From contig JADQAV010000002.1 of NCBI GenBank assembly GCA_019775845.1, positions 2,232,001 to 2,296,000 on the forward strand: a DNA stretch of 64,000 bases, read 5' to 3'. The stretch is from Myrmaecium sp. VS I D KN 1. Taxonomy: Eukaryota > Ascomycota > Dothideomycetes > Valsariales > Valsariaceae. The position numbers and the translations under genes are program-made. Shown here one piece after another: positions 1 through 64,000 of this stretch (positions within the stretch are counted from its first letter, which is position 1; every line of letters begins with the position of its first letter). Below the pieces are notes generated by a model, which was given only the letters and a program-made list of their open reading frames with translations, made no database searches and was not told where the DNA came from.

Positions 1-1477
1 AGAGACTGTGAATGGAAGAGTCGGAGAAGAACGAATGCTGAGGAAGAAAGATAGACAACCACTAAGCAAGAGGTACACGACGAACTAAGAGTTGATGGGC
101 GCGGCGTGATGTGGTCCTTTGTGTGGACGGGGCGTCCATCGATGTATTTACCAACGTCCGTCAACACTCGGTTGCTTGGGCGACCTGTGATCGGCTACCC
201 GCTCGCTACATCTGGATCGACGTCCCAGGGCACGGACCACGTGGAGCTGAACAAACTCTCCGACCCCCACGAGGCTGTGAACTTCCGTTCTATGCAAGCA
301 ATCATAATTCATCATCCCGAAGTCTCCTCATTTATTGGCCGCTCTTTGCATGACGACTGCATTCACGAGTACCTTAGGCCCTGGATCTGTCAGCGACTAA
401 GGGATTCACCCGCCTTTTATGTCTTGCATAAGCACATCCTCGATACATACGCATGCCCAACATAACATACGCCAGGAGGCGTGAGACCGTATCCCGGAAT
501 TCCTAGTTCCAGGGAGGGAGGTCCTCGACATATATATACATCTTCGCGTGTTTCTCCCACCGCCTACATGATGATACTCATGAAGCCCATGTGCTTACTC
601 CGTACCGCGCCATGCTCCTATTCCCAAGGGAACCGTGCGTATAACAACGGCGTTTCGCACGGACTTCAATCGATCTGCGCGCGTCACTCGATGATACACG
701 CGCGCGTACGCACGCACATTGTATACTTAAGAGAACAAGACCAAGGCCAAATAACTTCGAAAGAATGGTGATAATCCTAGCCTTCCAAGAGGTACTTAGG
801 TAGCCGATCTCAGTGCTGTATGCTCGCTGACGACAAGCAAACCAAGAACGTGATCAGTACCCGTCCAGCTTGGCTGCGAGGTGCTCAAGAGTAGCCCATT
901 CAAGAGCTAGATCGATATACTGTATGTAGTGGTGGAAGAACTCCACTCGTTGATATAGTAGAATGAGAACAGCACCTGCTTGTGACATTCTACCCAACAT
1001 CTTGGTCAATCGATGGCCCTTCATTTCTGCCCACGACATTCCCACCGAAGGACTTCATGCGGAAGACAGAGGTAGAATCCATGGCATCCCCTCGGAAGAT
1101 TCTTTCTCGAAGCGTGAGGAGGGGGCCGAATGGTTGCCGACAGATGGCGGCCGCGCTTGACTTCCAAGAGAGAATCCGTGTAGCTTTTGGTGCCTTGCAC
1201 CGTGACGAATTTGCTCGAACGAGCGGAGCGGCTGCTGATCATGCTCATTGAACGTCCGGTCTCACTCTCCCGCGCAGGCCATCGGTACGCCATTTTCCAG
1301 AGCGCAAGATCAAGCAGGTCATCGCACCAAGCAACTCCCCGCAGCTGCGAAGGAAGCAATGCCATGGATCCACACCAGACCCATACCCATCATCCAGCCA
1401 CGCCGCTCTCACCCTCAAAAAAGCCAAATCTCAATCCCAAATCCAGAGCACCTCCCTCCCTTTCCCCCCTCCAACGA
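1..1477. other. No recognised gene (left edge)
   Basis: Open frames here are short (up to about 119 codons) and none shows a recognisable domain. A short CG/CA-rich alternation lies near 695-720. The right part probably includes the 3' flank of the phosphopantetheinyl transferase gene, which ends at 1478 on the minus strand. Confidence 0.5.
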
Positions 1478-2116
1478 TCAATCCACCTCCCCACCACCAC
1501 CCTCCATCACCGGCGCAATACAACACGCCGTCGCATACGCCGTCTCATGACTAATACTAACCGGCACCACCTGTCCCTCCAACCCCGACACATCCCCCGG
1601 ATCTCCCTCCGGCGGCGTCAGTCGCCATTCAACACCCCCATCCTCCCCAGCCCCACAACCCCCCACCCTCACCCACAACGGCTCCCCCACCCCATCATCC
1701 CTCACCCCGGGATCCAACACCAGCGCGTACGGCCGGGGGCCCCCGTGCTCCTTCAAGATGAGAATCTCATGCAGCCGCAGCCGCCGCGGTCGCACGGCCT
1801 TGATGACGGCTTCCTTGGCCGCCCAGCGCGCGGCCAGGTAGCGTGCGCGTGCCCCCTCCAGCCCTGGGCCGGAGGGGAGCGCGGCCCAGAAGAGGTGCTG
1901 TTCCCGCGCCGTCAGCAGGCGGCGGAGGAAGCGGTGGAGGGTGTTGAGGTGGGTGGGCGCCTCTGCGGGCTCCCCCGCGCCGTCGCCGCCGTCGTGGTGG
2001 TGGTGGTGGAAGGAGGAGGTGGTGAGTGAGGGTTTGGAGAGCAGTGCTTGGACCCGTGCGATCTCGCAGATGTCGGTGCCGACGTGGAGGCGGAAGGGGA
2101 AGGGTCGTGGTGGCAT
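1478..2116 (-). CDS. PPT2: AcpS-type holo-[acyl-carrier-protein] synthase (4'-phosphopantetheinyl transferase)
   Basis: A single exon encodes 212 aa. The AcpS family moves 4'-phosphopantetheine from CoA to a serine of an acyl carrier protein; in fungi the small AcpS type is usually linked to mitochondrial ACP. Seen in the sequence: the N-terminal VGTDICEIARV motif with the metal-binding Asp (about residues 12-22), the central ARWAAKEAVIKA helix (the WAAKEA signature) and the C-terminal VSISHETAYATA strand. A His/Gly/Asp-rich insert around residues 35-60 is absent from bacterial AcpS and explains the extra length over about 125-150 aa. No clear mitochondrial presequence precedes the first motif. 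The start is the only ATG shortly before the conserved motif. Family assignment is firm; the target carrier protein is inferred. Confidence 0.85.
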   Translation of the reverse strand: MPPRPFPFRLHVGTDICEIARVQALLSKPSLTTSSFHHHHHDGGDGAGEPAEAPTHLNTLHRFLRRLLTAREQHLFWAALPSGPGLEGARARYLAARWAAKEAVIKAVRPRRLRLHEILILKEHGGPRPYALVLDPGVRDDGVGEPLWVRVGGCGAGEDGGVEWRLTPPEGDPGDVSGLEGQVVPVSISHETAYATACCIAPVMEGGGGEVD

Positions 2117-2678
2117 GCCGTTGGTTTATATGTCGAATGTGGAAACCGAAAAAGATCGTGGGGGTGGATGTTCGGCACGGTTCGGAGGAAAAAGGGAAAA
2201 GGCCCTTCAGTGATCCGGACACATGTTTTCTGTTCTTTTCTGTCTTCTTTTTTGTCCCAGAGCGGTTTGAATATAAGGGATGCATCAAGCGGGGTGTAAA
2301 GACATTGCGGTAGACAGAGTGAGGGAACTCGGACCAATTTCCAAGAGACCCTGCCGGGCCGTAACTTCGGCCCGCTGATTAGTAACCGGATGACGCCCGC
2401 CGCGGTCGTGATGTGCGCGCCGGGCTGACATTAGTGCTCGAGTCATGGCACGCGTAAGCGATATGATTAGGGATTGCAGTAGAGAAGACCATCTCTAATA
2501 TTCTCTGGAGAATCCTAATGATGTATACTTTGAATAAACTCCGAGACCCCTCTGACACCCGCCCTCTTATGCGGTGGCGGGAAAATCCCTCATAACATGC
2601 GATATCATTACGCGCTGCCTCTCCTCTAACACCCCCAAAAAGCCCCAATGCATGCCCAGCTCCTCATCTTCGGCAAAA
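2117..2678. other. Intergenic: PPT2 promoter and aminotransferase 3' flank
   Basis: Both neighbours run on the minus strand, so this holds the 3' flank of the aminotransferase and the promoter of the phosphopantetheinyl transferase. No additional gene was seen. Confidence 0.5.
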
Positions 2679-4079
<1,401 letters not shown>

Positions 4080-4146
4080 CTGGGAGGTGATCTGTTGCAG
4101 TCGTGCTTGGGGGTTGCGAGAAGTTCGAGTACTCGGCGAGGAGGGA

Positions 4147-4152
4147 TTTAAA
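4147..4152 (-). promoter_or_regulatory. TATA-like TTTAAA box before the aminotransferase
   Basis: TTTAAA lies about 68 nt upstream of the chosen start codon, followed on the minus strand by C/A-rich sequence suited to a short leader. If it is the core promoter, most mRNA would begin after the upstream in-frame ATG at 4202. Confidence 0.35.
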
Positions 4153-4832
4153 GGTGAGTCGGAAGGGGAGCGGGGCCCGAGTGAACTGATAGCGGCAGGC
4201 ATGATGACCGCGCGAACGGGGGCGATGAATGACTCGCTGCGAAGATTGGGCTAGAGGACGACCAACCCCGCAAAAGCGGCAGGGCTAACCAGGCACAGCC
4301 GTGCCGAAACGGAGCCGCGCCAAGGGGGGGGAGAGAGGGAGATCGCGTCTCGTCTCCGCAAGTACTCGTACAACAGGCGACGGAGGAAAGGAACAGTAGT
4401 GTGAGAGAAGTGCAGGCGGGGAGGATGCAGGGCCAGCTCACTCGAGGACAGGACTGCCCTGTCCTTTTTGTTTCGACATCAGAAACTCAATCCGTCGGCT
4501 GGTCAGGGTCCGCTGACAATCGAACCGAGGCACCTGAAGGCACATGCTCTCTTGCACCCTCCTCTGTCACGATCTGAAGCCCGAGCGATGCTACACCCGT
4601 TGAGGCATAGAAGGCCTGACGGATGAATTTCAACCGAGTGTGGGGATAACCGGAAGGGGCGCGACCATGATCGGACGACTGGAGCTGCCCCCATTTCTCT
4701 GATGTTACGCTAGTCTCCGACGAGGATGGTCGTCACATGCACGTTGGCTCGCTACTCTTAGGCGGGGGACCAATGGAATATGCAGCAGCAATATAATAAG
4801 CAATAAGTATGTACGTGATTGGGGGGTATTGA
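4153..4832. other. Intergenic between UFE1 and the aminotransferase
   Basis: This is the aminotransferase promoter side and the UFE1 3' flank. A tRNA-like stretch at about 4501-4620 was examined and rejected. No gene is seen. Confidence 0.45.
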
Positions 4833-6066
4833 TTATATGAACAAATCCCAAAGGATGAGCGTCGAGCAGAACACGCATGTACCGTAGAAGACCATTCGCG
4901 CCGTGCTCTTCCTTTCCGACGCCCGCTTCAGCTCCTTGTTCCCGCTCCCGACGTTCTCCGTCGTGAACATGGAGTCCGCGACGAGCTGGTCGATGTGCGC
5001 CGACTGCACCGCCAGGTTGTTTACCAGCGTCGTCTGCAACTCCGAAATCTCCAGTAGGGATTTCTCGGCCGTTCTGAGGGCGAAGTTAGTGTTAGTGGAG
5101 CACCACGGCGGCGGCAAGGAGTGGACTGCGCCAGCGCGACGTACCTCACTTGATCCAACGTATCTTCGTAATGCTTCAGCATGTCCTGGTTCTCCTGAGC
5201 GAAGAGCTGCAGCTGTTCCGGGCTCAGTTGCTGCTCGACCGCTTTCTTATCCAGCTCGTCCGCTTCCACGCCCCTTGCGCCTTGCCAGTTCCTCGAGCCC
5301 GCCCCAACGCTCGCAGACATCTCGCCATTAATGGTGGCGAGATCGTCCGGCGGCAACATGGCGCTCCGGGCTTTGTACAGCACGCTCTTGCTCTTCTCCA
5401 CCTCCCGCTGGAGCCGGATCTCCATCATCTCGCTCTGCAGCCGGCCCGCCTCCTCCAACTTCCGCTGCAGGAACCAGATGACGCTCTCCCGATGCATGTT
5501 CACCGCGTTCTGCCTCGCCTCCTCCAGCTCCTCGGCCGGGCTCTTCGCCGTGATCGCCCCGCCGGAAGCCCATCTCCCCAGCGCCCCCAGTCCTTGCTTG
5601 GCCCGTTTGCCGAGCGCGACGGCCGACTCGGTCGCCTTCCGGACCTTCTCCGCTTCCGCGAGGTGGTTGATCGCATTGTTCAGGTCGCGGAGGAGCGCTT
5701 TGGTGTCGGCGTCGATCTGATTGCGCTGCGCATCGGTGAGGTGCTTGGGCGAGGTGCCATGGCCGCCGACCGCGGCCGAACCAGGCGACGTGTTTCGCGC
5801 GAGATCCTTCCGCCGACCTGGGTTGGAGACGAAGAGGTAAGAGGAGCGGATCGATCGTAGGTAGGAGTGCAGCTCTGCTATGTGGGTGTACTGGATTGCT
5901 TGAGGTCAGTAGGGTAGCGTGACGGGGAAGCTACAAGGTTGACGCATACGATTCGGTAGGCTTCCTTGAGGAACTCTTCCAGGTCCTGGACGCGGAAAGG
6001 GTGTGGCTGCACCGGAGCAGCACCATGCTTCTGGAGCGCCTCATTGAAGAGCGGGGTGATGTCCAT
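4833..6066 (-). CDS. UFE1: ER Qa-SNARE, Ufe1/syntaxin-18 family
   Basis: Three exons (6066-5950, 5890-5145, 5073-4833) give 367 aa. Ufe1 is the ER t-SNARE for retrograde Golgi-to-ER transport and ER fusion. The N terminus (MDITPLFNEAL) matches the syntaxin-18 N-terminal region. A long helical middle (about residues 60-270) is followed by a SNARE helix starting near AEKSLLEISELQTTL, with the zero-layer Gln in NNLAVQSAHIDQLV. A C-terminal anchor (FYGTCVFCSTLILWDLFI) ends the protein with almost no lumenal tail. The second junction splits an Arg codon (AG|A) just before TAEKSLLEISEL and restores the SNARE frame. Length fits the family. Confidence 0.88.
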
Positions 6067-6601
6067 CTCGCGCGGTTCAAGCGCTCCGGAGCTGCTGCGA
6101 CGGTTGGCGACTGAGCAACGGATGAACAGCTGGCTCGGACCAGGTCCGGCCGTAAGGCACCCTTCCGTACTGCCTCAGGAAGGAGAAGTTGCTGCCTGAG
6201 AACGCGAATGGGAATGAGCCGGGAATGGCGTGGGGAAGATACCGAGCTATGCCGGATGCGGCAATGGGTCGCAGGGCTGGATCGTCAACGCCGCCCGCGG
6301 GGGATTCGCAGGTCGCACCGGCACGGAAAGAACGGCACGGCCGGGGCGTGGAAAAGCTGGCGATCAATTGGGAAGGTCCAGCGGACCTGACCTGCCCGGT
6401 CGCTCTGCTCTGCTCTGCGCCTGCGCCTGCCTTTCTCCATGTTCAACGTCACTCTGATCCGGTAGCCACTTCACTTCACTCTCCTCCCGCCGCCTCGCCA
6501 TCTCCTCTTGCGCTCATCTACTCCGCTCGCCTTTTCCGCCGGCGGAAGAAGATGTCGCTGTTCGTCCGATCGCCACGTCGCTGCCGAACCCGCTCATAGC
6601 A
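6067..6601. other. Divergent intergenic region UFE1 / MFS exporter
   Basis: 535 bp separate the two divergent start codons, so this is a candidate bidirectional promoter. The right half (6380-6560) is pyrimidine-rich on the plus strand, as expected for a fungal core promoter and leader of the downstream MFS gene. No gene is seen. Confidence 0.5.
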
Positions 6602-8374
6602 ATGTCCTCCGGAAAGCTTGAGGAGGATGATCGCAAGGCGCAACTGCCCGCCGCCGTCGCCCCGGGAGGCGTGACTGCAACAAGTTCCCATCCCCAATCG
6701 CCGGATGAAAGCGAAATTGAAAGAGATGGGAGGGCTCGTGACGCGCACAGTCCGGACGAGCCATGCCGGGTTCACGAAAAGACACCCGCCGAGCAAGAGC
6801 AGTCCGCCAACGCCGATGATCTCGAGCGGCTAGAGACCGTCCCCTCCGGTCCGGTGTACTCCATCTTCAGCAAGCGGCAAAAGCAGTTCATCGTATTCAT
6901 GGTCGGCTGGGCCGGCTTCTTCAGCCCGCTGTCCGCCAACATCTACTTTCCCGCCCTCAACACCCTGGCGCGCGAGCTGAACGTATCCAGTACGCTCATC
7001 AACCTCACCCTAACCTCCTACATGATCTTCCAAGGGCTGGCGCCGACTTTGGTCGGTGATCTTGCGGATATGGCCGGCCGACGACCGGCGTACGTGATCG
7101 CCTTTATCGTCTACATTGGCGCCAACATCGGGATCGCCCTCCAGGACTCGTACGCCGCGCTCTTCGTGCTCCGGTGTCTGCAGAGCAGCGGCAGCAGCGG
7201 CACCATCGCCCTTGGGAACGGTGTCGTGGCCGACATCGCTACGGCGGCGGAGCGAGGAACCTACATGGGATACGCCCAGAGCGGCGCCATGATCGGCCCC
7301 GCCATCGGGCCCGTCCTGGGCGGCCTCCTCTCCCAGTATCTGGGCTGGCGGGCAATCTTCTGGTTCCTGCTGATCATGGCGGTGGCCTTCCTGATCCCCT
7401 TCCTCATCGCCTTCCCCGAAACGGGCCGGAACGTGGTCGGTGACGGCAGCATCCCCCCGCAAGGCTGGAACCGATCTCTGCTCAACTACCTCGATGCACG
7501 TCGGACCGCTGCCGCCGCCCACGAGCGCGACCAGCTCGCACGGTCCCGTCGCCTCCGCTGGCCGAACCCGCTGCACACCCTCGCGGTGATCGCGGAGAAG
7601 GACGTCGGGCTGCTGCTGTTTTACAACAGCATCGTATACACGGCCTTCTACACCGTCGCGGCCAGCACGCCGTACCTCTTCGAGCGCATCTACGGTTTTG
7701 ACGACCTCCAGATCGGGCTGTGCTACCTCCCCTTCGGCGTCGGCGCCCTCCTCGCCCCCTGGCTCTCCGGCAGGCTGATGGACTGGCACTTCCGCCGGAC
7801 GGCCGCTCGACTCGGCCGACCGGTCGATCGCCGGCGCGACGCCGACCTCGCCGGCTTCCCCCTCGAGCGCGTGCGCATCGCCGTCGCCCTCCCGCTCCTC
7901 CTCATCGGCGACGCCGCCCTCGTCTGCTACGGCTGGGTCGTCCAGGTAATCGACGGCACGCACCTGCGCACGCTCGCCGGCCCGCTCGTGCTCCAGTTCG
8001 TGATCGGCCTCGCCCTCACCGGCGGCTTCAACGTCCTCTCCGTCATTCTCATCGACCTCTACCCGCGCCGGCCCAGCACGGCGACGGCGGCGAACAATCT
8101 CGTCCGCTGCCTCGTCGGCGCCGCCGGCACCGCCCTCATCGTCGACATGATCGAGGCCATGGGCCGCGGCTGGTGCTTCACCTTCGTCGCCGCCGTCGTC
8201 CTCGCCACCACCCCCATCCTCGCCGTTCTCGTCCGTTGGGGCCCGGCGTGGCGGGAGGCGCGGCGGGTGCGGATGGAGCGGAAGGAGAAGGAGAAGGAGG
8301 AGGAGACTGGAGGAGGCGGAGGCGGAGGCGACGGGGAGGATGGAAGTGAAGGGAGTGGCGAGAGAGGGGGATGA
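6602..8374 (+). CDS. MFS drug:H+ antiporter, DHA1 family, QDR-like
   Basis: Uninterrupted frame of 590 aa. Residues 1-80 form a hydrophilic, acidic cytosolic tail. The transporter then begins with YSIFSKRQKQFIVFMVGWAG and SPLSANIYFPALNTLA, which are typical of the Qdr/Dtr branch of DHA1. Motif A is present as GDLADMAGRRPAYV, and the antiporter motif C in TM5 as GYAQSGAMIGPAIGPVLGG. A cytosolic loop around residues 280-320 separates two six-helix halves. The C terminus is Lys/Glu-rich then Gly-rich. Known Qdr proteins export drugs, polyamines or dityrosine precursors at the plasma membrane; the substrate here cannot be read from sequence. GC-rich third positions give long but meaningless antisense frames across this gene. 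Confidence 0.88.
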   Translation: MSSGKLEEDDRKAQLPAAVAPGGVTATSSHPQSPDESEIERDGRARDAHSPDEPCRVHEKTPAEQEQSANADDLERLETVPSGPVYSIFSKRQKQFIVFMVGWAGFFSPLSANIYFPALNTLARELNVSSTLINLTLTSYMIFQGLAPTLVGDLADMAGRRPAYVIAFIVYIGANIGIALQDSYAALFVLRCLQSSGSSGTIALGNGVVADIATAAERGTYMGYAQSGAMIGPAIGPVLGGLLSQYLGWRAIFWFLLIMAVAFLIPFLIAFPETGRNVVGDGSIPPQGWNRSLLNYLDARRTAAAAHERDQLARSRRLRWPNPLHTLAVIAEKDVGLLLFYNSIVYTAFYTVAASTPYLFERIYGFDDLQIGLCYLPFGVGALLAPWLSGRLMDWHFRRTAARLGRPVDRRRDADLAGFPLERVRIAVALPLLLIGDAALVCYGWVVQVIDGTHLRTLAGPLVLQFVIGLALTGGFNVLSVILIDLYPRRPSTATAANNLVRCLVGAAGTALIVDMIEAMGRGWCFTFVAAVVLATTPILAVLVRWGPAWREARRVRMERKEKEKEEETGGGGGGGDGEDGSEGSGERGG

Positions 8375-8890
8375 GAAGGAGCAGGGGCAGGAGCAGGGGC
8401 AGAGAAGAGGCAGGAGCACGCGGAGAAGGAGAAGGAAGGTCAGTCCGATGTGCAACCGATTCACAGCATCTCGTCGTTCAGATGTCGATGACCAGGCCAT
8501 CCAAGCGTGTTTTCCGTCGACGTACATCATGACATTCACAAATAAAATAGAAATCATCAGGTACACGAAGAGACCGCATGAACACAAACACCATCCGTCT
8601 ATTATATCTTTCTCGCAAAGCCAACATTTGACGATCCACTCATCGTTCATCCTGGCACATGCCCAATTGACCGAATACACCACACCATCCAAGAGAGAGA
8701 ATGTATATGTGTATGTACGTTTCTTATTTTCCCTTCCGTCAGTGCTGGTCGTATCTACCACCAGTCCTCCGACCGTATGTACGCCAACCCCTCCATCTAT
8801 ATATCCATCTATACATGTATGTACAGTACACACACCTCTGCTATCTTACCACCCCCCCTTCCCCATCGGAGATCTGCCAAATCTCCCCGA
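8375..8890. other. Convergent intergenic region, MFS exporter / arylsulfatase
   Basis: Both neighbouring genes end here. The stretch 8700-8850 is rich in ATGTATGTA/CATCTATA-type low complexity, typical of 3' untranslated sequence. No gene is seen. Confidence 0.5.
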
Positions 8891-12065
<3,175 letters not shown>

Positions 12066-14081
12066 ATGCCTCCTCCTTCCAGGATGGTGCCCTCCGAAGA
12101 GTTGCAGTCTTTGCTTCCCTCTTCCTCTTCTTCCTTTCCCTCCTCCTCCTCCGACGATCCCCCTGATCCCCCCATCCGCGCCATGAAGAACGAGACGCTG
12201 GGAAAGATCCGGGCGTACTACCTGGCCACCGTCGTCTGCATCGGTGGTTTCCTCTTCGGATACGATTCCGGAATGTATGTACCGACCTGCTTTTCTCTTT
12301 CTGAACTCTTCACACCTGAACCGGTGTGGCTGACAACTGTTTTCGCAGTGTCGGTACGTGAATGAATCCTTCCAGTAAAAAGAGGAGGGGGAAAACCCCC
12401 CTCCCTCTCTCTGTTGCGTCAACTCCGGATATTGATACCCGACCCTCTTTTCTCCCACCACCCCCTGCAGGAAGCGTCTTGACCTTCACGTCCTATCAAC
12501 GGGACTACCGCTACTACGGCCATCATCAGACACGGGTCAGCGCCCTGGCCGTGGCCCTGCAGCAGCTGGGCGCCTTCGTCGCCTGCTTCTTCGTCTGGCC
12601 CCTCACCGACCGGCTCGGCCGCAAACCGACCCTGCTGATCGCCTCCTTCATCTTCTGCGTCGGCGCCATCATCCAGACCATCAACACCCACTCCCTGCCT
12701 GCCTTCTATGTCGCCCGCGTCATCGCCGGGATCGGCCTGGGCATGGCCACCGTCGTCGTGCCCATGTTCAACAGCGAGATGACCCCGAAGCAGATTCGCG
12801 GACAGGTCGGCAGCTTCTTTCAGTTGATGTACACCATCGGTCAGTCTTGCCTTACCTTCCTCCCTTCACTCCCCCGTCTCGCTGATCCACCGGACACTGA
12901 CGGTCTCTTCCGCATGACCAGGCATCTTCGCCTCCTACTGGATCGATTATGCCGTGAAGAAGCGCGTCTCCAGCGATGGACCCCGCCAGTGGCAGATCCC
13001 GGTCGGCCTTCAGATCGTCCCCGCCGCCCTCCTCGGCCTTGGCACCCTCACCCTCAAGGAAAGCGTCCGCTGGCTCACCAAGAAGGGCCGGCACGAGGAG
13101 GCTTGGGACAGCCTCCGTTGGATCCGGGCCGACGACTCACAAGCGACCGCCGAGGAGATGGAGGAGATCCGCATCGGCGTGGAAATGGAAGCCAGAGCGA
13201 CGGAGGGACTGAAGTTCAAAGGTAGGCCAGCCAGCAAAAATAGCCCTACGGTGTATTACACCGATCCACGAGTGACTACGTGCTGACCAAACCCCCCTTT
13301 CCTCTCAGAATTCCTCGAAAAGGACAACTTCAAGCGCATCGTGGCCGGCGCGGCCATCTTCACGGCCCAACAGGCCACGGGCGCGACGGCGTTCGCCTAC
13401 TTCGGGCCGCAGTACTTCTCCGTCCTCGTCGGCTCGGGCGACAAGGACCTCCTGCTGACGGCCATCTTCGGCGCGATCAAGGTGGCCGCCTGCGCGACCT
13501 TCGTCTGGTTCGTGGCCGAGCGGGTCAGCCGGCGACAGGTCCTGATCGGCGGCGCGCTCTTCATGGCGGCGTGCCAGATCACGACGGCAGCCGTCGTCAA
13601 GACGAAGCCGCCGCCGGCCTCGGGCGCCGTCACCTCCTCCGGCATCGCCACCATCGCGCTCATCTACCTCTTCGTGATCGCGTACAACTTCAGCTGGGGG
13701 CCCCTGCCCTGGCCGTACGTGAGCGAGATCTACTCGACCCGGATCCGGGAACCGGGCGTGGCCGTCAGCGTGGCCGCCCAGTGGCTCTTCAACTTCGTCT
13801 TCTCCCTCACCACCCCCTACATGATCGACAGCATGGGCTGGGGCACCTTCCTGCTCTGGGGCCTCTTCGACCTCGTCATCGCCGCCGCCGCGTGGGCTTG
13901 GATGCAGGAGACGCGTGGCTACAGCCTCGAGGAGATCGCGCACGATGACTTTGGTGCTGCGGTCAGGGGCCTGCACGGTAAGCCGACGAGGTATGAGGAG
14001 GAGGAGGAGGTTGTTGTTGGTGGGCGCGACGTATCTTCCAAGGATGCCGGGAGGGCGGTGGAGAGGAAGGGGAGGGCGTGA
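12066..14081 (+). CDS. MFS sugar/quinate-type transporter (SP family), with a 5-nt micro-exon
   Basis: Exons by eye: 12066-12274, 12349-12353, 12471-12839, 12922-13221 and 13309-14081, giving 551 aa. The 5-nt exon TGTCG is needed to rebuild FGYDSGIVGSVLTFTSYQ, the conserved TM1 end of fungal sugar porters; skipping it shifts the frame. Other hallmarks are DRLGRKPTLL (motif A), VARVIAGIGLG (R-x3-G-x-G), a KESVRWLTKKGRHEEA loop in place of PESPRWL, and PWPYVSEIYSTRIR in the second half. Twelve helices are expected in the plasma membrane. The YYG/TRVSALAVALQQLGAFVACF stretch recalls quinate/hexose permeases, but the substrate is not certain. It is divergent from the arylsulfatase and may be co-regulated with it. 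The N-terminal 40 residues are Ser/Pro-rich and cytosolic. Confidence 0.9.
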
Positions 14082-14656
14082 ACGGTTTTTTTAGTTGCTT
14101 TTACTTTTACTTATACCTTTCCTTCGTTGTTGAGGTGGCGTTGTACACACGATACATCGTGCTTGATACTCCTAGGGAGAGAAAGGAACGGGAAGGTCGG
14201 AAGGAAGCGAGGATATGGAGACCGGAGGTGGGGAGAGGTCCGTCCCGCTTTTCGCTTGCGCTTTTCGCTTTTCGCTTCGCTCCGGCGCGGCTCGAGCTCG
14301 AACTGCCGGCGGGATACATACCACATACCGACATATATACTACACAACTGTACATACAAAGTAGTACAAAACATCCTTTAGACAACTTTCCTCATCATAG
14401 TCCGAATCAGGCTTTTTTCTTTTCTCAGAAGATCCTTCACCAATAAGGAATTTTATCTGGAATAAAAAGGAAGACAAATCTCGAAATGTAATTCTACCCT
14501 ATCTCCTTCTCCTGCTTCTCCCGTCCTTACCCTTTGAAGTGCTACTTCGTTCATCATCATCGTCGTCATGACCAAATTTCCCTTTTTTTGTTATACTTTT
14601 ACTCTCCTTCTATCTAGATTTTGCCTGCCAGTCGACCAAACGATCAATCGTTCAGT
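14082..14656. other. Convergent intergenic region, MFS importer / glycyl-tRNA synthetase
   Basis: Both neighbouring genes end here. It contains T-rich and A-rich 3'-flank sequence (for example 14090-14125 and 14440-14490). No gene is seen. Confidence 0.5.
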
Positions 14657-17049
14657 CTACTCCACCTCCTGGCCCTCAAAGGCGGGCAGACGGGCCTGCA
14701 CATCCGCCCAGCTCTCCGTCCCGTCGACCATGGCCTTGATCGCGCCGACAATCTCATCCGCGGACGCGCGGACCTGCTTGGTCGAGTCCCTGTGCGTTTT
14801 CAGGATCAGCAAAACATTGATGGGGAAATAGGAAAAAGAAAGGGAAGAAGGGGGAGCAGTGGGTTACTACCTCTCGCGAAGGGTGACGGTGCCGTCCTTG
14901 ACGGTCTGGAAGTCGATGGTGATGCCGAAGGGCGTGCCGAGCTCGTCGTTGCGGGCGTACCGCTTGCCGATGCTGACGGAGGAGGCGTCGACGCGGTAGG
15001 AGAGGCCCTGGGCGCGGATCTTCTTGCTGATGTTCTGGGCGCTGTAGGGAAGGGAGGGTGGTGGTTAGCTGCCGGGATTTCCTTTCGTTTACAGCGGAAG
15101 ATGCGATACGTACATGGGGTCGAAGTCCGGGTTGTTGGAGAGAGGGACCACGAGAACCTTGGTGGGCGCCATGGCGGGAGGGAAGGACAAAACCTAGAAG
15201 GGTCGTAGTGTTAGCGCATGGAACATGTTGTCTCAATAATATGGGAAGGAGAACGTACACCACGAGCTTCGTCGCCGGGCCTCGTCCAGTAGTTGTGCTC
15301 GACTAGGGCGTAAAAGATCCGTCCGATACCGAAGGACGGCTCGATGACGTTGGGAGTGTACTCCCTCACGTTCTCCACCCTCGTCCTCCGCTCGATCTCG
15401 ACGAGCTCCTTGTCCAGCTCGACCTTGCCCTCGCCGACACCGGGGACATCGATGGTGATCTTGCCGCTCTCCTTCAGCTCCAGGGAGAGCTTCTCGCGGA
15501 GCTCCTGGGACAGCTCGTCGAGCGCGGTTTCGACGACCTTGGCGTCCTTCTTGAACTTGGGGCCGAGCTTCTTCTTGTTCACCTCGACCTGCCACTCCTC
15601 GATCTTCAGGGGCTCCTTGCGGGTCTCGCGCACGAGGAGCGGGGCGCCGGTCTTCTTCGCGTGCACCGTCAGGTCGTACGCGCTCCTGTCGGCGCAGCCC
15701 ACGCACTCCACCCAGCCGTAGGAGGTCAAGAGCTCCGCATCCCAGCAGTCGGCAGCGTAGTGGGCCATTTCGTTCTGCATGTGCTGCCTGAACCGAATCT
15801 TCTTCTTGTCCACACCGATCTTCTCCAAGAACAGCTGGATACGGGCGAGAAAGTAACCGAGCGTCTCGTTGTCGACGGTGCCGTCGGCGACGGCCTTGCC
15901 GATCGGGGTGGTCGCCACGTCGGTCTTGCCCGAAAGCTGAACCTCCCTGTTCAGGAGCTCCAGCTCGACATGCTTGACCTCCTCGAACCTCGGATGCTTC
16001 TTGCCGCCCTCGGGGTCGACGAAGTGCTCGATTTCAGCCATCAAGAACTCGCGGACACGGAGCAGACCGGCACGGGGCGAGATCTCGTTACGGAAAGACT
16101 TGCCGATGGACGCGGAGGCGAAAGGCATGGCGCCCTGGTTGAACTCGAGGAGCTTCTGGAAGTTGAGGAACTGACCCTGGGCCGTCTCCGGACGGAGGAA
16201 GCCGGGGAAAGCGCTGCTGGGACCAATGGTGGTGCCGAACATGAGGTTGAACGCGATTGGGGGCTCGACGACGTTGCCGGTAGTGGGGTTACGGATGTCG
16301 TACTTCTGAATGAGCGCACCGAGCTCCGCACCGTTGTAGTTGTCAATCTTGGCCAGGATCTCCTCGTACTCCTTCACGACCGCGTCGTCCAGCTTGACGG
16401 CGGTGATCTCCTTGACCTTCTTCTTCTTCTTCTTGGCATCCTCCTTCTCCTCGCCACCCTCGGCCTGCTTCTGACCGCGCGCTTCCTTGTCGCCCTTGAG
16501 CCTGGCCTCGAGGACCTCCTCGACCAAGTGGTCGGCCCGGATGTGTTCTCCGCTCTTGGGGTCCTTGCACATCCAGTCGGCGAACTTGTCGACGTGGCCA
16601 GACGTCTTCAGGACCTCGTAGGGCGTCAGCATGACCGGGTCGACCTCCAGCATCTGCTCCTCCAGGACGAAGTGCTTCCGCCATTGCTCGATGATGTTGG
16701 ACTGAAGGGCGCAGCCGGGCGGGCCGTAGTCGAACAGGCCCTTGACACCTCCGTAGATCTCGAAGGAGGGCGCATACCACATGCGGCGGCGCATGAGCGA
16801 CTCCAGCGCGGCGCGGTCGAAGGGCTCGCCGGTCTTGGTGGTCGTGCTCGTCATGTTGGGATCTTTTTTCTTGGTCTCTAGCTTGGCGCGGAACGCTCGT
16901 GGGGTGGCAGAGAACGGGCGTGAGGGGAGGAGATGGCGTTGGTTGCAGAGCCGCTGCGCGGTGACGGGTGCGAAAGAAAAAGGGCGTGAAAGGGCCTGCC
17001 TCGGAGAGAAAGTTAAGAGAGAAGCGTGGAGTCTGGAGGAGAAGCGCAT
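14657..17049 (-). CDS. GRS1: Glycyl-tRNA synthetase, cytosolic and mitochondrial forms
   Basis: Four exons: 17049-15259, 15193-15114, 15041-14871 and 14789-14657; 724 aa from the first ATG. The class II core is clear: [26 protein letters not shown], then [25 protein letters not shown] (motif 2 region), [22 protein letters not shown], and [21 protein letters not shown] (motif 3). The last exons carry the anticodon-binding domain starting at [18 protein letters not shown]. Residues 1-65 are Arg/Ser/Phe-rich without acids, a good mitochondrial presequence; a second ATG at 16854 would give a 659-aa cytosolic form. The 17049 ATG has T at -3 (weak), whereas the 16854 ATG has A at -3 (strong), which suits leaky scanning. 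A Lys/Glu-rich insertion (about residues 190-215) lies in a known variable loop. One gene serving both compartments is known in yeast GRS1. Confidence 0.93.
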
Positions 17050-17562
17050 ACAGAAGTCAATGGCGGGGAGGAATGGAGGGGAGGCTAGTTGGGCTTCTCG
17101 ACGGTTTTGGCGCAAAAGTGCAGGATGACTCCCCGGCAAAATCCATCACCGCCTTTCCTCCACTCCAGTCGCCCAGCATGGCGGGGTTGGCTTCTCCGGC
17201 AGCCTTGTTTACTATCCTCCAGAACAACTGATCAAGAGGGCATCTCGACGTCTTTTGCACGGGATGATGATGTTGTAGATTTGATTCTAATGGACTGATC
17301 TGTATTGCAATGCAGGATCAATCAGCGCTTCTAGGGTATATAAAGCTTCTTCGCGAGCCGCCAGCCTGCATCATCTGCCATCAGCCTCGAGACAAGTATG
17401 CCAACTGGATCTTTTTTAGTCCACCACAGTCAGTATCGAGTGAGGCCTTGAAGGCATACCGTTGCTACTCATGGTGCCGCGGAATGGAGCACACCAGAGC
17501 GTAGCCTCGAAAGTGAATATCCTCCATCTCCCAAGATGAACGCCACAAGGATGATTATCCCT
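17050..17562. other. Intergenic: GRS1 promoter and HIT gene 3' flank
   Basis: Both neighbours are on the minus strand. A TATATAAA stretch at 17337-17344 reads as TATATA on the minus strand about 290 nt before the first GRS1 ATG, a possible core promoter. No other gene is seen. Confidence 0.4.
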
Positions 17563-18230
17563 TCAATCGATTTCCTTCTCCATCTCCGCCCTCAACCACT
17601 CCGCCTCCTTCCTCATCTCCTCATCACTCCTCGGCTTGCGGTCCTCATCCGCATCCACCGCCGGAAACCTGCCACGTCTCGTCGGCGTAGCCGTCCCTGC
17701 GCCCTCGCCCCCCTCACCCGCCCCCGCAGCCCTCGCCTTCTCCCGACCACGCAAATGCGCGCCCACATCGCCCTCCTCCCCCTCAAGCATCTCATAGATC
17801 TTATCGCCGCCGCCGCGGTGGTCCAGGTCGCCGGCGTGGCGGGGGATGACGTGCGCGTGCACGTGCGGCACGCTCTGGCCCGCGTCCGCGCCGTCCTGGA
17901 TCGCGATGTTGAGCGCGCTCGCCGCGAACACCCGCTCGATCATCCGCGACACCCGCTGCACCGTCAGGAAGAGGTCGCTCACCTCGGCCGGCGTGAGGTC
18001 GTGCACCCGCGGCACCGCCCGGAGCGGCGACACCAGCACGTGGCCCGGCAGGAGCGGCTTTAGGTTCACGAGCGCGTAGGAGAGCGAGGTTTGGTAGAAG
18101 ACCTGGCAGTGATGGTGACAGCGGTTAGCGATGGGAGTGGAATTTTGGGGGTGTTCAATCGGGTTCGCCGTACCTGCGAGGTCACCAGGAAATTCCCGAA
18201 ATGGATCGGCTTCGGTATCGACGGGGGCAT
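17563..18230 (-). CDS. HNT2: HIT-family Ap3A hydrolase (FHIT/Hnt2-like)
   Basis: Two exons (18230-18174 and 18102-17563, phase 0) give 198 aa. Fhit-type enzymes cleave diadenosine triphosphate to AMP and ADP. The HIT motif appears as SVPHVHAHVIPR with the catalytic His triad. It is preceded by SLSYALVNLKPLLPGHVLVSP and the NIAIQDGADAGQ helix, both typical of Fhit rather than of Hint nucleotide hydrolases. The first exon encodes MPPSIPKPIHFGNFLV, where the HFG motif begins the fold. After the HIT motif come a Gly/Glu/Arg-rich linker (about residues 120-165) and a charged C-terminal helix, as in fungal homologues. The start at 18230 is the first ATG in the rebuilt frame. Confidence 0.9.
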
Positions 18231-18873
18231 CCTGATGTTGAGGTGTGAGGCGAATTGGTAGGTGTCGCAGTGAGTTATGTGAGCAGCTCGAGGCTTTACA
18301 AACAGAGATGGGAGCTAAATAACGAGGGAGCATTGTCATCATGTTCGGTTGCGTCAGTGACGATTCATGCCTTGACGCCTCAGGCATGATGGCTCCGCGG
18401 ACAAGGCTGATATTTGTGGTTCTGCCCTGATGAAGTATCGGATGATAGCCCGGAGGGCATCGAGAACACCATAATCCCGGGTAACATATAAGTATAACTA
18501 GTAAGGCCAAGCTTGAACACCGCCGAAGAGAGCTCTCTCTATCAGGTGGTCAGCTGGCCCGGAGGGGGTGAGCCTGTGGAATATTACCACACCCGGGTTT
18601 CAGAAGCGCGTTTGGTGTCACCGACGCGCGCATCACGGTGCTTTTTACAGTAGGTATGACCCGTTGCATTGGCTTGTCCGCCCCGGGCGGAAGCGACATC
18701 TTTTCTACCTCCCTCCTTCACCGTCCTCACGCACGACCGTCCGTTCTCTCTGCCATTCTCCACAGCGGTTCCCCACAGCGATTGAGGTTCTCCACGGCCT
18801 GTTCCGCTATCGTGTTATATACTATCACCGTTCTGCGCTATCGTCCTACTGCTGCCTCCTTCATTGCCTTTCC
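18231..18873. other. Divergent intergenic region, HIT hydrolase / kinase-like gene
   Basis: 643 bp between divergent starts, a possible bidirectional promoter. It includes an inverted-repeat motif at 18365-18389 that recurs elsewhere in the window (listed separately). No gene is seen. Confidence 0.45.
18365..18389. repeat. Short palindrome of the TCATGCCT...AGGCATGA family
   Basis: Eight-base arms TCATGCCT (18365-18372) and AGGCATGA (18382-18389) are perfectly complementary around a 9-nt spacer TGACGCCTC. A close relative lies at 63935-63958, and related cores lie at 27896-27910, about 24196 and about 11208. Confidence 0.5.
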
Positions 18874-19810
18874 ATGGATGAACGACTTCCCTCACCCCCG
18901 GCGGACTCGTCGGATCCATGGGAGGGTGTAGAGACAAACTACGTGCCATACTGGCGTGGCGAGATCATCGGCTTCGGTGTTTCGGGTTTCGTGGAATTGC
19001 TCCCTCCCGATAAGGTGCGCAAGTTTGCTCACTTAGGATCTGGCAGAGAAGAGTCGTTACGTGATCTCGACACCGAGGTCCGCATTTATCGTCACCTCGG
19101 GAAGCACCCACGCTTGGTGGACATGATTGAATATGACCAAGAGCTTGGAATTACATTGGAGTACATGGTGAATGGCAACCTGAAAGAATATCTGCAGGAA
19201 CATGGCAACGCGATTTCTGAGATGCAGCGCTGGAAATGGGCCGTCCAAGCGGCAGAAGCAGTCCAGCTTCTTCACTCTCACGGCGTCATTCACAGCGATC
19301 TGAAGCCAAGCAACTTCCTTCTTGATTCTGAACTTGAGCTTAAGATTGCCGACTTCAGTGGATCTACTCTGAATGGCTCCGGAGCATCCGCGTCGGAGAG
19401 CACGCGTTTCTATCTGGTTCGTGACTGGCGCCAACTTCCCACCGTTGAAACGGACCTCTTTGCACTCGGTTCAACCATTTACGCAATAATGACCGGCAAG
19501 GAGCCGTACGAAGAGGTCGAGAGCTCCGAGGTTGTGCGACTGTACGAAGCCAAAGATTTCCCAGATACGAGCCTGGTTCCTTTTGGAAGATGCATCCGGC
19601 TGTGCTGGCTCGGAGAGATCAAAACAGCTGAAGAGCTGACCGAGATGTTACGCAAGACGAGACCAAAGAGTAAGATTTGAGAGGGTTCGGAGGACGTGAG
19701 CTTGAACTGACGGTTTTCCAATTCCAGAGCAGATTCAACTGTCGAGACTCCTAAGTCTAGGAGTGACCCTACTTGTTATTGTGGGTTGGGCATTTGTGTC
19801 TCTTTGTTGA
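18874..19810 (+). CDS. Small protein kinase-like protein with probable C-terminal membrane anchor
   Basis: Two exons are proposed: 18874-19669 and 19728-19810, giving 292 aa. The kinase fold is visible: IIGFGVSGFVELL as glycine loop (residues 31-43), an alpha-C Glu near LDTEVRIYRHL, GVIHSDLKPSNFLL with catalytic D142 and K144 (HSD in place of HRD), and IADFSGS (160-162, DFS in place of DFG). A clear beta-3 VAIK lysine is not obvious, so activity is uncertain. The C-lobe ends with the fungal-type LCWLGEIKTAEELTEMLRK. Without splicing the frame stops at 19680. A canonical intron (GTAAGA donor, CTGAC branch, TTCCAG acceptor) overlaps that stop and opens a tail with the hydrophobic stretch SLGVTLLVIVGWAFVSLC. 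Many Pezizomycotina carry small kinase-like genes of this type with unknown function. Confidence 0.75.
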
Positions 19811-20738
19811 TTGCGCCAGGTGCGCTTCCGTTGAATTCTTGCAATTAACACCGGTCGACCTGGCCTTCTGGCAAGGAACGAAATTCCGCTCTATCCTGTC
19901 ACAGACTGTCGGGCAACCGTGATAGTGTGTGCGAGAAACCACCCATTTGCACATCCTGTAGGCATGAGCCATCATGCTGTCCAATGGAGTAGAGGCCTAC
20001 CTGTATTTGTTATGGTTCCTGGACTTGGAGCTGTATCCCAAAATTGACCGAACTTTGAGCGGCGTGAGAAGATAGGGACGAGGGATTACTTTCCCCGGGA
20101 GCAAAAGAGGGTAGCGGCTTTATACTCATAAACAAGGTAGTATCACAGCTCGTTGTCCACTCACTTCCTGTCAGAACCCACCTACTCAAGAAGCTGTAAC
20201 CCCGCTCCTTTCGAAGTGGTGCATGCTGTACGCTTGGAGTCTCAAACGAATTGCAGCTCCCCTCATACCGCACCAAGTGGTCACAGACATCTGACTGGAT
20301 GGCTCATCCGGCGAAGTAACCCTCCGAATCATGGTTATAGGTAGTAAGAGAAGCCTGATTGAATAGCTGGCCGTTCAATGTACGCAAACGGCCAGCATGA
20401 GAGAACGCCCCCCTCAAAGTCCTAAGAAGAATGCCTGAGGATAGGGAAGAGTGAGTGAGCGAAGAAGTGAGTGAGAGGAAGTGGAGTGAGGAAGTGAGTG
20501 AATGACGCCACACCATCCCGAAGGAGAAGCTCAGGTGGGGTGCCCAGTGCTCTCACCTCGGTGCCCAGTTGTGCCCCACCACAAAAAGGGCAGAAGACCC
20601 CGCCTTTTCCTCCGGGATCCAGCCAAGTCCCCTCATTCCTCAACAACGTAAGCAAATCCCCCAACGACCAAAAGCTCTTTCTTCTCTCCCCCTCGTCTTA
20701 CACAAGAAACCAAACGAAACCAGAACAACACCACAAAT
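19811..20738. other. Intergenic, kinase-like gene to ACBP
   Basis: 928 bp with tandem GTGAGTGAG-type purine repeats at 20448-20500 and a CT-rich segment before the ACBP start. An ATGCCTGAGG core at 20431-20440 belongs to the palindrome family noted elsewhere. No gene is recognised. Confidence 0.4.
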
Positions 20739-21299
20739 ATGGTCTCCGCCGAGTTCGAGAAGATCTTCAACGAGATCAAGACGCCCGGCTACTTCGGCTC
20801 CAACCCCAGCAACGACGAGCTTCTTGACGTGAGCTCCCCTCCTCCCCTATTCCCTTTCGTCCCATCACAGCTCAGGTGGTGGCGATGGTGATAGCCCAGC
20901 AGAGAGAGCAAGCCGAGAGATGTGCTTCCAAGTCACAAACAGTAGCAACTAACCCGTCTCCATCCAGCTCTACGCCTACAACAAGATCGCCCGCGGCGAC
21001 GACATCAAGAAGGCCGAGAAGCCCGGCATGTTCGACCTGTCGGTACGTCAGACCTCCTTTTCTTTTCCACCTCCTCGTCAGCCCACAACACCATACCATC
21101 CTTCCCGGCCCCCTTAGAAGAAGCTCTCAACGAAAAGGAAAAGGAAAGCATGTGGGCTAACCTCACACCCAAAAAATAGGGCAAGGCCCGCCGTAAGCGC
21201 TGGGAAGAGCGCCTCGCCGACGGCCTCACCCCCGAGCAGGCCGAGCAGAAGTACATCGAGCTCGCCGCCCAGCTCCGCGAGAAGTACCCGCCCAAGTAA
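20739..21299 (+). CDS. ACB1: Acyl-CoA-binding protein
   Basis: Three exons (20739-20828, 20968-21042, 21180-21299), all phase 0, give 94 aa, normal for stand-alone ACBPs. ACBP binds long-chain acyl-CoA in the cytosol and buffers its supply to lipid synthesis. Seen: FEKIFNEIKTPGYF helix 1, SNDELLDLYAYNKIARGDD (the LY..YK.A..GD signature spanning intron 1), KPGMFDLSGKARRKRWEERL (the PGMFDLKGKAKWxAW counterpart) and the final helix EYIELAAQLREKYP-like segment. A GTCTCC after the ATG and an A at -3 support the start. Both introns have GTGAGC/GTACGT donors. Confidence 0.95.
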
Positions 21300-21693
21300 G
21301 GTCGCAGCACGTTGAGGAGTGCGGCGCGCGAGACGAGGGGTGGAATGACCAGAAAGCGTTGGATTTTGGAACCGGGGGATGGAACCCCGGGAAAGCGAAT
21401 GCTTTCGCATGCCAGATTGAGCAGCAGCAGAAGTGGGATAATGACCCGATCTATGTCCGTATCTGTGTGTGTGCGTGCTGGAATAACTCCCTTGTGTTCA
21501 GAGGAACATGCGGAGAAATATACTGCTTGAGGAAATAACGAATTTCGTTGACCGCATCATTTCACTTCTTGCTCCCAGACGTAAATCCATGATCGAAGTC
21601 CTTGGTGGTGATATGCAAATGCATTGCTCAAACATCTGCCTCCCACTTCTTCCGTCCCGCCTCCGTCAACCCGGATGCAGCCAACCCACTCAC
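21300..21693. other. Convergent intergenic region, ACBP / TDP1
   Basis: About 390 bp of 3' flank for both genes. Nothing else is seen. Confidence 0.5.
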
Positions 21694-23893
21694 TCAATAG
21701 CCCGTCCACACTTGGCCCTTCCAGTCCGGCTCGTCGTAAGCCATAGTCGCGCACCACGGCTGCTCCCCCGGACCGTACGGCACGAGCGGCACATCGTACG
21801 GCATCCGGAACCCAACCCGGATCTCCTTCCTTCGTCGATGTTGTCCCGCACCTGTCCTCTCCTCCCCGCCACCCTCCTCCTCCCCCTCCTCCTTCGCAGC
21901 AACAGAGGTACGAACAACCTCATCCGGCTCATCCCGACCAAACACCGGTACCATCCTGACCATCACCTCCTCCTGCCCTTGCTTCTGCTCCGAGCGGAAC
22001 AACTCCGGCCAAACCAGGACACCCACCTCCCAGCTACAGATCCGGACGGTCCGAGCGCCGTCGCCGCGGCCCGGCAGCGCGCCCCAGGCCTGCGTCGACA
22101 GGTTCGCGGAGGTGAGCAGGGCCCAGTCGATGTCCGGCGGCTCCGGCTCGTCTTCCGGCTTTCTGCCGCCGCCGTTACCACCACTACCGATGTCCCCTCG
22201 ATACCGGATGTACGTCTTAATGTGCGGGGCGGCGGCGGCGCGGCCCGCGCGTGTTCGGTCGTCGGCCGCCGGGTCGTGCGGGCCTTCTCTCATCCTACTT
22301 TTCCCGCCACCATCCCAATGCCGCAGCAGCGGACGCAGGTAGTTGAGCTGCTTCTGCTGCGCGGGCCTCTGCAGCTTGAGGTGCACGCTCGCGCCGGAGG
22401 CGTAGCCGTCCAGGCTGTTCCGGATCGTGCGCGCGGAGGGGAAGATGAGGTGAGGGGTGGGGGTGGAAGGAGCACATGAAGGAGAAGGAGAGGAGGCGGA
22501 AGAAGTCGTCGCCAGCACGCCGAGAAAGTGCCGCAGCCACGCGTCCGTCGCGCCGAGGGTGGCGATGGAGGAGACCTGCATGGCGACGCTGGCGGCGGGT
22601 GAGGGTTGGATGGGGATCTGGCTGAGGACCTGGCGCAGGCCGAGCCAGCCCCAGCGGGTGTGGGCGGGGGATGGGGGACCGTCGATGGCTTGGCGGCCGG
22701 GCGTGCTGGCGATGAAGGCGCCGCGGACGGCGGAGAAGTCGTAGGCTTTGAGTTGTCGGACGAGCGGCTTGAGGCGGCTGCCGTACGCGCGGAGGTAGCG
22801 TAGCAGGTCGACTTTGAAGCGGGGACCGCTGCCGATGGGGTGGGCTGGCTCGCTGCGGCGGTTGCTATGGGGCGCGCTGGACGAGGGAGGAGGAGAAGGC
22901 TGCTGGCTCGCTGAGGTCGCGGCTGCTGCGGCAGTATTCGGCGGCGCGGAGGATGGAAGCGTCGGTTGGCGGAGCAGCGGGAGCAACGGGGACCGCCAGA
23001 TCCCCTGGGTCATGCTCGTCCAGTCCCGCTCAATCATGTTGGCGGTGTGGATGACCACCTGGGCGGTGTCGTCGTGCCGGAGCAGGACCATCATCTTGGA
23101 GTGGTGGGTACCGAACGGCTCGGGCATGTACGCCCGGATCAGCTCGACGTTCGGATATGCTTTCGCATCGTTCTGCGGATAAAATCAGGCATACAGTCAG
23201 TCAGCAGCGGGACCACGCTACTACTCTGAACGTACCTCAAGCTCAACACGATGAGGATCCTCCTTTCTCCACGAGCCATGCACAATCTTAACCCGCACCA
23301 GGCCCCTCACATCCGGATCCAACGCCGAGCTAGACACGCTTTTCATCAGCTGCATACTCACACCCACTCCAACGTGAACAGCACCCGGCAGTCCACCAGG
23401 CCTGATAGGAAAGAAAGAGAGGATTCTACACGTACACCACGAACCCGACGTCGAAGAGGTAGTTGAACTGCCAGCACTCCCGGATCAGCGGGTCCCCCAG
23501 CACGTCCCGCACCCCGACCGCGCCTCGGTTCCAGCGCGCGGGCAGGTTCCGCACCCGCGTCAGCTGGATCGGAGAGGGTATCGCTGTTACGGAAGGTCTT
23601 GATGTAGCATCACCGTCGCCATCGCCATCACCCGCACGATTTCGCGCGCCAGCAGGAGCAGCAGCAGAAGCGGCGCCGGCGCCTTTCCCACCAACCCGCA
23701 CCGGCGGACTGATCCCCCGAACCAACGATCGAAGTGGCGACGCCAACGACGACGATGTCACCGATAGATGCGTTTCCGTTCCCGTCACCTCCTTCTCCCG
23801 CTCCTGGCCCCGCTTCACCGTCTCGCCATTCGCCGCCAGAGGATGAGAGCTGACCTTCCGCCGCTTCAACGGCGGTTCGGATGCGGGTGACAT
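21694..23893 (-). CDS. TDP1: Tyrosyl-DNA phosphodiesterase 1
   Basis: Three exons (23893-23438, 23349-23236, 23172-21694) give 682 aa. Tdp1 removes covalent topoisomerase I peptides and other 3' adducts from DNA in the nucleus. Both catalytic motifs of the phospholipase D superfamily are visible: THHSKMMVLL (H214, K216) and APHIKTYIRY (H507, K509), the latter followed by WALLTSANLSTQAWGAL. The N-terminal 110 residues are disordered, with a basic PPLKRRKVSSHP stretch resembling a nuclear signal. A Pro/Ser/Ala-rich insertion of about 45 residues follows GIWRSPLLPLL, and another sits before the second motif; both lie where fungal Tdp1 proteins vary. The exon 1 end (GTG|GTGTAC) is the least certain junction. 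Confidence 0.88.
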
Positions 23894-24557
23894 CGTTTCA
23901 CGAAAGGGCGCGGCGCGGCGTGACGCAACGCGACACGACGATCCGATTTTTGATCCGTTCAGCTCTTTCTATTTCCCTCTTTTCTTTCCTTCTGATGTGT
24001 TCACGGAATTCCTATGGCGTTCGGTATGCTGGGCGTGGATTCGTTCGTGAGCAAACAATGGAACGAGCGACGTGCGAGGCCATCCATTGAGGTGAAGTTG
24101 GAGTCGGCTTATACCGTTTTGGGGGAAGAGCGGAGGTTCGCTTGATGATTTTAGCCTGCACGCTAGGGCAGGGCAGCCGAAAGGCTGAAAGAAACCCTCA
24201 GGCATCAATGTGGCAACGAACAAAACGGACAAATCACACGGAGCAAGGCTGCCGGACATTCTGGTCACTTGGTATGCTGCATACCAAGTGAGCATACCGT
24301 ATGCAACGATGGTAGGAGAGAGTTCAAGCAAAAAATATGGCTTTCGCCTTATTTAACTATCGTGTGTTTAGGTACTGCCACGATCATGGCGAAAAAAAAA
24401 AAAGGTTGGATGGAGCACTACTCCCCAGGACATGGAATGAAAGACCGTAAAATGAAAACCTGATGAATCTTTTGATGAAAAACCAATAGAAACGCCATTT
24501 CGTCTACCGTCCCATGCGCTAAATCAAGAAATGAACTCGTCGACATCGTGCGCCCGT
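23894..24557. other. Intergenic, TDP1 promoter side and OLE1 3' flank
   Basis: 664 bp. It contains a perfect 25-bp palindrome at 24266-24290 (listed separately), a CCTCAGGCATCA core at about 24196, and an A-run at 24391-24402. No gene is seen. Confidence 0.45.
24266..24290. repeat. Perfect 12-bp inverted repeat with one central base
   Basis: CACTTGGTATGC (24266-24277), a central T, and GCATACCAAGTG (24279-24290) are exact complements. It lies about 375 nt upstream of the TDP1 start, which fits a binding site for a dimeric regulator, or it is an insertion footprint. Confidence 0.6.
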
Positions 24558-26056
24558 CTACGCAGCACCAGCAACGTCAATCGGCTGCTGGATCTTGGTG
24601 ACCTGTTGACCAGCGCGAATGATCTTGTTGCCGGCATCGTCCTTGACGTACTGGACGTCCTTGTTCTCACGCTGGGCACGCTTCCAGATCTCAACCTCGC
24701 AGCCACCGCGGATCACACCGACACGCATGGTGGAGAGCAAGTTGTGAGCGGCGTTGCTGTGGAAGTAGACACCACCGTTGAACATGGCGGTGGCATCCTT
24801 GCCAAGACCACTCCTGATCAAAGCCTTGCCACCGGGGTGCTCGTTGATGAAGTCGGTCACATCGTGCACGACACCAGCGACGGCAATGAGACCACGGCCG
24901 TTCTTGACCTGCTCGACGTAGTCATCCCACTCCATCACGGGCAGTTGGTCAAGAGGAACACCCCAGTCAAGAGTGGCGCGCTTCTGGTCAAGCTTCTTCT
25001 GGAGCTGCTGAACACGACCCTTTTCAATTTCGTTGGCGCGGAACTGCTTCAGGTCGTGGGCCAAGCCAAGCTGCTTCCACGTCCAGATGCACCACTTGGT
25101 GGGGTCGTATTGCCACCATTCGATGGCGTTACGGTAGTCGGAGGGGAACTCGTGGTGGAAGTTGTGGTATCCTTCGCCGAGCGTGACAAGAGCGGTGATG
25201 ACTGAAAAAAATGTTAGCAACTATTCAATCGGATCTCGCAAGTGTGATACATACCGTGATCCCTCGGGCTGTTACGGTCGTCAAAGGGCTGTTCGCCGAG
25301 CCAGTGGGCAAGAGAGTTGACGCAGAAGGTGGCCTGCTGGACGAAGAAGATCCTGAGGATGCCGGCGTAGATGAAGCCACCCCACCAGTCGCCCCAGCCC
25401 AGACCAGCGACGAGGGTCGGGAATATGAGACCCATGAAGATGACGACCTTGAGGTAGTGGCGGTGCTGGAAGACGACAACGGGGTCCTCGTTCAAGTCGC
25501 TGATGTCGGTACGACCGATCCTCTTGGGGTTCTGCTTCATGACCATCCAGCCGATGTGAGAGTACATGAGACCCTTGCGGACGCTGTAGGGATCCTTGGT
25601 GGTGTCGGTGTAGCGGTGGTGAGCGCGGTGGTCACGGGACCACCATCGGATGGAGCCCTCCACGGCACCGCCACCGACCGCGGCGAGCCAGATCTGCAGG
25701 GGAAGGCTGGCGGAGTAACTCTTGTGAGCCCAGAGACGGTGGTAACCCGCAGTGATTCCGAGACCGGTCCAGAAGTAGTACATGATCGCCCAGAGGCAGG
25801 TCTTCAGACGCAGAGGAGTCCAGAAGGCGGTGATAAGGCCAGCCACGGGCACACCGATGATGAGGGTGACGTTCAGCCAGTTGACATGCTTCCACCAGTT
25901 GTGCTTGGTGATGGGAGTGTCGGTGATGTGAGGCTTCTTCGGGTCATACTTGGGGTTGCGGTTCGGCTCGGAAGTGGAAGCCTGGGCGGAAGGCTGAGAG
26001 CTCAGGAACTGAGGGTCGACGGCCATTTCGCCGGCAGTGGGCTGGTGAGACGGCAT
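24558..26056 (-). CDS. OLE1: Acyl-CoA delta-9 desaturase with fused cytochrome b5 domain
   Basis: Two exons (26056-25255 and 25201-24558, phase 1) give 481 aa. The enzyme inserts the first double bond in palmitoyl- and stearoyl-CoA at the ER membrane. All three di-iron histidine boxes are present: HRLWAH (106-111), HRAHH (143-147) and HNFHH (280-284), with hydrophobic helices between. The C-terminal cytochrome b5 domain has its haem motif at INEHPGGK (H389), so electrons reach the active site without a separate b5, as in yeast Ole1. The N-terminal 50 residues are polar and disordered. The intron falls exactly before [17 protein letters not shown]. The long upstream spacing to the next gene leaves room for the fatty-acid-responsive control known for OLE1, but I saw no specific site. 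Confidence 0.96.
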
Positions 26057-28798
26057 GGCGACAGAAGGTCGATTGGAGCCTTCGAGGAGTGGAAAGGGAA
26101 GATAGAAAAGCGATTGCAGAAAAAAAGCAAAAGTCGAGAAAAGCGAAGGGAGGACGTAGGGTTTTTGTTGTCAGGAAGGAAGAGGTTCCTGTGGCAGTGC
26201 CCTTGCTGAGTCGAGCGTACCGACGGAGCCGACGGTACCGAAAACTGCCAGTGAAGGAGTTTCCGTGAAAGGGAGAGAGAGAGGTGGATGGGGAGAAAGT
26301 GAAGGAAGAGAGTGAAGGAAGGAAGGGAGGAGGTAACGGGGAGGCAGCAGCGCCGTGCCGTTAATAAAAAGGAAGCAGCGAGGGTGGAGGGCAGGCCCGT
26401 CAATTCACCAGCGGCCCTACGAGTGGCCCTGGCCTGCCGATTGTTGAGCGGGCTGGCAGTTTCGGCCTCCCAACAAGTCGTGCCCGCCCGACCAATCAGC
26501 GTCCGCCCAGCCCTTGCATTCCTTAGTCGCCGCGCCCACCGCCACGGGCCAGTCAGCGACGATGACGAAAAATACCGGCGGACGGACGAAAGCGAGACTG
26601 CTTGGATCAGCGACTTGGGGAGCTTCAAGGTTCGATTGTGTGTGTACAACTTCCCGGTTCCCGCTGGGATTGCCGCACCTGCTGTCATGTCCTCTCATCA
26701 CTCCTCTCACCTTGCCATCTCCCCACCGTGCGTGCTCCAGAGTGGCAAAATGGCAGGCGGGATAGATTGGAAGTTTTCAACATGAAGCTCTCGCCCAGTT
26801 CACCTCCCGCCTCACCCACGAACGGCGGCGGCGGATGGGCGGGAGGGGTCCAAGCTCGGCCGAAATTCTCCCCAGCCGGCCAGCCCTACGGTGTCAGCAT
26901 CTTTGTACGTTTGTATATACGCTACGGAGACTTTAGGGAAGAATTTTGTACAATGGCAGGGCACCCCCCCCGCGCGCTAGGATCCTTTTGCGCACGAAAG
27001 CGTGCCTTATGGACTGGCCTCCGGTTGATGCAAGCAAATAAATCCGTCCGTCCGGAGAGAAAGGACCCGACGGCATGGCAACAATGGATGCTGATGACCG
27101 GGAAGTTGAATAGTACCTACATACAACAGGTCGGTATTTCACCTTATCCACAAGGCAACTCGACCTTTCTCTCCAGACTTTCAATGAGATCTATACGATG
27201 TCAACAGCGGCATTGGTCCCTTTCGTTTCTTTATTGACTCTGAATAGGATGCGCAACAGAAAATCCACAAGAACCCGGAACCTGGAAGGCCCCCCACCTG
27301 TTAAACGAAACGGTTGAATGCCCTCCCCGAACCCTCTCCTTGGCGCGCTCTCCAGCACAGTCTGAACGTCGTCGAACCGTGCTGACTACAAAAAGCTGAC
27401 CTACCCCACCTTTCCTCCCCCGTCTTGTCCATCCAAACAGCTTCCCCATACTTCACGGTTGAATCCTGTTAAACAAAGAAAAGATAAGAAATCCTGTTCT
27501 GATCTCCTCCCAACAGTTGTCGGGATCATCAGCGTTGGATTTTAGGAGCTGGGCCCAATCCTTGCCTGTCATGTTTCGGAGTAGGACTTTGCGAACTCTG
27601 GAGCAGGATCAGATTGATTTGCGAGATGACGACAGTGGGAGGGAGGTTCCTTGAGTGGGGTGATCTCTTCGAACAGCGAGCGGTCTCTGTTAGGTACTCT
27701 CTCCCCGGCTCGTTCAATTACTACCCCGTAGTGATCTACCTCGTCTTCGACTCCTTCCCGACGCCCTGGCGGAACTCGAATGGTACCATACTCTAAATGG
27801 GGGACTGTGCTTGCTGCGCGCCCGTTTCGTCCTTGTGCTGGGGATACAATATTGACCATGGTTCGCCATATATCTCATGATGCCTGTCGGTTCTGCATGC
27901 CTGAGGCATGGACAACCTAGGCAGCCCTTCGACTGTCTTCTTGTGAACAGACGAACCGTGACGGGCTTTCACATGTACCACAATCGTTGCATGGCGTTTC
28001 ACGCAAACGTCTACTGGTCTATTACCTGCATGGAACTTCGCCGCCCACTACTTCAGACCACCGGTTTATCAAGACATCAAGGGCCTACAGTAGCCTTTAT
28101 GCCAACGTCGAAAGAGGCGGCAAGGTCTCCGCAGTCAGATGTTTGATTGACAGTACATCGCCACTGTTAGATCTTGGAGACAGTACTGTGTTTTTCTGGA
28201 TCACGATCGGCTGGCGTCGATGTGATACTGTTATAACATGTTAGATTGGGAAGGAGGGTACATATACACGAAGAATAGTAGGTACCTAGTGACGACCGAC
28301 GAGAGTTTCCTCGATATGTCCTTCTCGAGGTCATACACAGAATTGCAGGCGGTCGCCTGGGCATCTCGCGCCTGGATATCGTCAACGGCCGGCCATGCGC
28401 ACTGATATCGACCCCCTCCATGACCGACCAGGCATCCGGATCCCGGAGCGAGGTCCGCTGTGAATCTCTCGCATCCGGCAGATATCCGTCCCAGCCTAGT
28501 TCTGTCGGACATCGCCAGAACCTGGGGGGAGAGTCGGGAGCAGCCGAAGATCTTGGAGATAGAGGATCTGGCCCGCAACCCACCAACCCTCGCGATTACC
28601 TACTGTACTTGATCTCTGGACTGTGAATTCATTGTCGCGATACCTACAAGCGTGATAGATAAACTTACGGCCTCTCTCCGCAGTCGGCGGCCTCCGGTGG
28701 GATTTCTGATTCCCCCATCCCCCCATCGTTTACCGTTTCTACCCTAGGGCGAAGGGCCTAGGCGGTTGCAGGCCAATCAGGTGGCGGCGGGACTGGTC
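26057..28798. other. Gene-free intergenic stretch, OLE1 to purine permease (left part)
   Basis: About 2.7 kb. 26240-26350 is purine-rich on the plus strand (CT-rich OLE1 core promoter and leader on the minus strand). Open frames up to about 228 codons occur in the GC-rich OLE1 upstream part but have no recognisable domain. 27230-28800 has mixed composition with no gene I can support. Confidence 0.4.
27896..27910. repeat. Palindrome CATGCCT-G-AGGCATG
   Basis: Seven-base perfect arms around one central base; same core as the 18365-18389 repeat. Confidence 0.5.
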
Positions 28799-29039
28799 TT
28801 ATCAGTGAGCCAACTCCCCCGCGACCCTCCCAGGCGCAACGAGCATTTCCGACTCCAGACGCGCCACTCCACATCCACCCGCGAGCTCTTCTCCCCTATG
28901 GCCATCCCGTGCGTCTGCCTGCCGCGACCGCCGTCCTGAGGCGCAGAGTAGGCGGAAGCTAGAGCTGCCAATCCTCCCGCGCACAACACGCCCATACGTA
29001 AATCGCCTACACACCAGCGCGAAAAATGATCGCCTTATC
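28799..29039. promoter_or_regulatory. Two GATA-factor-like sites upstream of the purine permease
   Basis: CTTATC occurs at 28799-28804 and 29034-29039 (GATAAG on the minus strand). GATA factors of the AreA type activate purine permeases in Aspergillus, so the sites fit the gene, but the motif is short and may be chance. I did not find the UaY-type TCGG-N6-CCGA element. Confidence 0.3.
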
Positions 29040-29225
29040 TCTCTCCCAGCTCCGGATGGATGTGCTCCAGCAGATATGCGTCTCCCACTCGGGGCTGGAT
29101 ACAGTCTGTACTTATAGGGGGAGGGCTTGTGTTAATGGCCGTCGTCTTTTCAGTTCGGAGTAATCGAAACACCAGTTCTACCCATTCGACATTGCGAGCC
29201 CATTGACTTTGGCCCTGCATCCGCC

Positions 29226-29233
29226 TTTATATA
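29226..29233 (+). promoter_or_regulatory. TATA-like box TTTATATA
   Basis: It lies 331 nt upstream of the permease ATG, with CT-rich sequence (29290-29440) following, consistent with a core promoter and long leader. Confidence 0.35.
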
Positions 29234-29563
29234 CTATACTGTATCCATCCCAATCGGCCCGGCCACCCACAACCCTGGAAGTCTTTGACATTTCTATCAT
29301 TCCTGGTCGTCTGTCTTCCTCCATACGCGACCGGTTCGCACTTTGTTATCTCGCTTAGTGGCGACAGTCATAAACGATCCTGGACGTCGATCTTCTGCTC
29401 TTCAACGTCCGGATTTTTTTCCCTTGCCTTTCTTCAATTCCTCGTTCCCCGATCTTATACGCTGGACGTTGGGCAGGCACTTTCGCCAGCTATATGATCG
29501 TCTGAGCGCGTCGCTAGAGGTTCCACCAAACCCTCGAGAAAAAAGTGATCTCGAAAGACCACC

Positions 29564-31477
29564 ATGGATGACGGGCCGGATCGCGTTATTATCCCGGACA
29601 CCACTCCGCGTCCAGTCCGCTGGAGGCAGAAGGCGCGTCGGCTTGTGAAAGCGTTCACGACGAAGTATGTCCCATAGTCGTCTTTGACTCTCGAATGACT
29701 CACTTGAGCGGGAGGAACATCATACTAACGAGATGGCAGGGAGGGCCTCATCGGCACATACGACTATGCCTTTCTCTTCAAGCCGAACTTACCGTTCCTC
29801 AAAAAGGAACGCAGAGCAGCACCCTTCTTCGGCCTCAATGGCCGGATGCCGGTCTTCCTGGCCCTCTTGCTCGGATTTCAACATGCCTTAGCAATGCTTG
29901 CCGGGATCATCACCCCGCCGATCATGCTCGCTGCGTCCGCCAACTTGACTTCGGACCAGCAGCGCTATCTCGTCTCGACCTCTCTGATCGCCAGCGGACT
30001 CCTTTCCGCGATACAGATCACTCGGTTCCACATCTGGAAGACCCCCTATTATCTCGGCACTGGCCTAATCTCGGTCGTCGGTACCTCGTTCTCCACCATC
30101 ACCGTCGCGACCGGCGCTCTCTCGCAGATGTATTCCACTGGTTACTGCCCCACCGATGCGGATGGAAACCAGCTACCCTGCCCGGACGGCTACGGAGCAA
30201 TCATCGGGACCTGCTGTGTCTGCGGTTTGCTCGAAGTTCTCATGTCTTTCATGTCCCCGCGGATGCTCAAGAAACTATTCCCGCCTCTGGTCACCGGTCC
30301 CACCGTGTGCCTAATCGGAGTGAGCTTGATCCAATCCGGCTTCGAGGACTGGGCTGGCGGCAGCGGAGACTGCATGGCTCGTCCGAGCACGGGCATCTAC
30401 CGACTTTGCCCGACCATCGACGCTCCCCACGCGCTCCCCTGGGGCAGCGCTGAATTCATCGGTCTCGGATTCTCCGTCTTCGTCACCATCATCCTCTGCG
30501 AGCGCTTCGGTTCCCCCATCATGAAGTCCACGGCCGTGGTTGTCGGTCTCCTTGTCGGCTGTATCATCGCCGCGGCATGCGGCTACTTCGACCGGAGCGG
30601 CATCGACAGCGCGCCGGCCGTGTCCTTCATCTGGGTGCACACGTTCAAGCTCAGCGTGTACGGACCGATCGTGTTACCGCTGCTGGCGGTGTACGTCGTC
30701 CTCGCGATGGAGGCCATCGGCGACATCACGGCGACGTGCGACGTCTCCCGTCTCGAAGTCTCCGGCGAGCTGTTCGACTCGCGCATCCAGGGCGGCGTGC
30801 TCGCCGACGGCCTGAACGGGATCATCGCCGGCCTCTGCACGCTGACGCCCATGTCGACGTTCGCGCAGAACAACGGGGTGATCGCGCTGACGCGGTGCGC
30901 GAACCGCAAGGCCGGCTACGCCGCCTGCTTCTGGCTGCTCGTCATGGGCGTGTTCGCCAAGTTCGCGGCGGCGCTGGTGGCCATCCCGAGCGCCGTCCTG
31001 GGCGGCATGACCACCTTCCTCTTCGCCTCCGTCGCCGTGTCCGGCATCCGCATCATCAGCACCGTGCCCTTCACCCGGCGCAACCGCTTCATCCTCACGG
31101 CCGGGTTCGCCGTCGGCTACGGCGCCACGCTCGTGCCGAGCTGGTTCAGCTACGTGTTCACGTACTCGGGGCCCAACCACGCCCTCCTCGGCTTCTACAA
31201 CGCCATCGAGCTCGTGCTCGAGACCGGCTTCGCCGTCGCCGCCTTCGTCACCCTGCTGCTGAACCTGCTCCTCCCCGAAGAGGACGAGGACGAAGAGATC
31301 CCGGAGCTGACGGCTGACGACGCGGTTGACGAGCGCGATCACGAGGAGTGGCTTCGCATCCGGAAGGGGAGCAAGGAGAAGGGCGACCTGGAGGATTCAA
31401 AGGGACAGACTGGGGCTGCGACGGGTCGCGCGCGGGATGTGGAAGGTTCGGAGATCTCCGCGGCGCCGAAGTCGTGA
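29564..31477 (+). CDS. Urate/xanthine permease, NCS2 family (UapA/UapC-like)
   Basis: Two exons (29564-29664 and 29740-31477, phase 2; branch CTAAC) give 612 aa. NCS2 permeases import uric acid and xanthine with protons across the plasma membrane. The family landmarks are all visible: the TM1 QH motif in LLLGFQHALAMLAG, MEAIGDITATCDVSRLE in TM8, and the NAT signature QNNGVIALTRCANRKAGY with conserved Gln, Asn and Thr-Arg. Twelve to fourteen hydrophobic segments span residues 75-535. The C-terminal tail is acidic then charged (EEDEDEEIPELTADD), as in UapA, where it guides endocytosis. The N-terminal cytosolic segment contains GTYDYAFLFKPNLPFL, close to the DYxYxxLxxP trafficking motif of UapA. 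Urate/xanthine rather than uracil or ascorbate specificity is inferred from this closeness. Confidence 0.93.
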
Positions 31478-32904
31478 GGGGCTTGAGCGATCTGGGGAGA
31501 GGAATGAGGAGGGCGGAAGGGGTGGGGGGAGGGAAAAAGATATCCTTGTTTGATGTTGATGATGCTGGAGGGTTGAGGTTAGGAAAATTCACTGACGAGG
31601 GGATTTTGGTTTTGGGGCTTGGATACGGTTCAAAATATGGAAAGATGCCTTTGTTAGTTTCTTCTTTCCTTCCTTGATTCTAGACGGGTACTGTAACAAC
31701 ATGTGTTTTCTTGGTTCTTCATCTATTCCCTCCTGTTGTTGTATGTGCTTGTATATATACGTGTATATATTAGTGAATGGCTAGGCAGTCAGTCAGTATA
31801 TACCCGCACCCCTCTCGGTCGGTGTTTTCCCTCCCTTGGTATTCCAGTTCATCGCGTGGGATACTTATGATGTTCAGTTTTGGGGGTCGTGCTGGTTATA
31901 CAACCTTTGCCTCTCCGTTGTTCTATTTCTCGATCACATTTCCTCCGTTTCACCCGCGATGATATAGGTCTCTTCCTCCTTCTCCGCCTTACGAGATGAG
32001 TAGAACAGAACTTAACGTGAGCTATACGTAGGCGGCTTCCCAGGAGTGGGTTTAGGGTTGTTTTTCTTTCTTTCTTACTATATCTTTTTGAAAAGAAAAA
32101 AATTGAAATAAAAGGAAAAAATTAAAATAAGGAAATTTCTAAAAAAAAATTAGAGAAAACAAATTAAGAAAAGAATAAGAAAACGGGTTATGCCCTGCGC
32201 TAACGAAAAAGCGCTTAAGGATGGGATGATCCTTGGGCTGTAGACCTAACATGTGCGATTCGTTTTATAGTAAGGGGCAGAGGAGGATCGAAAGGAAATT
32301 ACTCGATATATATAGAGATAGAGATCTCAGAGTGTATACATGTGCCAACATAAAAGGGAGCGAGGTAGATGGTGGGAAGGTGATGAGCGGGATTTACTTT
32401 GTACCGTAGATGGTATTAGTCTTTACTAGTAAGATAATAGTATATATTCGTATAGTGAAAGCGGGGTTGGGATGGAAGGGATATGAAGAGAGAGCTTCTC
32501 CGGTCAGATCAGTAAGATGGAGTTTAAAGGGATAGCGTCAAGTCACTATTTTGCGTTACTTTAAGCCTCGTTTTCTTCTTACGTAACTTTTATTTGATCG
32601 TTATACGAGCTTTCTTATCTTTTCTTCTTTCTTACGCATGAGTTATTTAAACACGGATTCAAGGGGAAGGAAGAAGAGGAAGAAGAGGAAGAAGAGGAAG
32701 AAGAGGAAGAAGAGGAAGAAGAGGAAGAAGAGGAAGAAGAAGAATTATATTATAGAAATAATGAAACGATCACTTATTCCTTTCTTCTCTCTCTACTGTT
32801 CCCGAACGATTGATTGACTTACCGATTAACTATTCCCCTTCCCATCCTGATTCCTCGTATCTAAAAGCATAACGGAGAACCTTCAGCCCCGCGAAAGAGA
32901 GAGA
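31478..32904. other. AT-rich island downstream of the permease
   Basis: After the 3' flank of the permease, 31980-32800 is strikingly AT-rich against the GC-rich surroundings. It has A/T low complexity at 32050-32190 and TA-dense sequence at 32290-32650. No coding frame of note exists. Possible readings are a RIP-mutated repeat remnant, a replication origin-like region, or ordinary low-complexity spacer. Confidence 0.5.
32665..32744. repeat. GAAGAAGAG tandem repeat
   Basis: About eight to nine near-perfect copies of a 9-bp purine unit on the plus strand at the right end of the AT-rich island. Confidence 0.85.
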
Positions 32905-35900
32905 AAGCAGACCAAGTCCGCCTCTATCCTTCCTATGTCCTTATCATCAACCTCTCTGCTTCAACCTACCTCAGTATCCCTCCACACCCTCTTCCCTCCC
33001 CTTACGGTGTTAAGGTGTCGAGATCCCTTCCACACACCCTCTCCTGACCTCACGCTATACGACCTCCGCTCCTGCCCGCTTGCAAGAGAGAGTTCGCGCT
33101 TTTGGGACGGATCTCAGATGAACACAGACCGAGAGCGTACGTGGACCGTCATGGGCTCCGTGGCCGAGGGAGAGGAACATGGCGGTGGTGATGATAGTGA
33201 AGAGATACCCTCTCCATCGCTCCCACCACCACTTACTCCACAACCACCAAGAGTGAGTGGCTGGCGGATGGATGCTCCCTTCAGGCCCCGCCGACGACCC
33301 CGGTCTGTGTAGCGGGAGTTAATCTCGAGAAAGCTGGAGTTTCTGGATATATATCCTCCTCTCATCGGGCGTTGAAGCTCGCTGCTCAATACAGTCTTCA
33401 GGAAACTACAGCATCAATCGGCCTACAAGAGTAACCCACATATCAGCGATGATGGATGAGATGAGAGGAGAGGAGACTCCGCCGTAGCAGAGGACGCGCA
33501 GGCTACGCGCTATTGAGGAACGCTTCTTCGTTCTCCTCCTCCTCCAGCCGTATCGAGGTTATGTATATACCGATGTGCGTCTGCCCGCGTCTACAAGCCG
33601 TTTATGACAGCGGCCGTTCTGGCTGCTCGAAGCTCGCCGGGCGAAGGCGTGGGCGCGGGATGTAGGCTCGACTGATGACAGGAAGCGTGGGAGATGGAAG
33701 GATGGTCTGTCGGAGTCGTTATGGAGAAAGCGCGGTGGGAGGGCCATGCGCTCACCACGTACGGACAGTTGATTCTGTTTCTACTTTTCGCGAGAGCATC
33801 GAGAGCGAAAATGATTAGAAAAGACTGCCGAACTGCTGCTCTAGTAAAGGCTGGTGTGCGCTGTGTATGTATGCTGGCTTACGGCTCTACGTTACGGTGC
33901 GAGGCACAAGAGTAGACACGGATGGCGTTATACATCTTGCAGAGGTACGGTACAAGCTTACACGCAAGCGTTGGGTTTTGTATCGATGGGGATCCACAGA
34001 GACAGCTTCAAGGTCCATCTGAGAGTGAATGACATCTACCGAGTTGATAATCATCCACTACAACCTTACTCTCTCTCTCACTCCTGGCCTTTGGCAGCGC
34101 ATGGAGAGAGATAGGTAGAGAGAAAATCAGAGCCCATCTTCAAGGAACAGGAACGGGGGAGAGGAAGAAGACCGCTCAATTCCCACGCCCAGGAGGAAAA
34201 CAAGACAGCTCGCACTCAGATGAACGGCCGCTCGCGGGACGACACCAAAATAGCCTGCTCCCTCCTTCTCCCCCCCCACCCCCCTCTCCTCCCGGGAGAT
34301 GACATCGTACGATTGCGAGACAAAAAAAGCTGGTTTGTAGCTGACTGCACGTCAGCCTTGGGCTGGGACAATGCCTCCTCCTCCTCCTTCTTCTCTCCTC
34401 GCCGCGCCCCCCACCCCCTTCCTGCAATCTTCACGATGCCCACTAGGCAGGGCAGGCAGGCTGGGACCATCGGAAAGCAAGGCACTTCTTCCCACACCGG
34501 AGCGACGAGGGCGGAGATCAAACAAACCGCCTCAGCCTAACGGTTCCCCAAGCAAGTCTCCGCACGCCATTTGTCTCGTTTCATGCCGCATATCGATCGG
34601 CATGTGCGGGACGATCAGACAAAGGGAAGAAAAAAGAAGGCAAGAAAACGGCTTTTGCGGAAAGCCTTCCCCCAACGGGAAGCAAGGCCGACAGCTCGTG
34701 CTGCGTGGAGGTTCTCCCCCTCCCCCCTCCGCCCCCTCCCACCCTTCAGTCACATGTGTGGGAAGCGGGATCGGGACGCTGCCAAAAGCATTAACGGCGC
34801 GAGCGCTATAAGGAGGCTGAGAGGGAAGGAGGAGCGCGGGTGCGCGGGTATGCCCACTCCCACCCCTCCCTCACGCCCCCCCTCCTTCTCTTCAACCACG
34901 GAAAGGGGCCGACCGCAACGCAGGCAGCCGTCTTGGTACGAAGCATAGACCAACAGTTCACGGCCGGCTGCGTCATGGTTGGAGGAAGGAGAAAGAGGAG
35001 GAGGAGGAGCTCGTGCTGTGCGCACTCGTGGCACAACGGCTCTGGACTTCTGAACTGCGTGCGGCATATACGCCGTAGCACTCTGCCTTTTTGGAGCGGG
35101 ACCGCATGCGCGCACAGATCTGCAGCCGCAGTCGGACAGGCTGGGCGGGAAGGCTGTGGACAGCAGCGTCCTGAAGAGTCTCGGTGAGAGCAGCGCTAAT
35201 CGTGTGTTCGTCGCGATAGGGTTCACCAGGATCTGACCGGAGATTTGGTCAAGCTGGTGGCGAGCAGTGCCCGGCAGGGTTGGCGAGAAGAAGTCTGAAG
35301 CGGTGGCAGATATCCACGTCAACAGTGGGGGGGAAGCAGTGGGCTTTGGGGCGCAGAGGCCGGTGGAAGCTTATTCAAAGGGGCCTCGGAGACGACGCGG
35401 ATGTAGATGTTGCTGCAACCAAAGGCGGATGTGTGGTAACGGGCATCGCGCCACAGGCAAGAGCTTGGAGACGGCAGCGGCTGCCATCGGTCGCGCCGTG
35501 CGACTAGGACCTGCTAATGGAGAGATTGGATGCAGTCGCCCCTTCTCGGGAGACCATGCGTTGAATCTGGAGAATGGTGATAGCCTTAGGTCCGCCTTGA
35601 TCGGCTCATGTCATCGTTCGCGTTCGGTCACGATTGACTGGGAGTGATAGCGAATCCTGTTCAGATGCTTTCACATCCTTCGGCTCCCGCGTCGTCCACC
35701 AAGCAATCTCGTATTTCTCCAGGGCCCCGGGTGCACCTGGAACGTGTTAGATGAGATTGCTTTGAGCATAGGGTGGATAACAAAAGGCACATATACTTGT
35801 TTACTGCAGTGAGGCAGTGTTACGAGGTGCGTGGTGCCCAATCCTGAGCAGTTGACAATCCCTTGGGTCGGAGGACTCAGGGGCTGACTGTCAACTGTCA

Positions 35901-38900
35901 AGCCCGCGCACGTCTGCTCTACTGGATGAGAGCCGTGAAGGGTGTATATGACATTGAGCCGGAAAAGAGAGAATAGATTTCACCAGGCCATTGGTGACAG
36001 GGGAATTGGTTGAGTTACTAATCATCCAGGCTGTTCCCCGTCCCTCTGGTCCCGGTCAGCTTATCGGAGGCCTACACCGGATGATGGGGGCACATTGTCC
36101 TCGTAGTCAAAACATGCACTCGGGTCCATGGATCCGGACACCTACCATGATGTGAAACGAAACGCGGTTTCCATGGGGATTAGAGGGGCGAAGAAAGGTC
36201 ATATGATGACGCAAGACCTTTAAGCTCGCTGAGTAGCGTGAGCAAGCTCAGCGAATTGACAGGAGTGCCTCATAGTGGGAAGATCAATGACGACAGGGGA
36301 GCTGATTGGGATAACGAATTCTCAAAGGGTAGAACACGGGTTTCCCGAGACAGATTACTATCTGCCTGGAGGGAGGGGGCGAATGGGACACGGTGACTGA
36401 GTAAAGAGAAGAACTGATAGAACAAGATATGCTGCGAGTCTCTATGAGAGCGGTTCTGCCGCTTGTCTTGGACTCGATGACGGGCCGTACCGCTGTTGGT
36501 TGTAGACGTTTCTTGTGTGAAAATCATCACGTCAGCACCGTGCTCCTGTTGTCCAATCATTCGGTTGCCAGAAACTGGTCTGTATCACGCTGAATGCATC
36601 TGTTGGGAGAATGAGGAGGCGTCTAGCGCTAACCAAGGTCGACGGCGCCTGCTCCCTGCCCCGTGAGCCATCAGCAGGTCCAAGAGACCAAGCGAGACAA
36701 GAGGAAAGTCTCGCTGGATGGATCGTCCGGAACGCTGCTGAGACTGCTACGTGGTTTGAGGATGGCGAGGAATTACCGATGCAGCTGCATCCTGCCAGAT
36801 TGAAACTGGACGCCTTCTTCTAACCCTGCGCGTTCACTGAGAAGCAGAGGGCGAGGAGAGGGACGGGAAGCTGCATCTTCGTGCCTCTGGCCGCCGAAAG
36901 TCCCGAATTCTCTCCCTGTCTCTTAGCTGGCCACTGCTAAGCCTTGAAGGGGCAGGACCGCCGCAAGGTTGGGCCAACAGATCTCACGCCCCGCCAGAGT
37001 GTCCACGGCCATGCTGGAAGAGAGGGTAAGCGGCAGGGTGCTGGGGGAATATTACTTCGCTGCTTGGGAAACCGCGCAGGCGATCTTCGCCTGTTGACGG
37101 CCTTTCGCAGCAAACCTGAAGCTCACATGGAGTCCCTGCACGAGATTAAGAGGGCGAACGCGCCGGCATGCCACTTGGATACGCGTCAGATGATCAGGCG
37201 CTACCGCACAAAAGCTTCTCTGGAAGCCGGGACGCTGGGTGGGCAGGGTGAAGCGCCCACAATGATGAATGCCGCAGCCCTTCCGTGGTTTCAAGCAGCC
37301 CGCCCTGGACAAGAGATGCGTCGGAAGCACTGCTGATCTCACGTCGGTCGATATGGGCAATATGCAGCGCTTGGTGCGTTTTGGGAAAGGCAAGGAATGT
37401 GGAAAGCTGAAGAGCGGACGGAATGGGAAGGAGGACGAGAGGAGTTGGAGGCGGTGGGAGTGCGAAACGTGCACGGCGCATGCCAGACGAGCCATGTATT
37501 TGCATTTGGGAAGCTGGTAGGGCAGCCTGACAGCGCGTGGTTCTCGGTAATCTGGCCTGGACCTGAAGGGAGAGACGTACGACGACCGCAGTTAGGAGAA
37601 GAGAGCGAAAGATAGAGAGATGCAAGAGAGGAAACCAGATGAGCCAGAGAGGCGCAAAAGAAGTGGAGGATGCAAATGATGCAGCAGTATTAGCAGCAGT
37701 AGCGGCAGCGTTAGGCGTGTGAGTACTCAGTGAAGGGAACGGTTGTGTGTGTGGGTGGGTTGGTTGTGGATGTGGGCGGATGTGGACGGACGTGTGGGAG
37801 GGATGTGCCTGGATGTGAGCGGTATGGCGGATGGCGATGTTCGGGTAGAGTCTGTACATACATTATTGAGGAAGAAGTCGGTAAGGGGAGCATGTAGGTA
37901 TGTCGTAGGTACAGTAGTGAATAGCAAGTACTAGGTAAGGTGTGAAGTGGAGTAGTAGGTGGTAAGGTACCAGTAGTTTACTTTACTGTACCTGGATGGG
38001 TTTACAGTACGGGCATCGCTTATGGGCTGCTGGGGGGAGTGATTCGTGCAAGCTTGGGGGACTAGGCTAGACTTGGTCAAAATTAGGCTTGCTCGCTACG
38101 AGTGGTACGAATAAGGTAAGCATGGTAAGGTAAGTTATCTGACCTCTCGGGGAGGTTCGAGTAATGGCGCCATGGCGGGGAGCGAGGGACGGCGTGGCAG
38201 GGCTAACTAGTGGACCGACACCGGGGCAGAGTCAGCCACCTCAGGACTCCGACAGGGTAGAGGGAGGTGCTCTGGCCCTTCTCCGGTCCTTCCTTCCTGT
38301 TCACTGTTCACTGTTCACTGTTCACCAGTATCCACTGTTCTCTGTTCACCATTCATTATTCATCATTTACCATTCACACCCAGCAAACCAAAAAACCAGA
38401 TAGAAAAAAAACCCCCGGCGAGGTACCATCGCGCACTGTAACAAACAACCCTGATACACCTTCGCGCGCAATGTCTGGACAACCGCCCGCAAACACACGC
38501 GCATTGCCCACCTGCACGTCAAATGGCGGGGTCCATGTCCTTGTGTCGCCCTCCCGGCGTCGTATCCCAGCGCCGACTTTCCTTGGTCCCCGTCTCCCTG
38601 AGGGATGTCCCGAAATAACGAAGCAAGGAGCTCCAGCAGCCATGACGAGGAGCAGACACCCGCCGCTCGCCTGCCTCTCAGCTATCCCCGCTTGACCGTC
38701 TTCGTCGTCTGCGCTGCGACGATTCTGACCCTCTCTCCCAGCGACGTGGGAGACAGGCTAGCTCGCCGATTCGCAGTCGTGGCGTGGCTCGGAAGCATCG
38801 AGTCTCTGCGCCGACGTCGTCCGAGACCGCAGGTGAGCACCGGTCCCGACGGTTTGGCTCTCCTGCAATTTGCTTGGACGTTGTTGTCGGCATGGCCCGG

Positions 38901-40499
38901 GAGCGCCGCGGCGCATGGACGGCCGGCGACGATCAGAGTCGATCAGAGACAGAAGATTCCTTTGCTTCTTGAGGCGCCTGGCCCGAGTCCAGCCAGAGGC
39001 AGGTTGCATACCCTCACGACGCAAGAGAGAGCGCAGGGTGCAGCCAGGAGGAGGATATCGACATGGTGGCGCCTTTCGTGCCTTGCGAGGCGCTCGTCGA
39101 GTTTGTTGTTCTGGCGCTGGGCGAAGCGGGCCCATGGAAGGGTAATAACCGCGTTGCTATGGAGTTGGTGACAGGTAACGGTCGAGGACGCAAATCTCTC
39201 GTTCCCATCCCTCCCTCCCTCCCTCCCTCCCTCCCGTCTCTCCTCTGGCCCACCACCTCCAAACTGCGGGGACCTGTTTTGTGGCTCTGATGACGAACAG
39301 GGGATGCCGGATAGGGGCGTTGGTAGTGGGCTGCATCTCGAGCTTGGCACGTCAGCGATACAGTGCTGACCTTCAAGCCATCCCGCGGCATGTTGAAGCA
39401 GATCCAATACATGCTTGGAGACCGGCAGCGAGCCCCAGGACGAACCCGCGACCGCTGGACGCGCGGAGCAGGCCGGCTCATGATAGCGCGCAGCAGCGCT
39501 TCTTGCAGGGTTTATTCTTAGGACAGCCGACGACGCGCAGATCAAACTTTTGCTTCTACCCGGGCGGTCGGTTTGCACCGCTCTGCCTCCCAGTCCCCTA
39601 GCGAGAGAGAGAGAAAGAGAGAGAGGCCTGGTGAGGGCAGTAGCAGGCGGACGAACGGTGGCGACTGTGCTGCAATTCATGTTCCTGCGTCGCTGCACGG
39701 GAAAGATTGAAGGGGCTCCATGGCTGCCACCCCCCTCCCCTCCCTCCCATCCTCCCACCCTTCCTCCCTCCCCTCCCTCTATCCCAAGGAACCTACCGGC
39801 CACCATCCCTCGGCGGGCCCATCCGTAGACGGCGGCGGCTGGCGGGAGCACCGTCACCGGCAGCACATCACGACTGCTAGCCCCCGAGAGGAAAACCTCC
39901 ATCCGAAGGTAAGTAAGGAATGCACAGATGCGTGGCCCGCACCGATCGAGGACGGACCCATGGGGCTGCCCGGCTGGATCCCATGAAGATCCCGGGGCGA
40001 ATCCGCCCTCCCTTGCTGTCGGAGATATAGATAGGCCGTTTTGGGGCATGGTCCGCGACGATGCAGCTTGCCCGATGCTACCGTGAGGTGGTGCTAAGGC
40101 GAAAGGCATGGTCTGAGGGTCTGAGGGCCTGATCGTTGACTTCGCCGTCTGGGGCTGAGAATCTGATCCCTCATCTCTGCCTACCTACCAATCTTGCCTA
40201 GCCCGACGTTCCTACTTTCAGCCAAACGGCCGACCTGACCCTACCATCAAGCCCGCAGCCCTGGTCAAAACGGTCCTCTCATCATCACGCTGTCTTCTCT
40301 GCTCAGTACTTGTTCACATGTATACGTCTTCGCATTACTCCAATCCACGGCCAACCTCCGCTCCTCTGCGGCCTTCTCTGATTTGTTGAAGCCCTCCTCG
40401 TCCTGACCACTGCGCTTCCAGTCCTGTCCTGTCGACGCTACAGCGTCTGTCATCCGCTACATTCAGAGCCTCGTCCGTTTCTCTCTATCTGCCGTCAAT
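32905..40499. other. Gene-poor tract, no supported gene
   Basis: About 7.6 kb without a frame showing any domain I recognise. Composition alternates between GC-rich pyrimidine-rich blocks (34150-34900, 38900-39900) and mixed sequence (35650-36600). Simple repeats include TGTTCAC at 38298, CCCT at 39205-39232 and GAGA at 39602-39625. GGTAAGGT motifs cluster at 37930-38130. A hairpin TCGCTGAG/CTCAGCGA lies at 36226-36254. The tract may be regulatory or leader sequence for the regulator gene at 42561, non-coding transcription units, or lineage-specific small genes that I cannot detect. Confidence 0.4.
38298..38325. repeat. TGTTCAC heptanucleotide tandem repeat
   Basis: Four consecutive TGTTCAC-like units, followed by diverged copies (CACTGTTC, TTCACCATTCA) out to about 38378. 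Confidence 0.75.
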
Positions 40500-42560
40500 A
40501 TCCTTCACCTCTTCTTTCTCTCTTCTTTTTTTATTTCTTTCCAAGCGCGGGGATCCGTCCGTCCATCACCCAGAACGGCTGGCTCTACCCGGATCACGGG
40601 TCATTCAGCCTTGACGAGGTCTGTACAACGGTACCTTTCTGGAAGGGCATCACACCTCCCTCAAGAGCCTCGCTGCATATATGGTCAATACCCTCCGCCA
40701 AGTCTTCTTCTCGTCTTCCAACATTCGTCCACGAACTTTTTCCCTCCCCTGTCCTCGAGATCCGCAGCGTGAAGCACATATCTACTTTTTCCACCGTCCG
40801 CATCCTCGTCACTCCCCTGTCTGATCTCCGGGCGTATCTCCTCCCGCCCTCCGAACCGACGCGCGCGCAGATCGCTTCGCGACCCCTACCCGGTCCGTTT
40901 CGACGAGTGAGAGGCAGAGCAGACCCGCCACCGGTCGAGAGTGGACGCCACGCCGAATCCGGCTGCAGCAACGAACCCGGTATGCTCTGGATCTTGATTC
41001 ACGCACCCTGCGACAGCAAGGGACGAGATAGGCTGACTTGGACTAGCCCACATCGCCGCCGAGTTCGCTGTCCAGGCGAGTGACGGACCGCTGCTAGCAG
41101 CACGGCAACCGTGATCCGGGTATCTGGAGATTGTATCACGGTTGGTTGTGCGCCATTTGGCATCCTACGGAGGTTGTCCACGTCGAAGGTGATCGAGGGT
41201 GTCATCCCGCCCGCCGCGGTATAACTAGCAAGGTACGGAACGGACCAGCCCCGGAAAGTGCACTGCGCACTGCGCACGCGGCACCGAGCCGCGCAGATTA
41301 TTCCCCGTCCCTTTCGTGGGAGAGGCTGCGTCGCTCCCTGTGCGGACGGCACCCTCTCCGACAATTTCCCAACCCCCCTCCTTCCCACCGGAGTTTTCTG
41401 ACAGCCCGCCTACAGAAACGAGGCGCGTCTGCGGGCGCCAATCCACGTTGCCCAGGCAGGCAGTCAGGCAGGCAGAGCGAGCAGGCCCGAGCGACAGTGG
41501 GGCGCAAAAGGCGACCGAGGGAGACGCGAGAGCGGTTGAAGAGTGACAGCGACTGTCCGGTCCGGCCGAAGCGTTGACAGGCTTAGCTGCGGCAACTAAG
41601 GTGATCAGCTAATCGAAGATCGAGGGGGCCCCGCTCGAAAAGTTTCCCCCCCGGATCTCCCCTCCTTGACGAGGCGACAAGCGAGGGCGGCCGCGCTTCG
41701 GGACCTGCCTACTCGGGCATAACCCTTCGCCATCCACTGCGCCATCGACCGCCGAGCGCAGCGGGGCGGGGCCAACCAAGCCAGGCAAGCCAGGCAAGCC
41801 AGGGACCCTTCCCAGCCAGCCGTGCCAGCCTTTCGCGCCGAGCAGGGTAAAGACGTAGGTGGCCCATCAGATCTCCTCCATCGGGACGTCGGAGGGCTGT
41901 CGCAGCTCTGCCCAGGGCCTCACCGCTCGTCCGTCGAGGGTCGAGGACGGGATCGAGGACGGAGCCAGAAGGAGGAAAAAAGAAGAGGAGAACGCAAAGA
42001 GAGAGGGCACGGAGAGAAGGAAGAAAAAAAAGAAAGAATCGACGAAGAAAAAAGTAAAAGGCAGAAACATCTGTCGGCGGCTCATTGGCACATACAATCG
42101 CCAAAGGCGCGCGCATTCGTTGAGGCAGAAGTGGACAGGGGACCCACTCCCTCTTGATTGAAGCCGGTACGTACCAGATGTGATTGCGCAATTGCTTTTT
42201 TTCTTTCATTTATTTCTCCCCATTTTTTTTTTCTCTCGACACCATCGCTCTGAAGAGGGTGATGATTCATCTCGGCAGCACTGCAGGGGAGAGGGAGAGA
42301 AGAAGAAGAAGAGAGCGCATGGCTAAAAACTCGACGGCGTAGTAGAAAACTCCCCCACCCCCATCCATCCCTATCCGTGAACGGAACGGTCTGGCGTGGC
42401 TGGACGGACCGCTGAACCAACACACGACGGACTCCCTCCCGAAGCGCGAGGCCGCGGATCGATTCGAGACGACGATCTTCCGGTGTGTGTATGAGACCTC
42501 GTCCACACATCCCTCCATACATCCATACAATCCCTTACACGCGCGCAGCCTTTTCGCGCC
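40500..42560 (+). promoter_or_regulatory. Candidate promoter and leader of the vib-1-type gene
   Basis: A strong CT-rich tract at about 40490-40545 is typical of fungal transcription starts. From there to 42560 no supported gene is found, only short frames such as a 47-codon one starting at 40681 that could act as an upstream ORF. 41950-42060 is purine-rich. That this is promoter or leader for the gene at 42561 is inferred from position. Confidence 0.3.
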
Positions 42561-45500
42561 ATGAATTCCGGTGAGTTCAAATCGCTCTTTTGACTTTTTT
42601 TTTTAACTTGGTCCCTTTTTTTTCGTTTCCCTCCTTCTCTTCGTGTCTGGGGGGGGGGGGGGGGGGGGGGGGGGGNNCCCCCCCCCCCCCCCCCCCCCCA
42701 CCCCCGTTTTTGCTGGGTTTTGGTTGGATCTCAGGTCAGGTCGGGTCGGGATTGCAGGCTGTTCGGTTGGTCTGACTGTCGGTGCTGCCCTGCTCTGCCG
42801 CTTCGCTGCATGGCCTTTACCCGCCTTTCCCCTGCTCTGCTCTGCTTCTGCTCTGCTCTGCTTGGGGGTTTTCTCTGGGGGCCGGCGGGGACAGGCTCAC
42901 CAGTCAGAAACTTCCCTCGCCATCATCCTCCGCACCCGACCCGACCGAGCTGGCCTGCCTGCCTGCCTGCCTAAGGTAGCTGCCTACCTACAGTACCTGC
43001 CTTACTCGATCCTGCTGCCTCACTCACTCAGCCTGGGCATCGTCTTCTCCTTCTCCTTTCCCCATCCTCTTACCCCCCACTCGTCCGGCGCATTCGAGCC
43101 CGCCAAGCTCTCCTACCTTACCTGAGCTCCCCTCGTCTCCCGCTTTCCCGTCCGATCCCTTCAGTCCCTTCCCTTCGTCCACTCACTCCCCCACACCCCC
43201 CTGGGCTGGACGTACAATCGATCCGGCGACGGTCTGCTCACCACCTCACACCCTCACACGTCGTCAGGTCCTGGTGCTGGGCGAGGCAGGCAAGGCAAGG
43301 CAAGGCAGGCAAGCTATATGTACCCCGTCATCAGCCCGCCGCTTGCCGGTCGTCGCCGCGTCCGCTCGTCGCTCGTTGGCTGTTCGACAGGGTGGAGGTC
43401 GCTCGTTGGTCGGCGGCGGGTGGAGCCCGTGGTAGAACGAACGGTGGTTTTGTTCATGTAGTGCGCTCCCGCACAGCTGCCGCTACCGCTGCCACTGCTT
43501 CCATCATCATCATCACCACCACCACCATGAGCACCACTGCTGCTGCTGCTTGCTGCTGCTCTCCTGCTGCTGCTCATGCTGCCGCTGCTGCTGCTGCTGC
43601 CGCTGCCGCCTGCTCGACCATCACCCCCACCATCACCACCACTCACCCGACCTCGGCGAGCCTCTGTGCGACATGGCTCTGAGGGGGGCTCATGGCGCTC
43701 TCGGACCCTGCACGCCGTCCTCTTGCGCGCTCGGCCAGGCAGTCTGCATTGCACGTTGTTCGTTTTCGTCCCACCGTCGTTGGTCGCACGGTGTGCACGC
43801 ACGCTCGTCGACGGTCTGATTGGCTAACAGCTGTTCGAACTGGCAGTCATCCACTCCCTCCCGCTCGACTCTGGCTACTCGCTCCCTTCGGAGCAGGAGT
43901 GCATCGAGCATATTGGCTCCAATGCACACCACGGCTCCTACGCTGCTGCTGGCGGGGGCGACCCCCTCAGCCGTAACGGAGTTTTGAGCCAGTCAGCCAG
44001 CACCCTGCCCGTCCCCCTGGGCCATGCCCCCCGTTACATCCCGCTACGATCCACCGGCCAGGACAATCAGTACGTACAATCCCCCCTTCCCCCTTCTCTC
44101 CGCTCCTCCCATTGGACCTGAGCCCCCCTCTTCTCCTCTCCTTCTACCCTCCACACGCACACCCACCCCCACCCCCCAGCATCAGGCATTCTGCACATCC
44201 GCAGCCTGTTGCCTTGCACTGCGCCCCCGCAGCCCATCTCCCGCCCCTCCGACAACGCTTGTCTAGCCCTGCGGCTCGACCGTCACCTCTCTCTTCCTCC
44301 CTCTCTCTCTCTCTCTTTCCTCGCTGCTTTTCTCGGGCGCGACCGCTGGACTTTGCAGACGGGATCAATCGTCATGATGCCAACCTGCAATCTCGTCGCA
44401 CACATCCCGTCCGTCTGGCGCACCTATCTCTCCCAACCGCGTGGTCTGCCACCGTGATCACACGACGACGGTCGTCCTGTGCGAAAATCCCCCTACCTAG
44501 TCCTTCCACACCACACACTCACACACTCACACACACCCCCCCTCCCCTCCCCTCCCCTCCAGTGACGATCCTAGAGCGTGCCACCGTCCTATCGGGTTAC
44601 ACGCACACACACCAACCCGCATCTGCATCCTTTGGGAGGCTTGTTGGACCTGTCTGCCCTTTCCTGCTGCCAGAACCTTCCGCTAACCATGCTGCTTCCG
44701 TCTATAGCTATCAAACCAGCGGTGGCATATCCGATTCCAATTCGGGCTCCATCTCCACCAGTCCGAGCTCGAACGCCTCATCCTTAGCCTTCCAGCCATT
44801 CTCGGCCACAAACGTGTTTCAACAGTCGGGAGGCCGGTCCTTCGGTCTGTCGAGTGCATATCCCCAAGCCTCTGGGTTATTTGCGTCCACCGTCGGTTCG
44901 GTTGGCTATTCGCACGGCTTCGGCACCCTGTCAAATCCTTCCGTCAGGCCCAGGCTCTCGTCCATGTATGTATCCTTCCTGCTCCACACCAACCGCCGCC
45001 TCCCGTCGGCCTGAACTGCGAGATCTATGAGTGACAGCTGACGGAACCCCCTACCAGGACGGATCCCTCACACTCGGGCATGTTACCTCCCGCACGATCA
45101 CCCGGTGCAGGCAATCCAGTGTCACCATCGTCCCTCGGTACGACGGCACGAGAAAATTATACCACATCGACGCCCGGCCTTAACAGGCACCCATTATCCC
45201 CACGCAGCCACACGGACTCCCTGAGCCGATTACCATATAGCTCGCTTCCGGATACGCCTCGTAGTGTCTTGCCCACCAACATGGCCACCTTGACGCAATC
45301 CTCAGGCGTCTCGTACGGAGGCGCTAGTACGATGTTGAACTATTCGCATCAGCATGACCGCTCTTCGCTGGATACACCCCCCTTCAGCGCCCAGGAGAAC
45401 TTCTGCGAGATCACCAGCGAGGCCCATGGTGTTATTACACCAAACATCGAAGCGAAGATCGAGAAGGGATTCTTTGAGTCAGATCACACGTGGACGTGCT

Positions 45501-46633
45501 ATCGTCGAAATTACTTCTCGGTCTTGTGTTCGTACTCACTTCAACCGTACCCAACTGGCGCGCGTCTGTATCTGAGCCGTCAATCCAAACACGGTCAAGT
45601 CTCGGAGTCCATCCAGGCGTTGGCCATCGCCATCTCAGCCGCCGTCGATGGAGCCGGCGGGAAGTCGATCGAGCTGGTGCAGCACTCGCCAAAGCGAGAC
45701 AAGGCCCCCAAAATCCCGCTCAAAAAAGAGCGGATCTATCCTATGCCTCCTGGGAAATCTGTGACCGACACTCACGGGTTTCCCATGACCGGATACCAGA
45801 CTCCACAAACCGTCCAGCCTCCCTATTTGCCTCTCCAAGTGGATCCTGAGTCTACGCATCCGCAATATAACGCGACGGGGCACAGTTCCGCGCCTCACCA
45901 ACATACGTTCGAGCGGCTCCAATTCAAATCGGCGACCGCCAACAATGGCAAGCGACGGGCGCAGCAACAGTATTACCACGTCATCATTGAGCTCTGGGCG
46001 GATGTCCGAGCGCAAGGTGACCCTCAGCCGAGCTGGGTCAAGGTTGCTCACCGTCTGTCCGCCGCCGTTGTGGTCCGAGGCCGCTCGCCAAGCCATTATC
46101 AGAACGAGGGTCCGCACAGCTCCGGATCGCGTGGTGGCGGGACCGGCAGCGGTGCTGGAGGAGCCGGCATCGGATACGGGGGTGTCGGCGGCTTTGGCTC
46201 CGCTGGTCGCTCGCTCAGTAGCGGGCTCCTCCTCGGCAGTGGCGCTGGTCTTCGAGGTGCAACGTTCCGAGGGAGCCAGTACTCGCTAGACCCCAGTCCG
46301 ATCGGCAGCAGTTCCGCGAGCTCGGTCAGTGGTGGAGCCGGGCCGGTTGACCCGCTTCCTACTGAAGCGGACCGCATGAGCGACGGCCACGAGTCGAAGC
46401 CAATGAGCTACGACGGGTATCAGTACTTTCCAGGAACGATACACGAACATAGCATCTTTCCTCCTCCCAAGCCCGAGATGCCGGTCTCGGGTTACGAGGA
46501 AGGTAGGCGCGTGAAAACGGAAATGTTTGGTGGTCCATTACCAGCCGTCAGTTGGAGCATGGGGGGATGTGGTCGATTCCAGGGAACCGACACGAGCAGG
46601 GGCTACTACCCTGACCTCAATACCGGATTCTGA
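42561..46633 (+). CDS. vib-1: Ndt80/PhoG-like transcription factor, VIB-1/XprG type
   Basis: Four coding exons are proposed: 42561-42570, 43847-44069, 44708-44965 and 45058-46633, giving 688 aa, close to the length of Neurospora VIB-1. The p53-like Ndt80 DNA-binding domain spans about residues 276-512. It runs from ENFCEITSEAHGVITPNIEAK through SDHTWTCYRRNYFSVLCSYSL to QHTFERLQFKSATANNGKR and YYHVIIELWADVR, with the end at VVVRGRSPSHYQNEG. Residues 1-275 and the Gly/Ser-rich C terminus look disordered. The first junction joins ATG AAT TCC G to TC ATC CAC (MNSVIHSLPLDSGYSL), with a CTAAC branch 15 nt before the acceptor. Introns 1 (1276 bp) and 2 (638 bp) are unusually long. Known relatives control heterokaryon incompatibility, secreted proteases and cellulose or starvation responses. 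Exons 3-4 are firm; exons 1-2 are less so. Confidence 0.85.
42649..42699. other. Assembly gap inside a poly-G / poly-C junction
   Basis: A run of 27 G (42649-42675), NN at 42676-42677, then 22 C (42678-42699). This looks like two reads dying in a homopolymer and being joined. It sits in the proposed first intron of the vib-1-type gene, so the true intron length is unknown. Confidence 0.85.
43480..43640. repeat. Trinucleotide repeats (CTG/GCT, CAT/CAC)
   Basis: Imperfect CATCAC/ACCACC and TGCTGC stretches lie within intron 1 of the vib-1-type gene, about 210-370 nt before exon 2. They give apparent Ala/Thr-rich frames that are not otherwise gene-like. Confidence 0.75.
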
Positions 46634-48625
46634 GAACCTTCATGTCCTCAGCATAACAAGAAGCACCAAACCAGCACGTTCAATCCCGTTCCCAAGCGGA
46701 CCGGAGCTGAGGCAGTCTTCCGCGGTTGGAACTGTCGGAAGCCAGATTCAATAATCCGTTGCCTCTCGCCAGCTGATGCCATGGCGCAGGTACTGGCCTG
46801 AGCGACGTCCCGGTCATTAAACCAGCATGGTTACCCCACCCCTCGCTGCTGGGTTGCTTCTTTCCGAGCTTTTACTCGGTTTATTGGTTTCGTTATATTG
46901 TCACCTTCGAATTCGGCAGCATTGGCGGCGCTCGTGGCAGACTGGCTGGGCAAGGAGTACATGTCCTGGAAGACAAAAGTGTTCGTGATCGGGTTATGGA
47001 AGAACACCGGAAGAAACCCATGGTCGCTCTGGTAAGGGCAAGGAGCGACGACAGGTTGAGTGCCCATCCCATGCGTGCTGCCTCGACCTTCACTGTCAAT
47101 GGCGCTCGTTGGGCTAATTCTGGTGTTTCCTCTGGGACATCTCGCAACGGCAAACTGGGTGCTCCGAGTCTGTCCCATCTTTTCTTCCCTTCTCTGTCTT
47201 GTAATTCTCTATGCTTTTTTATTTTTTCTGTCGCCACTGTTTTCATTTCCTTCATTTCCTACGTCCATTTACTTTCCCGGCACGACATCGAGAGACGAGA
47301 ACGATATCACGACTCAGTGGATCTCACGTAGCGCTTACGGCCTCAAGTTCATACGAAAAAAAAGGGAAAAAAAAAAACAACTTCTCTTCCTTTCCCTGTA
47401 TCTCTTTCGGACCAGGGCAGGCGTAAAAGGATGAAGGGTGGAGACTTGAAAGGGGGAGAACCCAATGCTGAGCATCAGGGTGTCTCCCTTCTTCTCTCTC
47501 TTCCCTCACGGATGGGATAGACACGGTCTTTTAGGGCCGTCGGATGCATACGGAGGAGTTCTGGGAGACACGGGAAAGGTCCATCAACAACCAAAAAAAG
47601 GGATGGGGTTTAGGGTCGTGGCGTGTTGGGTCGACATCAAAAGAATTCAGAACGGGTATGATCAGGCAAGAAGTGGAACGGTTTACGACATGAACGGACT
47701 GGGCGTTGTTTTTCCTTTTTACCTGCATGCATGCTTTCTATGTAGTTTTTTCTCTATCTTATTCTCCTCTTCTCTTCGATCCATTTCTCTTAGTTCCCTT
47801 TCTTTCATCTCTTTCTTCTCTCTTTCTTCATCCATGTTTTTCCGGCACAAAAGAAAAATGGGGGGAAGGGGCGTGTAAGGCGCAATATTGTGCAACGGAA
47901 GAGGGAGAGGTCGGGGAACGGGTTTCGGGGCGCCTCGGGTGTCTTCTGTTTCTCTCTCTTTAGGTTCCTTCTTCCTCTCTATCTTCTCCTACTTCTCCTT
48001 TTATTTTCACTTCCCATCTTTCGGAAATGCCGGTTGTATGTATCATTAATCTCGAGCTCCACCCTTATCCCCCCTTCTATCAACTTTACGCCCTTTCCTT
48101 TTCTTTCTATTGCGCTTCTTATGTTCGCCTGATCGCGATCCACCCCCCCCCCAAAAAAAACAAGAAAAAAACAAGTTGGCGCTAGCTATACTACTACATC
48201 GTATACTCTCTCTCGCCCGAGTTTTCTTTAGGCTATGTGTGTGTGTCTGCCCTCATTGCTTGAAAAAGCAGGCTCAACGTCCGATATTGGCCCATCATGA
48301 TGGTTCTGGAGCTGCTCACGCGTCATCGCCCCTTCATCTTCAACCCACACTCAAGAACCGGCAAAGGAGAATCATTTTGATCGCATTGATTTCGTGACGC
48401 TTCATCATCGCGTTTCGGTGGCATATCTCATGAAGAAAGTAAAGAAAAAAAGGTGACAAGCAGCAACGCCAGATCGATCACTCCTGCTCCGCCACTCCGG
48501 GCTGAATCCCCCGCAACCGTTTCCCCCTCCGGTCATCCTGTCCGGTCCTATCCCAATCCCTCCGATGATATCGCCCACGGGAAATTTCGCTCATCCGTAC
48601 CCCGACCAGATTTGTCCGGTCACAC
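46634..48625. other. Convergent intergenic region, vib-1-type gene / SDR
   Basis: Two kilobases of 3' flank: T- and A-rich low complexity (47190-47390, 47720-48180), with no gene I can support. A 115-codon antisense frame at 46831-47178 was considered and rejected. Confidence 0.45.
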
Positions 48626-49842
48626 TCACCTCGCCTGCCCGGCATCGCCGTGAATGCCTTCTCGGCCCATGGGATCGACGTACTGGGTCCGATAGGGGAG
48701 GCTGCCGATCTTCTCGGCGAGGACCTGCTCGCTCAGCTTCCAGAGGTTCTCGGCGAGCTCGTCGTTCTGGGCCTGCGACGAGGGCGAAGTGACCTTGCGG
48801 TCGGGTACGAGCTGTTTTTTGGTTGTTGGTTAGTCTGGTTTGCTCACGGGTGTGGTAAGGGGGAGAGAGAGAGTGTGTGTGTGGTGGCGGGAAGATCACA
48901 GGAATTCACTTACGTATTGGCCGTCGATCTTCTCCTTGACGATGTCCGGGCTGGTAAGGGCGAACAAGGCCGGCCGGCAGCCTTCGTCGACGGGATCTTT
49001 CATGAAGGGCCGGACGGCGGCGACGCCAATCTTGCCGAGCGTACCGTACGCGTCCTCGGCTTGCTTCTGCTGGTCGGTCCGGACGCCGCCTGGGTGGGTG
49101 GCGTTGACCCAGGGGGCGCTGCCGCCGAACTCGTCGAAGCCGAGGTGGCCGTCCCGCTTGCGCTTGACGAGCGCGCGGACAAAGAGGATCATGGCGAGCT
49201 TGGTGCGGTTGTAGAGGTAGGAGGGCCCGATGTCCCGGTTGATCTCGTCGAGGGAGCGGAAGGCGACGTCGGACGGGGCGCTCCGGTGCAGCTCGGAGGA
49301 CTGCAGGACGAGGCGGGAGTCGGGCGTGCGCTGCAGGAGGGGCAGCAGCGTCAGGGCGAGGTGGAACTGCGAGAAGTGGTTGACCTGCATGTGGCTGTCG
49401 ACCCCGTCGCCCGTCTCGTTGTACACGCCCACGCCGAGGCCGGCGTTCAGCATGAGGCCGTCCAGTTTGGTGAGGGTGGCCTCGAGCTCCTTGGCGGTGC
49501 TGTCGGTCTGCTTGAAGCTCTCGAGGTTGCACTGCTTCCACTCGACGATGTCCTCGACCCGCTTGGTGCTCCCCGCGGGGAGGAATTCCCGGAGGGCTTC
49601 CATGGCCTCTTGGATGTGCTCCTCCTTCATGGAGAGGATGTAGATCTTGGACGCATTGTGCTGGAGGAGGTGGGCGACGATGCCGAAGCCGATGCCGGCG
49701 CTGCCGCCGGTTACGATGTAGACCTGGAGAGCACGGTCAACTTGCGTGATGGGTTGGTGTTTAGATTACTACCTACCTTGTCTGTGAGATCGGGAATGTC
49801 CGTGTTCGGGTCGAACTTGTTGCCGGTGATAAGATGGGTCAT
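48626..49842 (-). CDS. Short-chain dehydrogenase/reductase
   Basis: Three exons (49842-49777, 49723-48914, 48811-48626), all phase 0, give 353 aa. The classical SDR fold is visible: cofactor loop VTGGSAGIGFGI (about residues 26-37), LDGLMLNAGLGVG (the NAG motif), a Ser-rich strand LVLQSSELH, and the catalytic SYLYNRTKLAM (Y-x3-K). The layout, with a long C-terminal part after WVNATHPGGVRTD, resembles the retinol-dehydrogenase/WWOX-like group common in fungi. The substrate is not predictable. Odd detail: the final codons read GCG AGG TGA GTG, so the stop overlaps a perfect GTGAGTG donor sequence. A further exon is possible, but I see no good acceptor nearby. Confidence 0.85.
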
Positions 49843-50542
49843 GGCAATGGGTTGGTTGGTTCAGTCAGGTACTCGGATATCAACGCTGAATGTGTTTGGT
49901 GTTTGGTTGTGTGTTGAGGAGAGTGTGAATTGAATTGGTTTCGCGTGAGGAGAGAATGAGAGCGTCAGGAGCGGTTGATATAAGTAGGAAATCAGAATGA
50001 GGATGGATGGCATCGGGAAGGATAAGTAAATATGGCTTGAATGCCATTACGACATGACGGTTTACGTCAAGGCTGGACCCTGGCCTCGCCTCTGCCGCTG
50101 CCTCGTCTCGTCTCGCCTCGCGGGGGCTGATGACGGTGACGTGCCGTATACGGCAAGCGACTAAGATCTGCGTCTTGCTGTGCCGCTTGGCGAGTTACAA
50201 ACGTCAACGATTTGTTTACAAGGACTGAAATACTATGCGATACTGAATATCATACCGTTCAGATCAGGCAGGCTACAGAGGCAGGTCGAACTGGGTGAGA
50301 TTACTGCCATCGATGGGGTGTCTGTAAATATATCTGGCCTGGTGGACAGTCGATGAACTCGGGATATGCTTTTCCCCTAAAACTTAGCGGCCGCAACCCC
50401 CCCCGGCCTGCTGCCACCGATGCGCACCCGACGCGCCGGCCTGGTCAGGCAGCCTTTTCGACTCCTGGCCGATGCACATCCGACACGCACACACATCCAT
50501 CTCTCCATCCATCCCACCCGCCTCTCCAACCCGTGCCGCGCC
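49843..50542. other. Divergent intergenic region, SDR / SRP receptor beta
   Basis: 700 bp between divergent starts. It has TATAAG-like sequence near 49978 on the SDR side and CT/CA-rich sequence just before the downstream ATG. No gene is seen. Confidence 0.45.
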
Positions 50543-51523
50543 ATGGACATCTGGGAATTCTGGGACAAAGTGCGGCCGTGGCTCGCCCACAGCTTCGGGC
50601 CTCACTGGTCCGCCATCCTATTCACCGCCCTCGTTGCGTTCTCCATCCCCTTCATCCTCCATCACTACCTCTACCGCGTGGCCACCTCCGATGTCCTCCC
50701 GACCTTCCTTCTCATCGGCCCCAGCGGCGCAGGCAAAACGTCTCTCATCACCATGGTAAGCTTCCCATGATCGCAGCTCTCCGCCCCTTCATGTTCACGT
50801 GTCTCTAACCCCCCTCCTCCGCAGCTGGAGACGGGCAAGCCCGCTGCAACCCACACCTCCCAGACGCCCCTCGAGATGACCATCGCTCTCCCGACCACCA
50901 CCACCGCCGCCTCCGCCCGGTACCGTGCCGAGGCCGATCCGTCCCGTCTTAAGGCGCGTCGCTTCCGACTCATCGACCTCCCCGGTCACGGCAAGCTCCG
51001 GCACCACACGGCGGAGACCATCGCCAAGACGCCCTTGAAAGACCTGAAGGGCGTCGTCTTCCTCGTCGACGCGGCCAATCTCTCCGCGAGCGCCGAGGGC
51101 GGCGGTCTCACGGAGGCGGCCGAGTACCTGCACGACGTCCTCCTGGCGCTGCAGAAGCTGCACACCAACGCCAAGACGAGCAAGAACACCGGCATCATCC
51201 CGGTGCTCGTCGGGGCGAACAAGATGGACCTCTTCACGGCGCTGCCCGAGGGCTTGGTCAAGAACGTGCTGGAGAAGGAGATCGGCAAGGTGCGGGAGAC
51301 GCGGGCGAAGGGCCTGCGGGACAGCGCGGTGGGCATCGGCGAGGATGCCCTGGCGCAGGACGACGAGGATCGCGAGTGGCTTGGCGAGGGCGGCGAGGGG
51401 CCGTTCGAGTTCACGCAGTTGGAGGAGTGCAACGTTTATGTGGAGGTGCGCGGCGGCAATGTCAAGGGGGCAGAGGGAGCGGACGTGAGCAGGTGGTGGG
51501 CATGGTTTGGAGATCAGTTGTAG
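50543..51523 (+). CDS. SRP102: Signal recognition particle receptor subunit beta
   Basis: Two exons (50543-50755 and 50825-51523, phase 0) give 303 aa. SR-beta is the membrane GTPase that anchors SR-alpha to the ER for co-translational targeting. An N-terminal transmembrane helix (about residues 23-41, ILFTALVAFSIPFILHH) is followed by the GTPase motifs: P-loop GPSGAGKT (59-66), G3 DLPGHGKLR, G4 GANKMD. The intron lies just after the P-loop, at ITM|LETGKP. The C-terminal FTQLEECNVYVEV stretch matches the G5 region and last strand of the family. An insertion of acidic residues (AQDDEDREWLGEGGEG) precedes it. Length fits fungal homologues. Confidence 0.92.
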
Positions 51524-52257
51524 GCTGCTTGGGGAGATGGAGAGCAAGAAAACAGCGGCACATGGTTAGGAGGAAAATGGGCGAGGGACTGTATTGATAT
51601 TATCGGCGAAGCAGGGTTTTTTCATGAAGGTCTGTAGATGAAAAGTCGAAAATCACGAGCAGTCTCGCGATGGTGGTGTTGTAGCGGATACAACGCCTGC
51701 ATACTCCTATGAAGAGCTTAGGGTAGCTTTGCACAAGTACAGTACATACATAATTAATGGTTAATGTTACATAGAGACGCATGCGATGGCACGCACAATT
51801 GTTGGGCCAAGAGGGAGAGGTGTGGGGCGCAAAGGAAGTAGATCCGAGACTCCGATGACTTGATGCAACAGCAGACGTGATCGAGCGGGGACGTGGCACC
51901 ACGGCGGCGGACTGTGACTGGGCCGAGGGCGGCCTGACCGTTGGCGGGGGCAGCCTGGCTGGCACCTTGGGAGGCCCAGAAGGATCCTCACCTCACCACT
52001 CCCGCACCCCGGGAACTTTCTTCGCCTTGGCCTTGGCCTCCTCTCTCTTTTTTCCTCTTTTCTCACTCGCACCACCGCGGATTTGCCCAAGGGAAAACTT
52101 CATCAATCGCATTTCCTGGACATCTTGTGCCCTCACATCTCCTTCATCTTCCTTCCCGCTGATCCTCCCTCTCCTTCTCCATCTCCATCGCCCCGCAACC
52201 CCACATTCACACTCGCCTTCAGCGCCCCACCGTCGCCCATCAATCAGTCAATCAATC
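51524..52257. other. Intergenic, SRP102 to CBS
   Basis: 734 bp holding the SRP102 3' flank and, from about 52020, a strongly CT-rich leader and core promoter for the CBS gene. The open frame continues upstream of the CBS ATG, but it is pyrimidine-driven and not protein-like. Confidence 0.5.
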
Positions 52258-52628
52258 ATGTCCTCCACCTCCGTCCCTGGCGGAACCCGTCCGGCCCTGC
52301 CAGCGGTGGTGCTGGACGACATCACCCAGCAGATCGGGAACACGCCGCTCGTCCGGCTGAACAAGATCCCCCAGTCGCTCGGCATCGAGGCGACCGTGTA
52401 CGCGAAGCTGGAGATGTTCAACGCCGGCGGCTCCGTCAAGGACCGCATCGCGCTGCGCATGATCGAGGCGGCCGAGAAGGCGGGCACGATCCGGCCGGGT
52501 GACACGCTGATCGAGCCGACGTCGGGCAACACCGGGATCGGGCTGGCGCTCGTCGGCGCCGTCAAGGGCTACCGGACCATCATCACGCTGCCGGAGAAGA
52601 TGAGCGCGGAGAAGGTGGCGGTGCTGCG

Positions 52629-52661
<33 letters not shown>

Positions 52662-53955
52662 CGAGGCCGCCTGGGACAGCCCGGAGAGCCACATCGGGGT
52701 CGCCCGCCGGCTGCAGAAGGAGCTCCCCCGCGCCTTCATCCTCGACCAGTACGGCAACCCGGAGAACCCGAACGCGCACGAGTTCGGCACGGCCAAGGAG
52801 GTCTGGGAGCAGACCGCCGGCCGCATCACCGCGATCGTCGCCGGCGCGGGAACGGGCGGCACCATCACCGGCCTGGCCCGCGGCCTGAAGAAGTTCAACC
52901 CGGACGTGAAGGTCATCGCCGCGGACCCGAAGGGCAGCGTGTTGGCGCTGCCCGAGCAGCTGAACGAAGACGGGAAGAATCAGCCGTACAAGGTCGAGGG
53001 CATCGGCTACGACTTTATCCCGGACGTGCTGCAGAGGGAGCTGGTCGACAAGTGGTACAAGACCGACGACCGGACCGCCTTCCAGTTCGCGCGCCGGCTG
53101 ATCGCCGAGGAGGGCATCCTCTGCGGCGGCTCCTCCGGCAGCGCGCTGGACGCGGCCGTCAAGGCCGTCAAGGACCTCCACCTGGGCAAGGACGACGTGG
53201 TCGTTGTGATCCTCCCCGACAGCATCCGAAGCTATCTGACTAAGGTGATTCATCCCCCGTCCCCTGATATAGTCCACCCCAACTAACCACCCCTCATCCA
53301 GTTTGCCGACGACGACTGGCTCGCAGCCAACGACCTCCTCCCAGAGGTGCCGCCGGTCGAGCACGTCCAACCATCCACGGACGGCGCCGGCTCCACCCCC
53401 GCCCCGGCGCCCCGGGAGAAGGACCCCTACCACGGCGCGACCGTGAGCGCCCTCCGACTCAAACCCGTCATCACCATCCCCTCCGACGCGCCCTGCGCCT
53501 CCGCCATCGAAACGATGCGGGAAAAGGGCTTCGACCAGCTGCCCGTCTGCGCGTCGGGCCGGGACCACCACCGCCGCCTCGTCGGCCTCGTCACCCTCGG
53601 CAACCTGCTCAGCTACCTCTCCAGCGGCCGCGCCGACCCCACCACCCCCGTCCGCGCCGTCATGTTCGACTTCTCCCGGCTCGAGCCCCGCGGCCTGGCC
53701 GATCCGGCCGAGGCCGCCGTCACGACGGTCCGGGAGCCGCGGGACGCGGAGGGATCGAAGGTGCCGAAGCGTCACCGCACCGCTTTCGTCGAGATCACCC
53801 GCGACACGGAGCTGGCGAAGCTGAGCCGCTTCTTCGAGTGGAACTCGGCGGCGATCGTGACGGAGCGCGGCGAGGAGGATGGCGGCGGGATCAAGCCGGT
53901 TGCGGTGGTGACGAAGGTTGATTTGCTGACGTGGTTGGTGAAGCAGGGGAGGTGA
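52258..53955 (+). CDS. CYS4: Cystathionine beta-synthase
   Basis: Two exons (52258-53244 and 53302-53955, phase 0; branch CTAAC) give 546 aa. The enzyme condenses serine and homocysteine to cystathionine in transsulfuration. The fold II PLP core is plain: [12 protein letters not shown], the PLP Lys in NAGGSVKDR (K61), PTSGNTGIG (88-96), [10 protein letters not shown] phosphate loop and [12 protein letters not shown]. The C-terminal regulatory half (about residues 370-546) carries two CBS (Bateman) repeats, starting near [16 protein letters not shown] and ending in [15 protein letters not shown]. The N-terminal haem domain of animal CBS is absent, as in yeast Cys4. The intron falls at the boundary between catalytic and regulatory parts (LTK|FADDDW). 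Three ATCAATCA units directly precede the ATG. Confidence 0.95.
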
Positions 53956-54666
53956 TCGGTTGGTCGCTTCGCTTCGCTTTACTTCACTTCACTGCCCCTT
54001 CGTTCGAACGTTTGCGCGTTGTGGGGAGGGGCATATGAGGAAATGGAGGCCTTTGCATTTTTTTTTTCTAATTCCTTACTGCGGTGGGTTACTTGGCGTT
54101 TTATTTCTATTTTTATTTTTTTCCTTTCTCCATGAGTCGGTTGCTCAGCACCTTCCATCGTCATTACATTGAAAGTGGCATGTATTTTTTACCCTTATTT
54201 TCCTTTGCTTTTTTCTCTCTCTTTCTCCCCCCCCTTTTTGTCTCTCTTCAACGAGAGCTAGGGACGCGCTGGGCGGGCGGCTGGGCGGGCGGCTGGGCGG
54301 GTTCATGGATGGGTAGATGGATAGGTCTTTTAATCATGATAGAGTGTAACGGAAGAGAAAAGGAAAAAAAAGAGAGGTCCTTTTGGGGTTACCAGACGGT
54401 GCATTCACAGGCATACTTTCCTTTCCTTTTTTTTCCTTTTTCCTTTTCTTCTTTTCTATCATGGCCCCCTCCGTCTGCGTCAGGCTTGTGCACGTCCTCA
54501 TGGTTCAACTCCATCATACTGGCCAACATGTCGAGCTTGCTGTGCAGACAAATAACAGAACAGAACAGAAGGCCATCAATTATATTAAGATATCCTCTAC
54601 AGACACCGATGCTCGCTATGCAACCAATGCTCCGAACCCCAAAAAGCTCCGCAGGGCCAGGGCTTT
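53956..54666. other. Convergent intergenic region, CBS / MFS transporter
   Basis: About 710 bp of 3' flanks with T-rich runs (54058-54125, 54420-54460) and a GGGCGGCTGGGC tandem block at 54270-54305. No gene is seen. Confidence 0.5.
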
Positions 54667-56447
54667 TCACATATCCCCCTCCTCGATATCCATATGCTGC
54701 CGGGCCCATGGGCTGCGGAGCCGCAGCCGACGCCCCCACCGCTCAAGCACAAAGGGGATGGGGGCCATGAGGAGGGCGAGGAAGCCAAGGAGGGAGGCGG
54801 CCCACTGATCCCCCAAGGTGTCGAACATGGCGGCGCCGAAGAGGGGAAATCCGCCGCCGGCGAGGTTGCGGACGAGGCCGATGCCGGCCAGGGCGGAGGC
54901 GGCGAAGACCTGGTAGGCGTCCTCGGCGTAGGCGTACGTCATCAGGATGAGAGTGTAGAAGGCCCAGCCCCAGCAGGCGGAGGCGACGACGGGGGCGAGC
55001 CAGTGCACGGTTGGGTACGTCGTCCAGGCGAAGAGGAAGAGGGAGAGGGGGAGGACTGGACGGATTCAGTCAGTTAGCTTTGCATTCTCCGCTTTTTCTC
55101 TCCCTTTACTGACATCGCCAGCCGGCTGGATCGTAAACAAGAGAAGAGGTGGACTTACCGATGCCCGCGACCTTCGCCACTTGCACCCTCGCCTCAGGGA
55201 GGTTGCCACCCTGCCCTCCCAGTTTCCGCAGCTGCCCCTGGTAATACCGCTCCTGCCAGAGGTTCGTGACGGGTCCGAGGGAGATGCCGACGACGATGCC
55301 GAGGAAGGCCAACCCCACGCCGATCTCGTTGAAGCCGTGACCCTTCTCGCCGAAGACCAGGCTGAAGGCGGTGTTGAAGAGGAAGCTGAGGCCGTAGAGG
55401 TACCCGTTGTACAGCGCGCAGAACGCCACGATGGCCTCGGTGAAGAGGTAGCGGAAGGGGCGGGTCAACGCGACGCGGAACAGCTCCTTAGGTCCTCGGT
55501 GCTTCAGCTCGTCCGGAACGTCGAGCTTGTCGCCGCCGCCGCTGCCGTCGTCCCCTCGTCGCCGCCGCCGTTCCTTTTTCAGCCGCCGGAGCAGCAGCAC
55601 CGTGTGACGCGTCTCGCCGACCAACAACAGCGCCACCGTCATGATGAGCCACAGGCCCCCGCTGATGCCGAGGAGGGCCCAGAAGACGTCGCGCCAGGGC
55701 CTCGTCTGCGCAACGAAGGAGAGGAGGAAGTAGCCGCTCGGGGAGCCGCAGGTGGCCGCCCAGAGGAAGAGGGACATGGGCGGGCCGGTGTCGTGGGTGT
55801 GATACATGTCCGCGATCGTGCCGCCGAAGTTGGCGATCGTGACGGAGGAGCAGCAGCCGGAGATGAAGCGCAGGGCGAGGAAGCCGCCCAGGTCGGGGGA
55901 CAGAGCCGTGCCGAGGAGGAAGCAGAGATAGATGCCGTAGGAGACGATGTAGATGGGACTCCGACCAAAGTACTATTGTACATCGGTTTGTCATCAATAC
56001 ATAAAGCTAGGCTCAGCATCCAGGTACGCATACCTCTGATAAAGGCGCTCTACACCATCCCCGTTAGTATCCCGTCGTTTCGTCTCATACGCATTCATCT
56101 CAGCGCCCACAATACACTCACAATGTCATGGGACCGAGAGCGAGGCCCCAGGTATACATGCTCAACCCTAATGTTGCTACCACCGACGACACGTGCATGT
56201 CCTCTTCAAACTTCTTCGAGGCGGGAGAGTAGCCGGAGGCTCCCCAGCTGACTGACAGATCAATGAACAGAACGGTCCCGATGATCGACCACTTCCTCCA
56301 TCGTGGCCAGTTCCGTGGGTTCTCTGGATCGCCCGGCTCGAAGGAGATGAGCTGGGCGGATGTCCGGTGTCGATCCTGACTGTCGGAGCGGTCCAGCTCG
56401 CGACGAGGGCTTTCATCGCTGTCGTACTTGCTCTCGTCGGCAGACAT
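54667..56447 (-). CDS. MFS transporter, DHA1 family (polyamine/drug type), with a 16-nt exon
   Basis: Four exons: 56447-56122, 56049-56034 (16 nt), 55972-55159 and 55055-54667, giving 514 aa. The tiny exon supplies the APLSE of TLAPLSEYFGRSPIYI, the conserved loop after TM2; a textbook ATACTAAC branch precedes it. The N-terminal tail ends with FEPGDPENPRNWPRWRKWSI, the hallmark of fungal DHA1 polyamine/drug exporters. Motif C-like sequence lies around TCGSPSGYFLLSFVAQ. The central loop (about residues 255-300) is basic and Arg-rich (KKERRRRRGDDG). Twelve helices are expected at the plasma membrane. The substrate is unknown. A TTG nine nt upstream is in frame, but 56447 is the first ATG. Confidence 0.88.
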
Positions 56448-57096
56448 GGGTTGCAAAGCTGGGGAATGGAGAGCAAAGGGAAGCGGGAGCTGAACATCCC
56501 AGTCTTAAGTTCAGCGTGCGATTGGCGGGGCTGCGATGATGTCGTTTATCAACCGGTCAAGCCTTAGAGGATCATCCCGTTCGCGGCGCCGGTCAGTCCC
56601 TCTCCGGCGCGGTCGATCACCTCAGGGACGGGAACGAATCACTATTCTGGGTATTCACCAAAGGATTGATGTAGATGTGGGTCAGATCCTTTCCCCAAGC
56701 CCTCAAAGATGGCCGAACGCACGGAGTCCTCCCGTGGGGAAGGGAGAGGGGAATATACACGAGATAGGAAGCTGTTGAAGAAGACATACCAACATACGTC
56801 ACTTGAATCCATGAGCCTCACATATGGGTCCATACACGACTGGCAGCCCTTCCGCTGACCCAGACTGAGCCCTTCAGCACTCCAGAGTCCCTTTCAATCT
56901 GCAGCAGTCTCAGGAACACAGCCTGACCCCGAAAGTGAGTCCCGAGAAGGGCAAAAAGATGGCGTCAGATCTTGGATAGAGACGAGATCGTCGCCCCGTA
57001 GCCTGATGATCGCTTACATCACTGACTCGCCGTTTATCGTACCGCGGCAGGAGGCCAGGCCATATATTCATGGACATCAGCCGTGCTGCCGCACGC
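56448..57096. other. Intergenic, MFS promoter side to MITE
   Basis: About 650 bp upstream of the MFS gene, ending at the MITE target duplication (57097-57104). No gene is seen. Confidence 0.45.
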
Positions 57097-57104
57097 CAAT
57101 CAAC

Positions 57105-57605
57105 GGATGAGCCTATGGAACACTCTGCCTGGCGCTGGGGAGCACCCCAGTAACTCACCGTCCTCCCCATTTTAGAAGGCATACCTGCACGAGCAGGTAA
57201 CTTCACCCCCTCCACGCAGGCCCTCACTAACGCCTGCACTCACGCCCTCACTCACGCCCTCACTGACGCCCTCACTCACGCAGGCCCTCACTCACGCAGG
57301 CCCTTACTCATGCAGGCCCTTACTCACGCAGGCCCTCACTCACGCAAACCCGGTCTGCGAGGGGTTTACAAGGGGCCTATAAGGGGGGTTGCCGAGGGCG
57401 CTCTGAGGGCTCTGAGGGCTTGCGAGGAAGCCTACGAGGGGCCTGCGAGGGGGCCTGCGAGGGGTCTGGGAGAGGGTTAACGTGAGTGATTATTTTGGAG
57501 GAGAGACCAACATGTGCCTCCCGGGGCCTTGGCTGCCTGTTGAGGGAGAGTTTTCTCCACTGGGGTGCTCCCTAGCCGCAGGTAGGGTGGTCCATAGGCT
57601 CATCC
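57105..57605. mobile_element. 501-bp non-autonomous inverted-repeat DNA element (MITE)
   Basis: The ends are inverted repeats of 47 bp, matching at 41 of 47 positions: both start GGATGAGCCTATGGA and run to GGGAGCACCCCAGT (left 57105-57151, right 57559-57605). They are flanked by the 8-bp direct repeat CAATCAAC at 57097-57104 and 57606-57613, a target-site duplication; it can be read as 9 bp (CCAATCAAC) if the last C of the right end is counted. The interior has no transposase frame. It contains two opposed tandem arrays: ACTCACGCAGGCCCT-type units at about 57235-57348, and GAGGGGCCTGC-type units at about 57355-57470, which are roughly complementary. An 8-bp duplication fits hAT elements and a 9-bp one fits Mutator-like elements; the termini do not settle it. 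Four of the six end mismatches are transitions. Confidence 0.85.
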
Positions 57606-57617
57606 CAATCAACAACC

Positions 57618-57623
57618 AAAAAA
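57618..57623 (-). terminator. RNA polymerase III terminator of tRNA-Ile
   Basis: A run of six T on the minus strand, 31 nt past the mature tRNA 3' end. The MITE target duplication begins 5 nt beyond it. Confidence 0.6.
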
Positions 57624-57653
57624 CATTTGGTGCAGGATACACATCAATTCACA

Positions 57654-57770
57654 TGGTCAATACGAGGGTCGAACTCGCGACCTTGGCGTTAACATATGAG
57701 AAGGGCTTGAATTTCTTCAAGGTCTTCGTTCATATTAGCACCACGCTCTAACCAACTGAGCTAATCGACC
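57654..57770 (-). tRNA. tRNA-Ile (anticodon AAU) with a 43-nt intron
   Basis: Read 5' to 3' on the minus strand, the acceptor stem GGTCGAT (57770-57764) pairs with ATTGACC (57661-57655), followed by discriminator A. The D arm carries TAGCTCAGTTGGTTAGAGC. The anticodon stem TGGTG/CGCCA encloses CTAATAA with anticodon AAT. The T arm is GCGAGTTCGACCCTCGT. A 43-nt intron (about 57732-57690) interrupts the loop one base 3' of the anticodon, the standard nuclear position. The mature length is 74 nt. In the mature tRNA A34 would be edited to inosine. Confidence 0.93.
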
Positions 57771-58184
57771 TGAGGAATTCTTCAGAGAGCAGTCGAGGAT
57801 GAACTGCGCTTGAAGATGAACGTCTCAATGTTGCGAATGTTTATGTATTGAACACTGATGAAGAAGGAAATTTTTTTTGGATGAGGCCGAAGGGGCTCCA
57901 CTAGTGGGTCCTCTCGCAATGTTAGATAAGCGACAAGGCTGCGAGTGAATCAATCACCTCGTTGCTCTTTGCTGAGGTAGTGAGCAGCAAGAGACTTGAT
58001 GAAGCAGTAAGACTGGGGAAAGTCGCGCAGACTGAAGAGATATCACTGAATTGATGTAGGGAATTGATTGTAGAAGGGTCGAGAGGCCTCAATTTGCATT
58101 AAGAGCGCACCTTGAGAAGGACGCCGCGACTCATTAGGAACGCCGGGATTTCAAGGTATGGCATTAAGAGAGAACGATGGCAGC
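57771..58184. other. Intergenic, tRNA-Ile to NmrA-like gene
   Basis: About 410 bp: upstream flank of the tRNA on the minus strand and 3' flank of the NmrA-like gene. Nothing further is seen. Confidence 0.5.
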
Positions 58185-59145
58185 CTAAAGTTTCTGAAAG
58201 CGTCCTTCTTTGTCCAGCCAAGCAGAGAAATCAAGCAAGCCGGGATGGATCTTCTTCAGTTCCGCAATGTCAGCTCCATAGCCTTCATCATAGAACCACT
58301 GGAACATGGTGCCCATCTCTCTGACCATGAACTTGACCCCCGCACCGATGAAGCTGAAAGTCGTGGGAATATCATAGCCGTACTTCTCTTTGAAGATCTT
58401 GTTTGCCTGTTGAAAGGTGAGGTCATCCCCGGCCAAAGAGATTGCCCGGTTCTTATAATCGTCCGGGTTTTTGAACGCTTGAGCAGCGAAGTAGCCGATA
58501 TCGGTAACAGCAATCAACTGCAGAGGCTTTTCGGCGACGGTGTCTCGCCACATGGTCGCAAAGGTTTTACCCATAAAGTCGGGGGTGAGATTGTCAAAGA
58601 AGGCGACAGGTCTAAGGATTGTCCAGTTCATCTCGCTGTTCGCCGACTTCTGCCGGAGATGTTCCTCGACATTGTGCTTGCTAATGAAGTGGGGGATGTT
58701 GGTAGGGTTGCTGGGTGATTTAGCCCCGGCGCGGTCAACCGAAGTGTAGACGAAATGCTTGACGCCATGCTTAAGGGCTTCGTCCACCATGGCCTTCCCT
58801 TGCTTCTCTTCAATCTCGGCGTTTTGGCCTTTACCCATCGGAACCTGAATTGAAGTTAGCTCCCGATGCTCGCTTTGAATAGACCTCCGAACGAACCTGA
58901 ACACTGAATACGCCCCAGAGAGCACCCCCAGTGAGCTCCTTCGCTCTCTCGAAGACGGCAGCTGCATCATTCATGTCGCCTTGCAACAGCTTGATCTTGG
59001 GCGATTTCTGAGCCAGCTTCTGGGCGGAAGCAGAGCTCGGGTCACGGGTGAGCGCAAGAATCTCATAATTGGAGTCGAGGAGTTGATTGACGACAGCACC
59101 ACCCTGTTTCCCGGTAGCGCCGGTGACAAGAATAGCTTTAGACAT
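58185..59145 (-). CDS. NmrA-like NAD(P)-binding protein
   Basis: Two exons (59145-58897 and 58844-58185, phase 0; branch CTAAC) give 302 aa. The N-terminal Rossmann motif is VTGATGKQGGAVVNQLL (about residues 7-23), followed by a TRDPSS strand end suited to NADP binding and GDMNDAAAVFERA. Then come VKHFVYTSVDRAG and WTILRPVAFFDNL, which are standard in the atypical SDR family of NmrA/HSCARG proteins. The catalytic Tyr-Lys pair of classical SDRs is not in its usual place, as expected for this family. Some relatives are redox sensors that bind transcription factors and others are reductases, so the role cannot be read here. The donor GTTCGT is unusual but the frame is continuous. Confidence 0.88.
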
Positions 59146-59697
59146 GATGAAGGAAGGCGGCAGATAGGTGAATCTTTTAGTAGTGATGCTCGTAGACTGT
59201 CAAAGGATGAGGACAAGAGGTGTCGTTCTGGCAGAAGGGACGGTAGAAGTAGGCGCGACGAAGACGGATGGTGATGTAATGGCAGATAACCCCCTCCTTG
59301 GTTGCTCAACCGCCGCTTTATATGGCTGAGCCTAGGAGTACGGTTGCCAGGAACCACAGACGAATAGGCTGGCCATTCCAGATTTCACGGGTCCGAATAT
59401 GGCTGGTGTTGCACAACAGTCCAGCCATCACGTCGCTGATTATCCAATAGCCTTGGGGTGCCGAGGGCGAGGCTGACAAAGCTCTCCCGGTCGTGGATCT
59501 ATCGGCCGAGAGGGATGCGGCTGTTGCCGACCGTGCACCTCGAAATCTTGGCACGCCCTCACCTTCGCGAATTTCTTACCCCACGAAGGAGGACGACGAC
59601 GACGCCACGGGCCATCTACACAAGTCACCACACCCCTCTATCGCCCTCGTCGCACGTGCAACAGACTCGAGAAGATTCTTAGAACGGCCAGGTCAAT
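59146..59697. promoter_or_regulatory. Divergent promoter region, NmrA-like gene / eIF3g
   Basis: 552 bp between divergent starts. TTTATA at 59317-59322 reads as TATAAA on the minus strand, about 172 nt before the NmrA-like ATG, a plausible core promoter for that gene. No TATA box is seen on the eIF3g side, as is common for housekeeping genes. Confidence 0.4.
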
Positions 59698-60710
59698 ATG
59701 TCTAAAGTCGCAGGGTTCGTCAACAACACTGCAAAGTCTGAAAGTGCGCCAACTAACCCACTACAGGCGCACCGATTGGGCCGAAGAAGAAGACGAAGAC
59801 TCCCTCACCCTCCCTTCCCCCCAGGTAGTCAAGAACAAGGACGGCACCGAGACGCATATCAGCTGGAGCATTCGCGAAGATGGAAAGAAGGTTAAGACTA
59901 CTCGGAGGATCAAGAAGACCGTGGTCAAGCAGGTCGTAAACCCGGCAGTTGCGGAGAGGAAGCATTGGGAGAAGTTCGGCCAAGAGAAAGGAAAGCCCCC
60001 TGGACCGCAGTCCGATACCACCAGCGTCGCCGAAAACATCGTCTTCAGGCCCATGGCCAACTGGAAGGCCTCTACCGAGGAGAAGGCCGATGCCGAGAAG
60101 AAGAAGCTCGAGGTCAAGAATGCGAAGATCAAGTGTCGTATCTGTCAAGGAGACCATTGGACAACGAAGTGTCCCTTCAAGGATACCATGGCTCCGGAAG
60201 GAGAGCCAGGTGCTGGTCTTCCCGATGCCGACGATGTCGCAGAAGCTCCCGGTGCGCTTGGTGGAGGCGGATCCAGCTACGTTCCTCCTCATCTGCGGGG
60301 CCGTGGTGGTGCCACTGGCGAGAAGATGGGTGGCAAGTACGAGCGGGACGACTTGGCAACGCTTCGTGTCACAAACGTAAGTCAGATCCAGAAGGGCCCC
60401 ATCCTACCAGTCCCTAACAAGCATATATAGGTCAGCGAATTCGCCGAAGAACAGGATCTTCGCGATATGTTTTCCCGCTTTGGTCACGTTACGAGAGTCT
60501 TCCTTGCCAAGGACAGGGAAACTGGGAGAGCAAAGGGCTTCGCCTTCGTCAGCTTTGCTGATCGCGACGATGCTGCTAAGGCTTGTGAGAAGATGGATGG
60601 CTGTAAGCAACCCCAATGCGACTGTTAAACAAAGCACAGTGAGCTAACTCCAAGTAGTCGGTTACGGTCATTTGATTCTTCGCGTCGAGTTCGCCAAGAA
60701 GGCGACTTGA
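59698..60710 (+). CDS. TIF35: Translation initiation factor eIF3 subunit G
   Basis: Four exons: 59698-59714 (17 nt), 59767-60376, 60431-60602 and 60658-60710, giving 283 aa. eIF3g is a scanning-promoting subunit of eIF3 on the 40S ribosome. The tiny first exon encodes MSKVAG and joins [13 protein letters not shown], the conserved acidic start. The N-terminal eIF3g domain includes [20 protein letters not shown] and a zinc-knuckle-like [15 protein letters not shown] Gly-rich linker with [10 protein letters not shown] precedes the C-terminal RRM (about residues 203-280), with RNP2 LRVTNV and RNP1 KGFAFVSF. The last junction splits a Phe codon (T|TC) to give [17 protein letters not shown]. All matches are typical and the length is normal. 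Confidence 0.95.
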
Positions 60711-61298
60711 GTAAAATAGTCAGTTGGGCTTACTTTTCTTTTGCATCGGCGTTCTGTTTTGGGGATCATCGGGAAACCTATCTCGAGGGAAGTGATGGGT
60801 CGATAGAATATCGAAATGAAGCTGTGATGATTATCCCTTGCAAGAGCGGTCCTTGTAGTTCTAGACATCGCAGGACCGGGTGGTTTTGGGGCCGCCGGCG
60901 GAATCTGTTGTAGGCGGCTGAATAAGAAAGGCTCTGAGCTTTATGGTGACGAGATTCGTTTCCGGTTATATGTATATCAGACTGCATGCAGGAGCTATGT
61001 TATCGCATTGAGAGCATCGTTTGCGTGTTTACATATAGGCAACCCTTTCATTTGCGTTCGGAGGCAATATGCTGTTCCATGACATGGAAGCTGTAAGGCT
61101 GCGGAACCCCGGAAGATTGCCCGGCGGATCGTCAAAGCTTTGGCTTAGCCAAATGGCCGGTGGAATCCCTGAGGGATCACAGCCCCGGTTGCTGACGACA
61201 CCTCTTTCAGACTGCGCGCGCGCTTCGGTTCAGCATGTCTCACTGCTACCAACGGCAATAACCTATCCCTCCTCAAGATCCGCCCCGAAGCATCGGCG
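60711..61298. other. Intergenic, eIF3g to AKR1
   Basis: 588 bp: 3' flank of eIF3g and the AKR1 promoter. No clear TATA box, no gene. Confidence 0.5.
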
Positions 61299-63701
61299 AT
61301 GTCGAACGGTGCCGCCTTCAATGGTGGCCGCGCGCAACCGCCGGGAACAGATGAGCACATGGAGCTTCAGAATATGGAGTCGCCGCAACGAACGCTTCCG
61401 GTAGAGGAGGATATAATGCAGCTCGCTCGGCTGGGGGAGATCGGTGCCATCCAGAAGCTCTTTGACAGCGGGAAATACGATGCGACATACAGCGATGAGC
61501 AGGGCATTACACCACTGCATGTATGAAGCCGCCGACAAAAGATCGTCAGCTTGCGTAGCGATAAGGAAGCTAACAGGTCTTTCTTCAGTGGGCGGCTATC
61601 AACAATCATTATGCATTATGCCATTTTCTGATCCAGTGTGGCGCGAATGTCAATGCGAAAGGCGGCGATGCTGTGGCTACACCGGTGCTTTGGGCGGCGA
61701 AGCGTTGCCATTACTATGTTGTGAACCTTCTCCTACAGCACGGCGCCGACCCCCTCCTTACGGACGACCAAGGCTTCAACCTGCTCCACTCTGCTACGCT
61801 CGACGGCAATGTGTTCCAACTTGTCCTACTTCTACATCAAGACATCCCCGTCGATATTCCAGACGCGCAAGGCCACACCAGTCTGATGTGGGCCGCCTAT
61901 AAGGGTTTCCCGGCATGCGTAGATCTGTTCCTACGCTGGGGCTCCAACGTCTACGCGAAGGATGATATGGGCTTCACTGCTTTACACTGGGCTCTGGTGA
62001 AGGGGTCTCAAGGGTGTATTACCAAACTCGTGGAGTATGGGTCGGATCGGTTCGCGGAGAATAACGAAGGCAAGACCCCGGCGGTCACGGCCAGGGAGAT
62101 GAACTCACTCCGACAATGGAAGAAGGCGCTTTGGGACTGCGGCTACCATCCGGACGGCCGGCCCATATACAAGCCGTTCGCCTCTTACGTGAAAGACTAC
62201 CCCAAGTTTATCTCCCGATTCTTCTTCGCTTGGCCGTTCCTTATCATCCTGTGCTGTGCTTATATACTAAGCCACATGGTCATCTATGCCGCGGTGCCTA
62301 TCGCGCTGATAGTCGCGTGGGGGATGCAATGGGTGGCTCAGCAGACATTCCGCTGGTCTCCACCAGAAATGAAGCACATCCATAAAACAGTATGTATCTC
62401 TGTGAACAGCGGCTGACAATTGCTAACCGATCTAGCCGTTCCTTGCCGGAATTTTTGCCGGATCGCTGTACTGGGTTGGGGTGAGATGGCTTACTACGAT
62501 CATGCCCTGTCAGTATTCAGTATATCATGTATTCGTTCAAATGGTAACATACGCTGACTCCTGAGAATAGGGACATATACGTCAAACCCGTTCTATAACC
62601 TTCTATTCGTGGTAGTTTATGGCCTCTGTGCGTATTTCTACTTTGCCGCCATGCTGCGAGATCCGGGCTATATCAAACCTCCTGTCAGCAGAAGTGAAGC
62701 CAAGGCGACGATCGATGAGCTCTTAGAGCTACGACAGTTTGATGAAACCCATTTTTGCGTCAAGTGTATGATTCGCAGGCCGCTCAGGAGCAAACATTGC
62801 AACAGGTGCAAGCATTGTGTGGCTAAAGAAGACCAGTAAGTACCTAAAGTCGGGCTGCATGCATCAGTACTGACAGTAGCAGCCATTGCCCTTGGGTGGA
62901 CAATTGCATAGCGGTCAACAACCATCGGCATTTCGTTCTATATGTGATATTCCTGGAGTTAGGCGTCATCACTTTCATTTGGCTGGTCCTGGCTTGTAAG
63001 TTTATGGCCCAGCGTACATCGAAGCTAGCCTCTAACCAATGCTAGATCTTCAAGAGATCCCTGTCGCCCAAGACATGCAGTGCGTATTCTTGGAGGACGA
63101 GTATTGCGAGATCTTGAACAAGGACCCTTTCACTATCGTCCTTGCCGGTTGGTCTGCAATTCAGCTCGTCTGGGTCACTATGCTTCTCTTCGTGCAGCTC
63201 CTCCAAATATCGCGCGCAACGACCACTTACGAGAACATGAAAGGACATTTGCACCATCGTGGTGTAGGTGATGTGATGACCTCATTTGTCACAACTGGCT
63301 CCACATCCCTGGAAGGGGGTCAAGTAACGGGCAATGAAGGAGGTCCAGATGCGGTGCCTCAGTCTGGTCGTCCCGTCAAAGAGTCCGTCTGGAAGCAGTG
63401 GAAGAGACTTTTGGGCGTAGACACGTTCGTTGCAACGGCGTTGCATGGCTCCAATGCAGCGCAGGTCCAGGCAAGACAACGAGGAAATCCGTTTACAAGG
63501 GGGCTCCTCACGAACTGCAAGGACTTCTGGTGTGATCCGGCCCCGCTGTTCAAGGAGAATACCGATAAAGGCGTGGCATTGCTCGATGGGCACAAAGTCG
63601 ACTATACGAAGATGTATGAACCCCCGCCGCGCTTGATCCTGAGAAGAGCGAGCGGTGCGCAAGCAGCGTATGCTGCTGTCGATACTGATGATAGCGTTTA
63701 G
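61299..63701 (+). CDS. AKR1: Ankyrin-repeat DHHC palmitoyltransferase Akr1
   Basis: Six exons: 61299-61520, 61589-62389, 62436-62508, 62571-62835, 62883-62995 and 63046-63701, giving 709 aa. Akr1 S-palmitoylates proteins at Golgi and endosomal membranes. Five to six ankyrin repeats span about residues 40-275 (for example [19 protein letters not shown] and [16 protein letters not shown]). Paired helices follow ([20 protein letters not shown]), then two more before the cysteine-rich domain [20 protein letters not shown], which leads into [19 protein letters not shown] with catalytic C456. Intron 4 splits the first His codon of DHHC (CA|C). Yeast Akr1 has DHYC, but the DHHC form is usual in filamentous fungi. 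The C-terminal tail is cytosolic and includes [11 protein letters not shown] and [18 protein letters not shown], typical of the family. Confidence 0.95.
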
Positions 63702-64000
63702 AGCCGGAGGCTCGCGTGGTCAATAGGGCTGTAACAGTACGTTTGCTTTGGAGATACTATGACACGGCATGTATATATCATGACTGGGAGGCGAGGCGTC
63801 TTGTGAAAGGGTTCGCTGAGGCAATATATCAGCTGTAGAAGCCGCGGATTTATATATAGTCGCCGCGCGGTCGGCCTTTCCGAAGGTTCCTTCATTTTAC
63901 GAAGCCTGTTTTTTGCATCTATCCTGGTGCTGCTTCATGCCTGACGCGCAAGGCATCATAAATATTGGGGCCTTTCGGATCTCCGTCGGACATAATCCCC
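63702..64000. other. 3' flank of AKR1 to window end
   Basis: No gene is seen. The right end carries a copy of the TCATGCCT...AGGCAT palindrome (63935-63958). Confidence 0.5.
63935..63958. repeat. Short palindrome of the TCATGCCT...AGGCATGA family
   Basis: TCATGCCT (63935-63942), spacer GACGCGCA, AGGCATCA (63951-63958). It shares arms and the GACGC spacer start with the copy at 18365-18389. Confidence 0.5.

Follow-up and report, generated by a model that had tools for sequence, protein, structure and literature searches.

A foldback-like MITE beside a tRNA gene in Myrmaecium sp. and its RIP-degraded long relatives with MULE transposase remnants

The element in the window and the neighbouring tRNA gene

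The window analysed here, a stretch of 64,000 nucleotides from the genome of Myrmaecium sp. VS I D KN 1, contains an element of 501 bp (57105-57605) with inverted ends of 47 bp, which are identical at 41/47 positions. It is flanked perfectly on both sides by the 8-bp sequence CAATCAAC (57097-57104 and 57606-57613), and a tRNA gene lies beyond its right end. The following features were distinguished at this locus:

57097-57104, no strand: left target site duplication (TSD) CAATCAAC, 8 bp, read directly; 8-bp duplications occur at 12/13 family members
57105-57605, plus strand: very probable non-autonomous MULE-type MITE, 501 bp, subfamily A
57105-57151, plus strand: left terminal inverted repeat (TIR), 47 bp, complementary at 41/47 positions to 57559-57605; related ends occur on two long MULE copies
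57203-57346, plus strand: C-rich left array, unit CACGCAGGCCCTCACT (16) or TCACGCCCTCAC (12)
57416-57472, plus strand: G-rich right array, which opposes the left one; unit GGGCCTGCGAGG (about 12)
57559-57605, minus strand: right TIR, 47 bp
57606-57613, no strand: right TSD CAATCAAC, 8 bp
57618-57623, minus strand: T6 run lying 4 nt from the duplication, probably the terminator used by Pol III for the tRNA gene
57654-57770, minus strand: tRNA gene with an intron, best read as Ile(AAU), a neighbour outside the element (Rfam RF00005, 48.1 bits)

The extent of the element, its inverted ends and the duplication on both sides, which had been described in an earlier note on this DNA, were confirmed from the sequence, as was the construction of its interior from two opposed tandem arrays, with periods of 12 and 16 in the C-rich array (57203-57346) and of approximately 12 in the G-rich array (57416-57472). 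Among ORFs of at least 200 amino acids, none overlaps 57105-57605. Using DNA parameters, the window element folds at -134 kcal/mol, compared to a mean of -92.3 for shuffled sequences (z -8.05), with 0/100 shuffles folding as well, and the RNA parameters give a z value of -8.72, likewise with 0/100 shuffles equalling it. The capacity to form one long hairpin, as previously proposed, is thus upheld, and the window element combines arms containing internal tandem repeats with a single long hairpin, as in foldback elements. Its description as intact-looking holds for the ends, but not for the remainder of the element.

ARAGORN, with introns allowed, labelled the neighbouring gene (57654-57770) as Asn(GTT) with an intron of 43 nt, while the same program run without introns (bacterial mode) found no tRNA genes and missed this one. 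The usual position of a tRNA intron is 37/38, and when the intron is set there the sequence yields a 74-nt tRNA with the anticodon AAT. Ile(AAU) with a 43-nt intron, the identity originally given to this gene, is therefore the better reading, and the wrong-looking anticodon reported by ARAGORN arises because two placements of the 43-nt intron are possible. The element adjoins the T6 run, as had been stated for the Pol III terminator, but at a distance of 4 nt rather than 5.

A family of short and long elements with common ends

A DNA search of the 25.66-Mb host genome with the window element returned 38 matches, among them relatives of close to full length on three further contigs, and the element is thus not the sole copy in the genome. 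The end pattern GGAYRARCCTAWRGARYACY, derived from ends already seen, occurs in the host genome at 26 sites with at most one mismatch, all of which fall into 13 inward-facing pairs. When up to three mismatches are allowed, the sites (85+63) do not outnumber those of the reversed control (68+92). A further pattern, GGATGAGCCTATGGA, was rejected, with 54+34 matches at two mismatches against 26+21 for its reversed-pattern control, matches beyond one mismatch being mostly due to chance. The 13 elements comprise eleven short copies of 259-619 bp (C5, C8, C9, C10, which is the window element, C11, C12, C18, C19, C54, C56 and C64) and two long copies (C25, 4,759 bp; C66, 13,763 bp).

Perfect 8-bp duplications flank nine of the 13 elements, and a further three (C9, C54 and C66) match at 7/8 positions, each differing by one transition, while C19 shows no target duplication at its pair of ends. 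By comparison, 22 of 28,750 off-register flank pairs reach 7/8 in a control covering 12 of the 13 loci, with C66 left out. The expectation of a multi-copy family bounded by 8-bp duplications was thus borne out (12/13 elements, three of these at 7/8), and the short copies, eleven in number, with TIRs throughout and TSDs in 10/11, have the attributes of a MITE family. On the basis of sequence identity, C5, C8, C10, C54 and C56 form subfamily A (80-94 %) and C9, C11, C12 and C18 form subfamily B (80-90 %), with C64 standing alone and C19 aberrant. The tips of the family read GGAYGA or GGATAA, with C or T as the fourth base. Matches dominated by the arrays (the fragments C10:2604309-2604705, C39, C8:1005680, C16 and C64:56260) were excluded as members, and two degraded pieces (C54:4405-4692 and C34:102594-103185) were not counted.

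Tandem arrays were identified with TRF in nine of the eleven short copies and in neither C19 nor C56. Folding of the whole element is better than that of shuffled sequences in all eleven (z -4.0 to -14.4; 20 shuffles each, RNA parameters, one strand), and that of the interior alone in eight (z -2.7 or lower), with the interiors of C19, C54 and C56 scoring no better than their shuffles under the same settings. Array length varies from copy to copy and, because of this, the longest ungapped alignments within subfamilies extend over only 64-308 bp (16 pairs), with 155 bp or less in 14/16.

MULE remnants in the long copies and competing assignments

The two long copies share their ends with the MITEs. 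C25 (C25:54442-59200; 4,759 bp) is flanked on both sides by a perfect AACGGGTG duplication and its ends are closest to those of the MITE C64, while C66 (C66:1676863-1690625; 13,763 bp) is flanked by GCTATCCG and GCTGTCCG, which match at 7/8, and has TAAGGA-type tips like those of subfamily B. The right end of C66 is closest to C12 (90 % over 60 bp) and its left end resembles subfamilies A and B to about the same degree (83-84 %); the window element matches C66 in 43/49 columns at the right end and 38/47 at the left. No long copy of subfamily A, to which the window element belongs, was found in the host genome. The inverted ends show 84 % identity over ~93 bp in C66 and 76 % over 93 bp in C25, so that long TIRs, a MULE attribute, are present both here and, at 47 bp (41/47), in the window element.

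When the six frames of the long copies were read with X at stops and searched against Pfam, MULE (PF10551) was the only match at E values up to 1 in C25 (E 3.8e-5, 24.5 bits, residues 400-481) and the only match in C66 outside a nested insert (E 0.0034, 18.2 bits, residues 373-451 of P0001). Both scores are under the Pfam curated cut-off of 27.6 bits. The domain starts about 1.2 kb (C25) and 1.1 kb (C66) inside the left end, and seven stops interrupt the match in each copy. A profile built from the five Pfam-scored MULE loci of the same genome matched C25 at E 5.2e-16 and C66 at E 1.2e-12, with no match among 1,200 control frames, for which the first 3,000 nt of each copy were shuffled (200 shuffled sequences), and these results support the presence of a MULE domain in autonomous-type relatives with the same ends, despite the individual scores below the Pfam cut-off. 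In addition, one of these loci, in C23, is collinear with C66 at the DNA level (68.6 % over 312 nt, E ~1e-27), two weaker segments falling on this diagonal as well, although off-diagonal matches down to E 2.4e-5 arise from the AT-rich background in this comparison. The termini had earlier been taken to differ from Mutator ends, an argument which does not stand, as both long members with the same ends carry MULE transposase remnants. An 8-bp duplication at 12/13 members (nine perfect, three at 7/8) also falls within the MULE range of 8-11 bp (PMC6446971).

The suggestion that the ends could be matched to an autonomous transposase held in so far as longer relatives with MULE remnants were found, but none of these is intact. 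Genome-wide, at least five PF10551 loci were detected, a lower bound which did not include C25 or C66; all five listed have internal stops, as do C25 and C66, and an intact transposase was found neither in the family nor among these loci. The five further remnants, each above the Pfam cut-off (C13:519352, C23:42689, C34:216988, C10:2612416 and C66:526721), all contain stops and include the pairs C13/C34 and C10/C66, so that other MULE lineages, too, were erased by RIP in this genome. When the long copies were compared with the whole genome, the short copies were covered, among the matches listed, only over the terminal 65 bp or less. The arrays are therefore not a recognisable remnant of a transposase gene, in line with the earlier note, although RIP could hide some likeness.

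Other insertions are present within both long copies. A nested high-copy repeat of approximately 230 bp occupies C25:56068-56301 (element positions ~1627-1860); it occurs in at least 31 other places at 69-89 % identity and is absent from C66. The extra length of C66 is accounted for by a 9,839-bp insert (C66:1679748-1689586), without which 3,916 bp of MULE are left. This insert has inverted ends of about 19 bp and is flanked by GCTAAAAC and GCTAAGAC (8-bp duplication, 7/8), while C25 is uninterrupted at the aligned place, where GCTAAGAC is found once. The nested element is multi-copy and RIP-saturated, with related stretches at C29:77576-88484, C11:802125-805834, C64:252716-254900 and other sites. 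The C66 remnant gives a Pfam Histone match (E 0.0023, below cut-off) and matches PDB H3 chains at 8e-10, and a histone H3-like remnant was found in 4/4 copies tested, below cut-off in C66 and C11 (E 0.003) and above it in C29 (4.3e-11) and C64 (3.4e-10). For Pseudocercospora fijiensis, RIPped hAT elements of 9.5-9.9 kb with 20-bp TIRs, 8-bp TSDs and captured H3 are described, with H3 capture also in five other species (PMC6710886). In terms of architecture only, the nested element resembles such hAT elements with captured histone H3 (PMC6710886, PMC3538342) in size, ends, TSD, H3-like remnants and RIP saturation, and it most likely represents this published kind of hAT-H3 transduplication. Unlike the hAT-H3 elements described from the Mycosphaerellaceae (PMC6710886), no hAT domain was detected in it.

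Several other assignments were weighed against a MULE origin of the short copies. It is very unlikely that they were moved by a hAT transposase, since each of the two long copies sharing these ends contains a MULE remnant and no hAT domain was detected in any of the six frames of C25 or C66, an observation weakened by heavy RIP. The duplication is nevertheless 8 bp rather than 9, 8 bp being also a hallmark of hAT elements, and the genome does contain a large hAT-like element, inserted into C66. The inverted ends of hAT elements are usually shorter than the 47 to about 90 bp observed here. The hAT profile PF05699 had no matches genome-wide, but was silent in the control genomes too and so excludes little, and this result is likewise weakened by heavy RIP.

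Alternatively, the long copies could be unrelated, RIP-degraded MULE debris caught between MITE ends, with the MULE link being accidental. Insertions into members do occur, as seen from the second element nested in C66 and the ~230-bp repeat in C25, but this reading is highly improbable, since the two long copies are independent, lie on different contigs, and have their own duplications and different end subtypes. Moreover, the C25 and C66 interiors are collinear (73-82 % in five pieces, two of which overlap), with the MULE domain at approximately the same distance from the left end.

The position of the CAATCAAC duplication, 4 nt from the T6 run of the tRNA gene, could also suggest an element which targets tRNA genes, the site beside the Pol III terminator having been chosen. 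This is barely plausible, as insertion beside a tRNA gene is not repeated in the family and the duplications share no common motif when judged by eye. With introns allowed, ARAGORN detected a tRNA gene in the flanks of none of the other 12 members, the flanks scanned being at least 1.1 kb on each side for eight of these and only 42-500 bp for C9, C18, C19 and C25. With only the window copy adjoining a detected tRNA gene (1/13), the proposal of the tRNA flank as a safe harbour is likewise not supported for this family. Merlin and KDZ (Zisupton) elements make duplications of 8 or 8-9 bp, and Merlin ends begin with GG, as do those of this family, but a Merlin or KDZ assignment is scarcely credible with a MULE domain present instead and no matches to PF12762 (found in one control genome) or PF18758 (found in no control).

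RIP of the long copies, mobility and comparison with known systems

The window element very probably belongs to a fungal Mutator-like (MULE) family, as a foldback-like, non-autonomous MITE moved by the MULE transposase of longer relatives which have themselves been wrecked by RIP. A MULE transposase from such relatives would recognise the common ends of about 45-60 bp, and the element would be excised and reinserted in a cut-and-paste manner with an 8-bp stagger, giving rise to the CAATCAAC duplication. The arrays may grow and shrink by slippage or repair, and the opposed minisatellites would make the element a foldback-like hairpin. RIP has destroyed the long copies, and the surviving short ones may have escaped it by being short and broken up by array indels. 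The family has probably ceased to move, since its long members are RIP-wrecked and none of the transposase copies detected is intact.

The long copies are RIP-saturated, whereas the short copies keep the RIP target dinucleotides. The ratio (CpA+TpG)/(ApC+GpT) is 0.03 in C25, and 0.03 and 0.10 in the left and right parts, respectively, of the C66 MULE, whereas the pooled MITEs have a ratio of 1.26 and the window element one of 1.16, and the GC content is about 25 % in both long copies and 55-67 % in the short ones. The TpA/ApT ratio does not separate the two groups (long copies 1.77-1.89, with C25 at 1.77; short copies, pooled, 1.91; window element 0.62), and the composite RIP index is positive in 8/11 short copies. 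TA-bearing units of the arrays, set in AT-poor sequence, may explain both the raised TpA/ApT and the composite index in the short copies, and light RIP of these copies may also have contributed. The right end of C64 and the left end of C25 are identical in 53 of 63 columns, with one gap and no transversions, and seven changes run from C/G in the MITE to T/A in the MULE against two in the opposite direction. Between the C12 end and the right end of C66, 54 of 60 columns are identical, with two transitions each way and two transversions, so that the C66 right end was little touched by RIP.

RIP is described as typically acting on sequences of more than 400 bp that are at least 80 % identical (PMC4522978), and the short copies of this family (259-619 bp) sit around that length limit. 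The closest short pair, C5 and C54 (95.3 % over 494 aligned bases), is above the usual length and identity limits and is not RIP-saturated; 20 of its 23 differences are transitions, nine of which are in RIP context. It is conceivable, though rather unlikely, that the opposed arrays keep the family alive under saturating RIP. Their fast length changes would leave ungapped homologous stretches no longer than 308 bp, shorter than the RIP limit, and the Mutator lineage would survive solely in the form of GC-rich hairpin MITEs, all copies with a transposase having been erased; a small-RNA pathway might in addition be fed by the hairpin. As the long members of this family have been mutated to 25 % GC while the short ones in the same genome are at 55-67 % GC, the family provides a natural comparison, from which the limits set to RIP by length and homology could be measured in a species other than the usual models.

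By description, the long copies resemble VdMULE1 and the Hop-clade ascomycete MULEs (PMC3441728, PMC6446971) in their PF10551 MULE domain and 8-bp TSD. VdMULE1 is described as 3,613 bp long with a TIR of 86 bp, a TSD of 8 bp and PF10551 (PMC3441728), compared to 3,916 bp for C66 without its nest and 4,759 bp for C25 with its ~230-bp repeat, the ends of which are alike over ~93 bp. Hop1 and the VdMULEs are described with GGNAA as terminal consensus (PMC3441728), from which the ends here deviate in the fourth base, C or T instead of A. Further differences from VdMULE1 and Hop, as described, are the destruction of both long copies by RIP and the many short, array-filled derivatives.

Among short elements, there is a likeness by description to Tm1, a Mutator/Foldback family of root-knot nematodes with MITE-like members whose opposed arms consist of variable tandem repeats, one relative that encodes a transposase, a TSD of 8-10 bp in most members and no clear target consensus (PMC3169594). 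In Tm1, however, the arrays are the TIRs themselves, with units of 13-15 bp, a usual TSD of 9 bp and asymmetric 7-bp tips (PMC3169594), whereas here unique 47-bp TIRs come first, followed by arrays with units of about 12-16 bp. In Mycosphaerella graminicola, ten of 13 MITE families are reported to lack the CpA bias seen in 70 repeat families, and one MITE family has a TSD of 8-9 bp (PMC4522978), but those ten have an average match length of less than 200 bp, compared to the 259-619 bp of the copies in this study. Fungal MULEs with 8-bp duplications, nematode Mutator/foldback MITEs and fungal MITEs without RIP bias are thus already known, and the family of the window element is new, but of a known kind. 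Among the matches listed in a search of the openly licensed literature, which is weak evidence of absence, no RIP-surviving MULE foldback MITE family was found in a fungus. The family ties an otherwise anonymous fungal MITE to a transposase type despite RIP, and such ties may well be missed by annotation pipelines.

Elsewhere in the window, 27 consecutive G residues occur at 42649-42675, an unusual run which may represent an assembly or replication trouble spot.
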